A DNA stretch of 43,295 bases. Origin: a virus. The stretch covers positions 1 to 43,295 of IMG/VR virus record IMGVR_UViG_3300046007_011553; one strand, 5' to 3'. Positions 1 through 43,295 of the stretch are shown here, piece by piece (position 1 is the first letter of the stretch; the number at the start of each line of letters is the position of its first letter). The notes below the pieces were generated by a model. The model had not been told where the DNA came from, did not search any database, and saw only the letters and a list, made by a program, of their open reading frames with translations. Made by a program: the position numbers and the translations under genes.

Positions 1-1
1 C

Positions 2-310
2 CTGTACGGCGAGCGCATCAAGGTAACGGATCCGCAGTATCCGTTCGGCGTTTTCAACCACAACACGTTTCGTGGGCGTGAGTATTCGCGTGTGCTGACT
101 GATCTGCTTGGTGAGGAGTACACGCTGTATCAGGACATGGACAATGCAAAGGTTCACGATTTCTGCGGTGGGCTTTCGCAACTCCTCTCCCACACACTCC
201 ATGAAGACGAGTGGAAGGACGAAATCGTTTCGTTCCGCGAACTCCTTGCGCTCTACGATTGGATGAGAATCGTAGCAAGGAACGGCGGAAACGTTCACGC
301 CAGTTACTGA
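2..310 (+). CDS. Hypothetical protein, 5'-truncated by window edge
   Basis: An open frame runs from the first bases of the window to a TGA at 308-310, giving at least 102 residues. A GTG at 92 lies inside it, but codons upstream stay open to the edge, so the real start is probably outside. The visible part is acidic and soluble-looking, with no membrane segment and no motif I recognise. A strong hairpin terminator follows 25 bases after the stop, so this is the last gene of its unit. Function unknown. Confidence 0.65.
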   Translation: MYGERIKVTDPQYPFGVFNHNTFRGREYSRVLTDLLGEEYTLYQDMDNAKVHDFCGGLSQLLSHTLHEDEWKDEIVSFRELLALYDWMRIVARNGGNVHASY

Positions 311-335
311 TCAAAAAAGAAATCCTTGTGAACGG

Positions 336-365
336 AAAAAGCCGCTCCCCTGTGGGCGGCTTTTT
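336..365 (+). terminator. Rho-independent terminator
   Basis: A perfect 10-bp stem, AAAAAGCCGC (336-345) with GCGGCTTTTT (356-365), closes a 10-base loop and ends in a T run. It ends the unit of the truncated first gene. The A-tract/T-tract symmetry means it could also work on the opposite strand. Confidence 0.9.
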
Positions 366-372
366 CTATTTC

Positions 373-380
373 CATAAATA
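373..380 (+). promoter_or_regulatory. Candidate T4-type late promoter (CATAAATA)
   Basis: CATAAATA lies 18 bases upstream of the ATG at 398 and just after the terminator at 336-365. It differs by one base from the T4 late consensus TATAAATA, which is read by a gp55-type sigma factor with the gp33 coactivator. A gp33-like gene is present in this window. The matching positions before other genes support the call, but it is inferred from pattern only. Confidence 0.5.
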
Positions 381-397
381 CAGGTAGAGGTGTCACC

Positions 398-727
398 ATG
401 TTTAGCAGCGAAACTGTGATCGGAATTGACTTGGTGCGGATGGACGGGGAGGACGGAATCTACGGGGTCTACGAGTCCGTAGACGGCGGCAACGAGTGGC
501 AGGTGCTGGCAGAATCCAAAAAGGTCTACGAACTCATACAGTTTGCGAGGAGTAGATATTCTGAAGACACGCCTATGGTAATGCACGATCACATTCAGCG
601 TATCATGATGTATGAGGTGATTGAAGAAGCAGAACGATACAAGATAAAGGTCAAACAAGATGAGCAAAAAGCGAAATCTAAAAGTTGGTTCACCCGAATC
701 CTCCAGTTCTTCAGGAAAAAGGAGTAA
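398..727 (+). CDS. Hypothetical protein, 109 aa
   Basis: The ATG at 398 is preceded by an AGAGG ribosome site and by the CATAAATA late-promoter candidate. The 109-residue product has an acidic, beta-like N-terminal half and a C-terminal helix rich in Lys/Glu that ends in a basic, aromatic tail (WFTRILQFFRKKE), which may be an amphipathic membrane- or nucleic-acid-contacting helix. I recognise no family. The next gene begins four bases after this stop, so the two are probably co-transcribed. Confidence 0.7.
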   Translation: MFSSETVIGIDLVRMDGEDGIYGVYESVDGGNEWQVLAESKKVYELIQFARSRYSEDTPMVMHDHIQRIMMYEVIEEAERYKIKVKQDEQKAKSKSWFTRILQFFRKKE

Positions 728-731
728 GCCC

Positions 732-908
732 ATGAAGAAAACCGAGAAGGAACTACAGGACGATCTACTCGCCGCCTCTGCCCTTGCCGTCCACTCGTAT
801 GAGGAATACCTTCTTGACATGAGCGACTGGCGGCAATTAGCCAAGGTAATGGTTGAACTCCGCAAATCTGTTGAAGCGATTGACAAGAAAAAATTGTCTC
901 GCGATTAA
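732..908 (+). CDS. Small hypothetical protein, 58 aa
   Basis: I place the start at ATG 732, not at the upstream in-frame ATG at 660. An AAAAAGGAG ribosome site lies 8 bases before 732, and the longer version would overlap the previous gene by 68 bases and add a low-complexity Ser/Lys leader. The 58-residue product (begins MKKTEKELQDD) is predicted to be mostly helical and charged. No motif is recognised. It ends in TAA within TTAAAGTATAG, an 11-mer that recurs at the stop at 5112. Confidence 0.65.
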   Translation: MKKTEKELQDDLLAASALAVHSYEEYLLDMSDWRQLAKVMVELRKSVEAIDKKKLSRD

Positions 909-975
909 AGTATAGTGAAATATGAACTTTTATATGGGTTGGAATTTTCCACTCGTATAAGTATCTGTGTCGGGT

Positions 976-994
976 ATGGAATGATAGATTCCAT
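976..994 (+). other. Hairpin ATGGAAT-gatag-ATTCCAT
   Basis: A perfect 7-bp inverted repeat with a 5-base loop lies in the 205-base gene-free stretch between 908 and 1114. It has no T run after it, so it is more likely an operator or RNA structure than a terminator. The same stretch holds the triple repeat at 1001-1030, a second inverted repeat at 1053-1076 and a promoter at 1067-1094. Confidence 0.45.
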
Positions 995-1000
995 TAAGAG

Positions 1001-1030
1001 TCACTAGTAACCACTAGTAACCACTAGTAA
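1001..1030 (+). repeat. Three tandem 10-bp repeats (yCACTAGTAA)
   Basis: The unit TCACTAGTAA/CCACTAGTAA occurs three times head to tail; only the first base of the first unit differs. Each copy carries the palindrome ACTAGT, one helical turn apart. Spacing of 10 bp puts identical sites on the same DNA face, which fits cooperative protein binding upstream of the promoter at 1067-1094. This reading is inference; slipped-strand expansion is the simple alternative. Confidence 0.75.
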
Positions 1031-1052
1031 CCCCCAAAACAAATATAGAAAA

Positions 1053-1076
1053 GGGAATGAGAGGGATTGCATTCCC
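1053..1076 (+). promoter_or_regulatory. Inverted repeat overlapping the -35 box
   Basis: GGGAATG (1053-1059) and CATTCCC (1070-1076) form a 7-bp inverted repeat whose right arm overlaps the -35 hexamer of the promoter at 1067-1094. Such a placement is typical of a repressor operator. The sequence shows only the symmetry and the overlap. Confidence 0.4.
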
Positions 1077-1094
1077 CACGGGACACGCTATAGT
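1067..1094 (+). promoter_or_regulatory. Sigma-70-type (early/middle) promoter
   Basis: TTGCAT, a 16-base spacer and TATAGT, followed by GTGTGCAT. The TAnAGTGTGTG downstream context recurs in the promoters at 3101 and 5138. Transcription would begin just before the AGGAG site of the gene at 1114. Confidence 0.65.
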
Positions 1095-1113
1095 GTGTGC
1101 ATAGGAGTCACAC

Positions 1114-1383
1114 ATGAGCGGTTTTCGGCTGCATATTGATATTCCGCTTCCCGTAAGTGAAGATGAAGCCCTCCGTGCAACGGAGGATGTGATCGGGATT
1201 CTTCGTGCACACAGCACACTCCTAGAGGGACTCCGTAGCCGTGGAGTCCCTCAAATCGGATACCGATTGGGGCATGACGAGGATCGCCAAAGGAGCAACT
1301 ACCTTGTCAAGACCCCAAGCGGTCATGTCACAAACAAGAAGTGCAAAATTCAGTTGGAGAACCCCGATGAGCAAGTTGGTTAA
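1114..1383 (+). CDS. Hypothetical protein, 89 aa
   Basis: The ATG at 1114 follows an AGGAG site at good spacing and lies about 20 bases after the -10 box at 1089-1094. The 89-residue product starts MSGFRLHIDIPLPVSEDEA, is mixed in charge, and has no recognisable domain or membrane segment. Its last 17 bases overlap the next gene, so the two are translationally coupled. Its own sigma-70-type promoter suggests early expression. Confidence 0.7.
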   Translation: MSGFRLHIDIPLPVSEDEALRATEDVIGILRAHSTLLEGLRSRGVPQIGYRLGHDEDRQRSNYLVKTPSGHVTNKKCKIQLENPDEQVG

Positions 1384-1540
1384 GAAGGCAGCAGAACACG
1401 CAGCGCGAAAGCAAAAGGCACAGTACACTCTCAAGCCAAATCAATTGGATGAGAACACCGTGAATCGGTTGATTGGGTTTTCAGTAATCACCACAATTAT
1501 TTCAGTTGTGGCTCTCCTCTTGGCAATCGCAAGGAACTAA
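1367..1540 (+). CDS. Small single-pass membrane protein, 57 aa
   Basis: I choose ATG 1367, preceded by GGAGA, rather than an in-frame ATG at 1241 that lies deep in the previous gene. The 57-residue product has a basic N-terminus and one strong C-terminal hydrophobic helix (about residues 34-55: IGFSVITTIISVVALLLAIA), ending in RN. This is a tail-anchored topology. Function unknown; small phage inner-membrane proteins of this form can modify host envelope functions or superinfection, but nothing here shows which. Confidence 0.7.
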   Translation: MSKLVKKAAEHAARKQKAQYTLKPNQLDENTVNRLIGFSVITTIISVVALLLAIARN

Positions 1541-1546
1541 CAAAAC

Positions 1547-1617
1547 GGGCAGTGGGCGGATGGCTTCGCAGACCGGCTTATACCCGGTTCAACCAGGATC
1601 AAAACCTGGACTGCCCA
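1547..1617 (+). tRNA. tRNA-Ile (anticodon UAU)
   Basis: A cloverleaf can be drawn. The acceptor stem is GGGCAGT/ACTGCCC (1547-1553 with 1610-1616), with discriminator A1617. The D-arm is GCGG/TCGC with one G-U pair. The anticodon stem ACCGG/CCGGT (1572-1576, 1584-1588) has loop CTTATAC, giving anticodon TAT, which reads the rare codon AUA. The T-stem is CCAGG/CCTGG with loop ATCAAAA, unusual because T54 and T55 are replaced. CCA is not encoded. A tRNA for AUA is typical of phages that supply codons poorly served by the host. Confidence 0.8.
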
Positions 1618-1645
1618 TTCCATTACAAAACAGAAAGGAATGGAT

Positions 1646-1921
1646 ATGGACTCTTTTGAGAATTGGGACAGTGATGATGACGGTTCAGAGTTGGTGTCGT
1701 TCTTGGACTACTCTGACAACGGCTGGTGGGTTGTGGGTTTCGCGGCGTGCGAGAACGGAAAGCGTCCTCGCGTGGTGGAGGTGTTGGATCAGGACAGGGA
1801 CATAAATACCCTTGCACGGCGTGCCGTGAACACGCACGGGCTAGATCCCGAGCGGTTGATTGTTTCTCCCATCGCAGCAGCGTTGAAGAGTTTTGAGTAT
1901 TCCACTGGCATGAAAATCTGA
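1646..1921 (+). CDS. Hypothetical acidic protein, about 91 aa
   Basis: ATG codons occur in frame at 1640 and 1646. The AAAGGA site at 1635-1640 is correctly spaced only for 1646, so I prefer that start; the longer form adds two residues. The product begins with an acidic stretch (DSFENWDSDDDGSE) and continues with beta-like sequence (WWVVGFAACENG). No family recognised. It directly follows the tRNA-Ile and precedes another small gene with an 11-base gap. Confidence 0.65.
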   Translation: MDSFENWDSDDDGSELVSFLDYSDNGWWVVGFAACENGKRPRVVEVLDQDRDINTLARRAVNTHGLDPERLIVSPIAAALKSFEYSTGMKI

Positions 1922-1931
1922 AAGGTACACT

Positions 1932-2141
1932 ATGGCAACACCCAAGAAGACAACTCCCGTAACGTTGGATATGCAGATCGGTGACGCAGTTTTCATGAAG
2001 ATCGCAAAGATGGCTCACACGAACAATCTCACGTTCAACGAGCAGATCAACAAGATTGTTCAAGATGCAATCGCAAACTTTGACAAGCCAGCGACCCCAC
2101 AGCAGACCCCATTCGGTTTTGCTGCCAAGCCGCAGGGCTGA
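1932..2141 (+). CDS. Small protein, possible ribbon-helix-helix DNA-binding type, 69 aa
   Basis: ATG 1932 follows GAAAGG. The 69-residue product has a short strand-like segment (VTLDMQI) and then two helices with the spacing of Arc/MetJ-like ribbon-helix-helix proteins (AVFMKIAKMAHTNN, then FNEQINKIVQDAIANF), and a Pro/Gln-rich tail. The resemblance is to the fold pattern only, so a regulator role is a weak inference. Its stop is one base from the next ATG, so the two are coupled. Confidence 0.65.
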   Translation: MATPKKTTPVTLDMQIGDAVFMKIAKMAHTNNLTFNEQINKIVQDAIANFDKPATPQQTPFGFAAKPQG

Positions 2142-2142
2142 A

Positions 2143-2568
2143 ATGGAGCCTTCGTGGAAGGACAACATGGTGCAGGAAAAGGCGACTCCTATCGCAAACT
2201 GGATCGTCAGGCTTGGGAAGACGGTTGGGCGGCTATTTGGGGGAAAGGCAAGCGAGCCTTCACCAAGCGGAAGCCCCGTGCGCGGAAGACTAACCGCAAG
2301 AGAAATCCATAAGGTTCTCCTGCTCCGCACGATGCAGGAGATGAGCGAGGAGCACTACGCGGCAGGATGGATCATCGGGTTGGAGCATTACCTGTGGCAT
2401 ATGGTGAAGAACAAGCCTGGAACAGAGGAGGGGCAAATCCTACAGTTCCTCGCTGAAGCCGCAGGAGGATGGTGGATGTGGGACGACGCGCAGGAAGCAC
2501 CCGTATTTGTTCCACTCCCCATTTGGCTTGGTGCGTACAACGAGAGCGAGATCGCAGAGCCTGCATAA
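2143..2568 (+). CDS. Hypothetical protein, 141 aa
   Basis: ATG 2143 lies one base after the previous stop; an in-frame ATG at 2056 would be deep inside that gene and is rejected. The 141-residue product has a basic N-terminal third and a helical, Trp-rich C-terminal domain (GWIIGLEHYLWHM, GGWWMWDDAQ). No known motif. Its last codons overlap the CATAAATA late-promoter candidate that precedes the tmRNA. Confidence 0.65.
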   Translation: MEPSWKDNMVQEKATPIANWIVRLGKTVGRLFGGKASEPSPSGSPVRGRLTAREIHKVLLLRTMQEMSEEHYAAGWIIGLEHYLWHMVKNKPGTEEGQILQFLAEAAGGWWMWDDAQEAPVFVPLPIWLGAYNESEIAEPA

Positions 2569-2571
2569 ATA
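2564..2571 (+). promoter_or_regulatory. Candidate late promoter upstream of tmRNA (CATAAATA)
   Basis: CATAAATA overlaps the stop codon of the upstream gene and lies about 10-20 bases before the predicted start of the permuted tmRNA transcript. Same motif as at 373, 16131 (- strand) and, as TATAAATA, 6419 and 39149. Confidence 0.45.
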
Positions 2572-2579
2572 AAACTAGT

Positions 2580-2785
2580 GCTGTTGATAGCGGCAAGAAA
2601 CACGTACATTACAGGAGTTCAAATCTCCTCGCCTCCATTACCCAAGACCACGGGGGCGATCTGGAATCGGATGGCGTGCAGTACGGCTTGCAGGAGGCAT
2701 TCGGGGCGTGTTCAGGAGCCTCGTTAAAAACCCTTGTTCAACCACAAACGCCAACAACACACTGGCACTCGCGGCTTGACCGCAA
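2580..2785 (+). ncRNA. ssrA: Circularly permuted two-piece tmRNA (ssrA)
   Basis: The acceptor piece comes first: T-arm AGGAG/CTCCT (2613-2629) with loop TTCAAAT, then CGCCTCC (2630-2636) and discriminator A. A 14-base spacer follows, then the normal tmRNA 5' end from 2652: GGGGGCG, then TCTGGAATCGG, like the conserved TCTGGATTCGAC. GGGGGCG pairs with CGCCTCC as seven pairs including the G3-U70 pair that marks alanine acceptors. P2 is supported by CTTGC/GCAAG and GTAC/GTAC between the pieces. Pseudoknot 1 is GAGGC (2694-2698) with GCCTC (2718-2722), followed by GTTAAAAA. The tag frame 2750-2779 encodes ANNTLALAA and stop. It would rescue stalled ribosomes. CCA is not encoded. The order is that of permuted tmRNAs of alphaproteobacteria, some betaproteobacteria and cyanobacteria. 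Confidence 0.92.
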
Positions 2786-2815
2786 GGGGGGTCGCAAGAC
2801 CCCCCTATCTTTTTA
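2786..2815 (+). terminator. Terminator of the tmRNA gene
   Basis: GGGGGGTC (2786-2793), GCAA loop, GACCCCCC (2798-2805), then TATCTTTTTA: an 8-bp GC-rich stem with a GNRA-type loop and a T run. It begins six bases after the tag stop codon, as expected for a two-piece tmRNA that ends soon after the tag reading frame. Confidence 0.9.
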
Positions 2816-2840
2816 TACATAGAGTAATGGAGGACACCGA

Positions 2841-3083
2841 ATGAGTTACCTATTCAATGAAGCCAAATCGTTTGCAAATAATACCGCTGTGGGCAAGTGT
2901 AAGGGCGTAATGCTTACAAACACTACGGCTACAGGAAATACTGCGGACCTTTGGATTTTCGGTGACGCAGGAACCACTGCTGCATTCCGTGTGCAGTTGC
3001 CGCCCGTGACCACTCAAATATTCCATGTTCGTGTTTGGGGTATTTCTTTCGGTGCAGGAATTACAGGCGCAGTCCTCGCCTAA
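2841..3083 (+). CDS. Small beta-rich protein, 80 aa, possible virion protein
   Basis: ATG 2841 follows a GGAGG site. The 80-residue product is small-residue and beta-rich (many T, G, A; TNTTATGNTADLWIFGDAGTT), with a profile like small capsid-decoration or fibre proteins. The family is not recognised and the virion role is inference from composition. It lies between the tmRNA terminator and the promoter at 3101. Confidence 0.65.
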   Translation: MSYLFNEAKSFANNTAVGKCKGVMLTNTTATGNTADLWIFGDAGTTAAFRVQLPPVTTQIFHVRVWGISFGAGITGAVLA

Positions 3084-3100
3084 AAAAATATTGCAGGTGC

Positions 3101-3129
3101 TTGACACACACTCCCCCACGGGTTAGAGT
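3101..3129 (+). promoter_or_regulatory. Sigma-70-type promoter, possibly for a leaderless mRNA
   Basis: TTGACA (3101-3106), then TAGAGT (3124-3129) with a 17-base spacer, or TTAGAG with 16. It is followed by GTGTGCATGG. The start ATG at 3136 is only 7 bases after the -10 box, at or next to the expected transcription start. Confidence 0.65.
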
Positions 3130-3135
3130 GTGTGC

Positions 3136-3330
3136 ATGGCAAAGAGATCCTTTGATGCAATTGACGCACAAGCCGAGCGGCATGGCGCTGCTCTCCGTGC
3201 GTGTGCAACCCACGTGTCCAAGCCGTTTGGATGGAACCGCCGCACCCTGAAGGAGCGTGCAGGTTTTGCCAAGGGTGAGGCACGGATTCAGTGCAAGACC
3301 ATCCGCGACCGCTACGAGAGGAGTTGGTGA
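3136..3330 (+). CDS. Small basic hypothetical protein, 64 aa
   Basis: ATG 3136 begins a 64-residue basic product (MAKRSFDAIDAQAERHG). A GTG at 3130 is in frame but overlaps the promoter. No Shine-Dalgarno site precedes either codon, and the -10 box ends at 3129, so the mRNA is likely leaderless or nearly so. The stop overlaps the next start in a TGATG junction. Composition (R, K, A) would fit a nucleic-acid-binding protein, but no motif proves it. Confidence 0.65.
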   Translation: MAKRSFDAIDAQAERHGAALRACATHVSKPFGWNRRTLKERAGFAKGEARIQCKTIRDRYERSW

Positions 3331-3542
3331 TGCGCACCTGTGCAAAGTGCGGCAATACCATTCCGCGTGGCAGGATTGAAGCACTGCCCCACACTACAAC
3401 TTGCGTTCGGTGTTCCGATGTGAAGGCATTCGTGGGCTTCATGGATTGGGGACACAAGACCGCACCCGAAATTGTTTTGGTGTCCGCAGAGGATCGTGAG
3501 GGTCTGCGTCGTGCGCAGCGGATCAACTGCCGTTCGCGGTGA
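3330..3542 (+). CDS. TraR/DksA-type zinc-finger protein, 70 aa
   Basis: ATG 3330 overlaps the previous stop and has GAGAGGAG upstream. Residues 4-28 read C4-x2-C7 ... C25-x2-C28 with the family-typical internal pattern CxxCGxxIPxxRIEALP. That spacing and the R-x-E-A-x-P element are characteristic of the C4 zinc finger of DksA/TraR proteins. Family members bind the RNA polymerase secondary channel and shift promoter choice; phage and plasmid TraR forms are about 70 residues, like this one. An acidic coiled-coil tip is not obvious, so RNA polymerase binding is inferred. Confidence 0.75.
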   Translation: MRTCAKCGNTIPRGRIEALPHTTTCVRCSDVKAFVGFMDWGHKTAPEIVLVSAEDREGLRRAQRINCRSR

Positions 3543-3552
3543 AAGGAAAACT

Positions 3553-3906
3553 ATGGACCTTGTAGGCGACAACGACATCGTGAACCGACTTCACGCAATC
3601 ATGTGCAGCAATGTTGGATGCGGCGATCTCCGTATCTCAATGACAGCAAAACTTGCCGCCGATGAGATTGAGCGGCTGCGGAAGGAGCGAGACGAGGCGA
3701 TGAAAAAGTGTGAGATATTGGAGTCCGATGTTGAAGCCTTGATGAACAAGAGGGGACTTCGTGTTTCTGCACTTGAAAAGGAGCGCGATGAGGCGAGGCG
3801 GGAAGTAATGTCTTGGATCATAGACCAAGCCTGTCGTTTTGAAGATGTAGACAGGGAATACAAAAAGCGTGGGTGGGAATACCTCAAGGAGATCACAAAT
3901 GACTGA
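3553..3906 (+). CDS. Coiled-coil protein with DNDIV...AADEIERLR motif, 117 aa
   Basis: I place the start at ATG 3553 after GAAAGGA, since the longer frame from 3472 lies in the previous gene. The N-terminus (DNDIVNRLHA, then LAADEIERLRKERDE) is followed by a long heptad-like helix to about residue 80. Its N-terminal motif is shared with the next gene product, so the two are paralogues. Short phage proteins with the DIVxRLR...AADEIERLR pattern are common, but their function is unknown to me. Confidence 0.7.
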   Translation: MDLVGDNDIVNRLHAIMCSNVGCGDLRISMTAKLAADEIERLRKERDEAMKKCEILESDVEALMNKRGLRVSALEKERDEARREVMSWIIDQACRFEDVDREYKKRGWEYLKEITND

Positions 3907-4264
3907 CAACGACATCGTGACTCGGCTGCGCGACTGCACTTGCGTCCCGCATGGAGAAATCTGCCGCGAAGCCGCCGACGAGATTGAGCGGATACGAAAC
4001 AATCCGTTCACATGGTGGGCGCGTGAGAAGCGATTCAACTGCACGATTGAGGCAAGTGTTGCCGTCACCTTTGAGTTCCTTGAGGAAGCGGATGCAATTG
4101 GAAACGATGAGATCCTGCGCCACATCTCCGACATGGTTGCATTTGACATCATGGGTGCATACAGAAACAGGAAAAATAGGATCAACGGCTCCGAAGACAT
4201 TCACGGACTCTTCGGGACACCCCACAGACTTCCGAACAAGGAGAACACAAATGACACGAACTAA
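3899..4264 (+). CDS. Paralogue with DNDIV...AADEIERIR motif, 121 aa
   Basis: ATG 3899 overlaps the previous gene by 8 bases. The N-terminus MTDNDIVTRLRDC ... REAADEIERIRNN matches that of the preceding protein, with two extra Cys residues and His between the two halves (CTCVPHGEIC), possibly metal-binding. The rest (FTWWAREKRFNCTIEASV...) is unlike its neighbour, so the shared N-terminus looks like a duplicated module. It overlaps the next gene by 14 bases. Function unknown. Confidence 0.7.
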   Translation: MTDNDIVTRLRDCTCVPHGEICREAADEIERIRNNPFTWWAREKRFNCTIEASVAVTFEFLEEADAIGNDEILRHISDMVAFDIMGAYRNRKNRINGSEDIHGLFGTPHRLPNKENTNDTN

Positions 4265-4478
4265 CATTACAGCAACCATTACCGAAAGCGTTTACGATCC
4301 GTTTACCCCTGTGCTACACATTCACGGCGTGGATGTGCATGAGGCGGGTGACGCGTGGACGATTTCGGAAGTGGAGAGCATCATTCAGCGTTTGAATGAT
4401 CTGCGCGACCAAATGCTTGCACGCAAGAGCGTGTTGGATTTGGAGTGGAACCCCACACTGTGGGACACGTTGGAGTAA
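4251..4478 (+). CDS. Hypothetical protein, 75 aa
   Basis: ATG 4251 follows AAGGAG and overlaps the previous gene by 14 bases; the much longer in-frame extension to 3951 would overlap that gene fully and is rejected. The 75-residue product has a beta-like first half (ITATITESVYDPFTPVLHIHGV) and a helical second half (VESIIQRLNDLRDQML). No family recognised. The intron-bearing tRNA-Lys starts 8 bases after its stop, so both may share a transcript. Confidence 0.65.
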   Translation: MTRTNITATITESVYDPFTPVLHIHGVDVHEAGDAWTISEVESIIQRLNDLRDQMLARKSVLDLEWNPTLWDTLE

Positions 4479-4486
4479 GGAACACC

Positions 4487-4742
4487 GTCCTCGTAACTCA
4501 GTTGGTAGAGTAGCGGACTTCATAGGAGCATTGCATCAGGAATGGTGTAATGAATCTCGTCAAAGTCGGTGAACGGTGGAAACACCCAACGCCGAGCCAA
4601 GCCCGAAAGGGAAGGTGTAGAGACTTGACGGCGAGCATCCAGAACGGATGAAGGCAAAGTCCAGACCACGAACCGCAAGGGCGGCGCAAGCCGAAGTGGT
4701 AAGTTAATCCGTTTGTCGTGGGTTCAAGCCCCACCGAGGACA
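4487..4742 (+). tRNA. tRNA-Lys (UUU) interrupted by a group I intron
   Basis: Exon 1 is 4487-4520 and exon 2 is 4704-4742, which join into a 73-base tRNA. The acceptor is GTCCTCG/CGAGGAC with discriminator A4742. The D-arm is ACTC/GAGT with loop AGTTGGTA. The anticodon stem GCGGA/TCCGT has the joined loop CTTTTAA, the canonical lysine loop with anticodon UUU. The T-stem is GTGGG/CCCAC with loop TTCAAGC. The intron falls between positions 34 and 35, inside the anticodon, the same place as in cyanobacterial tRNA-Leu(UAA). CCA is not encoded. Without splicing, the visible CAT after CTT could be misread as a Met anticodon, but the loop would then be eight bases. Confidence 0.9.
4521..4703 (+). 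other. Group I self-splicing intron (IC3-like, about 183 nt)
   Basis: The conserved core elements are present in order. P5 is GGTG-GAAA-CACC (4575-4586). The Q region AACGCCGAGCCAAGC is at 4588-4602. P6a is CCC-GAAA-GGG. The R region runs about 4615-4632 (GTGTAGAGACTTGACGGC) and the S region 4651-4664 (AAGGCAAAGTCCAG). P7 is GACTT/AAGTC (4622-4626, 4657-4661), P8 is CATCC/GGATG, and P9 is ACCAC/GTGGT (4665-4669, 4696-4700). The last base is G4703. The exon ends in CTT, which can pair with a 3-base guide GAG near the 5' end, leaving U-G at the splice site. The core closely matches my memory of the Azoarcus tRNA-Ile intron. There is no room for a homing endonuclease gene. Confidence 0.9.
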
Positions 4743-4764
4743 CAGTTAACACGAAAGGTTAGGA

Positions 4765-5112
4765 ATGGCAAAGAAGAATTCAAATAATAAGAAGACCCCT
4801 CGCACTCTTAAATATGCAGGAGCGGCTCCCAAAAGCAAATACGTGACCGACTGCATTAATAAATGGAATGCAGAAAAGGACGAGGCTGTTCTTAAAAATA
4901 AGAAGATCAAGAACAGCCACAAGAAGGTGATGGAGAAGTACAGCAAAGCCTTCCACAACCTCAAGGACGATGCGTATTGGGAGAAGGGCAAGACCGCTCC
5001 CAAGCCGTGCTGCGCCCCTCCTGCGGCTCCTGCTGCCCCGTCTACGGGTTGGCGGAAGTGGATCGGCTACGTGATCGGTCCTGTTAGCCAATTTTTGAAG
5101 GGCATCATTTAA
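4765..5112 (+). CDS. Basic hypothetical protein with Pro/Ala linker, 115 aa
   Basis: ATG 4765 follows GGTTAGGA. The Lys/Asn-rich N-terminal 75 residues are highly basic and helical (DEAVLKNKKIKNSHKKVMEKY). They are followed by a Cys-Cys and a Pro/Ala linker (CCAPPAAPAAP) and a C-terminal hydrophobic amphipathic segment (WRKWIGYVIGPVSQFLKGII) that could lie in a membrane, much like a membrane-active peptide. I know no family. The stop lies within TTAAAGTATAG, the same 11-mer as at 905-915. Confidence 0.65.
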   Translation: MAKKNSNNKKTPRTLKYAGAAPKSKYVTDCINKWNAEKDEAVLKNKKIKNSHKKVMEKYSKAFHNLKDDAYWEKGKTAPKPCCAPPAAPAAPSTGWRKWIGYVIGPVSQFLKGII

Positions 5113-5137
5113 AGTATAGAAAATCGCACGCACACTC

Positions 5138-5165
5138 TTGACACAGCGTTTGTGTCTGCTAAAGT
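5138..5165 (+). promoter_or_regulatory. Sigma-70-type promoter
   Basis: TTGACA (5138-5143), a 16-base spacer and TAAAGT (5160-5165), followed by GTGTGTATC. It shares the TAnAGTGTGTG context with the promoters at 1067 and 3101. It would give an approximately 70-base leader before the gene at 5245. Confidence 0.75.
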
Positions 5166-5244
5166 GTGTGTATCAACAACGCGGAAAGGTGTGTGGGCTG
5201 ACACCGACTGCGAAACTCAAAGAAGCCCTTTTGGAGATTTGGTT

Positions 5245-5493
5245 ATGAAGAATCAGTACAACGTTTCTGTGTCGGTTAACCTCTACGAGAACAGCACCCC
5301 CACCAAGTTTGACGCGTTCGCGGATCGCGTGAGCGGCACGAACATTGCGCTTCGCAATGCTCGCACGAACCGTAACACCCGCACCTACACCTTCGGGTGC
5401 ACGGAGCGCGGCGTGGGCATCCTGCTCTCCCGTTGGAGCAAGCGGCTCGGCAGCGGCGTGACTGACGCTTCGGTGTCGGTTGCCAACGCCTAA
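5245..5493 (+). CDS. Hypothetical basic protein, 82 aa
   Basis: I choose ATG 5245, preceded by GGAG at 9 bases. An upstream GTG at 5152 lies in the promoter at 5138-5165 and is rejected. The 82-residue product (MKNQYNVSVSVNLYENS...) is rich in Arg, Thr and Asn and probably beta-sheet in its first half (YNVSVSVNLY, TRTYTFGCTERGVGILLSRW). No known motif. It forms a single-gene unit between the promoter at 5138 and the terminator at 5519. Confidence 0.65.
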   Translation: MKNQYNVSVSVNLYENSTPTKFDAFADRVSGTNIALRNARTNRNTRTYTFGCTERGVGILLSRWSKRLGSGVTDASVSVANA

Positions 5494-5518
5494 TTAGGCG
5501 CGGAAACTTCATATGCCC

Positions 5519-5560
5519 AAGGGGTGACTGTGACCGACCGGCGCAGTCACCCCTTTCGGG
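5519..5560 (+). terminator. Strong hairpin terminator
   Basis: A perfect 12-bp stem, AAGGGGTGACTG (5519-5530) with CAGTCACCCCTT (5544-5555), and a 13-base loop. It is followed by TCGGGTTTTC, a weak T run. It lies 25 bases after the stop at 5493. Confidence 0.8.
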
Positions 5561-5591
5561 TTTTCATCACATCAACAACAGGAGAAAAATC

Positions 5592-5975
5592 ATGAAGAAC
5601 ATTAGTGCTATCGGAATTGCGACCGCTGCTTTCGTGGGTCTTGTGGGTGCAGTCTATCTTGGAGCAGTGGGCAAGATGGACGAGATGAACACAGCAACCA
5701 CACTGCTTGCGGTGTTTTGCTTTGTTACATTTTTCATCTCCATGCTTGCGCTGAACAGCATGATTCAGCAGGTAGAGGTTCTGCGCGGATACGTGGAGAG
5801 TGTGGATCGCCGCACAATGGACGATATGCGTGACGCGTATCGCTACGTGGAGGAGTCCAAGCGCGACATCTACGAGCGCGTAGAGGAAGTGCAGCGCGGC
5901 ACAGACCAGGAGTTCTCTTCGCTCTATCGCAGGATGGACGAGATGGACGACTGCTGCACCGTTTCCAAGAAGTAA
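5592..5975 (+). CDS. Two-pass membrane protein with cytoplasmic coiled coil, 127 aa
   Basis: ATG 5592 follows an AGGAG site. Two hydrophobic helices are clear (about residues 4-24 and 35-58: TLLAVFCFVTFFISMLALNSM), joined by a short polar loop (GKMDEMNTA). They are followed by a charged heptad-like helix (VEVLRGYVESVDRRTMDDM...YRRMDEMDDCC). The form suggests an inner-membrane protein with an oligomerising tail. Candidate roles such as holin-like or envelope-modifying protein cannot be told apart from sequence; the coiled coil is long for a holin. Confidence 0.7.
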   Translation: MKNISAIGIATAAFVGLVGAVYLGAVGKMDEMNTATTLLAVFCFVTFFISMLALNSMIQQVEVLRGYVESVDRRTMDDMRDAYRYVEESKRDIYERVEEVQRGTDQEFSSLYRRMDEMDDCCTVSKK

Positions 5976-5985
5976 TTCCCCGTTC

Positions 5986-6031
5986 GGGACGCAACACAGG
6001 GTTGTTGGAGGGTTCAACTCCCTCCCGTCCT
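5986..6031 (+). other. Minimal tRNA-like structure lacking a D-arm
   Basis: GGGACG (5986-5991) pairs with CGTCCT (6026-6031, one G-U pair). Inside are a 5-bp hairpin CAACA/TGTTG (5992-5996, 6003-6007) with a 6-base loop, and a canonical T-arm GAGGG-TTCAACT-CCCTC (6008-6024). There is no D-arm, and the middle loop lacks U33. It is either an armless tRNA-like RNA, a decayed tRNA, or a captured tRNA 3' end. It lies just upstream of a gene without a ribosome site. Confidence 0.45.
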
Positions 6032-6038
6032 TTTCTGC

Positions 6039-6473
6039 ATGAACACCAAGCGCATACAACGGCTGTTGGAGATGGCGTATCCGCTGTGCTTGGAGATTCC
6101 ACGCCCCAAGAAGCACGTTTCGCTCATTCTTCGCAAGGGCAAGGTGGTTGCGATTGGCTCCAATGCCATGAAAACACACCCACTTGCGAAAGAACACGGG
6201 TATATGTTTGAGGAAATGCACTCCGAATTGGACGCATTTCTCAAAGTTGATCATCCACGGCGTGACTTGGTGCTGTTCAACATCCGTTTCAACCGTTTCG
6301 GGCAGATGCGGATGGCACGACCGTGCCTGCGGTGTATGCCGTGGTGCGTTGGATGCTTTGATGCCATTTGGTATACCACAGACGAGGGTGTAATGCTCCA
6401 CGGGGAGGGGCTTTTCCCTATAAATAGTGGTGTAAAGGAGAAGCCGAATGAAGAAGTTCACCCAATATCTTAG
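6039..6473 (+). CDS. Deoxycytidylate-deaminase-like zinc enzyme, 144 aa
   Basis: The zinc and catalytic signature of the cytidine-deaminase fold is visible: H61-S-E63 (HSELDAF) and P95-C96-x2-C99 (RPCLRCMPWC). H61, C96 and C99 would bind zinc and E63 would shuttle the proton. Phage relatives usually convert dCMP to dUMP for thymidylate supply, but the first motif is HSE rather than HAE, so the substrate is uncertain and could be a nucleoside or tRNA base. ATG 6039 has no ribosome site; it lies 7 bases after the tRNA-like structure. The gene overlaps the next by 26 bases. Confidence 0.7.
   Translation: MNTKRIQRLLEMAYPLCLEIPRPKKHVSLILRKGKVVAIGSNAMKTHPLAKEHGYMFEEMHSELDAFLKVDHPRRDLVLFNIRFNRFGQMRMARPCLRCMPWCVGCFDAIWYTTDEGVMLHGEGLFPINSGVKEKPNEEVHPIS
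6419..6426 (+). promoter_or_regulatory. T4-type late promoter (TATAAATA)
   Basis: A perfect TATAAATA inside the end of the previous gene, 21 bases upstream of ATG 6448 and before its AAAGGAG site. The exact consensus match and the position make it one of the best late promoters in the window. Confidence 0.65.
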
Positions 6474-7284
6474 CGCAAGCGGTTTACAGGAGGCTCTGAG
6501 CGACCGTGCCCTGCCTGAAGTGCCTCTTGTTGAAGCCAAACTATCCCGTGTGTTTCAGCACGTGGAGGACGATAGCCGTAATTTCGGTATTCTTTCGGCA
6601 TTTCGTGCAGTAAACTCTGACAAGGAGAACAAGGCTCGTCACGACGAGTTGAAGAAACTTGTCCGTTCAATGGGTTACGGTTACATTGAGATGCGCGGAG
6701 GCTACAAGGGCGACGAGGGATTCGCTGAGGAGTTGAGTGTTCTCATTCCAAACATCAAGAAGAAGGAAATTGTTGATCTTGGACGCAAGTATCAACAGCA
6801 CTCCGTGATGTATAAGGACAAGACAGACTTCTACTACATCGGCACGAACGAAGAAGCGGGAATCGGCAAGGTTCTCATGCGCTTCAAGAAGGGTGCAGGG
6901 CAGGACAACCTATCGCTTGCAAAGCACAAGGTTGCTGATTTCTTTTCCAAGATCAAGAAGGGTCCAGATCGTGACACGAAATTCGTGTTCAACCCTGTGG
7001 ACGACGGTGGAGGCGGTGGTAGTGATGCAGGTGGAGGAGAATCGGCTGCGGCAGCGGCGCGTCACCGACCAGGCACCACGTGGAAGACCTCAAGTGGATT
7101 GTGGGGCGCGATGGACAAGGAAGGCAACTACGAGTATTTTGAAGACAGCGAGAAGGCACAGAAATACGCAAAGGCTCACCGCAAGGGCATGAGGATTCAG
7201 GAGCGCGAGGAGTGGAATTTTGCAAAGGCAACGTATCTCCGTCGTGGCGATTCGCCCAAGTGGATCACAATTTACGAGGATTGA
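6448..7284 (+). CDS. Conserved phage protein of unknown function, 278 aa
   Basis: ATG 6448 follows AAAGGAG and a perfect late promoter. Residues about 32-175 form a domain I recognise from other T4-like phages by pattern (LSRVFQHVEDDSRNFGILSA, then GYGYIEMRGGYKG, then LGRKYQQHSVMYKD), without a known activity. A Gly/Ser/Ala linker (DDGGGGGSDAGGGESAAAAA, about residues 187-206) joins it to a C-terminal domain of about 70 basic residues (TWKTSSGLWGAMDKEGNYEYF). The N-terminus MKKFTQYL is a start often seen in T4-like phage proteins. A two-domain late protein; role unknown. Confidence 0.75.
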   Translation: MKKFTQYLSASGLQEALSDRALPEVPLVEAKLSRVFQHVEDDSRNFGILSAFRAVNSDKENKARHDELKKLVRSMGYGYIEMRGGYKGDEGFAEELSVLIPNIKKKEIVDLGRKYQQHSVMYKDKTDFYYIGTNEEAGIGKVLMRFKKGAGQDNLSLAKHKVADFFSKIKKGPDRDTKFVFNPVDDGGGGGSDAGGGESAAAAARHRPGTTWKTSSGLWGAMDKEGNYEYFEDSEKAQKYAKAHRKGMRIQEREEWNFAKATYLRRGDSPKWITIYED

Positions 7285-7320
7285 TTTCTCCCAAATACCT
7301 AAATACTTCGGGGGAAACGC

Positions 7321-7422
7321 ATGAAAAAGCAAGACAACAAGGATCTCAAAAAAGCACTACTGCGACGAGCGGTTCAAAATATTCGTCGTGAAATAGTGAG
7401 CACAAAGAAGCAAAAGAAATAA
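7321..7422 (+). CDS. Very small basic protein, 33 aa
   Basis: ATG 7321 follows GGGGGAAA. It encodes 33 residues, MKKQDNKDLKKALLRRAVQN and then a basic tail ending KKQKK, with TAA at 7420-7422. It is highly basic and helical, so it could contact nucleic acid. It lies between the 278-residue gene and the promoter at 7443; AAATAC repeats just upstream resemble weak late-promoter sequence. Confidence 0.5.
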   Translation: MKKQDNKDLKKALLRRAVQNIRREIVSTKKQKK

Positions 7423-7442
7423 TCGTTATGGTGTGTGAGGGC

Positions 7443-7470
7443 TTGACTGCCCTTTGTTCTCTAGTATGAT
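7443..7470 (+). promoter_or_regulatory. Sigma-70-type promoter for the secreted protein gene
   Basis: TTGACT (7443-7448), a 16-base spacer and TATGAT (7465-7470). It lies 21 bases before ATG 7492 and its AAAGGAG site. Confidence 0.75.
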
Positions 7471-7491
7471 GATGTGTGAAAGGAGTTCGTA

Positions 7492-7938
7492 ATGAACTTT
7501 AAGACTCTCTCGGTATCGGTTGTCGCGGCGGTGTCCGCGCTTGTTCTTTCGCCCTCTGCTGACGCACAGTTCGTGAACAGTGGTGGCGGATTCAACGTGG
7601 GCGTGGCAGGTGGATACAGCAAGACCACGCTGCCCAATGGTCAAACCATCAAGAACAGTAATCTCAATTGGGGTGTTGGTATGGGTGGAGCGTCCACCAC
7701 ATCAACGCTTCCGTGGGGTGGTGGCGGATGGGGTGGCGGATGGGGCGGTGGTTGGGGTGGCTACGGTGGTGGCTACTACGCTCCTGCTGTCTTGCCGTAT
7801 TACGGTGGCGGCTGCTTCCCTCGTCCAGTGTTCGCGTCGTATTCGCCCTTCACTGGCACGTTCGGAAATCCGTGCTACGCGCCGCAGTTCCCGTGTGCCC
7901 CTGCCGCGTATCTGCCACAGGCTCCCGTCTGCTGGTGA
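7492..7938 (+). CDS. Secreted Gly/Trp-rich protein with signal peptide, 148 aa
   Basis: A classic Sec signal peptide is visible: MNFKTLSVSVVAAVSALVLS followed by PSADAQ, with likely cleavage after ADA. The mature part is Gly/Ser-rich, with a run of WGGG repeats (about residues 75-90) followed by a Tyr/Pro/Cys-rich tail with five Cys. It would be exported to the periplasm or beyond. No enzyme motif. The gene has its own sigma-70-type promoter and its own terminator, so it is an autonomous cassette, like a moron gene, among late genes. The G-rich repeat is coded by GGTGGC/GGATGG repeats that are prone to slippage. Confidence 0.75.
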   Translation: MNFKTLSVSVVAAVSALVLSPSADAQFVNSGGGFNVGVAGGYSKTTLPNGQTIKNSNLNWGVGMGGASTTSTLPWGGGGWGGGWGGGWGGYGGGYYAPAVLPYYGGGCFPRPVFASYSPFTGTFGNPCYAPQFPCAPAAYLPQAPVCW

Positions 7939-7961
7939 TCTGATCGTTCGTCCTCTTAGGC

Positions 7962-7997
7962 AAGGGCAGGCGGTGTAAAAGCCGTCTGCCCTTTTAC
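7962..7997 (+). terminator. Strong rho-independent terminator
   Basis: AAGGGCAGGCGG (7962-7973) pairs with CCGTCTGCCCTT (7982-7993) with one G-U pair, an 8-base loop, and a TTTT run. It ends the secreted-protein unit just before the tRNA cluster. Confidence 0.9.
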
Positions 7998-8000
7998 AAT

Positions 8001-8097
8001 GCGTAGTGCAGCAGCGGAGGAATAAACCGTAGCAGGCTGCATAGGGTTGTTGGTTGCAAACGGCAACCGAATAGGGGTGCAAGTCCCCCGCTACGCT
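8001..8097 (+). other. Irregular tRNA-like RNA, about 97 nt
   Basis: A 7-bp acceptor-like stem, GCGTAGT (8001-8007) with GCTACGC (8090-8096, one G-U pair), has T8097 in the discriminator position. A T-arm GGGG-TGCAAGT-CCCC and a hairpin GGTTG-CAAACGG-CAACC sit 3', the latter a 5-bp, 7-base anticodon-like arm but with A instead of U33. The 5' part is too long for a D-arm and holds GCAGC/GCTGC pairing. It directly precedes tRNA-Glu and tRNA-Gln, so it is probably a diverged or expanded tRNA. Amino acid not assignable. Confidence 0.5.
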
Positions 8098-8101
8098 TCT
8101 C

Positions 8102-8176
8102 GGTCCCATCGTCTAGACTGGTCCAGGACTCCTCCCTTTCACGGAGAAAACACGGGTTCAAATCCCGTTGGGATCA
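8102..8176 (+). tRNA. tRNA-Glu (anticodon UUC)
   Basis: The acceptor is GGTCCCA (8102-8108) with TGGGATC (8169-8175, one G-U pair), discriminator A8176. The 5' body TCGTCTAGAC...GGTCCAGGAC matches the tRNA-Glu D-arm pattern. The anticodon loop CTTTCAC gives TTC. The anticodon stem is CCTCC/GGAGA with an unpaired outer pair. The T-arm is ACGGG-TTCAAAT-CCCGT. CCA is not encoded. Confidence 0.88.
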
Positions 8177-8182
8177 TTGGAT

Positions 8183-8253
8183 TCGCTTGTGGTGTAACGG
8201 TAGCACAGGAGGTTTTGGTCCTCTTAGTCCTAGTTCAAATCTAGGCAAGCGAA
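8183..8253 (+). tRNA. tRNA-Gln (anticodon UUG)
   Basis: The acceptor is TCGCTTG (8183-8189) with CAAGCGA (8246-8252), discriminator A8253. The D-arm is GTG-TAACGGTAG-CAC. The anticodon stem GGAGG/CCTCT has loop TTTTGGT, giving TTG. The T-arm is CCTAG-TTCAAAT-CTAGG. CCA is not encoded. Six bases separate it from tRNA-Glu, so the two are one transcript. Confidence 0.9.
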
Positions 8254-8298
8254 CTGTTAAGGCTGCGTTCAAGAGCGCGGAAAAGGTAAATACAGGGC

Positions 8299-8493
8299 AT
8301 GGAAACGCTAACATATATTTCAATCGGGGTGGCAGTCACCAGTTTTTTAGGCGCGGTAGTGGCTAAAGCCTACCTTATAGGGTACGGGCGCGGCTACGGC
8401 GACGGCAAGCACTGCGGCTTCACAGAGGGGCTGTACAGGGCTGCTGAACGGGCGCACCGGCAGGCAGCACGGCAGGAGTTTTGGGTGGGCTGA
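8299..8493 (+). CDS. Small membrane protein, 64 aa
   Basis: ATG 8299 has a weak AGGG site. The first 30 residues are a hydrophobic helix (YISIGVAVTSFLGAVVAKAYLIG). A Gly/Tyr patch (GYGRGYGDGKHCG) and a basic helix (AAERAHRQAARQEFWVG) follow. The gene ends head-on against the - strand gene at 8494 with no gap and no clear terminator. Function unknown. Confidence 0.65.
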   Translation: METLTYISIGVAVTSFLGAVVAKAYLIGYGRGYGDGKHCGFTEGLYRAAERAHRQAARQEFWVG

Positions 8494-9897
8494 TCACACC
8501 ACGATCTGTAGTTCTACAGACGGGCGTTTTGTGGGTATCAAGAGTTCGGTGTTTTGACCGTTCCTGTCTTCAGATACTACTTGCTCGTTGAAATAGATTC
8601 GCGCACGGTTCATGGTTAGAGTTTCGTCTGCTGTGTAGCGCACTGTATACTGACGAACGTTATTTTGTGAAAGTGTTGCAACATACTCCACTTTTACAAT
8701 ATCGTTCTGTTTCAATGATGAAATATCTGATACAGTTTTTTCATCGGGATTTGTCAGTTCAACATATCCCAAACCTGTGTTTATGTTTTTTGTCGTTGAG
8801 AACTCTGCTGTGGTGTAGTAGTTTGTAATATTACCCAATGACAAACCCGACACAACAAGCACGGGACCACGTGGACCAACTGTCTTGTCGGTGATGGTGC
8901 ATACTACACTTCCAATTACTATTCCTTGTTCTTGATCTGGTGACACAATACTGCAAGTGAAACCCACTGTAGCCGCTGCGTTGAATGTGCTCCACCGTTT
9001 TTCTGCTTCACAAGACGCATCAACATACGAGATTGTCGCAGTTGTGCCTGTAGGTGTGATCATTACTCGCACACCTTCCACAGAAGTTACTTGGCTCTCT
9101 GTTCCTGTATAGAAACGGCAATTGGTTAGTGCAGTTCCTCCTATTTTTAGGTCAGACGACTCAACGGAGAAAAACTGTAGTGCGTTTTTAGGTGTGCCGT
9201 CGTCCTCAATCATCACTGAAACAGAGGAGTTTCCTGAAGTTTTCCATATGCTCATGTATTCTGTTATGTCAAACGTCACTTTTTGCGGCATTTCTGCGCT
9301 GTCCCACGAGCCTTTTACCGCAATGCCTTGAGCAGATGGTTCAATGTCTCCACCTGAAGTGGTCCATGTATCAGTGTATCGTTCGCTGGGCTTTGTCCAA
9401 GACGCAGAATCGTCAACTGATATTCCCAATGGCAACAGATACGCGTACAAATCATGAGAAACTGATTGTTTTTCTGTTGTCTCAACCACCAGTGACGCTT
9501 TTCCTATCTTGTAGGTGTCGTCTGCTGTGGTTCCAATAGTATTTTGGATGGAGGATATGATCAGGCTTTGCGGATTGAAGGAAAAAATGCTCTTGAAGGT
9601 TCCTTCATCCTGAACTGTACCCACTTTCACATACGATCTTTCCCTATAGAGAAGATTGTTCCCTATTCCTCCCAAATATTCGGTGGATGAAGGATCAACA
9701 CCGCCTTCAAGATCCAAATCTGTGATCTCTACAAAGCGATTGGGTATCGGATCGTATATTTTTGCTACGTATTCCGATACTTTGTCGGTTATGTATGTGT
9801 CTGTTGGCTGAAGTTTGAGAGAAATGGTTACTGAAGGGCGATTGTCCGTGGTTACAGTTGACCTCTGAAACAGGTTTCTCTGAATATTGTTGAACAT
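8494..9897 (-). CDS. Virion-type beta-rich protein, 467 aa
   Basis: The - strand ATG at 9897 has GGAGGGG just upstream and is preferred to a TTG at 9900. The 467-residue product is soluble, rich in Ser/Thr/Val and built of alternating beta strands, with no Cys cluster or enzyme motif. The middle (residues about 150-290) resembles a jelly-roll carbohydrate-binding or tail-fibre-like domain (TWTTSGGDIEPSAQGIAVKG, FDITEYMSIWKTSG), and the C-terminus has Ig-like spacing. It is downstream of the 579-residue gene in the same unit. I expect a structural protein of neck or tail, but I do not recognise a named family. Confidence 0.75.
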   Translation of the reverse strand: MFNNIQRNLFQRSTVTTDNRPSVTISLKLQPTDTYITDKVSEYVAKIYDPIPNRFVEITDLDLEGGVDPSSTEYLGGIGNNLLYRERSYVKVGTVQDEGTFKSIFSFNPQSLIISSIQNTIGTTADDTYKIGKASLVVETTEKQSVSHDLYAYLLPLGISVDDSASWTKPSERYTDTWTTSGGDIEPSAQGIAVKGSWDSAEMPQKVTFDITEYMSIWKTSGNSSVSVMIEDDGTPKNALQFFSVESSDLKIGGTALTNCRFYTGTESQVTSVEGVRVMITPTGTTATISYVDASCEAEKRWSTFNAAATVGFTCSIVSPDQEQGIVIGSVVCTITDKTVGPRGPVLVVSGLSLGNITNYYTTAEFSTTKNINTGLGYVELTNPDEKTVSDISSLKQNDIVKVEYVATLSQNNVRQYTVRYTADETLTMNRARIYFNEQVVSEDRNGQNTELLIPTKRPSVELQIVV

Positions 9898-9916
9898 CAA
9901 CCCCTCCGAACGCCGA

Positions 9917-11656
9917 TCAGGAGGCGTAGAATGAGAATGTTAGACCACTTGAGGTGTTGCTGGGTGCGTTGCTTGCCGAAAGAGCAGGGTAGAACACCTT
10001 GATTTTGTCAATATTGTCCACCTCAAAGAACATTTCGTCGCCGTGATACATCACATACGACGCCCCAACGTTTGAAGCACCGTAAACAGCAGCATCGGCT
10101 TCGGAAATGACGCACATGATCTCGTTCTGTGACGAGTTTGCACCGCTTGGAACACGCGAAACCTTGATGCGAACACCCATTTCGCAAGTGAATCCCGATG
10201 CGCCGTTGTAAGATGTGAGATTTACGGGTGTATTTCCGACAAAACCAGTGCGAGACATGAAAGATGCCACGCGCTTTACCTTTGTTACATTCACCGCAAG
10301 CGCATTTTGCGTGCTGTGGGGCTGATTTGCAGGCACAATAGTGTCTTGGATGGCAGCAAGACGGTCGCCAACGTTGGTTTTGATCTGATTGTAGATGGAT
10401 GCTTCATCAGAGAAGTCCTGTGCACCAACAGAAATCTTGTCGGAGTACAGTGCTTTCTTTACTGCAAGGAGATAATCGGTGTTGTTCTTGACTTCTCCAA
10501 CCTTGCCCTGAATATTTGCGGTTTGTGTGTCAAAACCGCTCACCTCTACAGGCAAGAATCCGCCAGAACTTCCTGTAACAGTAATTGCGCCACCGCTAGT
10601 GCTACCTGCTATCCATACAGGATAGCCTGCGTTGGGCGATCCTTGGATTGGCAGTGCACCTGCATAGGTTGCAGTTACTCCGACAAGAGTATCAAATGTT
10701 GCACTTGCAGAAACTGTGAAGGTGATGCCATTGTTTACGAGATACACATTTAGCGCACCAGCACTCCATCCTGCTCCTGTGGAACCGCCAACACGAACAA
10801 GGTTTCCGTTCTTGTCAACCGCAGTGATGTAAGTGGGAACTGTAGACTTACTGTCGTCGTCGCTGTCTCCCTGACCAACCACGGTAATGGTGTCGGTTGT
10901 GTAGTCTATGGCACGAATATCCAAGTCCGCAGCGGAAACCGTAACACCTGTTCCGTACTTTACATTGACATTTAGTGCGTTGTTTTCAGAGAACAGCGAT
11001 TCGGCTGTTTCTCCGTTGAAACCAAACAGACCAACAGATACGGTTCCAGCGGTTCCTCCACCGTAAACTGTGATTGTATCGCTTACTGCTGTCAGACCAC
11101 GAATGTCTACAGTTCCAAAAGTGACACCGAGTGCAGTTGCACCTGAAATACCCCATACTCCGAAGCCTGTAAGTGAAGTTATACTTACGGGCAGAGCAGA
11201 AGAAACGGTGATTCCTACAGGATAGCCGCCGCAGATGCCTTGAACCTTGACGTAATCTTCGTCACCCAGAGTACCATCGCCAAGCGTACCGCCGTAGAGG
11301 GCGCGAATATCTAAATTTGAAGAAGAAACGGCTACTGTTCCTACGGTTACTCCTACAAGAGCACCGCCCGAAACTCCTTCAACCTGTACGGCATTTCCAG
11401 TGAAGCCTGTTACATTTACTGCAAGACTGTAGTATCCAGATGAAGCCAAATAGTCGTAGCGCGACCACGCACCAAACGCCTGAACGGGAAGTGGAGTGTC
11501 GCTGCTGATGTTTGTAACAGAGTCGCCAGTGCCGTAGACTGCCTTCACGATCTGAAAGTGAGCCGTTTCGCCGCCAAAGGGGTTGACATAATCACTGGCT
11601 ATGGTATAAGTAGTTCCGCCTGTGACGATCTCGTAATTGTCGCTGGTTGCTCCCAT
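9917..11656 (-). CDS. Virion-type repetitive beta protein, 579 aa
   Basis: ATG 11656 follows a CGGAGAAG site on the - strand. The product is Gly/Thr/Val-rich and built from repeated short beta units with recurring L-D-I-R-A/G-L and P-V-x-V/I-x-x-F/L motifs (SSNLDIRALYGG, FGTVDIRGLTA, AADLDIRAIDY), spaced along residues 100-270. A helical stretch (TANIQGKVGEVKNNTDYLLA) leads to a C-terminal globular domain (SYVMYHGDEMFFEVDNIDKI). Such layouts are typical of trimeric phage fibres or whisker-type proteins, which is inference. It heads the two-gene - strand unit. Confidence 0.75.
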   Translation of the reverse strand: MGATSDNYEIVTGGTTYTIASDYVNPFGGETAHFQIVKAVYGTGDSVTNISSDTPLPVQAFGAWSRYDYLASSGYYSLAVNVTGFTGNAVQVEGVSGGALVGVTVGTVAVSSSNLDIRALYGGTLGDGTLGDEDYVKVQGICGGYPVGITVSSALPVSITSLTGFGVWGISGATALGVTFGTVDIRGLTAVSDTITVYGGGTAGTVSVGLFGFNGETAESLFSENNALNVNVKYGTGVTVSAADLDIRAIDYTTDTITVVGQGDSDDDSKSTVPTYITAVDKNGNLVRVGGSTGAGWSAGALNVYLVNNGITFTVSASATFDTLVGVTATYAGALPIQGSPNAGYPVWIAGSTSGGAITVTGSSGGFLPVEVSGFDTQTANIQGKVGEVKNNTDYLLAVKKALYSDKISVGAQDFSDEASIYNQIKTNVGDRLAAIQDTIVPANQPHSTQNALAVNVTKVKRVASFMSRTGFVGNTPVNLTSYNGASGFTCEMGVRIKVSRVPSGANSSQNEIMCVISEADAAVYGASNVGASYVMYHGDEMFFEVDNIDKIKVFYPALSASNAPSNTSSGLTFSFYAS

Positions 11657-11681
11657 TGGCTTCTCCGTGGGGGTCTGTTCT

Positions 11682-11689
11682 GATAAATA
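11682..11689 (+). promoter_or_regulatory. Candidate late promoter (GATAAATA)
   Basis: GATAAATA, one mismatch from the late consensus, lies 15 bases upstream of the gp33-like ATG at 11705 and overlaps the left copy of the 12-bp repeat TAGGAATACCTA. Confidence 0.4.
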
Positions 11690-11699
11690 GGAATACCTA
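11688..11699 (+). repeat. 12-bp direct repeat, left copy (TAGGAATACCTA)
   Basis: An exact copy of 12988-12999. The two copies bracket the + strand gp33-gp32 block that sits inside - strand structural genes. Within each copy TAGG/CCTA is an inverted repeat around AATA. Confidence 0.6.
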
Positions 11700-11704
11700 A
11701 CTCT

Positions 11705-11947
11705 ATGTATACTTTAGAAAGCAAGGCTGAAATGGACATGACTAACCTGCGATTCCCCCGTGAAGTGGAAAACCATGTGAAGAAATTCGGCGTTTCGTAT
11801 ATTGACGCGGTGATAGCGGTGTGTGAGCAATACGGAATAGAGCCACAAGTAGCCGCAAAGTTCCTCAACAAGCCCATCATTGAAAAAATCAAGGCTGAAG
11901 GGCAGGAACTAAACCTACTACCAAAAAAGACTCGTTTGCCTGTTTGA
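11705..11947 (+). CDS. 33: gp33-like late-transcription coactivator, 80 aa
   Basis: The 80-residue product matches the pattern of T4-like gp33 coactivators: a short N-terminus, RFPREVENHVKKFGVSYIDA, then VCEQYGIEPQVAAKFLNK, and a C-terminal LNLLPKK ending in a hydrophobic patch (RLPV). In T4, gp33 binds the RNA polymerase flap and links it to the sliding clamp for late transcription; the C-terminal hydrophobic tail touches the clamp. In T4, gene 33 lies close to gene 32, as here. The start is taken at ATG 11705; ATG 11732, preceded by AAGG, is a possible shorter start. No gp55 sigma gene is seen in this window. Confidence 0.7.
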   Translation: MYTLESKAEMDMTNLRFPREVENHVKKFGVSYIDAVIAVCEQYGIEPQVAAKFLNKPIIEKIKAEGQELNLLPKKTRLPV

Positions 11948-11950
11948 CGC

Positions 11951-11978
11951 TTGACAGCGGCAGGGTAGGCATTACACT
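11951..11978 (+). promoter_or_regulatory. Sigma-70-type promoter for gp32
   Basis: TTGACA (11951-11956), a 16-base spacer and TACACT (11973-11978). It lies just after the gp33 stop and gives an approximately 65-base leader for gp32. It fits early or middle expression of a replication protein. Confidence 0.75.
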
Positions 11979-11990
11979 CTACATACTGAT

Positions 11991-12007
11991 GGCAGGGCAG
12001 TCCTGCC
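11991..12007 (+). promoter_or_regulatory. Hairpin in the gp32 leader
   Basis: GGCAGG (11991-11996) and CCTGCC (12002-12007) with loop GCAGT, about 10-15 bases after the likely transcript start. T4 gp32 represses its own translation through a leader pseudoknot; this hairpin is the only clear leader structure here and is a candidate for that role (inference). Confidence 0.45.
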
Positions 12008-12049
12008 TATACATCAACACACAGCGTACACAACGTACAAGGAGACAAC

Positions 12050-12985
12050 ATGGGTTTCAATGACATGAAGAAGCAGTCCAAGACTGCGTATCAATCGCTC
12101 GCGTCCGAGATGGAGAAGATGACCAAGCGTTCAGAGTCCTACAAGGACGACCGCCTGTGGCGAGCAGAGACAGACAAGACAGGCAACGGCTACGCGGAGA
12201 TCCGTTTCCTCCCCGCACCAGACGGTGAGGATCTGCCGTGGGCGCGCATTTGGCATCACGGGTTCCGTGGTCCGGGCGGGTGGTATATTGAGAACTCCCT
12301 CACCACCATCGGGCTGAAGGATCCTGTTTCGGAGATGAACAACGTGCTGTGGAACAGCGGTTCGGATTCGGACAAGGCAATTGCCCGTGACCGCAAGCGC
12401 AAACTGTCGTACATTTCCAATATTCTCGTCGTGAGCGACCCCAAGCACCCCGAGAACGAGGGCAAGGTGTTCCTGTTCAAGTACGGCAAGAAGATCTTTG
12501 AGAAGATTCAGGGTGCAATGAACCCCGAGTTCCAGGACGAGAAGCCCATGAATCCGTTTGACTTTTGGACGGGCGCGAACTTCAAGTTGAAGATTCGTCA
12601 GGTGGACGGCTACGCAAACTACGAGAAGAGCGAGTTTGCTGCTCCGTCCGCGCTCTTGGGTGGCGACGATGCCGCGCTTGAGAAGTTGTGGAAGACGCAG
12701 TATTCCCTGAAGGAGTTCACGGATCCCAAGTCGTTCAAGACGTATGATGAGTTGAAGGCTCGTCTGCAAATGGTGCTTGGCGACGATATCCGTGCGGTGG
12801 CTACGGAGTCAACCGCAAAGGGTGGTGCGGAGCGTGCGTCGTTTGACGATGAGGAGGACACTGCTCCTCCTGCTCGCAAGCCTGCTCCTGCTCCTGCGGC
12901 ACGGAAGCCTGCTCCAAAGGTGGAGGAGGACGAGGACACCACCAGCGCACTCTCGTATTTTGAGAAGTTGGCAAGCGACGAGTGA
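12050..12985 (+). CDS. 32: Single-stranded DNA-binding protein gp32, 311 aa
   Basis: ATG 12050 follows AAGGAG. The N-terminal basic segment (MKKQSKTAYQSLASEMEKMT) contains the LAST-type motif used for cooperative binding. The core matches T4 gp32: GYAEIRFLPAP, then HHGFRG...WYIENSLTTIGLKDP, RKRKLSYISNILVVSDP, and NEGKVFLFKYGKKIF. The acidic C-terminal tail (Pro/Ala-rich linker, then EEDEDTTSALSYFEKLASDE) is the partner-binding end for replication and recombination proteins. T4 gp32 holds a zinc ion with three Cys and a His. Here the protein has no Cys at all: the region that should read CPxC is DPVSEMN. It therefore folds without that zinc. Confidence 0.93.
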   Translation: MGFNDMKKQSKTAYQSLASEMEKMTKRSESYKDDRLWRAETDKTGNGYAEIRFLPAPDGEDLPWARIWHHGFRGPGGWYIENSLTTIGLKDPVSEMNNVLWNSGSDSDKAIARDRKRKLSYISNILVVSDPKHPENEGKVFLFKYGKKIFEKIQGAMNPEFQDEKPMNPFDFWTGANFKLKIRQVDGYANYEKSEFAAPSALLGGDDAALEKLWKTQYSLKEFTDPKSFKTYDELKARLQMVLGDDIRAVATESTAKGGAERASFDDEEDTAPPARKPAPAPAARKPAPKVEEDEDTTSALSYFEKLASDE

Positions 12986-12987
12986 TT

Positions 12988-12999
12988 TAGGAATACCTA
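12988..12999 (+). repeat. 12-bp direct repeat, right copy (TAGGAATACCTA)
   Basis: An exact copy of 11688-11699, placed directly after the gp32 stop codon and before the terminator, exactly 1300 bases from the left copy. Confidence 0.6.
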
Positions 13000-13008
13000 C
13001 CCCTTGCG

Positions 13009-13036
13009 AAAAGAGGCACCTTCGGGTGCCTCTTTT
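13009..13036 (+). terminator. Bidirectional terminator between gp32 and tape measure
   Basis: AAAAGAGGCACC (13009-13020), TTCG loop, GGTGCCTCTTTT (13025-13036): a perfect 12-bp stem with a UUCG tetraloop and T/A tracts on both sides. It serves the convergent gp32 (+) and tape measure (-) genes. Confidence 0.92.
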
Positions 13037-13040
13037 TGTT

Positions 13041-15179
13041 TTAGAATGAGGAGTGGATCATCCTTTGAGCCTCTTTTATCGTTGGCTCGTTATTGCGGAT
13101 TCTCAAGTCGTCGTTGAAGTTGTTCGTGGTGTTGTTGATTTTTGTGTTCACAGATGAGTTATTTGAGATTGGAGCAGCCGTTGGTGCCGCAGCAGCAGCC
13201 TTTGCTTCGCTCAATGCACCCATTTCTGCATTGTAGGAACCAACCATCTTGCCAACATTTGTGTTTGGTGTGGCAGGGGCAACTATTTCGCCGCTCACTT
13301 CGGTTGCAGACGCTTCGCCACCCATGCCCTTTGCTCCCGCTGCGGTATTTACTGCTGCACCCATTTCACCCACAGCACCTTCAGCAGCCTTTGATTCTTT
13401 TTGATCTTCTGCACCACCGATCTCAAGAAGAGAACCCACACCTGGAATAGATGAAACCATGTCATATATTCCTCTACCGCCTATTGCATCGGCAAGAAGT
13501 TCAGCAATTTTTCCACCTGCCCATGATCCGCCGAGTGTTCCTACTAGTGTTCCAAATCCAGGTACAGGAATGAGAGAACCTAGCAGACCACCACCGATAG
13601 AACCTAGAACTTCACCTACTGTTCCTACAAGCGTTCTTCCTATTCTTTCTTTTTTCTCATCTGGCGATAGTTCGGGATCGTTCTTTATTCCAGCAATATC
13701 AAATGCACCCATTGCTCCAGATATGAGAGCACCCAGCCCAGGAAGAGACACTATGCTCTTGACTATTTTTCCTGCTCCAGATTTTACTGCGGGTCCGAGT
13801 GCTTTTACAGGATTAAGTCCACTCACCGCTCCAGAAACCGAACCCCATGCCTTGCTTAACCATCCGCTTGCTTTGGTAGCCATTCCTGCGCCTGCTTTAA
13901 TAGCAGATGATCCTACAGACTTAACTGCTCCAACTGCTTTGGAGCCAAGGTTAGTAGTTGTTTTTGCCATAGCCGAAACGTCTTTAAAAAGAGAGGTGGT
14001 CTTGAAGGCACCTAGAGCCTTGCTCCCAAGTTTGCCCAATCCCCCTATCGCAGATCTTCCTGCTCCACCAACACGAGTCATCAATCCACCCATTGCTTTT
14101 GTTGGCAGCAGATTCATCAGACCACCCGGACCAAGCATACTGGCGATTGAAGAAAGTATGCCGCCACCTCCTGCTTTTTCTGCCGCGCCAGCAGGGGCAG
14201 ATGACCGAGCGACATTTCCAAGTTTCTTCATACCTTCCAATTCCGACTCGCGTGCTGCCAATTCATCAGTAGAAGGACCGAAGCGATCAACGAGAAGTTC
14301 GCGTATCTTGCGAACCTCTGCGTGTATTTCTCCCAACACCCCACCGCCGCCTTCCATTCCCTTCAACAAACCAGGAATTTTGGACGCTGGAGATCCTCCA
14401 AGGCTTGCCGCTGCTCCTTCTCCCTTTTGCTTTTCGGAAGACAGCGCACCAAAAACCTTGCTGCCTCCACTACCGAGTGCCTTCTGCTGAAGAAGAGTGC
14501 CAGAGTAGCCTTCTAATGATTCTTTAGCCTCGCGTTTTTGCTGTAAGAATTCTGATACAAGACCGCCAACTATTGGTATTTTGGAAGCCAATCTTTCGGG
14601 AATTCGCTTTTTGAAGTCCATTGCCTTGTCTTTCACAAATTCTCTGAAAGACGTTTGCTTTTTAAGTTGCTCTTCAACAGGCGCAATTACCCTGTTTAGT
14701 TCTTTTGCTATTTCAGACTGCGACCCCTGAGTCTTTTGAGCCATATCACGTATGAACTTCAGTTTTTCGTAAATGACAGCCGCTTCAGCATTAGATGCTG
14801 TCAGGGTGTCATCCGCTAACTGCACTGTTTCTTTGAAGAGGGTTCTTGCTGCTCTTCCTGCGGGATCGTCTACTTTAAATTTTGATGCGTTGGATTCAAT
14901 GTAATCAAGCAACTGCTGTCGTATGCTTATTTTGCTGTCAATGCCAAGAACTATTCTGTCCAAGGCTCCTGTGGAAAATCCCATCTCTTGGCGTTGCTGA
15001 ATGATAGAACGCAGGAAATCAACTTGATTTTCCATTACTGCTGTTGTGGCAGCGGATGGAACTGCTGCTGGTGCGGTTTTTTGAACAGGCAAGAACCTTC
15101 CACCTGGACCGCGTTTTCGCGAGGCAGCAAGATGCTGATGTAGGGTTTTACCCTTGGGTGTTCGTTTGCCTTTTGCCAT
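13041..15179 (-). CDS. 29: Tail tape measure protein (gp29-like), 712 aa
   Basis: ATG 15179 has AGGGAA upstream. The 712-residue protein has a basic N-terminus, a long helical region (about residues 50-230, heptad-like), an extended Gly/Ala/Ser-rich hydrophobic stretch (about 330-580: SKALGAFKTTS, AGMATKASGWLSKAWGSVSG, GEVLGSIGGGLLGSLIPVPG) with membrane-like segments, and an Asn-rich C-terminus (SVNTKINNTTNNFNDD). This is the layout of a tape measure, which fixes tail length and is ejected into the cell envelope. T4 gp29 is about 590 residues. Its place directly after the gp26/gp51 pair, with gp54, gp48 and gp27 nearby, supports the call. Confidence 0.85.
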   Translation of the reverse strand: MAKGKRTPKGKTLHQHLAASRKRGPGGRFLPVQKTAPAAVPSAATTAVMENQVDFLRSIIQQRQEMGFSTGALDRIVLGIDSKISIRQQLLDYIESNASKFKVDDPAGRAARTLFKETVQLADDTLTASNAEAAVIYEKLKFIRDMAQKTQGSQSEIAKELNRVIAPVEEQLKKQTSFREFVKDKAMDFKKRIPERLASKIPIVGGLVSEFLQQKREAKESLEGYSGTLLQQKALGSGGSKVFGALSSEKQKGEGAAASLGGSPASKIPGLLKGMEGGGGVLGEIHAEVRKIRELLVDRFGPSTDELAARESELEGMKKLGNVARSSAPAGAAEKAGGGGILSSIASMLGPGGLMNLLPTKAMGGLMTRVGGAGRSAIGGLGKLGSKALGAFKTTSLFKDVSAMAKTTTNLGSKAVGAVKSVGSSAIKAGAGMATKASGWLSKAWGSVSGAVSGLNPVKALGPAVKSGAGKIVKSIVSLPGLGALISGAMGAFDIAGIKNDPELSPDEKKERIGRTLVGTVGEVLGSIGGGLLGSLIPVPGFGTLVGTLGGSWAGGKIAELLADAIGGRGIYDMVSSIPGVGSLLEIGGAEDQKESKAAEGAVGEMGAAVNTAAGAKGMGGEASATEVSGEIVAPATPNTNVGKMVGSYNAEMGALSEAKAAAAAPTAAPISNNSSVNTKINNTTNNFNDDLRIRNNEPTIKEAQRMIHSSF

Positions 15180-15210
15180 GCTGTTCCCTATTAGTCATGG
15201 TGTATAGTGG

Positions 15211-15399
15211 TCACAGTGGCTTGCGATTTGATACCTTTTCCCGTTCCTTTTTTAAATGCTGTATGAGCATTTGTATGTATACCTCTCGCTCCCAAGGTAT
15301 CATGCCTTCTATTTCTGAAAGCGAGTATCCGTGGTTCTGCATGAGGCTGAAGTTCAGTTGGTAGTATGCCCCCAAGTCATTGTGACAGAGGGCTATGGA
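15211..15399 (-). CDS. 51: gp51-like hub assembly factor, expressed by -1 frameshift from gp26
   Basis: The frame encodes a short gp51-type domain (AYYQLNFSLMQNHGYSLSEI, then EGMIPWEREVYIQMLIQHLK), with the conserved MIPWERE motif. In T4, gp51 is needed for assembly of the baseplate hub. The frame is open upstream to a GTG at 15456, but no ribosome site precedes that codon or the TTG at 15375. Instead it continues gp26 in the -1 frame from the slippery T-TTT-TTT at 15405-15399. Entry after the slip adds 62 residues (SIALCHNDLG...) to gp26. Independent initiation at TTG 15375 remains possible. Confidence 0.75.
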   Translation of the reverse strand, partial: SIALCHNDLGAYYQLNFSLMQNHGYSLSEIEGMIPWEREVYIQMLIQHLKKEREKVSNRKPL

Positions 15400-15405
15400 A
15401 AAAAA
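15368..15405 (-). promoter_or_regulatory. Programmed -1 ribosomal frameshift signal
   Basis: On the - strand the gp26 codons GAT TTT TTT CCA TAG contain a perfect X-XXY-YYZ heptamer, T-TTT-TTT (15405-15399), in the correct frame. A 5-base spacer (CCATA) follows, then a hairpin from 15393 to 15368: GCCCTC and TGTCA pair with TGAC and GGGGGC around loop CAA, about ten pairs with a small internal loop. Slippery site, spacer and stem all match the standard layout. Confidence 0.8.
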
Positions 15406-16103
15406 TCTGATACGCTGCTCAACTCCGTGTTTACCATGTGTTTGCACGACGGACACGTAAATTTGAATGAATACCGCAGTTCAGGTGTGGACTGCACAAA
15501 TTCCATCATCTTTGCAAACTGATCTGGTAGCAGGTTATCTACAAACTCTCCCAATTGCTTTGGATCAATCTCACTTGTAGGATGAACTTGGTCATCAAGA
15601 ATCACCGACTCAATGCACTTTCTTGCCAAGTCAAATGCAATTTCTACTTCGCTCTTGTTGTAGTCAAAATCATGAATAGACGGGTAGCGCATCACCAACG
15701 CCAAGTTATCCGATAGTTTGATTGTGTCGTCTATCTTTGGCTTGTCTGCATTTGTAACGGCGATGTCGTCCAATTTGATTTTTATGGTCGTGGTGGTTTT
15801 GCAGTTGGAACACACCACTTGGGGCTTTACTTCTTCACCAACAGACTTAGCCCGTATTTGCAGGAATGCGTATTCTGCATCAGCAGAGCAGAGTTTCTTG
15901 GTGTCAAGAGCGTCGTTGGTGCACGCTAAAATCACATTTCTCATGGCATTGTTGATGCCGTTGATGTCCTTTGTCTGTAGTGCCATGAGAAGAATCTTTT
16001 CCTCTCGCACCACAAAAGGTCTAAACTTGCAAGTAATTTTTGATACTGGAAGGGTAAATGTGTATTGTGGAAGGGCAGCAGCCTGTAAATTCAGTGTGGT
16101 CAT
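15393..16103 (-). CDS. 26: Baseplate hub protein gp26-like, 236 aa
   Basis: ATG 16103 is chosen because AAAAGGAA precedes it; the TTG at 16118 has no ribosome site. The 236-residue product carries the T4 gp26 family pattern: FTLPVSKITCKFRPFVVREE with KILLMALQTK, then EYAFLQIRAKSVGEE, then NLALVMRYPS. Four cysteines, C98-x2-C101 (CSNC) and C217-x2-C220 (CPSC), form a likely zinc ribbon. gp26 is essential for hub assembly in T4. Its last codons contain the frameshift heptamer, so two products are expected: gp26 alone and a gp26-gp51 fusion. A late promoter lies upstream at 16138-16131. Confidence 0.85.
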   Translation of the reverse strand: MTTLNLQAAALPQYTFTLPVSKITCKFRPFVVREEKILLMALQTKDINGINNAMRNVILACTNDALDTKKLCSADAEYAFLQIRAKSVGEEVKPQVVCSNCKTTTTIKIKLDDIAVTNADKPKIDDTIKLSDNLALVMRYPSIHDFDYNKSEVEIAFDLARKCIESVILDDQVHPTSEIDPKQLGEFVDNLLPDQFAKMMEFVQSTPELRYSFKFTCPSCKHMVNTELSSVSDFFP

Positions 16104-16130
16104 AGTGTTCCTTTTCAAACGAATATCAAG

Positions 16131-16138
16131 TATTTATG
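16131..16138 (-). promoter_or_regulatory. Candidate late promoter for gp26 (CATAAATA, - strand)
   Basis: Read on the - strand the sequence is CATAAATA, 27 bases before the gp26 ATG at 16103. It sits directly after the stop codon of the gp54 gene. The same octamer occurs at 373 and 2564 on the + strand. Confidence 0.5.
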
Positions 16139-16822
16139 TCACCCTCCAAGCATTCCGTTCAGGGTTCCATCGGGACCAATTCGGTCTATCCCACCGCCTG
16201 CCCGTGGAACGAATCGCTGAATGCTTGCATTACCTGAAGGCTGTGATGGGGGGTTTTCACCGCCCCTTGGTCGGTTTCCAAAATATGTGGGTGTGTATTT
16301 TCTGAAAGACAGGGTAACGTCTTGGCGCATGAACTCGTTGTCCTTGTCGTAGCCCACCTGCAAGTCTCCGATAGCCTTTGGATATACCTCTTCCAACGTG
16401 AAGGTATACAACCCTTGGTCTTGACGATTTAGAACGTCAACATCCACAATGGTGGTGTAATCGTTGTAAAACCCCATCTTGTAGTTGTAGATGCTTGATA
16501 CTCCACCCATCCATTCCTCAAAAAACTTGCGTTCGCGGAGATCCTCTGAAAGAATGACCGAAAGCGTCACCTCACCACTATAGATCTGCTCATACGGCAT
16601 ATTTCGTGCAGGACCGTATAGCCTGAATGGTGTGGTTGAGAATGCTCGTCCAGGAATGGTGATGGAATCGCACCGTACCGCAAGAGATCTCATCAATCCA
16701 AAACGCGCAGTGCCCATGAAACGTGGGGTGTAAATCGCTACTTCGTAGCGGTTGCTGTACGCAAGTCCAGAAGACTGAATCTCCTGAACTAGTTCGTTTA
16801 TGTTTGCTGGTCTGTATGCCAT
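16139..16822 (-). CDS. 54: Baseplate tail-tube initiator gp54-like (tail tube family), 227 aa
   Basis: ATG 16822 has AAGGTAAGGA upstream and starts 3 bases after the previous stop. The sequence shows the T4 tube-protein family pattern: SNRYEVAIYTP, LAVRCDSITIPGRAFSTTPF, YGPARNMPYEQIYSGEVTLS, then DLRERKFFEEWMGG. Both gp19 (tube) and gp54 (tube initiator) share it. Because it lies with the hub genes and not with a sheath gene, gp54 is the better choice. The last 35 residues are Gly/Pro-rich and probably flexible. gp54 caps gp48 and starts tube growth around the tape measure. Confidence 0.75.
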   Translation of the reverse strand: MAYRPANINELVQEIQSSGLAYSNRYEVAIYTPRFMGTARFGLMRSLAVRCDSITIPGRAFSTTPFRLYGPARNMPYEQIYSGEVTLSVILSEDLRERKFFEEWMGGVSSIYNYKMGFYNDYTTIVDVDVLNRQDQGLYTFTLEEVYPKAIGDLQVGYDKDNEFMRQDVTLSFRKYTPTYFGNRPRGGENPPSQPSGNASIQRFVPRAGGGIDRIGPDGTLNGMLGG

Positions 16823-16825
16823 TCC

Positions 16826-17413
16826 TTACCTTTGCTTGATTGCTTTCTTATACGAGTCTCTGAATATAGTAATTGGTCTTGCTTTTTCTATTCTCATGGT
16901 GTTTGACTGCACCATTTCCTCCCATAGTTCAAATGGAACCACTATTGGTCTTCGTTTCATGCCTTTCCATGAGTATGCCCTGTAGCAAGGTCTAAAAAAT
17001 TTGAACTGCCGTCGCGCTTTTAGTCGGTCGTAACTTACACGCAACCGTGTTCTCCACTCTTCGGATGCGCGTATGGCAGGCAATCCTCGCATTATGACAT
17101 CAAAAAGGAATTGGCGGTGAATTGGATCAATATAGTGGACGTTTACTCCAGAAAACCCCCCTCTGTAAGTTTCTGTGACAAGCACAAGAGGATACTTGTC
17201 GTAGTATGTATTTCTTTCTTTAAAAGTTTCGTTTTGGGGTTTGTATTTAAAAAACACTAGTTGACCCTGAAACACTCTGGTCGGTATTGATAGTTTGTTT
17301 GCAGCGTTCATCAACTTGAGGAATTCAATGTATGTTTGGTCTGTTCCCCCTAAAACGGTAGTGGTTTCCTCTAGTATTTCTTTTAGTTCGTTTTTTATAT
17401 TGTCGGGGGTCAT
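16826..17413 (-). CDS. T4-like phage conserved protein next to gp4, 195 aa
   Basis: ATG 17413 overlaps the gp4 stop in an ATGA junction, so it is coupled to gp4. The protein has a conserved-looking block YYDKYPLVLVTETYRGGFSG followed by VNVHYIDPIHRQFLFDV, and a basic C-terminal half (RRQFKFFRPCYRAYSWKGMK). I have seen the YYDxxPLVL...GxNxHY pattern in T4-like phages, usually without a named role. Location between head-completion gp4 and tube-initiator gp54 suggests a virion assembly protein. No enzyme motif is visible. Confidence 0.7.
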   Translation of the reverse strand: MTPDNIKNELKEILEETTTVLGGTDQTYIEFLKLMNAANKLSIPTRVFQGQLVFFKYKPQNETFKERNTYYDKYPLVLVTETYRGGFSGVNVHYIDPIHRQFLFDVIMRGLPAIRASEEWRTRLRVSYDRLKARRQFKFFRPCYRAYSWKGMKRRPIVVPFELWEEMVQSNTMRIEKARPITIFRDSYKKAIKQR

Positions 17414-17850
17414 GGCTTCTTTCTGAATAAGTGGTCTTCTGTGAGTATCTTAAACTCCCATCCCTGTGCTTCGCTCACCTTCTTAGCCGCTTCCCACTTT
17501 GCCGTATTGACTGCCCATGTCTTTACTTCGTTGATGTAGGCTCGGGTGACGCGTGATCGCTTTTCAGGTGCGCTGCACTGCTTCTTGGGCTTAATCTCTA
17601 TGAGCCAAGTCTTGATTCCTTCGGGGGTCTTGATTTCAATTAGAAAATCAGCGTAGTATCGGTGGGGCTTTCGGTCTACAGGACTGATGTATGGGATGGC
17701 AATCTCTTCCGATGCCCATCTCAGCACGTTGGGGCTGGTGTCACAGTATTTCATGAAACGCCGCTCCCACATACTCCTGTACGTGATTTTTGTGGGATCG
17801 CCCATGTATTTGGACGAGTTTTGCGGTCTAAAAAATCCCTTGTATGCCAT
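17410..17850 (-). CDS. 4: Head completion protein gp4 (TnsA-like nuclease fold), 146 aa
   Basis: The 146 residues match the T4 gp4 (also called gp50) family: YRSMWERRFMKYCD (residues 24-37), WASEEIAIPY, then RYYADFLIEI and TWLIEIKPKKQ. E29, E48, D68 and the ExK pair E85-x-K87 line up as a TnsA/restriction-type catalytic set. In T4, gp4 is needed to finish heads so tails can attach. Start ATG 17850. It is divergent from gp48 with only 33 bases between the two starts, so both promoters and ribosome sites share that gap. Confidence 0.88.
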   Translation of the reverse strand: MAYKGFFRPQNSSKYMGDPTKITYRSMWERRFMKYCDTSPNVLRWASEEIAIPYISPVDRKPHRYYADFLIEIKTPEGIKTWLIEIKPKKQCSAPEKRSRVTRAYINEVKTWAVNTAKWEAAKKVSEAQGWEFKILTEDHLFRKKP

Positions 17851-17883
17851 TATAGATATGTAGAAGCCTCCCGAGGAAAATAA

Positions 17884-19446
17884 ATGGACCCAGCATACGC
17901 TTACGAAACACGGACAAGGGACGGTGTTGCTGCCTCTACATTAGCCCCAACAGTCGCTTTTGTGCGAACTCCGGGCGTAGATGGCGTAAAGCCGTTCATA
18001 TCCACAAATCGCTCAACCTCTTCTCAAAAATTGATGGAGAAGATGTTCAATGACCAAATGGATACGGATGTCATGCGTGCTTTGGAGGGCACCCCAAGGA
18101 CCGTAAGGGGATCACGCAAGAAGCCGTCAGTCATGCGGTATCCCGCAGAGATTGGATCGGGTGAGTTTCCGCACGTAATGCAGTTCAAGGTGTATTGGCG
18201 GTGGGAAAACAAGGATATAGCGGAAACCCTGCAAAACCTGAAGGAAGAAACATCCAAGACGCTTGGTGGATTGAATAAACTGACTGAGTACATCAGGCAG
18301 GACAATCTCAGCAAGGAAACGGTTGAGCAAAGTGGGTTGAGTGATGAGCAGATTAGCGCACTGAAGGAGTTGGCAAACAACACCAATCTATTGAAGGTTG
18401 TTGATCCAACCATCAATGACACTTTGGCAAATATGCTTGCCAACAACCCAAACAAGGCAAAATTGATCCTTGAGGAAACCATAAAGTCGTATCAGACCCG
18501 TCTTAGCAGCATAGAGGCTGAAATCAGCGATGGTGCAGGTAGAATCGGTTTGGACGAAATGGAGCGGTCAATGGTGTTCAACCGCTTGAATGAGAACATT
18601 TCTCAAACAGGAGTGGGGCAGGCTGCTGTGTCTGGTGGGCTGTTTGGAGGAATATTGGGTGGTGTAGCAGGATTTTTTCTTGGTGGACTAAAGGGTGCAG
18701 CGGTCGGCGCGGGTATTGGCGGTGCCGCAGGAGCAGCAGGAGTTGCTGCCACAGTTGGCGCAGCAAAACTGTTTCAGAATGAGGCAGTGTACGATCAGAT
18801 GCTGTCCATATACCTTCCGTTCTGCGGAAAGATAAACAACGAAGATAGTTTTCAATATGAAGAACCAAGCCAAGCGGTTGCTGGTGCGTTTTTTGATGCC
18901 GCAGGAAATCCAATTGAAACTGCTGGTCAGGCAGTCAACGTTGGAATAGAAAAGGCGGCAGGTGCTGTTGGTGCAGCGGGTGCAGGTGCCCTTGCTCGTG
19001 GAAAAGTTCTAAATCCACGCCTTGAAAAACTGTTCAAACAAAAAGATTTTAGATCATTTGCATTCTCTTGGGAGTTCTATCCCCGCAGCAAAGAGGAAGT
19101 GGAGCAGGTCCGCGAGATCATAGAAGCGTTCCGTTATCATTCGCACCCCGCAACAGATGACGCTACCGCAGAGAACCAAAGCAAGGTTCAGGTAGTGCTT
19201 CGCGTACCAGCAGAATTTGAAGTTCGTTTTTTGTCAACCAATCCCGATCCAAATGCAGCAGGGTTTGTGGAGAACGAGTACATCCCACGAATCGGTCGTT
19301 GCGCTCTGAACAGCATCTCAGTGGATTACACTCCAAACTCAATCTACAGTTCGTTTGTTGATAACTCTCCCACTGCAATCGTACTCACAATGCAGTTTAC
19401 AGAAATGGGTGTGCTTACCCGCGAGGCAGTGGAGAAGGGCTTCTGA
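17884..19446 (+). CDS. 48: Baseplate tail-tube cap gp48, 520 aa
   Basis: ATG 17884 follows CGAGGA. The N-terminal (FPHVMQFKVYWRWENKD, near residue 94) and C-terminal parts (FRSFAFSWEFYPRSKEEVEQ near 390, EFEVRFLST, IGRCALNSISVDYTPN, MGVLTREAVEKGF) match T4 gp48, which joins hub and tube. Between them lies a long insertion. It has a helical coiled-coil-like region (about 110-240) and then a Gly/Ala hydrophobic stretch (about 250-295: GLFGGILGGVAGFFLGGLKG), which looks like a glycine zipper membrane segment. T4 gp48 is about 364 residues, so this form is about 150 longer. The stop overlaps gp53 by one base. Confidence 0.85.
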   Translation: MDPAYAYETRTRDGVAASTLAPTVAFVRTPGVDGVKPFISTNRSTSSQKLMEKMFNDQMDTDVMRALEGTPRTVRGSRKKPSVMRYPAEIGSGEFPHVMQFKVYWRWENKDIAETLQNLKEETSKTLGGLNKLTEYIRQDNLSKETVEQSGLSDEQISALKELANNTNLLKVVDPTINDTLANMLANNPNKAKLILEETIKSYQTRLSSIEAEISDGAGRIGLDEMERSMVFNRLNENISQTGVGQAAVSGGLFGGILGGVAGFFLGGLKGAAVGAGIGGAAGAAGVAATVGAAKLFQNEAVYDQMLSIYLPFCGKINNEDSFQYEEPSQAVAGAFFDAAGNPIETAGQAVNVGIEKAAGAVGAAGAGALARGKVLNPRLEKLFKQKDFRSFAFSWEFYPRSKEEVEQVREIIEAFRYHSHPATDDATAENQSKVQVVLRVPAEFEVRFLSTNPDPNAAGFVENEYIPRIGRCALNSISVDYTPNSIYSSFVDNSPTAIVLTMQFTEMGVLTREAVEKGF

Positions 19447-20351
19447 TGTACTTTTCAAAGTTTCCACTAGTAAAGTATCCCATCAAGGATGGAGACACAT
19501 TCAGATTTGCTTACGCTCGCAATCTGTTGCGACGAGTTGTCCTCAGTGATGGGCTAAAGAGTTCTGATTCTGCATTCATAGAGTACAACATCAAGGATGG
19601 AGAACGTCCAGAGCATATTGCTGAAAAACTGTACGGGGATCCTACGTTCCATTGGCTTGTGCTTCTGACAAATGACATCATTGATCCGTATTACGATTGG
19701 TACAAGTCAGAATCCGCATTGCAGGACTTCATACAGAAGAAGTACGGCAACCATTCTGTGTATTTTACAGATACGGGGAATGGGTTTACTTATTCGCCGT
19801 ATATCGGGGCAGGCGCAACACTTACCCAAGGTAATATTTCATCACCTGTTCGGGATTACCAACCAACACTGTGCAAGTTGATTGTGCCTACTTCACAGTT
19901 CCAAGAAGGCAGTGCAACAATAACGGGAACCAGTGGTGCGCCTGTAAGTGTAACCATTCACCGAACCGAAGCGTCTTATATCGGTGTTCATCATTTTCAG
20001 ATACCCCGAGGCGAAAACGACAGCGGTGCGTCCGATGTTGCCACGCTTGATCCACTCAGCCAGCAAACAGGCGACTACTCGTATGTGGGCGGGGTGATTG
20101 GTGGCACCACCGATGTGTATCCTGGAGACAACTCGTATTCTCCACCATATACGCCATCGGGAACGGTTGATTTTCACGAGACATATATTGGCAAGTACAT
20201 GGGTGTTGTTGGTGACAAGGTAAACACCTACGCTGTGAGCAACTACATTTATGAAATGCAAAAGAATGACGAGAAACGAACCATAAAATTGCTCCACCCC
20301 CGTTACAAGGAACAGGCTATACGCGAACTTGAAGCACTGCTGAGGGTATAA
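19446..20351 (+). CDS. 53: Baseplate wedge protein gp53, 301 aa
   Basis: The N-terminus has the gp53 pattern: MYFSKFPLVKYPI, FRFAYARNLLRRV, then EYNIKDGERPEHIAEKLYGD with PTFHWLVLLTNDIIDPYYDW. This second block is LysM-like, as known for gp53, and would bind the wedge rather than peptidoglycan. The C-terminus (NYIYEMQKNDEKRTIKLLHP) also fits. T4 gp53 is about 196 residues; the extra length is a Ser/Gly/Tyr-rich beta insertion at about residues 115-250. gp53 links neighbouring wedges into the hexagonal baseplate. Starts and stops overlap by one base on both sides. Confidence 0.87.
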   Translation: MYFSKFPLVKYPIKDGDTFRFAYARNLLRRVVLSDGLKSSDSAFIEYNIKDGERPEHIAEKLYGDPTFHWLVLLTNDIIDPYYDWYKSESALQDFIQKKYGNHSVYFTDTGNGFTYSPYIGAGATLTQGNISSPVRDYQPTLCKLIVPTSQFQEGSATITGTSGAPVSVTIHRTEASYIGVHHFQIPRGENDSGASDVATLDPLSQQTGDYSYVGGVIGGTTDVYPGDNSYSPPYTPSGTVDFHETYIGKYMGVVGDKVNTYAVSNYIYEMQKNDEKRTIKLLHPRYKEQAIRELEALLRV

Positions 20352-21679
20352 TGAGCATTCAGAATCATGGAAACGACAACCTAAAGGCAGGTGACTATAA
20401 ACTTGAGCGGTTCACGTTGCACTCGCTGCTCAACGGAAGTTCCATTGAACTGAACAATCTGTTTCGCTATATTGAAATCTACGAAGATATATTTTCTCCG
20501 TACATTTCAGCCAAACTTCACATAGAGGACGCAAGCAATTTTCCCGAGCGGTTCCCCATAGTGGGTCAGGAAAAAGTTGAGATATCTTTCAGGAGCGACA
20601 TCAATGCAATGCGCCCTGTTGATTTGGTGTTCCGTGTGTACAAGTTGGACAGCCACCGCATCAATCCAAATGGCAAGGTTCAGCAGTACACGCTCCATCT
20701 GATGAGTGAGAGTGGTTACTTCAACTTCACTCAATTTTGCGGATACGCGGTGGGCGGATCTGTTTCTGAAATGGTCAGAACTATATTTACGAAACATTTC
20801 ACTCCCGAAGTGTGGAAGGACAAGTTGGTGGTGGAGGACACAAACGATAACTACTCGTTTGTCCTTCCTGCATCATATACCCCGTTCAAGGCAATAGAGT
20901 GGCTGTGTGGGAAGGCACACACCACACAGGGCAAGGAATACACACCATTCCTATTTTACGAAACCTTGGACGGGCACAGGTTCAAGAGCATCGCTTCTAT
21001 CATAAAGGACGGCTCGGTATCTGTTCCGTACTACACGTACACACAGGCAAATATGCCTCATATAGACGGCATTCGGGAGACTGCGGGGGTCAATAGCATT
21101 CTTCCCAATCGCTATCTGAAGATACAGAAACTTGAAGAGTTGTCGCGATTTGATGAGATATCAAACATCATGAACGGTATGATCTCTTCTCGTTTGACCG
21201 TTCACGATTTGGTGCGCAAGGAAGCACGATCTGTTGAGTTTTTTGAAGGTGATGTGTTTGACAGCATTCCTAAATTGGGCGATCAACCGCACTTCAAGTC
21301 CACAGATCCAGAAACTTACAGGCTAATGACTAATGGTGTGTCGTACTACTATCTGCCGTCAACCGCGTACACCGTTGCGAGTCCTACAAACTCTATTACA
21401 GACAATCACCAATACGAGTCGTTGTATCTGAAGAGAAAGTACCACATGAATACTTTCCTTACACAGAAAATCGTTGTTGAGGTGTTTGGTGACAGTCGCC
21501 GCCGTGTTGGTGACATAGTTCATATTGATGTGTTCAAACCGCAGAGTGATGTGACATCCGTTAATGATAAGTACGACAAGAATCTCAGTGGCGAATACAT
21601 GATAACTACTGTGAAGCACACATTGGCAACTGCGTACAGTTGCAAGTACGAACTTTCAAGAAACTGCATGGGGGTTTGA
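20351..21679 (+). CDS. 27: Baseplate hub protein gp27-like, 442 aa
   Basis: The N-terminal region carries the hub pattern: LFRYIEIYEDIFSPYISAKL with HIEDASNFPERFPIVGQEKV, typical of the first tail-tube-like beta barrel of gp27. A middle domain (YSFVLPASYTPFKAIEWLCG) and a C-terminal beta domain (QKIVVEVFGDSRRRVGDIVH) follow. Trimers of gp27 form the collar that holds the gp5 spike and continue the tube channel. Length is close to T4 gp27 (391). It overlaps gp53 and gp5 by one base each, so all are tightly coupled. Confidence 0.82.
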   Translation: MSIQNHGNDNLKAGDYKLERFTLHSLLNGSSIELNNLFRYIEIYEDIFSPYISAKLHIEDASNFPERFPIVGQEKVEISFRSDINAMRPVDLVFRVYKLDSHRINPNGKVQQYTLHLMSESGYFNFTQFCGYAVGGSVSEMVRTIFTKHFTPEVWKDKLVVEDTNDNYSFVLPASYTPFKAIEWLCGKAHTTQGKEYTPFLFYETLDGHRFKSIASIIKDGSVSVPYYTYTQANMPHIDGIRETAGVNSILPNRYLKIQKLEELSRFDEISNIMNGMISSRLTVHDLVRKEARSVEFFEGDVFDSIPKLGDQPHFKSTDPETYRLMTNGVSYYYLPSTAYTVASPTNSITDNHQYESLYLKRKYHMNTFLTQKIVVEVFGDSRRRVGDIVHIDVFKPQSDVTSVNDKYDKNLSGEYMITTVKHTLATAYSCKYELSRNCMGV

Positions 21680-22806
21680 TGAAAGGGTTTTTGGGAAAAG
21701 AAGGATTTGTATGGTGGCATGGCGTTGTAGAGGACGTTAGCGATCCCCTTTTCCTCGGACGGTGCAGGGTTCGCATTTTTGGTTTTCATAATCCTGATCT
21801 TGCGGAATTGCCTACGGGTGCGCTGCCGTGGGCATATCCCATGCAGCCTATTACAAGCGCAGCACTTTCAGGTATAGGTACATCTCCCACAGGATTGCTG
21901 CCTGGTTCTCATGTGTTTGGTTTCTTTCGTGATGGCGAAGAAGCACAAGATCCAGTGATCATCGGATCATTTGGTGGAATTCCACTGAACGAAGCAGATA
22001 CATCCAAGGGATTTACCGATCCAAGCGGTCGGTATCCTGCAACAGTTGCTGACGTAAATGACGGTAAGTTTCCGCGTGGCGTATCTGTTGTAGGAGAACA
22101 GGACACCAACAGGCTTGCACGCAATAACGACGAAGGGCAGATGCGTGGCGCAAATGCGGCTGCTCGTTCTGCAAGTACAGATCGTCTTGTTCAAAGCACG
22201 CCAGATATGGCAGGGAAAAGACAATGGAGTGAACCTGCTACACCTTATGCTGCTGTGTATCCAAAAAATCACGTGCGTTACACCGAAAGCGGACACATTG
22301 AAGAATGGGATGACACGCCAGGCAAGGAACGCGTTCACACCTACCACAATTCAGGCACGTTTACGGAAGTGGCTAATGGATGGGCGCGTGCGGCAGACGG
22401 TACGATCATCAATCCAGACGGAACGCGTGTTCAGCGGGTAGTGGGCAATGATTACGAAATAATTCACGGCAACAAGAACATTCATATCAAGGGGGCACGT
22501 GGGCTGAATCTCGTGATTGATGGAGCCGTGAACATCACCATAAACAACGGCGGCAACATTCAGATCAACGGCAAGACCAACATTCTTGCAAACGATGACG
22601 TAAATCTCCAAGTAGAAGGGTCACTCAAGGCATCAGGCAAGACTATTGAAATGTACGCTGACGGCGACATTGGTTTTTCTGGTCGGTCAATATCTTTCAT
22701 CACTGACAGTAACGTAATGGTCATGCAGCAGAGCAAGCGAGTGGAAGTGAACTCAGGCGAACCAGTCTTGCGACCAAAACGCGTTAACGTCAAGGGTGGT
22801 GGGTGA
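21679..22806 (+). CDS. 5: Baseplate central spike gp5-like without lysozyme domain, 375 aa
   Basis: I set the start at ATG 21679, which overlaps the gp27 stop; the longer frame from 21640 lies within gp27. Residues about 10-100 form the OB-fold ([29 protein letters not shown], then LPWAYPMQP and [10 protein letters not shown]). Residues about 270-360 form the repetitive beta-helix of the spike, with repeated I/V-x-I/V and N-G/N-D turns ([35 protein letters not shown]). The lysozyme domain that T4 gp5 has between these parts is absent; the linker (120-240) has no catalytic motif. The spike would pierce the outer membrane mechanically. Confidence 0.87.
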
Positions 22807-23225
22807 TGAGCAACTATCGCGGCAAGCACCGAAAATACGTTGCAGGAAGTTCAAACTACACCGTATACAAATATGGAGATATTGTATCTCGTAATGGTGT
22901 TTTTTACATATGTGATGTAGAAGAAACAAGTGGAAAGATCCCCGAAGAGCAGGGATCTGGATTTGTCATTATGGCTATTAGTGGAGGAGGATCGGGCGCA
23001 ACTGGTCCTACTGGTCCACAAGGAAATACTGGTGCAACAGGACCACAAGGAAATACAGGACCAACTGGTGCACAAGGACCAGTTGGACCACAAGGACCAC
23101 AAGGAATTCAAGGAAACACGGGACCAACAGGACCGAGTGGGTTTGTAGGAGACTATGTAATTTCATTCAATGGGTTGACCGGAACAGTTACTTTTGCTGT
23201 TGATGGCGGCTCTTATTCTGGTTAG
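22806..23225 (+). CDS. Collagen-like protein next to the spike, 139 aa
   Basis: ATG 22806 overlaps the gp5 stop. Residues about 1-60 form a small domain with a carbohydrate-binding-like pattern ([20 protein letters not shown]). Residues 64-111 are 16 uninterrupted G-X-Y triplets ([18 protein letters not shown]...), a collagen-type triple helix rich in GPQ, GPT and GNT. The last 28 residues ([18 protein letters not shown]) carry the NGLTGTV motif common in phage fibres. It would be a trimeric rod. The triplet coding is A/T-ending (GGA, CCA, ACA), unlike its neighbours, which suggests separate acquisition. Confidence 0.82.
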
Positions 23226-23233
23226 GAGACATC

Positions 23234-23494
23234 ATGCCAGGCGTTTGTAGAGCGTACCTAGATAAAGCAGGAGGCACCATTCTTGTGGGTAATCCTTTCT
23301 TTTTTGTTGACGGATTACCTGTTTCGGTTGAAGGAAATCCAGTTGAAGATCACGGAGACTCACCGCACGACAGTGCTGTAATGATTCGTGGTAATCAAAG
23401 TTTTGTGTTAGGAGGGATTCCTGTGTGTACAACAGCAAGCGAGGCTAGTTGCGGTGACAAGCCTACGGGTTCCACAACTTTTTTTGTAGGGTGA
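23234..23494 (+). CDS. PAAR-domain spike tip (gp5.4-like), 86 aa
   Basis: The 86-residue protein has the PAAR layout of short hairpins: MPGVCRAYLDKAGGTILVGN, SVEGNPVEDHGDSPHDSAVM, GNQSFVLGGIPVCTT, ending STTFFVG. The His residues and Cys would bind the metal at the tip. PAAR proteins such as T4 gp5.4 cap the beta-helix of the spike with a sharp cone. Its place one gene after gp5 agrees. It follows the collagen-like gene by 8 bases. Confidence 0.85.
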   Translation: MPGVCRAYLDKAGGTILVGNPFFFVDGLPVSVEGNPVEDHGDSPHDSAVMIRGNQSFVLGGIPVCTTASEASCGDKPTGSTTFFVG

Positions 23495-23497
23495 TTT

Positions 23498-24313
23498 ATG
23501 GCAGAAGCAGAAAAGCCGTGTCCGTGTAAGCAAAAAATTACAGAAGGTCAGAAGGGTATTCTTAATTTTGGACTGAGCAGCGAAATGCTCAAGGATCCCA
23601 ACGCTGCTGCCATAGGTGCAGTGCGTCAATTGGGTGGCAGGAACGGTGGTCGGTTGGCAAATCTCATACAGTCTGCTGGTGGAGGGACTCAATTGCCAGG
23701 TGGTCTTCCTTCCCCACTCACTCAAGCGTTGCCATCCCTGCAAAGGGTTCAAGACAAGTTAGGAAGCCTGTCAGGAACGGTTGATGCGTTCGCGGCAGAG
23801 AGCAAGCGATTAAGCACACCAGAGGGACTGCTTTCTACAATCAGTAGCCTTAGTCTGTTTGGTGAACTGAGTTGCGCTCTAGGGATAGAGGGAGTTGATA
23901 TTGGCGTGGGATTGAATGTGGTGAACCAAAACGGGCAGTTTGCCATTCAGGGCGCAATTGCTGCAAATGTGGATTTGGAAAAGGTTCTTAATCAGTTTGG
24001 TGACGGTGCAGGCACAGAACTGGCGAGCAATATTGAAAAATTGCAAGCAGGATTGGACGGTGCGTTTGCCAAACTAGACGAAGTAAATAACAAGATTGGT
24101 GAAATAGTAGGTATGGCAGACGCTCTACAGAATCAGGCAGCGGACTTTATTCAAAAATACACAAACATACAGGCACTTGCCGATCTCATCACCCAATCGG
24201 AAACCGATCCGTGCTTCAAGTTGGGATCCACCATCAACGGCAGTCTTGTCAGTCCGCAATTTTTAAATACTGTTAGGGGTGGAACTCCCACAGGGTTTGG
24301 ATCGTTCCGATGA
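23498..24313 (+). CDS. T4-like virion-type protein, 271 aa
   Basis: ATG 23498 starts 3 bases after the PAAR stop. The N-terminus has CPCKQK; the rest is Ala/Gly/Leu-rich and helical, with possible coiled-coil segments (LASNIEKLQAGLDGAFAKLD, EVNNKIGEIVGMADALQNQA) and a less polar middle (LSLFGELSCALGIEGVDIGV). No catalytic motif. Proteins of this kind lie between spike and gp25 genes in other T4-like phages without a known role. A partner of the tape measure or spike is possible. It overlaps the next gene by 4 bases. Confidence 0.72.
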   Translation: MAEAEKPCPCKQKITEGQKGILNFGLSSEMLKDPNAAAIGAVRQLGGRNGGRLANLIQSAGGGTQLPGGLPSPLTQALPSLQRVQDKLGSLSGTVDAFAAESKRLSTPEGLLSTISSLSLFGELSCALGIEGVDIGVGLNVVNQNGQFAIQGAIAANVDLEKVLNQFGDGAGTELASNIEKLQAGLDGAFAKLDEVNNKIGEIVGMADALQNQAADFIQKYTNIQALADLITQSETDPCFKLGSTINGSLVSPQFLNTVRGGTPTGFGSFR

Positions 24314-24978
24314 TTGCTGCTGCGGATATCATTTCAGGTCTGAAGGACTTTATTCTCCTTGCAGGCGAGATTGTGGGTGTTTTTGCTGTGGGCTTGGTTG
24401 TGGGGCTTGTAGGCGCACTCCGAAAGCAGAAAACTAGCGCAAAATGGAGTCCTGCTCGCGAGCGCAAGTTTGTGGAAAAGCACAGTAATATACACGAACT
24501 ACTGACTGAACTGCGTGTAACTGTTCGCGCTTCCCGAGCGGTGGTGTTTCAGTTTCACAACGGCGGAAACTTTGTTGACGGAGGCTCCATCAAGCGATTC
24601 TCCGTCACCCACGAATCATGCGAGGTGGGTGTGACAAGTGTGCTATTGGACTCACAGGACGTACTGTTAACCCGATACACCGACATGATTGGAATCATGG
24701 ACGCAAACCCTTCAAAAATAATGCGGGTTTCGTCACTGTCTCCTTCGCCGTTTCGTTCGGCACTTGAGATAAATAATGTGGAGTTTTTCACTATCAGTCC
24801 TCTGAGATGCGACGACGGCATCACTCCATTGGGCTTCTTGTGCTGCCATTGGTGTTCGGAGCAGCAGTTGGAGGAGATTAAGGGAGAAGGCATCACAGAG
24901 GAAAGCGTACAGCGGGTAATATTTGAGACTACAAGCAGCATAAACTCGTATCTCACGTACAGCACAGGAAACCACTAA
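24310..24978 (+). CDS. Membrane-anchored GAF-like protein, 222 aa
   Basis: Residues about 8-37 form one transmembrane helix (FILLAGEIVGVFAVGLVVGL). A short basic linker (RKQKTSAKWSPARERK) leads to a soluble domain of about 160 residues. Its start (IHELLTELRVTVRASRAVVF with QFHNGGNFVDGGSIKRFSVT) follows the pattern of GAF-like sensor domains with a conserved FHNG. It ends GFLCCHWCSEQQLEEIKGE. It lies between the virion-type gene and gp25, overlapping both by a few bases, so it is coupled to baseplate synthesis. Possible roles are a membrane-located assembly factor or a sensor; neither is proven. Confidence 0.72.
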   Translation: MIAAADIISGLKDFILLAGEIVGVFAVGLVVGLVGALRKQKTSAKWSPARERKFVEKHSNIHELLTELRVTVRASRAVVFQFHNGGNFVDGGSIKRFSVTHESCEVGVTSVLLDSQDVLLTRYTDMIGIMDANPSKIMRVSSLSPSPFRSALEINNVEFFTISPLRCDDGITPLGFLCCHWCSEQQLEEIKGEGITEESVQRVIFETTSSINSYLTYSTGNH

Positions 24979-25388
24979 TGGCACTACGGATAGTCGGAAA
25001 CACCGACGCAGCAGTATTCACAGACATAGATCCCAAACTTACTCGCAGTCCCAAGACTGGAGACGTTTTGCTGCTTCGTGATGATTCTGCCATCCGAACA
25101 TCTCTTAAGAATCTGCTGTCAACAGCATTCGGGGAGCGGTTGTTTCAGCCAACCATCGGCGGATCGCTGCGACCCCTCCTGTTTGAGCCTATTGATGCCA
25201 TAACCACATTTGAGATTCGTGATCGCGTGCTCAACACCATACTGAACCACGAGCCGCGAGTCGGAAATGTCATAGTTGACGTTATTGCCTTGCCTGATCA
25301 AAATAACTACACAGTAACAGTTGAATACTCTGTTGTTGCCATCGGCAAGACAGACAGGGTATCGGTAGTCCTAGAAAGGGTCCGCTGA
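24978..25388 (+). CDS. 25: Baseplate wedge protein gp25, 136 aa
   Basis: A typical gp25 in length (T4: 132) and pattern: FTDIDPKLTRSPKTGDV, LKNLLSTAFGERLFQPTIGG, PLLFEPIDAITTFEIRDRVL, and the EPR motif in ILNHEPRVGNVIVDVI. gp25 forms the core bundle with gp6 and gp53 that triggers sheath contraction; the same fold occurs in type VI secretion TssE. Start and stop overlap the neighbours by one base, and gp6 follows directly, as in T4-like phages. Confidence 0.95.
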   Translation: MALRIVGNTDAAVFTDIDPKLTRSPKTGDVLLLRDDSAIRTSLKNLLSTAFGERLFQPTIGGSLRPLLFEPIDAITTFEIRDRVLNTILNHEPRVGNVIVDVIALPDQNNYTVTVEYSVVAIGKTDRVSVVLERVR

Positions 25389-27202
25389 TGGCAAACAATA
25401 ACTTCAACGTAATAGGGCTTGATTTCAATGAGGCAAAGGAGTCTCTAAAGACTTTCTTGCAGTCTCAGGACACCCTGAAAGACTACAACTTTGACGGTTC
25501 TGTACTGAGCACGGTACTAGATGTGCTTGCGTACAACACCCACTACCAAGCATTTTACGCAAACATGGTGGCAAATGAGATGTTCCTTGACAGCGCAGTG
25601 CTGCGCCCGTCAGTGGTTTCTCATGCAAAGAGCCTTGGCTACGTGCCAACCTCTCGTCGTGCAGCAAAGGCAATATTGGGTATTTCCGCTCCTGGTGCTT
25701 CTGAAAGCACGTACCTGTCTCGCGGCACGGAGTTCACGGGAGTAGACGGCGGCGGCACTCAGTACAAGTTTGTGTTGTTGGATACGGTGTACGCTGATGA
25801 AGAAACTCAAAACTTCAGTTCTGTAGAGATCTACGAGGGCACAATCCGCCGCATGAGTTACGTGTACGACTCAACAAAAAAGGCAGGTTCTCTTCTTCTC
25901 ATACCAAACGACAAGATTGACACAAGCACCATTCGTGTTCGTGTAAAGGCATCTGCAACAGACAACACAGGCATTGAAGAATCGTGGACATATGCTGATT
26001 CGTATATTGACCTGACCCCCACTTCCAAGGTATTTTTCCTACAGGAAAAGGAAGCGGGAATGTACGAACTGTTCTTTGGCGACGACTTCCTTGGTCAGCG
26101 ACCGAAGTCTGGAAACGTCATAATCGTGGAGTACGTGGAGACAAACGGTGAAGTTGCAAACGGAATAGAGAATTTTACTTGTGCAGTCAGTGGATTGGGA
26201 AATATTGCCACAAGCGGTCCATCGTACGGTGGAGCAAGCGAAGAGAGCGTAAACGAGATCAAGTTCCTTGCTCCGCGCTTCTACCAATCGCAATCGCGAG
26301 CCGTTACCGAAGACGACTACGCCGCGCTCGTAAAGAAAGAATACCCAGACGCAAATGCCGTATACGTCTACGGTGGAGAAAGCATAACCCCGCCTCAATA
26401 CGGCAAGGTTTTCATTGCAATCAAGCCCAAGTCGGGAATAGCGTTGAGCACTGACGCAAAGTTCTCGCTTGCAAATACGCTGCGCAAGAACAGGTCTGTG
26501 GTGACTGTCATTCCTGAAATAGTGGATCCTGACTACATTGATGTGATTGTTGACAGCGTTGTGACCTATGATCCCAGCCTCACTTCAATTGGAGTGGGCA
26601 CGTTGAAAGCATTGGTTGTTGCGTACCTGTACTCGTATTCTGTTTCTTCATTGGAGAACTTTGGCGCAAATCTCCACCTTTCGCGAATGACCCGAGGGAT
26701 TGACTCGTTGAACGGCAGCATCTTGGGCAACCAAACAACCCTTAAATTGCGCAAGACCGTAAATCTCAATACCCTCAAGGCTTCAAAGGGGCTGTCCATC
26801 TCATTCAAGAATCCACTGTACCGTCCCAATGGTGAGTTCAGCGGAAGCATTATGGTTACTTCGGTGATACAGCACAAGAACAAGGATGGTGTTTTGACTA
26901 GCGGTGTTTACGCGGAAGACAATGGGCAAGGCACAGTTAATTTGGTCCGAAAGAGCGACAACAAGACCGTTATGGTGTATCCAAACATAGGGACGATTGA
27001 CTACGAAAACGGATTGATCAACTTCAATACCTCTTTCTCGCCTGTTTCGGGAAATCCGTTCTTCAGTGTGACTGTTCAGCCGCGCAACACAGACATATTT
27101 GTGTTTGAGAACAAGATACTGCGAATAAGTCGTGGATACGCAGATTCTGTAACCGTACGGGTTCTAAGCGAAGTCAGCCGAAAGAACAACCTCAAGGAAT
27201 AG
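25388..27202 (+). CDS. 6: Baseplate wedge protein gp6, 604 aa
   Basis: The N-terminal region is characteristic of gp6/baseplate J proteins: VIGLDFNEAKESLKTFLQSQ, NFDGSVLSTVLDVLAYNTHY, then FLDSAVLRPSVVSHAKSLGY. The middle part AVTEDDYAALVKKEYPDANA is the conserved J-like core. Length is close to T4 gp6 (660). gp6 forms the continuous ring of the baseplate and, with gp25 and gp53, passes the contraction signal to the sheath. It is coupled to gp25 through a one-base overlap. Confidence 0.94.
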   Translation: MANNNFNVIGLDFNEAKESLKTFLQSQDTLKDYNFDGSVLSTVLDVLAYNTHYQAFYANMVANEMFLDSAVLRPSVVSHAKSLGYVPTSRRAAKAILGISAPGASESTYLSRGTEFTGVDGGGTQYKFVLLDTVYADEETQNFSSVEIYEGTIRRMSYVYDSTKKAGSLLLIPNDKIDTSTIRVRVKASATDNTGIEESWTYADSYIDLTPTSKVFFLQEKEAGMYELFFGDDFLGQRPKSGNVIIVEYVETNGEVANGIENFTCAVSGLGNIATSGPSYGGASEESVNEIKFLAPRFYQSQSRAVTEDDYAALVKKEYPDANAVYVYGGESITPPQYGKVFIAIKPKSGIALSTDAKFSLANTLRKNRSVVTVIPEIVDPDYIDVIVDSVVTYDPSLTSIGVGTLKALVVAYLYSYSVSSLENFGANLHLSRMTRGIDSLNGSILGNQTTLKLRKTVNLNTLKASKGLSISFKNPLYRPNGEFSGSIMVTSVIQHKNKDGVLTSGVYAEDNGQGTVNLVRKSDNKTVMVYPNIGTIDYENGLINFNTSFSPVSGNPFFSVTVQPRNTDIFVFENKILRISRGYADSVTVRVLSEVSRKNNLKE

Positions 27203-27209
27203 CCTCACA

Positions 27210-30200
27210 GTGGATGCAATAAAGAACATTATCGCAAGCACTGACGAGGAGTCTTTGGAGAAGATGTTGTCTCCGCTCATTCGTGAGCAGTTTCCTGCAT
27301 TTATGCGGGAAGACTACAGCAAACTTATCCTATTGGTCAAGGCATACTACGAGTGGTTGGAGCAGAGCGGAAATGCAGGAAATGTCCTGTCCAACATAGA
27401 CACGATTTATGATGTTGACGCAAATGAAGACGAGTTCTATACCCATTTCAGCAATACGTACTTGGCTTCATTTCCTGATCTTCTTGCAGAAAACTCTTCA
27501 GGCAACAAGCCAAACAAGAAAACTCTTCTGAAGAAGATCCGAGATTTTTACGGAAACAAAGGCACTGAAAGCGCGTACAAGTTCCTGTTCCGAGTTTTGT
27601 ACGACAGTGATGTGGAGTTCTACTACCCAAAGACAGATATCATAAAGGCATCTGACGGGCAGTGGATTGAGCCTAAGTCCATAAAGACTACAGTGAACAA
27701 CGGTTCTGCCCTGTTTGGTGCAAAGGGTGGTCAGATCATACAGACGCGTGGTAGCGAAACGGTTGCAAGCGCATTTGTGGACAGTGTGATTCAATACACA
27801 TTCAACGGTGCGCCTGTATGCGAGTTTTTCCTCAGCGACATCATTGGAGACTTTGTTCCTGAACTGCCTGTAAAAATCCTAAAAGACGGAGCAGAGTGGC
27901 AGGAAACAGCGTACTCTGTACTTGGAGAGTTCTTCATTGAACTTCCTGGCGACGGATATCGTGTAGGAGACAGTGTTACACTTATTGATCCCGTTGGTGG
28001 AAGCGGTCTGTCTGCAAAGGTAGAACAGGTGGGTTTGGCAGGTGGAATCAAGCGGATTTCCATTACCAACTCTGGTTTGAACTACGCTGCTGATGCGGTC
28101 GTGAGCATCTTCAATGACAGCGGACGACAGAGCGCAAAAGTAATCGCTCTGCGAACGGCAATCACAAACTACCCAGGATACTACGGCAGCAATCGCGGTA
28201 AGGTATCTTCGGACAAGAGCATCTACGACGGACACTACTATCAGGACTTCTCGTATCAACTGAAGTCGGCGGTGTCATTGGGCACGTACTTTGATGTGTT
28301 GAGTAAATTGATTCACCCTGTGGGTATGCGAATGTTTGGATCGGTGCTGTTAAAGGCATCGGTTGACAATCAAATATCAACGTCTGCACAGGGTATGTTC
28401 TCCAAAACGCCACTCATTGGGCAGTACACCCCGTACGCACCACGAACATACAATAACCTTCGCAACGGCATATTCCTGCCCAATCAGGTTCGTGGTGCCA
28501 CTCTACAGGTGTGGCTCAGTGCCTACACCATTGAAGGCAACAGCGCAACAGGAGTCACTGCAAACACCTCTCCACTTGGAAACACTGCAAGTATTGCGTT
28601 TGGCGTAAATAGGTTTGTTGATTTGGCTCGTGGAGTCACTTACACGGTTCCAAATGGAAATGCTGCGGAAACAACGGTATGGAGCGTTCCGCGATTCAAG
28701 CAAGAGGCAATCAACACTCACGCGTCTTTGGTGCTCCGACCGATCAACGAACGGGGATCTGATTTTGACGGAACTCACCTGTCGTCTTGGCGGTCTTACG
28801 GATATTGGAGCGGTCTTACTGTGGGTGCGCTTGGATTGTCTGCTGCACGTTCGTATTTTGTGGTGGCAAAGGGCAGAACAGGCACCACGATGGGTGCATT
28901 GGGCACGGCAACCACTTCACGCTACTTGGTTTCTGATGTGGGTGGTCATCACGGAATAGTGGTGGGAACCACAGGCGGAACTTCCACCCTTCGCGCCATT
29001 GCATACAACAATGCCTCACCTATTGCATCAAATAATATAGTAGGAACCATTTCAGGAGGTGTGGGCGAGTGGTTCGTGGTGTGCAGCACATACAATGGAA
29101 CTCCTGCCGCAAACGGCGCGCTTTCTTTGTTTGTAAACGGTGTTTGTGCTGGCACACAGGCAAGTTCAGGGCAAAACTCTCTTGTAAGCGGTCAGACTCT
29201 TGCTGTGGGAATGGCAAGCGGAATAGACAGCGTGTTTGATGGCGAAATTGCGGAAGTCATTTGTTATCAGGGTGATGTGGGCAAGGCTGATCGTGAAAAG
29301 GTAGAGGGGTATTTGGCGCACAAATACGGGCTTGCAGGCAAGTTGCCGTCCACACACCCGTTTAAGAACACTGTGCCTGGTGGCTCGTACTCATCGGGTC
29401 GGTGGTACGGAAACACAGGCGACTACTATCCGCTAGGCTACAATCCGTATATTGGTTCCACTACTGAAGTGGGTCGCGACGGCACAACTGCGCCCCTTGG
29501 ATCGCTGTTTGTTGATTCAGGTTTGGGATACACATTTACCGTTGCAAACGAACACGGGATTACTTCACACAACCCCACAGGTTCCCCGTTGGGCAGCACT
29601 GCTGCGTGGTGGGACAACGGTGCATCAGGCAGCAACAAGGAAACAGCCCTTGACCCCTCACACATTCGCGGTTTGGCATTGTGGCTGCGACCAGAGAATA
29701 TTGGTGTGTGTGGATCAGTTGCAAACGGCAGGAGCGCAGACGTATGGCGTGATGCGTCACCGTTCCAAAACCACGCCCTGCCGCCCACGTGGGGTCGGTT
29801 CAACGGGAGCGGCTACGCGTCTGCGGGAGTCACCATAGACAAACTGCGCCCTGTGCTTTCGGTTGGTTCGCTTGCTGGACCCACGGGCGTGTGTTTCAAT
29901 GGCGGTGTACTATACGCACCCACAACGGTATGGAACGGAGCAAGCCTTGCCCAATGGATACAGATGGGCAACACGCACGGCGCAGGAACCACTGCGGAGC
30001 GCATACTCACAGGTCAGCACCTATATCTGACCAATCCCCTTAATCTGCCAGATGAGGCAGACATATTTGTGGTGATGCGCCCCACGGTTGACGGCTACGA
30101 CAAGGGATTGGGGCTGTTCTCGTCTGATGCGGGATTGACCGCGTATCGCCGTGACGACACCGTTTTGTATCACCGTTCTTACAATCCTGTTGATCGCAAT

Positions 30201-31151
30201 ACTGCACTTGCAAACTCCGCATACTACAGAGTTCTTCCCAACGGCTCTCTCCTGTATCCATCGGTTGCACCAAGCGGATTGGTGGGTTTCCGCCCATCAG
30301 GATCCAAGACAGGCGTGCAGCAGAACACCATAGCCTACGATCCCCATGTGTCAGGCGTGTGCTTTGGTGTAGCCGTTGGCGAGTGGCGGCGGGACTCGTC
30401 GCGGCGCATAGAGTCGTTCCTTAATGGGGACGAGTCCAAGAACTACTCTCTTGCAAGCGGCAGGCGGATTGCTGCTGTGAATACGCCCAATTCTGATGAT
30501 TACCTGATCAAAAATGGTTTGGTGATGTGGTTGGATGCTGGAAATACAGTTTCATATCCTGGAAGCGGAACCACGTGGTTTGATTTGAGTGGACAAGGAA
30601 ATAACGGAACTCTTGTTGGTGGAGTGCAATACAGCAATGAAAACTCAGGTGCTTTTGTTTTTGATGGTATAAATGATCATGTTACTTTTGCAAATCCGCT
30701 AAATCAGTCGCAGATGCAGCAAGTATGGACTGTTCAGGGGTGGATCAATATTACAACTAAACCATCACAGGTTTTTATTAGTGGTCTTAACTCTGGCTTG
30801 TGGGTTGAATATTCTCAAGGAAACAACTCGCTGTTGTATTTGAATAGTGGGACAAATGACTACTACACATACGGAGGTCAGTTCACTGCTCAAGGATGGG
30901 TTCTGTGTACATTCAGATTCAATAACTCAACAGCAGACAGGCAAATTTGGAGAAATGTTACAAATATAAGCACAGGAGGTCCGAATCAAACTACCACTCC
31001 ATTGGGTCAAAGCAGCACTTTTGTTCTTGGAGCATCAAACGCTTCAACTATTAAAGGACGAGTATCTAATCTAATGATATACAACAGATATTTGAGTGAT
31101 GTAGAGATTCAACAGAATTTCAATGTTCTCCGAAACAGGTATGGAGTCTAA
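27210..31151 (+). CDS. 7: gp7-like baseplate wedge protein with LamG-type modules, 1313 aa
   Basis: It starts with GTG 27210; an AAGGA lies 13 bases upstream and no ATG is better placed. Residues 1-400 match the wedge family (SPLIREQFPAFMREDYSKLI, AYYEWLEQSG, DFYGNKGTESAYKFLFRVLY, VEFYYPKTDIIKASDGQWIE). From about 500 on, lectin-like laminin-G modules are added: one at about 505-715 (ending KVEGYLAHKYGLAGKLPS), a second at about 815-1095 with similar parts (GLALWLRPENIG), and a third at about 1098-1313 (GLVMWLDAGNTVSYPGSGTT, FVFDGINDHVTFA). The third is visibly more A/T-rich in codon use. The modules would bind surface glycans. Confidence 0.82.
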   Translation: MDAIKNIIASTDEESLEKMLSPLIREQFPAFMREDYSKLILLVKAYYEWLEQSGNAGNVLSNIDTIYDVDANEDEFYTHFSNTYLASFPDLLAENSSGNKPNKKTLLKKIRDFYGNKGTESAYKFLFRVLYDSDVEFYYPKTDIIKASDGQWIEPKSIKTTVNNGSALFGAKGGQIIQTRGSETVASAFVDSVIQYTFNGAPVCEFFLSDIIGDFVPELPVKILKDGAEWQETAYSVLGEFFIELPGDGYRVGDSVTLIDPVGGSGLSAKVEQVGLAGGIKRISITNSGLNYAADAVVSIFNDSGRQSAKVIALRTAITNYPGYYGSNRGKVSSDKSIYDGHYYQDFSYQLKSAVSLGTYFDVLSKLIHPVGMRMFGSVLLKASVDNQISTSAQGMFSKTPLIGQYTPYAPRTYNNLRNGIFLPNQVRGATLQVWLSAYTIEGNSATGVTANTSPLGNTASIAFGVNRFVDLARGVTYTVPNGNAAETTVWSVPRFKQEAINTHASLVLRPINERGSDFDGTHLSSWRSYGYWSGLTVGALGLSAARSYFVVAKGRTGTTMGALGTATTSRYLVSDVGGHHGIVVGTTGGTSTLRAIAYNNASPIASNNIVGTISGGVGEWFVVCSTYNGTPAANGALSLFVNGVCAGTQASSGQNSLVSGQTLAVGMASGIDSVFDGEIAEVICYQGDVGKADREKVEGYLAHKYGLAGKLPSTHPFKNTVPGGSYSSGRWYGNTGDYYPLGYNPYIGSTTEVGRDGTTAPLGSLFVDSGLGYTFTVANEHGITSHNPTGSPLGSTAAWWDNGASGSNKETALDPSHIRGLALWLRPENIGVCGSVANGRSADVWRDASPFQNHALPPTWGRFNGSGYASAGVTIDKLRPVLSVGSLAGPTGVCFNGGVLYAPTTVWNGASLAQWIQMGNTHGAGTTAERILTGQHLYLTNPLNLPDEADIFVVMRPTVDGYDKGLGLFSSDAGLTAYRRDDTVLYHRSYNPVDRNTALANSAYYRVLPNGSLLYPSVAPSGLVGFRPSGSKTGVQQNTIAYDPHVSGVCFGVAVGEWRRDSSRRIESFLNGDESKNYSLASGRRIAAVNTPNSDDYLIKNGLVMWLDAGNTVSYPGSGTTWFDLSGQGNNGTLVGGVQYSNENSGAFVFDGINDHVTFANPLNQSQMQQVWTVQGWINITTKPSQVFISGLNSGLWVEYSQGNNSLLYLNSGTNDYYTYGGQFTAQGWVLCTFRFNNSTADRQIWRNVTNISTGGPNQTTTPLGQSSTFVLGASNASTIKGRVSNLMIYNRYLSDVEIQQNFNVLRNRYGV

Positions 31152-31153
31152 AG

Positions 31154-31678
31154 ATGGCTGAAGAGTTCTCAACATCTCAGGAATCTGCATTTGCCGCACC
31201 ACAGGAGCAGTACAACTCTGCGCCCATAGACTTGGCTCGCATGGGCGCGTACGTGCGCCTGAACGCTGAGAGCACCCAAACTGCGCCCAATACCACATGG
31301 GTTAACGATCTCACAAACAACACCACCAACCCGTCGTTTTCGTTTGCGGGTGTGGTGTCTGAAGTAATCGTGTTTAACCGCAAACTATCCGAAGAGGAGC
31401 GGCAGATCGTGTACGGATACCTGTCCCGCAAATACGCCCTTGAAACCAAAATGCCTGACGCGTTCAAGACATCCCACAACAGTGCGTATCTTGCAGGGAT
31501 TTCGTATTGGGGCATACAGCCACACCCAAACACAAACGGTCTAGACACTATTCCAAAGGGTGCAGAGTTCTCTGGCATCACCCTCAACAGGTTCTTTGCT
31601 ATGAATGAGACAGTCTACAAGTCCGCAGGCACTCGGCTTTCTGACGGGACTGTGCTTGGCAGCGATACATACGCTTAA
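31154..31678 (+). CDS. LamG-type module remnant / displaced C-terminus, 174 aa
   Basis: ATG 31154 has GGAG upstream and begins 2 bases after the previous stop. After an unrelated lead-in (to about residue 55), the sequence FAGVVSEVIVFNRKLSEEER with QIVYGYLSRKYALETKMPDA matches the end of the first LamG-type module in the preceding gene (GEIAEVICYQG...KVEGYLAHKYG). The rest, to DGTVLGSDTYA, resembles the linker after that module (DGTTAPLGSLFVD). It therefore looks like the former C-terminus of the wedge gene, cut off when a new terminal module with its own stop was inserted. It may be expressed or be a relic. Confidence 0.65.
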   Translation: MAEEFSTSQESAFAAPQEQYNSAPIDLARMGAYVRLNAESTQTAPNTTWVNDLTNNTTNPSFSFAGVVSEVIVFNRKLSEEERQIVYGYLSRKYALETKMPDAFKTSHNSAYLAGISYWGIQPHPNTNGLDTIPKGAEFSGITLNRFFAMNETVYKSAGTRLSDGTVLGSDTYA

Positions 31679-31689
31679 AGGGGAAATAC

Positions 31690-34038
31690 ATGGGCAGTTA
31701 CATCAAGGCATCTATGGAGCGGTCGTATGCGGAGAGTTTCCTTGCGGAACTTGAGCGCAATGACAATCAGTATTTCCTGTTCATAGGCAAGGGCACCACT
31801 TGGGCAAACGAGAGCAGTCCTCCTGCGTACACGGATTCTGTGGCATCCGAGTATCAGATAATGAACGACATCATTGGATACAAGAAACTGTCGCCCGAAA
31901 ATGTCCTGTTTGCTCTTCCTCGTTACGAGTGGATAAGCGGCACGGTTTACGACCAATACAGTGATACGACCGAACTGTTCAGCGAAAACGATCCGCAAAT
32001 CTTCTATGTGGTTACAGACGAGAACAAGATATACAAGTGCCTGTCCAACAACAGCGGCGGGACATCAACGGTCAAGCCGTCTTTGGTTGTAACCACTCCA
32101 TTTACCCTTTCGGATGGGTACACGTGGCAATACTTGGCTACTGTTCGGGAAAGTGATCTGCCGTACGAGTTGACGGATTATGTTCCTGTTGATTTTGCGG
32201 TAACCTCTACAGATACAGAAACACAAACGCAATGGAATGCGCAGGTTGACGCTGTAAACGCTTCCATTACCCGAATGACCACTGTAAACGCAGCAGGTGC
32301 GTCCGCAGGTGTCTATCCTAATACGGTTGACCGATCAACTAGCAGTCCAATTACTGCATGGGTACTCAATGTGGCATCAATTACTCCAAGCACAACAATT
32401 CCTACAAGAAAGACGATAAAAGTAACAGAATCAAATTCTTACGCTCTTTTGTCGTCGCTTTCAAGCATAACTGATTGCGTGGGATATGTGATGCGTGTCA
32501 ACAATAGCACGATTAATCCAAAAGAAGTAAACAACTATGGTGTTATAGTAAGTGCTTCTATAACCTCTTCTCCACAAGAAGTAACTTTTGTTGTTGAAGA
32601 TGACGCTCTGCCATTTACTCTCACCCCAAGCGTAAACTCGTCGCAGTTCTGTTCTGTTCAGATATTGCCTTACGTAAAGATTGTTGGTGACGGCAGCGGA
32701 GCGTACGCTTTCCCTGTGATGAACAGTAACAAGACTGTATCGCGAATGGACGTTGTTAGCGGCGGGAGAAACTACTCAAAAGTTTCTGCTCGTATTGTAA
32801 GCCCAAAGACTGCTGTAACAGTGCATCCAACGATCACTCCTGTCCTCTCTCCAAAGGGAGGTCACGGTAGCAATATCTTGAAAGAACTGAATGTAAAGGA
32901 CGTTCTCATCATAACCAAAATAGATGAGTACGATGCACAAGTTATTCGTGGTGGCGGAAACTACAGGCAGTTTGGCATAATAAAGAACCCTGTACTCAAT
33001 GACGGCAGCGGAAGGATTGCAGGCAAGGAAAACTTCAATTACCGCGACATGACTCTTATTTCAACCGATGGCATTTACGACAGCGGAGACTTTGACCTCG
33101 GTGTTTCTAATATAGTGATTGGAACGGAAACATATGCGTCCGCAAAACCATTGGAAGTAAAAACCACGACTTCATCTTCTGTGGTGCTGAAGACACTAAA
33201 CACATCAGGCAAGTTCATCACGCGTCAGGATAGGATAAATGACTACGATCTGACTGTTGGTGCGGTTCAGTCTCCATTTATTGTGGGAGAAACAGTTCGG
33301 CAAACCGTTCCTGCTGGAACCCTTGTGGGAACGAGCAACTACGGATTTGACCTTAATGTGGAGGGTACAGTCGTTAACTATTCATCAGGTTCACCTGTTG
33401 TTTCTGTTCGCTTGGTTAGCGGTGGTGGTTTTGTGGACGGGTTGATTATGGAAGGCACCCGTTCAGGTGTGACAGCAAGCGTTACCGCTGTACATCCACG
33501 ATACGGCGAATCTGTGTGGATTACTCAAACCGGAGTAAACTCTGCGTCTTTCCGCACTCGCGGTGGAAACCAAAAGTTGTACAGGGTGGTTGATGTTGGT
33601 GGTGCTTATTTTGACTTGGATCAAACACCTTCATACAGAGGTCTTCATGTGTTGAACGTGAACAGCAGCATCAGTGGCGTGTGCGGAGGCACTGACACCA
33701 CATCCGCTCCTATTTTGCCTTCGTCGTTCTCCAACGGTGAGTTTGTGCAGCAGGGCATCAGCGGTTCCATTGGAAACTACGCAAGTGGTACAGTGTTTGA
33801 TTGGGAATACATCAACCCTTCGTACGGGAGACTGTATCTTACAGACGTTCTTGGAGCATTCAAGAGCGTGGCAACGGACGGCTTGACAGGAACACAAATA
33901 AAAGAGTACATAGTGTCGTCTGTGGAGGCTCCGCAGATTGACCGAACGTCTGGAGAAGTCTTATACATATCCAATGTTCGCCCAATTGCTAGAACAATAG
34001 GGCAAGAAGAGGAATTCCGCCTGCGCCTGGGCTTCTAA
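31690..34038 (+). CDS. 8: gp8-like baseplate wedge protein, 782 aa
   Basis: The first 180 residues match T4-like gp8: NDNQYFLFIGKGTTWANESS, IIGYKKLSPENVLFALPRYE, WISGTVYDQY, FYVVTDENKIYKCLSNNSGG, and SDGYTWQYLATVRESDLPYE. The remainder is beta-rich, with repeated units such as VVSGGRNYSKVSARIVSPKT. T4 gp8 is 334 residues, so this is an enlarged form of the type seen in cyanophage-like relatives. gp8 dimers join gp7 and gp10 in the wedge. ATG 31690 has AAAGGGG upstream. Confidence 0.84.
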   Translation: MGSYIKASMERSYAESFLAELERNDNQYFLFIGKGTTWANESSPPAYTDSVASEYQIMNDIIGYKKLSPENVLFALPRYEWISGTVYDQYSDTTELFSENDPQIFYVVTDENKIYKCLSNNSGGTSTVKPSLVVTTPFTLSDGYTWQYLATVRESDLPYELTDYVPVDFAVTSTDTETQTQWNAQVDAVNASITRMTTVNAAGASAGVYPNTVDRSTSSPITAWVLNVASITPSTTIPTRKTIKVTESNSYALLSSLSSITDCVGYVMRVNNSTINPKEVNNYGVIVSASITSSPQEVTFVVEDDALPFTLTPSVNSSQFCSVQILPYVKIVGDGSGAYAFPVMNSNKTVSRMDVVSGGRNYSKVSARIVSPKTAVTVHPTITPVLSPKGGHGSNILKELNVKDVLIITKIDEYDAQVIRGGGNYRQFGIIKNPVLNDGSGRIAGKENFNYRDMTLISTDGIYDSGDFDLGVSNIVIGTETYASAKPLEVKTTTSSSVVLKTLNTSGKFITRQDRINDYDLTVGAVQSPFIVGETVRQTVPAGTLVGTSNYGFDLNVEGTVVNYSSGSPVVSVRLVSGGGFVDGLIMEGTRSGVTASVTAVHPRYGESVWITQTGVNSASFRTRGGNQKLYRVVDVGGAYFDLDQTPSYRGLHVLNVNSSISGVCGGTDTTSAPILPSSFSNGEFVQQGISGSIGNYASGTVFDWEYINPSYGRLYLTDVLGAFKSVATDGLTGTQIKEYIVSSVEAPQIDRTSGEVLYISNVRPIARTIGQEEEFRLRLGF

Positions 34039-34047
34039 GAGGGACAC

Positions 34048-37000
34048 ATGGCATACGATCCAAGCATCTTCAATATCAATCCATACTACGACGATTTTGA
34101 TGCGAATAAGGGGTTTCTTCGTGTGCTGTTCAAGCCCGGTTACGCGCTTCAGGCGCGTGAACTAACCCAACTGCAATCCATCCTTCAGGATCAGGTTTCT
34201 CGCGTAGGCGACCACCTGTTCAAAGACGGATCACGGATTGTAGGGGGCGGAATAAGCGTCCGAAACTCACAGTACATCATGGTTGATGCGGGAGTTGGCA
34301 CCGCCATAGAAGGCGTGACGGATTACGAAACTTTTGTTGGCGGAACACTGACGGACTCTTCAGGCAACTCTGCACGGATTGTTCACTACTTGGAGCCAGA
34401 TCCAGACACAGATAATAAACTTATTCTTGTGGTGGATTTTACTTCGGGTTCGGCATTCAGCGGAACTCTCACATTTACAAAAGAAGACTTGGAGATAACG
34501 GGTCTAGTTACTTCTTCCACTCAGACAAGCGGCGAATGCAAAGTAGTAAGCGTATCAGACGGTATTTTTTACGTTGATGGATTTTTTGTTCGGGTTCAGA
34601 CACAGCACTACTCGCCTTTCACAATAACTGATGGATACAGGGATCTGTCTTTTGATGACTTCACTGTCCTGTCAAAGAAGGTTGGATTCTACGTTAATAG
34701 GGATTCGGTAACAGAGCAGGAAGACTCTACTCTTCGTGATCCTTCTATTGGCTCGTACAACTATAATGCTCCAGGTGCAGATCGCTACAAGATAATTCTG
34801 TCGCTCGGTCAGGCAGACTTGGACGAGACACCAAATGACTTTGTAGAACTTCTACGATTTGAAAATGGCAAGATAACAAAGAAGATTGATCGGGTCACAT
34901 ACGGCGATATTGAAAAGGCACTTGCCCGCCGAACATATGACGAGTCTGGCTCGTACACCGTCAAGCCTTTTGATGTAGTGATCAAACCGAACTCTTCCAC
35001 TATCTTGAACGCTTCTATTTCTGGTGGAAAAGCGTACGTTCTTGGATACGAAGTAGAAAATCAGTATCCGCAAACTGTTCCATTCAACAAGGCACGAACA
35101 ACACAAACAGAGAATCGGGCAGTTTTCCCGTATACAACAGGCAACAAAGTTGGCGTTCTCATGTCTTCAGACGCAAATTTTGGATTGTCTTTTGCTGAAC
35201 ATTCAGTGACTATTGGTTCAGGCTCTGCTGCTGTTCGGTTTTTTGACTCTTCTAACTCTGTGATTGCCACGGGATATGTTCACGGCGCAATACCAAATCC
35301 TATTGAGGAAAACACATCCGACACAGCCAGGATTGGATACGAATACGATCTGTACCTTTATGGCATCAGCGGAAACGTGTCTAACGGCGTATCTGGCTGC
35401 ATATACCTGAACACGACAGGCACAACTGTTTCGCCGTTTATTCCATCTGCGCCCAATGCGAAATTTGTTTCTTCTCTTACCGACTACTCGTCATTGGTTT
35501 TCCCGATGGAACCAGGTTACGCAGTAGATACCGTTCAGTCTGCAAAAATTATTGGCAAACTTATTAGTGATCGTGAAACACCTGTAACTGTTACAACAAC
35601 AGGAACAGTCACAAAGTACGTTATTAGCAGAGATGTTTTTGCCAATAGTGTTGGCGCAGTTGGAAGTTCTGTTTTCCGTTTTTTGCAATACGGAACAGGA
35701 AACGAGACAAACAGCAGCGATCTTCAGGACGTAACCTTCATAAAATCAACTGGAACCGATGCTTCGTTGGCAATGAAGCCGTTTGCAAATGGTGCACGAA
35801 TCTACACCAATTCAGAGCGTTCTACACTGACTATAGAGATTCCTTTTGCACCTGCGCAATTCCAATCAGGAACAATTCAGGCAGTTTGTCCTTTGGAGTA
35901 CACTCCATCAATCACTGCTTCCAGCACCTACAGGACAAAAGTCTCTACCGATAGTCAGCAAACAGCCCCTAGTTTCACTAATGTGGTTGACGAAAACGGG
36001 CGGCGGTATTTCTTACTTGCAAACCGCGATGTGTATTCCATAGTCTCCGTTACTGCCAACGGTGTGGATTACACAAATGATTTTGAATTGGACGACGGGC
36101 AACGGGATACCCATTACGACTTCTCCCGTCTTTACGTGAAAGAATCACTGACCAACGAGGGCAGGTATTCTTCTGGAAATGGTTTGGAGCAGGTTACTCT
36201 GACCATCGCGTATAGGTATTTTCAGCACGGAGGCTTGGCGTGCGCTCCGTTTATCGGCAAGCATTCGTATCCTGATATTCCGTATGATCAGATTCCGCTG
36301 TATACAGATCGCAAGAGCGGAAAGACTGTATCGCTTGCAAATTGCCTAGACTTCCGACGCAGTGGGCTTACTGCAACCACACCTATGCTCAAGCCGTACG
36401 GCAGGGCAGAATTCAGTTCCGCAAGGGATGCAGAAATTACGTATACCCACTATCTTCCCCGTGTAGACAAGTTGTGCGTGAAGGCAGATCCTGAAGACGG
36501 ATCTCCGCTGTTCTTCTTTGTGACAGGAACTCCTGACTTGGCACCTATTGCGCCTCCTGATCCAGAAGACGCATTGGTTATTGCCACTGTAACTGTTCCT
36601 GCGTACACTCACAACGCTTCTGATGTGGTTGTCACTGCTGTGGAAAACAAGCGGTACACAATGGGCGACATTGGCAAGATTCAAAAGCGAGTGGACGAGG
36701 TGGAGGTTTTTGCAAAACTTTCACTATCAGAACTTGAAGCAGAGTCAACGTCTTTGCGCGACAGTTCTGACCAAATGGAACCTTTAAAGACATCCATTTT
36801 CTCTGACGAGTTCTACGGGCACTCTGTTGCAGATGTAAGCGATACAGCATATTCGTGTTCAGTTGACTACGAGCGTGGAGAACTGCGTCCATTCTTTACA
36901 GAAACGCCGCTCACCCTTCCTCAACCACAGGTGTCTGCTGATACTGTTGTGACCTCTGACGGGATTGCTATGCTCAACTACACGGAAACACCCCATGTTG

Positions 37001-39027
37001 AGAATACGCAGTACACGAAGACAGTTGCGATCAATCCGTCAAACACCGTGAATTGGTTGGGCTTTATGAGCCTCAGTCGCACGGTTGAGCCTCTTTATGA
37101 TTACAATTACAGACCTGTAATCAAGACAAATGCGCTGATGGAAAACGACAATTGGATATCTGCAAATTCAAACAATAGCAATGGATTTGGAACCCAATGG
37201 AACTCTTGGGACAGCATTTGGACGGGCATAGAGGAAGTGGAGGAGGAGCAGGACGACATTCAAAAAAGGATCGTCAGCGTTCCGCACAGCAGTTCTGCCT
37301 CTGCTGTTCCCTCTTTCAACTCAGGAAACGTGAAGATTGGAACTTCCCGAACAGTTGAATCTGTGGATCAGAAGACAGGCAAGTTCATTCGGGCACGAAA
37401 ATTGAAGAATCGGGTGCGTTACAACGTTGGATCTCGTGTTGTTGATCGGAGCGTGGTTCCTTATATTGCTGCTCGGTCTGGAGTGGTTGCTACCGTTCAC
37501 GGGTTGAAGCCCAACATGAGTGATCTTGCTCTTTATATTGATGGCGAGGTAATCAAGAGCGGAATCCGTACAAACGAGAACGGTTCTGTGGTTGGTGACG
37601 ATGGCACCACTATAGGGGTAACATTTGACGTACCCGCACAGAGGTTCTTGGCAGGTTCCCGAACGGTTCGTATTTCAAATGCTAGCAATACTGTTGCCGC
37701 TGATGCGGTATACCACTGCACAGGCATATTGGAGCAGCGTGATTCTGGTTCGTATTCCACCCGTCCACCAGAGTTCCGCCGTCAAACCACGGGTAGCGAG
37801 GCAATCGCAAAGGATCCATTCAACCGTGACATTGACTCTGTGGAAAATACCCATTGGAGCGATCCGCTGTCACAGACATTCTTTGTGGACAAGAAGACCA
37901 CTCCTGACGGTGCGTTCATCAGCAGCGTGACCCTGTTCTTCTCTGAAAAGGACGATACACTGCCTGTTACGGTGCAGATCCGTCCCACTGTGGGCGGATA
38001 TCCCTCACCATCTGTGGTGGTGCCTTTCAGTACAGTTACTCTGATGCCGTCAGAGGTAAATGCAGATTCGTCGCCCACAGGCACAGTATTTACGTTCAGT
38101 ACGCCCGTGTACCTTGAACCAGGTGAATGGTCTATCTGCATTCTTACAAACAGCGGAAAGTACACCTTGTTTGCAGCAGAGTCTGCCATTAATGCAGTAT
38201 CCAACTCCTCTGCAACATCTGGTCGTGCAGGCAACAACCAATTGGTTGGAACCCTGTACAGCCCACAGGGATTCGGTCCTGCCGTTCAGGACAATATCAC
38301 GGATCTTATGTTCACGGTGAACCGCTGCGAGTTCACTTCTCCGAGCGGAACAGTGACATGGAGCAGTGTTGGAAATGTAGTTGGGGCACAGATTGTAAAA
38401 ATCTACGCTCCAGAACTCATCACCACCAGTGCGCTTGTCTCACGAAGAATTGACGAAGTTGCATTCAAAAATAACGACGCAATCTACCTGAAGACCCTGT
38501 TTGGAACATCACCTGACATCGTGTACACCCTTACCGCAGGATTTGCCGTATCGCCTGTGATTGACACGCAGGCAATGTACGCGGTTGCGGTAAAGATGTT
38601 CCAAACCCCATCAACTGAGCCACCTGTATCCTCACGATACGTGTCTCGGGTTGTGGAACTTCCAGAGGATCTTGTTTCCAACGGAATTGCAGTGCTTCTT
38701 GATGCAAACCTTCCAAGCGGAACAGGTGTGCAGGTGTGGTGCCGCTACAGCGCAAACGGCGAGACTGACATATTTACAAAACCGTGGACACTTGTTCCGC
38801 TTGTGTCACCCACACCACGCGATCCGATAAAGCCTGAAAAGCCGTTCACAAGCGTTTCAGAAATTGATTTCCGCACGGCATACTACAAGAGCAATCTGCC
38901 GTTGGATACCGATTTCAAGGCGTATCAGGTTCGGGTGGACATCATCAGTGATGTGCAGGATCCGTCGTACTACAACACGCCCGCTGTCCGTAACATCAAG
39001 GCAATCAGTTTCAGCAGGACTGTATGA
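34048..39027 (+). CDS. Giant DUF4815-type baseplate/fibre protein, 1659 aa
   Basis: The N-terminus NPYYDDFDANKGFLRVLFKP with GYALQARELTQLQSILQDQV and GDHLFKDGSRI is a distinctive signature I know from large structural proteins of T4-like phages grouped as DUF4815. The rest is almost entirely beta sequence, with one short helical region near residues 870-920 (KIQKRVDEVEVFAKLSLSEL). It is thought to sit at the baseplate periphery, where T4 has gp10 and fibre attachment, but that place is inferred from order after gp8. ATG 34048 follows GAGGGACAC. The stop overlaps the next start by 4 bases. Confidence 0.82.
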   Translation: MAYDPSIFNINPYYDDFDANKGFLRVLFKPGYALQARELTQLQSILQDQVSRVGDHLFKDGSRIVGGGISVRNSQYIMVDAGVGTAIEGVTDYETFVGGTLTDSSGNSARIVHYLEPDPDTDNKLILVVDFTSGSAFSGTLTFTKEDLEITGLVTSSTQTSGECKVVSVSDGIFYVDGFFVRVQTQHYSPFTITDGYRDLSFDDFTVLSKKVGFYVNRDSVTEQEDSTLRDPSIGSYNYNAPGADRYKIILSLGQADLDETPNDFVELLRFENGKITKKIDRVTYGDIEKALARRTYDESGSYTVKPFDVVIKPNSSTILNASISGGKAYVLGYEVENQYPQTVPFNKARTTQTENRAVFPYTTGNKVGVLMSSDANFGLSFAEHSVTIGSGSAAVRFFDSSNSVIATGYVHGAIPNPIEENTSDTARIGYEYDLYLYGISGNVSNGVSGCIYLNTTGTTVSPFIPSAPNAKFVSSLTDYSSLVFPMEPGYAVDTVQSAKIIGKLISDRETPVTVTTTGTVTKYVISRDVFANSVGAVGSSVFRFLQYGTGNETNSSDLQDVTFIKSTGTDASLAMKPFANGARIYTNSERSTLTIEIPFAPAQFQSGTIQAVCPLEYTPSITASSTYRTKVSTDSQQTAPSFTNVVDENGRRYFLLANRDVYSIVSVTANGVDYTNDFELDDGQRDTHYDFSRLYVKESLTNEGRYSSGNGLEQVTLTIAYRYFQHGGLACAPFIGKHSYPDIPYDQIPLYTDRKSGKTVSLANCLDFRRSGLTATTPMLKPYGRAEFSSARDAEITYTHYLPRVDKLCVKADPEDGSPLFFFVTGTPDLAPIAPPDPEDALVIATVTVPAYTHNASDVVVTAVENKRYTMGDIGKIQKRVDEVEVFAKLSLSELEAESTSLRDSSDQMEPLKTSIFSDEFYGHSVADVSDTAYSCSVDYERGELRPFFTETPLTLPQPQVSADTVVTSDGIAMLNYTETPHVENTQYTKTVAINPSNTVNWLGFMSLSRTVEPLYDYNYRPVIKTNALMENDNWISANSNNSNGFGTQWNSWDSIWTGIEEVEEEQDDIQKRIVSVPHSSSASAVPSFNSGNVKIGTSRTVESVDQKTGKFIRARKLKNRVRYNVGSRVVDRSVVPYIAARSGVVATVHGLKPNMSDLALYIDGEVIKSGIRTNENGSVVGDDGTTIGVTFDVPAQRFLAGSRTVRISNASNTVAADAVYHCTGILEQRDSGSYSTRPPEFRRQTTGSEAIAKDPFNRDIDSVENTHWSDPLSQTFFVDKKTTPDGAFISSVTLFFSEKDDTLPVTVQIRPTVGGYPSPSVVVPFSTVTLMPSEVNADSSPTGTVFTFSTPVYLEPGEWSICILTNSGKYTLFAAESAINAVSNSSATSGRAGNNQLVGTLYSPQGFGPAVQDNITDLMFTVNRCEFTSPSGTVTWSSVGNVVGAQIVKIYAPELITTSALVSRRIDEVAFKNNDAIYLKTLFGTSPDIVYTLTAGFAVSPVIDTQAMYAVAVKMFQTPSTEPPVSSRYVSRVVELPEDLVSNGIAVLLDANLPSGTGVQVWCRYSANGETDIFTKPWTLVPLVSPTPRDPIKPEKPFTSVSEIDFRTAYYKSNLPLDTDFKAYQVRVDIISDVQDPSYYNTPAVRNIKAISFSRTV

Positions 39028-39218
39028 GCGTATCCCGTTATATCCGTGACACTCGGGGTGGAGCACTGATACTACACGATCCTGCTGCTGTGGCAGAGTT
39101 CAAGACCCGAAGAACGGTGATGCAGGAGATACAGTCCCTGAAAGCCGATATAAATACTCTGAAAACGGAATTGGAAGCCGTAAAGCGCGCATTGACAACA
39201 CCCCAGAAGAGTGAATAA
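39024..39218 (+). CDS. Small coiled-coil protein, 64 aa
   Basis: ATG 39024 overlaps the previous stop (ATGA). The last 40 residues form a regular heptad coiled coil (RTVMQEIQSLKADINTLKTE then LEAVKRALTTP). The N-terminus (YIRDTRGGALILHD) is conserved-looking. Such short proteins between large structural genes often act as assembly aids or joiners for fibres. Role not shown. The coding region contains the perfect TATAAATA at 39149. Confidence 0.75.
   Translation: MSVSRYIRDTRGGALILHDPAAVAEFKTRRTVMQEIQSLKADINTLKTELEAVKRALTTPQKSE
39149..39156 (+). promoter_or_regulatory. T4-type late promoter inside a small gene (TATAAATA)
   Basis: A perfect TATAAATA, 65 bases upstream of the tail fibre ATG at 39222. 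It would allow separate strong late expression of the fibre genes. It could be a chance effect of the codons GAT ATA AAT ACT in the coiled-coil gene. Confidence 0.5.
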
Positions 39219-39221
39219 CAC

Positions 39222-42068
39222 ATGGCAGCAAGCACTGGACCAAATTCAAATACGTACATCATCCCCGAAGTGGAATTGGGCGATACGTTCAATGTTTGGC
39301 GTGACACCACAAACACACAGACATTCAAACTGAACAAACTAAAAGTTTACGATGGTGTCAGTTCATCGTCTATTACACTGACTCTTTCTGAAGGCGGAAC
39401 ATTTCAGGCACAAATTGCAGACAACGTGGGCAAGGGTGTCACGTTTGCACAGCCTGTTGTGTTCTCAAGCGGCGTAACATTCAATGGTGATGTGACATTC
39501 AATGCTCAAACTTTTACTGTTAATGCAAATAACGTAACCATTGACGACTATTCCCTTGTTCTTGGTGCAACAGGACCGTCAACCAACAACGACAACACAA
39601 TTAATGCTGCTGGTGGCGGTGGTTTGCTGCTTAATCGTGGTACTGGAGGCGATACCGCAGCGTGGTTGTGGCGAGCAACCCGTGTTCAGGGCTTGACTGG
39701 AGTTTGGGGTTCCAATGCCCACATCGGTCTATGTGGTGCAAGCGCAGGTCTGTATCCAAACAATGGCGGTGTGTTGCCTATTCACGGCACAGGTGTGCGT
39801 TTGGACGGAAACGCAGATGGCGCACACGGTCTTCAAGTAGACCTAACGAATGGCACAGGAGTGAATTCAGTTGTGTCGCTGTCGCGATACGCTCCTGCTG
39901 GTTCCACTGTGTTTGCCGAAGTTCTGAACGGGACTACTTACGGTTCTCGTCCGTTCCTTAATGTAAAGGACGGCGCAAACAGGAAAACCATCAGGCAGAC
40001 GAGTCACAATCTTCGGTTTGGAATGCCTGTTCGTTTTAATGGCACAAACTATGAGGCAGCACTGGCAGATACGGCAGAAAATGCAGAAGTAATCGGAATA
40101 GTGTCCGCTGTATTTGATACTCATAATTTTGAGTTGACTTTTATAGGTGAGATATTTGGAATTTTTGGAAATGGTGAAGCGGGTGGGAATGGAGTAGTGA
40201 TAGATCAAAATACAAATCCCAGTCTTACACCTGGAACTACCTATTACCTATCTCCAAATAGTTCAGGTAGAATAACCCCCGTTCAACCACTAATAGCAGG
40301 CAACGTGCACAAAGCAGTTCTTATTGCTACTGGTACGCAGTCTGCTATTGTCTTGCCTTTTACTGGCGGTCTACTCACATCCACTCTGACCATTTCCACT
40401 GCCTCCACTGTTGCCACCCGAATCAAGCAAGTCAACCAATTTAAAAAGGGCGATATCGTTCGGTTCCAAAAATACAGTCCGAACAGAACTCTTACGTATA
40501 ATACTGGCGGGGGAACATCACTTACGGGTACGTATCCGGGTGGTGTATACGTTCGTTCGCAGGCAAATACTCCAGAAGAAGCAGAAGTTGCAGGAATGGT
40601 CATAAACGTTGACCTGCCAGTGTTTACAGGTCCAGATGGAGCAACCGCATACAGAGAATTTGACGTACTCATGGATGGATGGTTTGATGGGCTTTCGGGG
40701 TTGGATTCAGGTGAACAATATTGGTTGCAGGAAAATTGTGTTTCAACTACCAATGCCTTTGAAAGCGCAACCTCTTCATTTGGTATGGGGGTTCCATCAT
40801 CTCCTGGTGCGATTAGAAAACCATTGTTCATGGCAACCAGTTCCACAAGCGGATACCTGTATTCGTATCGTGGTGATCAGATTGCATTGACAGAGGGAGT
40901 TGTGATTGATCTTTCAAATTCCCTTATCAAGAATTTAAATGCGGGAGTGACTGGTGATCTTGATATTGGCGTGTACAACACCACCACAACAGGTCACAAG
41001 TCAATAACCATTGCCACAGGTAACTCAGGAACGTTTACCACCAGCAAGGGATCCAAGCGCGGAAATGTGGGAATAGGCGACACTTCATATACAGATTTTT
41101 CCGCTGTTGGACAAGGCAACAGGATTCTTGCTCCGCTTGACCTTACGGGGTGGATGCGTGTAGGAAGCACCTTTACGGGTACACCTCCTGGTCAAGACCT
41201 CATCGTGATGCGCGACACACCCGATCTGCAAGACGGTCTTACGGCGTCTTCCCGTGTAGTAATTGGTTCTGACCAAAACACTGGAAACTTGGTGATTGGT
41301 TGGGGTGTGCGTCCAAACCGAACCAACAGCAATGCGTACATCAGCAGTTTTACAGGAACGCATGATCGTAGTGCACTTGTGATGGGCAGTGATGGAACCC
41401 ATTCAAGTCTAATTTGGCGAGCGGCTTCTGACAACAATACTACCGTAAACTCTGCGGTTACGTTGACTGATGTGTTGAAAATTGTGGCACCAGCATCCCC
41501 TGCGGTTCCCGTCACATTCTTGTCAGGAAACTTGGGGGTAGGGAAGACCCCAACCACTACCCTTGACGTAAACGGCACCATAAGCGGCATCACTCTTGCA
41601 CTGTCTGCAAAGGCAACCAGTGCGGCTACGGTGAGCACTGATGCGGCAACGACACTCACCACTAAAGGATACGTGGACGGATTTGACTCTGCAATTGTCG
41701 CTCAAATTCCAGGTATTGGACAGACTTGGAGTGTGATTGCTAATACCGACAGAATTTCTGGAACTGGATATCAAAACACCACCACAAAACCAATAATGGT
41801 ATCGGTTACCTCTAACATTAGCACTTTATCAACCTCGCCAACCGCAATTCAAGTTCTCGCTGAAGTTGCTCCTAATACTGGATCGGCAGGTGCAGCAGGA
41901 ACATATGTCGCAGTAGCGTCAGAGAGAAATGCGTCTCCTGCAATTACTGCTACTAATAGCATGGCTGCTAATGCTTCTTTCATAGTTCCTCCAAATCATT
42001 ATTACAGAGTTACTATAACTGTGTTGAATGCTACTACATCAACAACAACATGGTCAGAACTCCGATAA
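39222..42068 (+). CDS. Tail fibre protein, 948 aa
   Basis: ATG 39222 has no strong ribosome site (GAATAACAC precedes it). The N-terminus (YIIPEVELGDTFNVWRDTTN) is an attachment domain common in T4-like fibres. The shaft has VTFNGDVTFNAQTFTVNANN repeats. Two modules share the pattern H-x-F/F-x-x-G-x-x-V-R-F...A-E-V-x-G-I/M-V, at about residues 265-385 and 400-545. The C-terminal part (LGVGKTPTTTLDVNGTISGI, LTTKGYVDGFDSAI) is a typical fibre stalk motif, followed by a beta tip. It would recognise the host surface. Some parts, near 40130-40330, are more A/T-rich. Confidence 0.85.
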   Translation: MAASTGPNSNTYIIPEVELGDTFNVWRDTTNTQTFKLNKLKVYDGVSSSSITLTLSEGGTFQAQIADNVGKGVTFAQPVVFSSGVTFNGDVTFNAQTFTVNANNVTIDDYSLVLGATGPSTNNDNTINAAGGGGLLLNRGTGGDTAAWLWRATRVQGLTGVWGSNAHIGLCGASAGLYPNNGGVLPIHGTGVRLDGNADGAHGLQVDLTNGTGVNSVVSLSRYAPAGSTVFAEVLNGTTYGSRPFLNVKDGANRKTIRQTSHNLRFGMPVRFNGTNYEAALADTAENAEVIGIVSAVFDTHNFELTFIGEIFGIFGNGEAGGNGVVIDQNTNPSLTPGTTYYLSPNSSGRITPVQPLIAGNVHKAVLIATGTQSAIVLPFTGGLLTSTLTISTASTVATRIKQVNQFKKGDIVRFQKYSPNRTLTYNTGGGTSLTGTYPGGVYVRSQANTPEEAEVAGMVINVDLPVFTGPDGATAYREFDVLMDGWFDGLSGLDSGEQYWLQENCVSTTNAFESATSSFGMGVPSSPGAIRKPLFMATSSTSGYLYSYRGDQIALTEGVVIDLSNSLIKNLNAGVTGDLDIGVYNTTTTGHKSITIATGNSGTFTTSKGSKRGNVGIGDTSYTDFSAVGQGNRILAPLDLTGWMRVGSTFTGTPPGQDLIVMRDTPDLQDGLTASSRVVIGSDQNTGNLVIGWGVRPNRTNSNAYISSFTGTHDRSALVMGSDGTHSSLIWRAASDNNTTVNSAVTLTDVLKIVAPASPAVPVTFLSGNLGVGKTPTTTLDVNGTISGITLALSAKATSAATVSTDAATTLTTKGYVDGFDSAIVAQIPGIGQTWSVIANTDRISGTGYQNTTTKPIMVSVTSNISTLSTSPTAIQVLAEVAPNTGSAGAAGTYVAVASERNASPAITATNSMAANASFIVPPNHYYRVTITVLNATTSTTTWSELR

Positions 42069-42087
42069 TACAAGCATAGAGACACAC

Positions 42088-43295
42088 ATGGCATCATCAC
42101 TAATATTACAAGGCGGCGTAGCAAGCACACGCACCATCAGCGAATCCATAGCACAGGCATCTCACGGATTTACTGCTGGCGATGTGCTGCGGTGGGATAC
42201 AGTGGCTCGCGGGTTTACCTACGCCAAAGCCGATTCCGCTATAAACGCTGAGGTGGTCGGTGTTGTAAATTTGGTTACAGACTCAAACAACTTTCAACTG
42301 ACTTATAGCGGTGTTGTTGATCTTGCAACTCTTTCTGGACTGTCTGCTTCACCTGTTCTTTTCCTTTCTGCTGTAAAGGGCGGAAGCCTTGACATAATGC
42401 CTCCAAGCACCATTGGCTCTGTTGTAAAGCCAGTGCTCACAAAGGTAAGGGCTAACAGTTACGTGCTTAACAACTTCTTGGGCACGCAGATTGGTGGCTC
42501 GTCCACTGTTGCAATAGACGAAATTCAGCCTGTAGGCACAATCATGCCATTTGCTGGATCGGTTATTCCCGACACGTGGCTTGCGTGCAATGGAGCCACG
42601 TACAATCGCGTAGATTATCCTGAACTGTACACCAAACTGTGCTTTACAGACGGCGATCAGGTGCCCATGTACGGGTACGTTGTGGGTATCACGGGAGCAG
42701 GATACGCTTCGGTTGAACTGAATGATATTGTTCACTTCAAGAACGCAAGCGATCCGTGGCAGGGAAGCGGTCCTTACGCTCAAGGCTCAAACGACGATAT
42801 TCGCGCAGTGGTGGTTGCCCTGCCGACTGCATCTGTTCGGTACTTGCAGTTGAGCGTGATTCCCAAGTACACGGGTGGTCGGTTCACATATCAAAACGCA
42901 ATACTAAAGACAGGAAACGCTGCAAATGCCAATGCCAATTATCGCATATGGCAGGCAAACGGACAACCACGTTCCGCAACCACGTTCACAGTTACGGAAG
43001 TGGCAATGCTCCACTTCAGGACACCCGATCTGCGCGGACGGTTTGCTCTTGGAAGCAACAGCGTTGGGTTGAGCGACAACGCAATAGAAACAGAACCTAC
43101 ATTCATCAGTTCGCTTGGCATATACTCTATGGGTTCGCTTGGTGGCGAGGAAGCCCATGCCCTCACGAACACAGAGTTGCCGTCACACACCCATACTGCC
43201 ACAGATGGTGGTCACTCCCACCTTTGGACAGGATTTGTTTCTGTTGAACCTGGAAATAATGGACAACTTTACGATTTTGAATTTGCTGCTGCGCC
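42088..43295 (+). CDS. Tail collar/fibre-tip protein, 3'-truncated by window end
   Basis: ATG 42088 starts a frame that stays open to 43295 (402 codons). The N-terminal module (HGFTAGDVLRWDTVARGFTY, AINAEVVGVVNLVTDSNNFQ) is a paralogue of the modules in the previous fibre. It is followed by a phage collar domain (QPVGTIMPFAGSVIPDTWLA with CNGATYNRVDYPELY, then FRTPDLRGRFALGSN) as in T4 gp12 and many short fibres. The last visible part has H-T-H and H-S-H pairs (LPSHTHTATDGGHSHLW), the metal-binding type of motif used in trimeric fibre tips. The C-terminus is outside the window. Confidence 0.88.
   Translation, partial: MASSLILQGGVASTRTISESIAQASHGFTAGDVLRWDTVARGFTYAKADSAINAEVVGVVNLVTDSNNFQLTYSGVVDLATLSGLSASPVLFLSAVKGGSLDIMPPSTIGSVVKPVLTKVRANSYVLNNFLGTQIGGSSTVAIDEIQPVGTIMPFAGSVIPDTWLACNGATYNRVDYPELYTKLCFTDGDQVPMYGYVVGITGAGYASVELNDIVHFKNASDPWQGSGPYAQGSNDDIRAVVVALPTASVRYLQLSVIPKYTGGRFTYQNAILKTGNAANANANYRIWQANGQPRSATTFTVTEVAMLHFRTPDLRGRFALGSNSVGLSDNAIETEPTFISSLGIYSMGSLGGEEAHALTNTELPSHTHTATDGGHSHLWTGFVSVEPGNNGQLYDFEFAAA

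Follow-up and report, generated by a model that had tools for sequence, protein, structure and literature searches.

The gp26-type locus of the window

The window, meaning the whole stretch of DNA analysed here, is a 43,295-nt fragment of an uncultured virus that carries T4-like tail genes. We identified a gp26-type gene, an overlapping -1 frame that encodes a gp51-type domain, and a tape-measure-like gene downstream of this pair. A slippery heptamer and a hairpin are found where the first two meet. The features are listed below in the direction of transcription.

15393..16103, (-) strand: gp26-type gene, predicted short chaperone form, 236 aa (matches to PF12322 and phrog_150)
15211..15480, (-) strand: -1 frame, open from stop to stop, that overlaps the gp26 end (from the reading frame)
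15399..15405, (-) strand: slippery heptamer T_TTT_TTT (from the sequence; T_TTT_TTN is in phase in 101 of 103 loci)
15211..15399, (-) strand: -1 frame extension with the gp51-type domain, 62 aa, SIALCHND...NRKPL and then TGA (match to phrog_634)
15368..15393, (-) strand: hairpin, likely stimulator (folding energy and z; near-identical in L003-L005)
13041..15179, (-) strand: tape-measure-like gene, 712 aa (open reading frame, position, variable length, fast divergence)

The gp26-type gene starts at an ATG at 16103, with AAAAGGA just 5' of it, and stops at a TAG at 15395-15393 on the minus strand. The product matches PF12322 (E 1.9e-54) and phrog_150 (1e-56). Its last codons are TCA GAT TTT TTT CCA TAG, and they contain T_TTT_TTT at 15405-15399, in the X_XXY_YYZ phase, as the preliminary description had claimed, and 10 nt before the TAG.

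In the AF2 model of gp26 (pLDDT 91), the N-terminus has a chaperone-like fold of the HK97 type. Residues 1-90 align with the HK97 tail assembly chaperone 2OB9 (VIA-align 2 against solved structures; Z 7.4, 84/104 residues), with the second-ranked solved structure at a Z of only 2.6. The alignment covers one domain at 7% sequence identity, and a Z under 8 taken alone can reflect a common arrangement. Foldseek of the model against the Protein Data Bank gave nothing at E 0.001; the HK97 chaperone had the top probability among the matches listed (E 1.5). A gp26 profile found no relative among Protein Data Bank sequences. Unlike the HK97 protein, gp26 has a further domain of ~145 residues.

Past the heptamer, the -1 frame translates as SIALCHNDLGAYYQ...MIPWEREVYIQ...NRKPL. 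This frame has a match at 1e-26 to phrog_634, the family of the baseplate hub assembly catalyst gp51, which agrees with the gp51-type MIPWERE domain proposed earlier. It also matches the C-terminal end of phrog_150 (223-281, the last 59 positions) at 4e-6. Thus, phrog_150 already includes proteins with both parts. The predicted long form has 235 + 62 = 297 aa. Relative to the related locus L003, amino acid identity is 86% for the -1 protein and 72% for gp26.

The only listed -1 frame start upstream of the site is a GTG at 15456, and no Shine-Dalgarno sequence of at least 5 bases was found for it in the identical locus L001. In the window and its nearest relatives, the first -1 frame ATG lies ~25 codons beyond the site, past conserved residues. 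The claim that the domain lacks a start with a ribosome site thus stands, and an independent start for gp51 at this locus was rejected.

The hairpin (GCCCUC-UGUCACAAUGACUU-GGGGGC) has its first base exactly 5 nt after the heptamer. Its energy is -14.4 kcal/mol, with z = -2.7 relative to dinucleotide shuffles of 40 nt, and an equally good fold occurs in about 2.7% of local windows. The hairpin sequence is nearly unchanged in L003-L005, even though the genes are 70% identical. Across 52 clusters of related loci, the mean z at the site is -0.9 vs -0.26 in control windows (P 0.005), and z is below -1.5 in only one third of them. The 5-base spacer and stable hairpin of the preliminary description are therefore present, but the hairpin is retained in the closest relatives only. 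As a general conserved element the hairpin is not supported; it is plausibly a local stimulator and no defining part of the system.

An AGGGA precedes the ATG of the downstream gene at 15179. Across relatives, the open reading frame after the pair ranges from 295 to 1064 aa and diverges quickly. None of the PF or phrog family matches names the 712-aa frame a tape measure. Comparison of downstream frames with T4 gp29 gave nothing convincing (best E 0.0036, in another locus). The earlier statement that the tape measure gene follows thus holds for the presence of a 712-aa frame, and we call its product tape-measure-like by position.

Conservation of the site and of the -1 frame

We compared 103 related loci, 23 of them from phage records and viral contigs and 80 found by searching viral contigs with a profile. 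Grouping at 60% identity gave 54 clusters. The relatives include Kyanoviridae, Straboviridae outside the T4 type, Pootjesviridae, Emdodecavirus, Menderavirus and phage pf16, and gp26 identity among them falls to 23%. In every locus, the -1 frame is open for at least 155 nt beyond the gp26 stop and encodes the gp51-type domain.

The preliminary description named a missing heptamer in near relatives as a result that would count against a frameshift. This was checked, and T_TTT_TTN is kept in phase in 101 of the 103 loci (52 of 54 clusters). The site reads TTTTTTC in 75 of these 101, TTTTTTT in 24, and TTTTTTG and TTTTTTA in one each. The distance from heptamer to stop is 10 nt in 86 loci. T_TTT_TTC is also retained in three Vibrio phages that joined the comparison afterwards, including two Schizotequatrovirus. 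The gp26 stop lies 31 nt after the heptamer in L072, L079, L087 and L100, with at least 8 gp26 codons in between; this extended overlap is absent from the other loci.

Codon choice at the site is restricted. The first Phe codon is always TTT (elsewhere in these genes, Phe is encoded by TTT in 68% of cases and by TTC in 32%), and the codon ahead of the site ends in T in every case. From codon usage alone, the probability of both in all 52 clusters is about 1e-18, a value that ignores shared ancestry of the clusters and so serves as a guide rather than an exact probability.

In 42 of 101 loci, a stop closes the -1 frame no more than 4 codons 5' of the heptamer, and 27 of 101 lack any ATG, GTG or TTG up to 12 codons past it. 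In such loci the conserved residues just past the site are reachable only by slipping. Among the 101 loci, no start codon in the -1 frame before the PWER core has a Shine-Dalgarno sequence of at least 5 bases.

Serratia phage 3M (Ackermannviridae), the similar Klebsiella phage Croc and Vibrio phage K444 have an open -1 frame without the T heptamer. Their sites read G_GTT_TTC, G_ATT_TTC and G_CTT_TTT, and in K444 an ATG overlaps the gp26 stop. The Ackermannviridae-type sites (L111, L022, L023) resemble the GTTTTT motif of Vandenendeviridae (PMC12846349). The site of L032, GATTTTTTTTTATAATGATG, has nine T, and past the stop two ATG codons overlap. Slipping and re-initiation may operate side by side at that locus.

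Public annotation of the gp51 part is uneven. It comprises 32 codons in P-SSM7, 48 in Melnitz, and none in S-CAM4 and Serratia phage 3M. The -1 frame is intact in all of these loci (L012, L024, L025 and L111).

A probable single gene with two predicted products

The gp26-type gene and the gp51-type domain are very probably a single gene with two products, which would be tail assembly chaperones made through a -1 frameshift. Most ribosomes would stop at the gp26 TAG and release the short form. A minority would move one base back with two Phe-tRNAs on T_TTT_TTT, helped at this locus by the hairpin, and would make the long form with its C-terminal domain. By analogy with lambda G/GT, the presumed tape measure protein from the next gene would be coated by many short and few long copies, and the long form would recruit the tail tube protein through its C-terminal domain. 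We infer the slippage and its rate, as well as binding to the tape measure, tube recruitment and absence of the products from the virion.

The gp51 domain could instead be a separate protein, translated by re-initiation or translational coupling near the gp26 stop. Public records annotate it as its own gene (e.g., in P-SSM4 and S-CRM01), and an in-frame ATG lies within about 12 nt of the stop in 48 of 101 loci, so re-initiation is possible in those phages. The window and its nearest relatives lack an ATG in this position, and no -1 frame start in the 101 loci has a 5-base Shine-Dalgarno sequence. A separate gp51 would also leave unexplained why heptamer and phase are kept in nearly all loci. 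We consider a separate protein very unlikely.

Slippage of RNA polymerase on the T-run is less probable still. Some mRNAs would then gain one U and code for the fused product; the run is of 6 or 7 T, and an added base does give the -1 frame. However, three quarters of the sites (75/101) have six T only, which is short for transcriptional slippage. The fixed phase and the TTT-TTY pattern, with wobble at the seventh base, are what slippage of tandem tRNAs predicts. A mistake in sequencing or assembly, or decay of the gene, has a negligible probability as the origin of the frame break: nothing beyond the split itself suggests it, and all 103 loci, whether from isolate genomes or metagenomes, break at identical codons and conserve both halves. 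Sequencing error is refuted by this comparison.

Relationship to other tail assembly chaperones

The locus resembles lambda G/GT in having a short open reading frame with a predicted -1 slip site near its end and an overlapping -1 extension; this short frame lies 5' of the tape measure gene in lambda and 5' of the tape-measure-like gene here. It differs in its longer gp26, which adds ~145 residues to a chaperone-like N-terminal domain. The lambda heptamer is also different (G_GGA_AAG). The E/E' pair of P2 is a contractile-tail counterpart with a -1 frameshift at a T-rich site. The preliminary description had equated the gp26/gp51 pair with both systems, and the heptamer, -1 product, lack of a start, HK97-like fold and position before a tape-measure-like gene all agree with this.

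It had also suggested that such a role was not established for gp26/gp51, which does not hold. According to later papers (PMC10885494, PMC12846349), Vladimirov, Gautam and Davidson (2022; Virology 566:9-15) identified the tail assembly chaperone genes of T4-like phages; the same papers credit them with poly-T frameshift signals and the duplicated arrangement of T4. As these papers present it, the kind of system is thus known, and the locus in the window is a clean new member. T4 gp26 and gp51 have been listed as hub assembly chaperones, with gp51 absent from the particle (PMC3004832), and a 2016 review described the G/GT frameshift as conserved in long-tailed phages except T4 (PMC5009743). The chaperone locus of Vandenendeviridae and Andersonviridae has a -1 frameshift with a conserved T-rich motif and a frame that is open in every genome (PMC12846349); the motif is GTTTTT there, whereas it is TTTTTTN in the group of the window. 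Nothing that deals directly with a gp26/gp51 frameshift in cyanophages was found in the literature searched.

The likeness to T4-like gp26/gp51 consists of PF12322, phrog_150, phrog_634 and the short and long forms. As in other T4-like chaperones, the gp51 domain at the window locus is the C-terminal part of the long form only. In the T4 type (RB14, Thanatos-2, SP1) there are two divergent genes, whereas the long form of the window would arise by frameshift. Genes 26 and 51 are divergent in T4 itself, as they are in RB14, and T4 gp51, at 249 aa, corresponds to the entire long form rather than to the MIPWERE domain alone. When the fused product was used as a profile, RB14 gp26 matched at 9e-30 and RB14 gp51 at 1e-16. 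The former protein ends right after the FF of the slip site; in the latter, the match crosses the junction into the C-terminal domain. Each half, searched as a profile of its own, also matches gp51 of RB14, Thanatos-2 and SP1, scoring well above shuffled controls, and the -1 domain profile matches the C-termini of these gp51 proteins. T4-type gp26 and gp51 also match each other (probability 97.8%, E 1e-12). Thus, T4-type gp51 appears to be the long form and gp26 the short form, separated by duplication, and T4 itself uses no frameshift. The proposed equivalence of T4-like gp26/gp51 with the chaperones therefore stands, but T4 reaches it with divergent genes and a full-length gp51.

We lean slightly towards a T_TTT_TTY frameshift as the ancestral state for gp26/gp51 in T4-like phages and the large contractile phages related to them. 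Duplication into short and long copies would have freed the T4 type from it, and in Ackermannviridae the site would have become G_GTT_TTC or a similar form. Frameshifting and gene duplication would be two ways of supplying both forms, short and long, and could be compared by experiment. In hundreds of cyanophage and related genomes, the products annotated as "baseplate hub subunit" and "baseplate hub assembly catalyst" are best interpreted as the two parts of a single frameshifted chaperone gene, the second of which is shortened or missing in many records.

Elsewhere in the window, a gp48-type tail tube cap protein (17884-19446, (+) strand) has a glycine-zipper-like insert at residues ~240-300 (GLFGGILGGVAGFFLGG...), before its conserved C-terminal part. 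A match to phrog_22557 falls at this insert.
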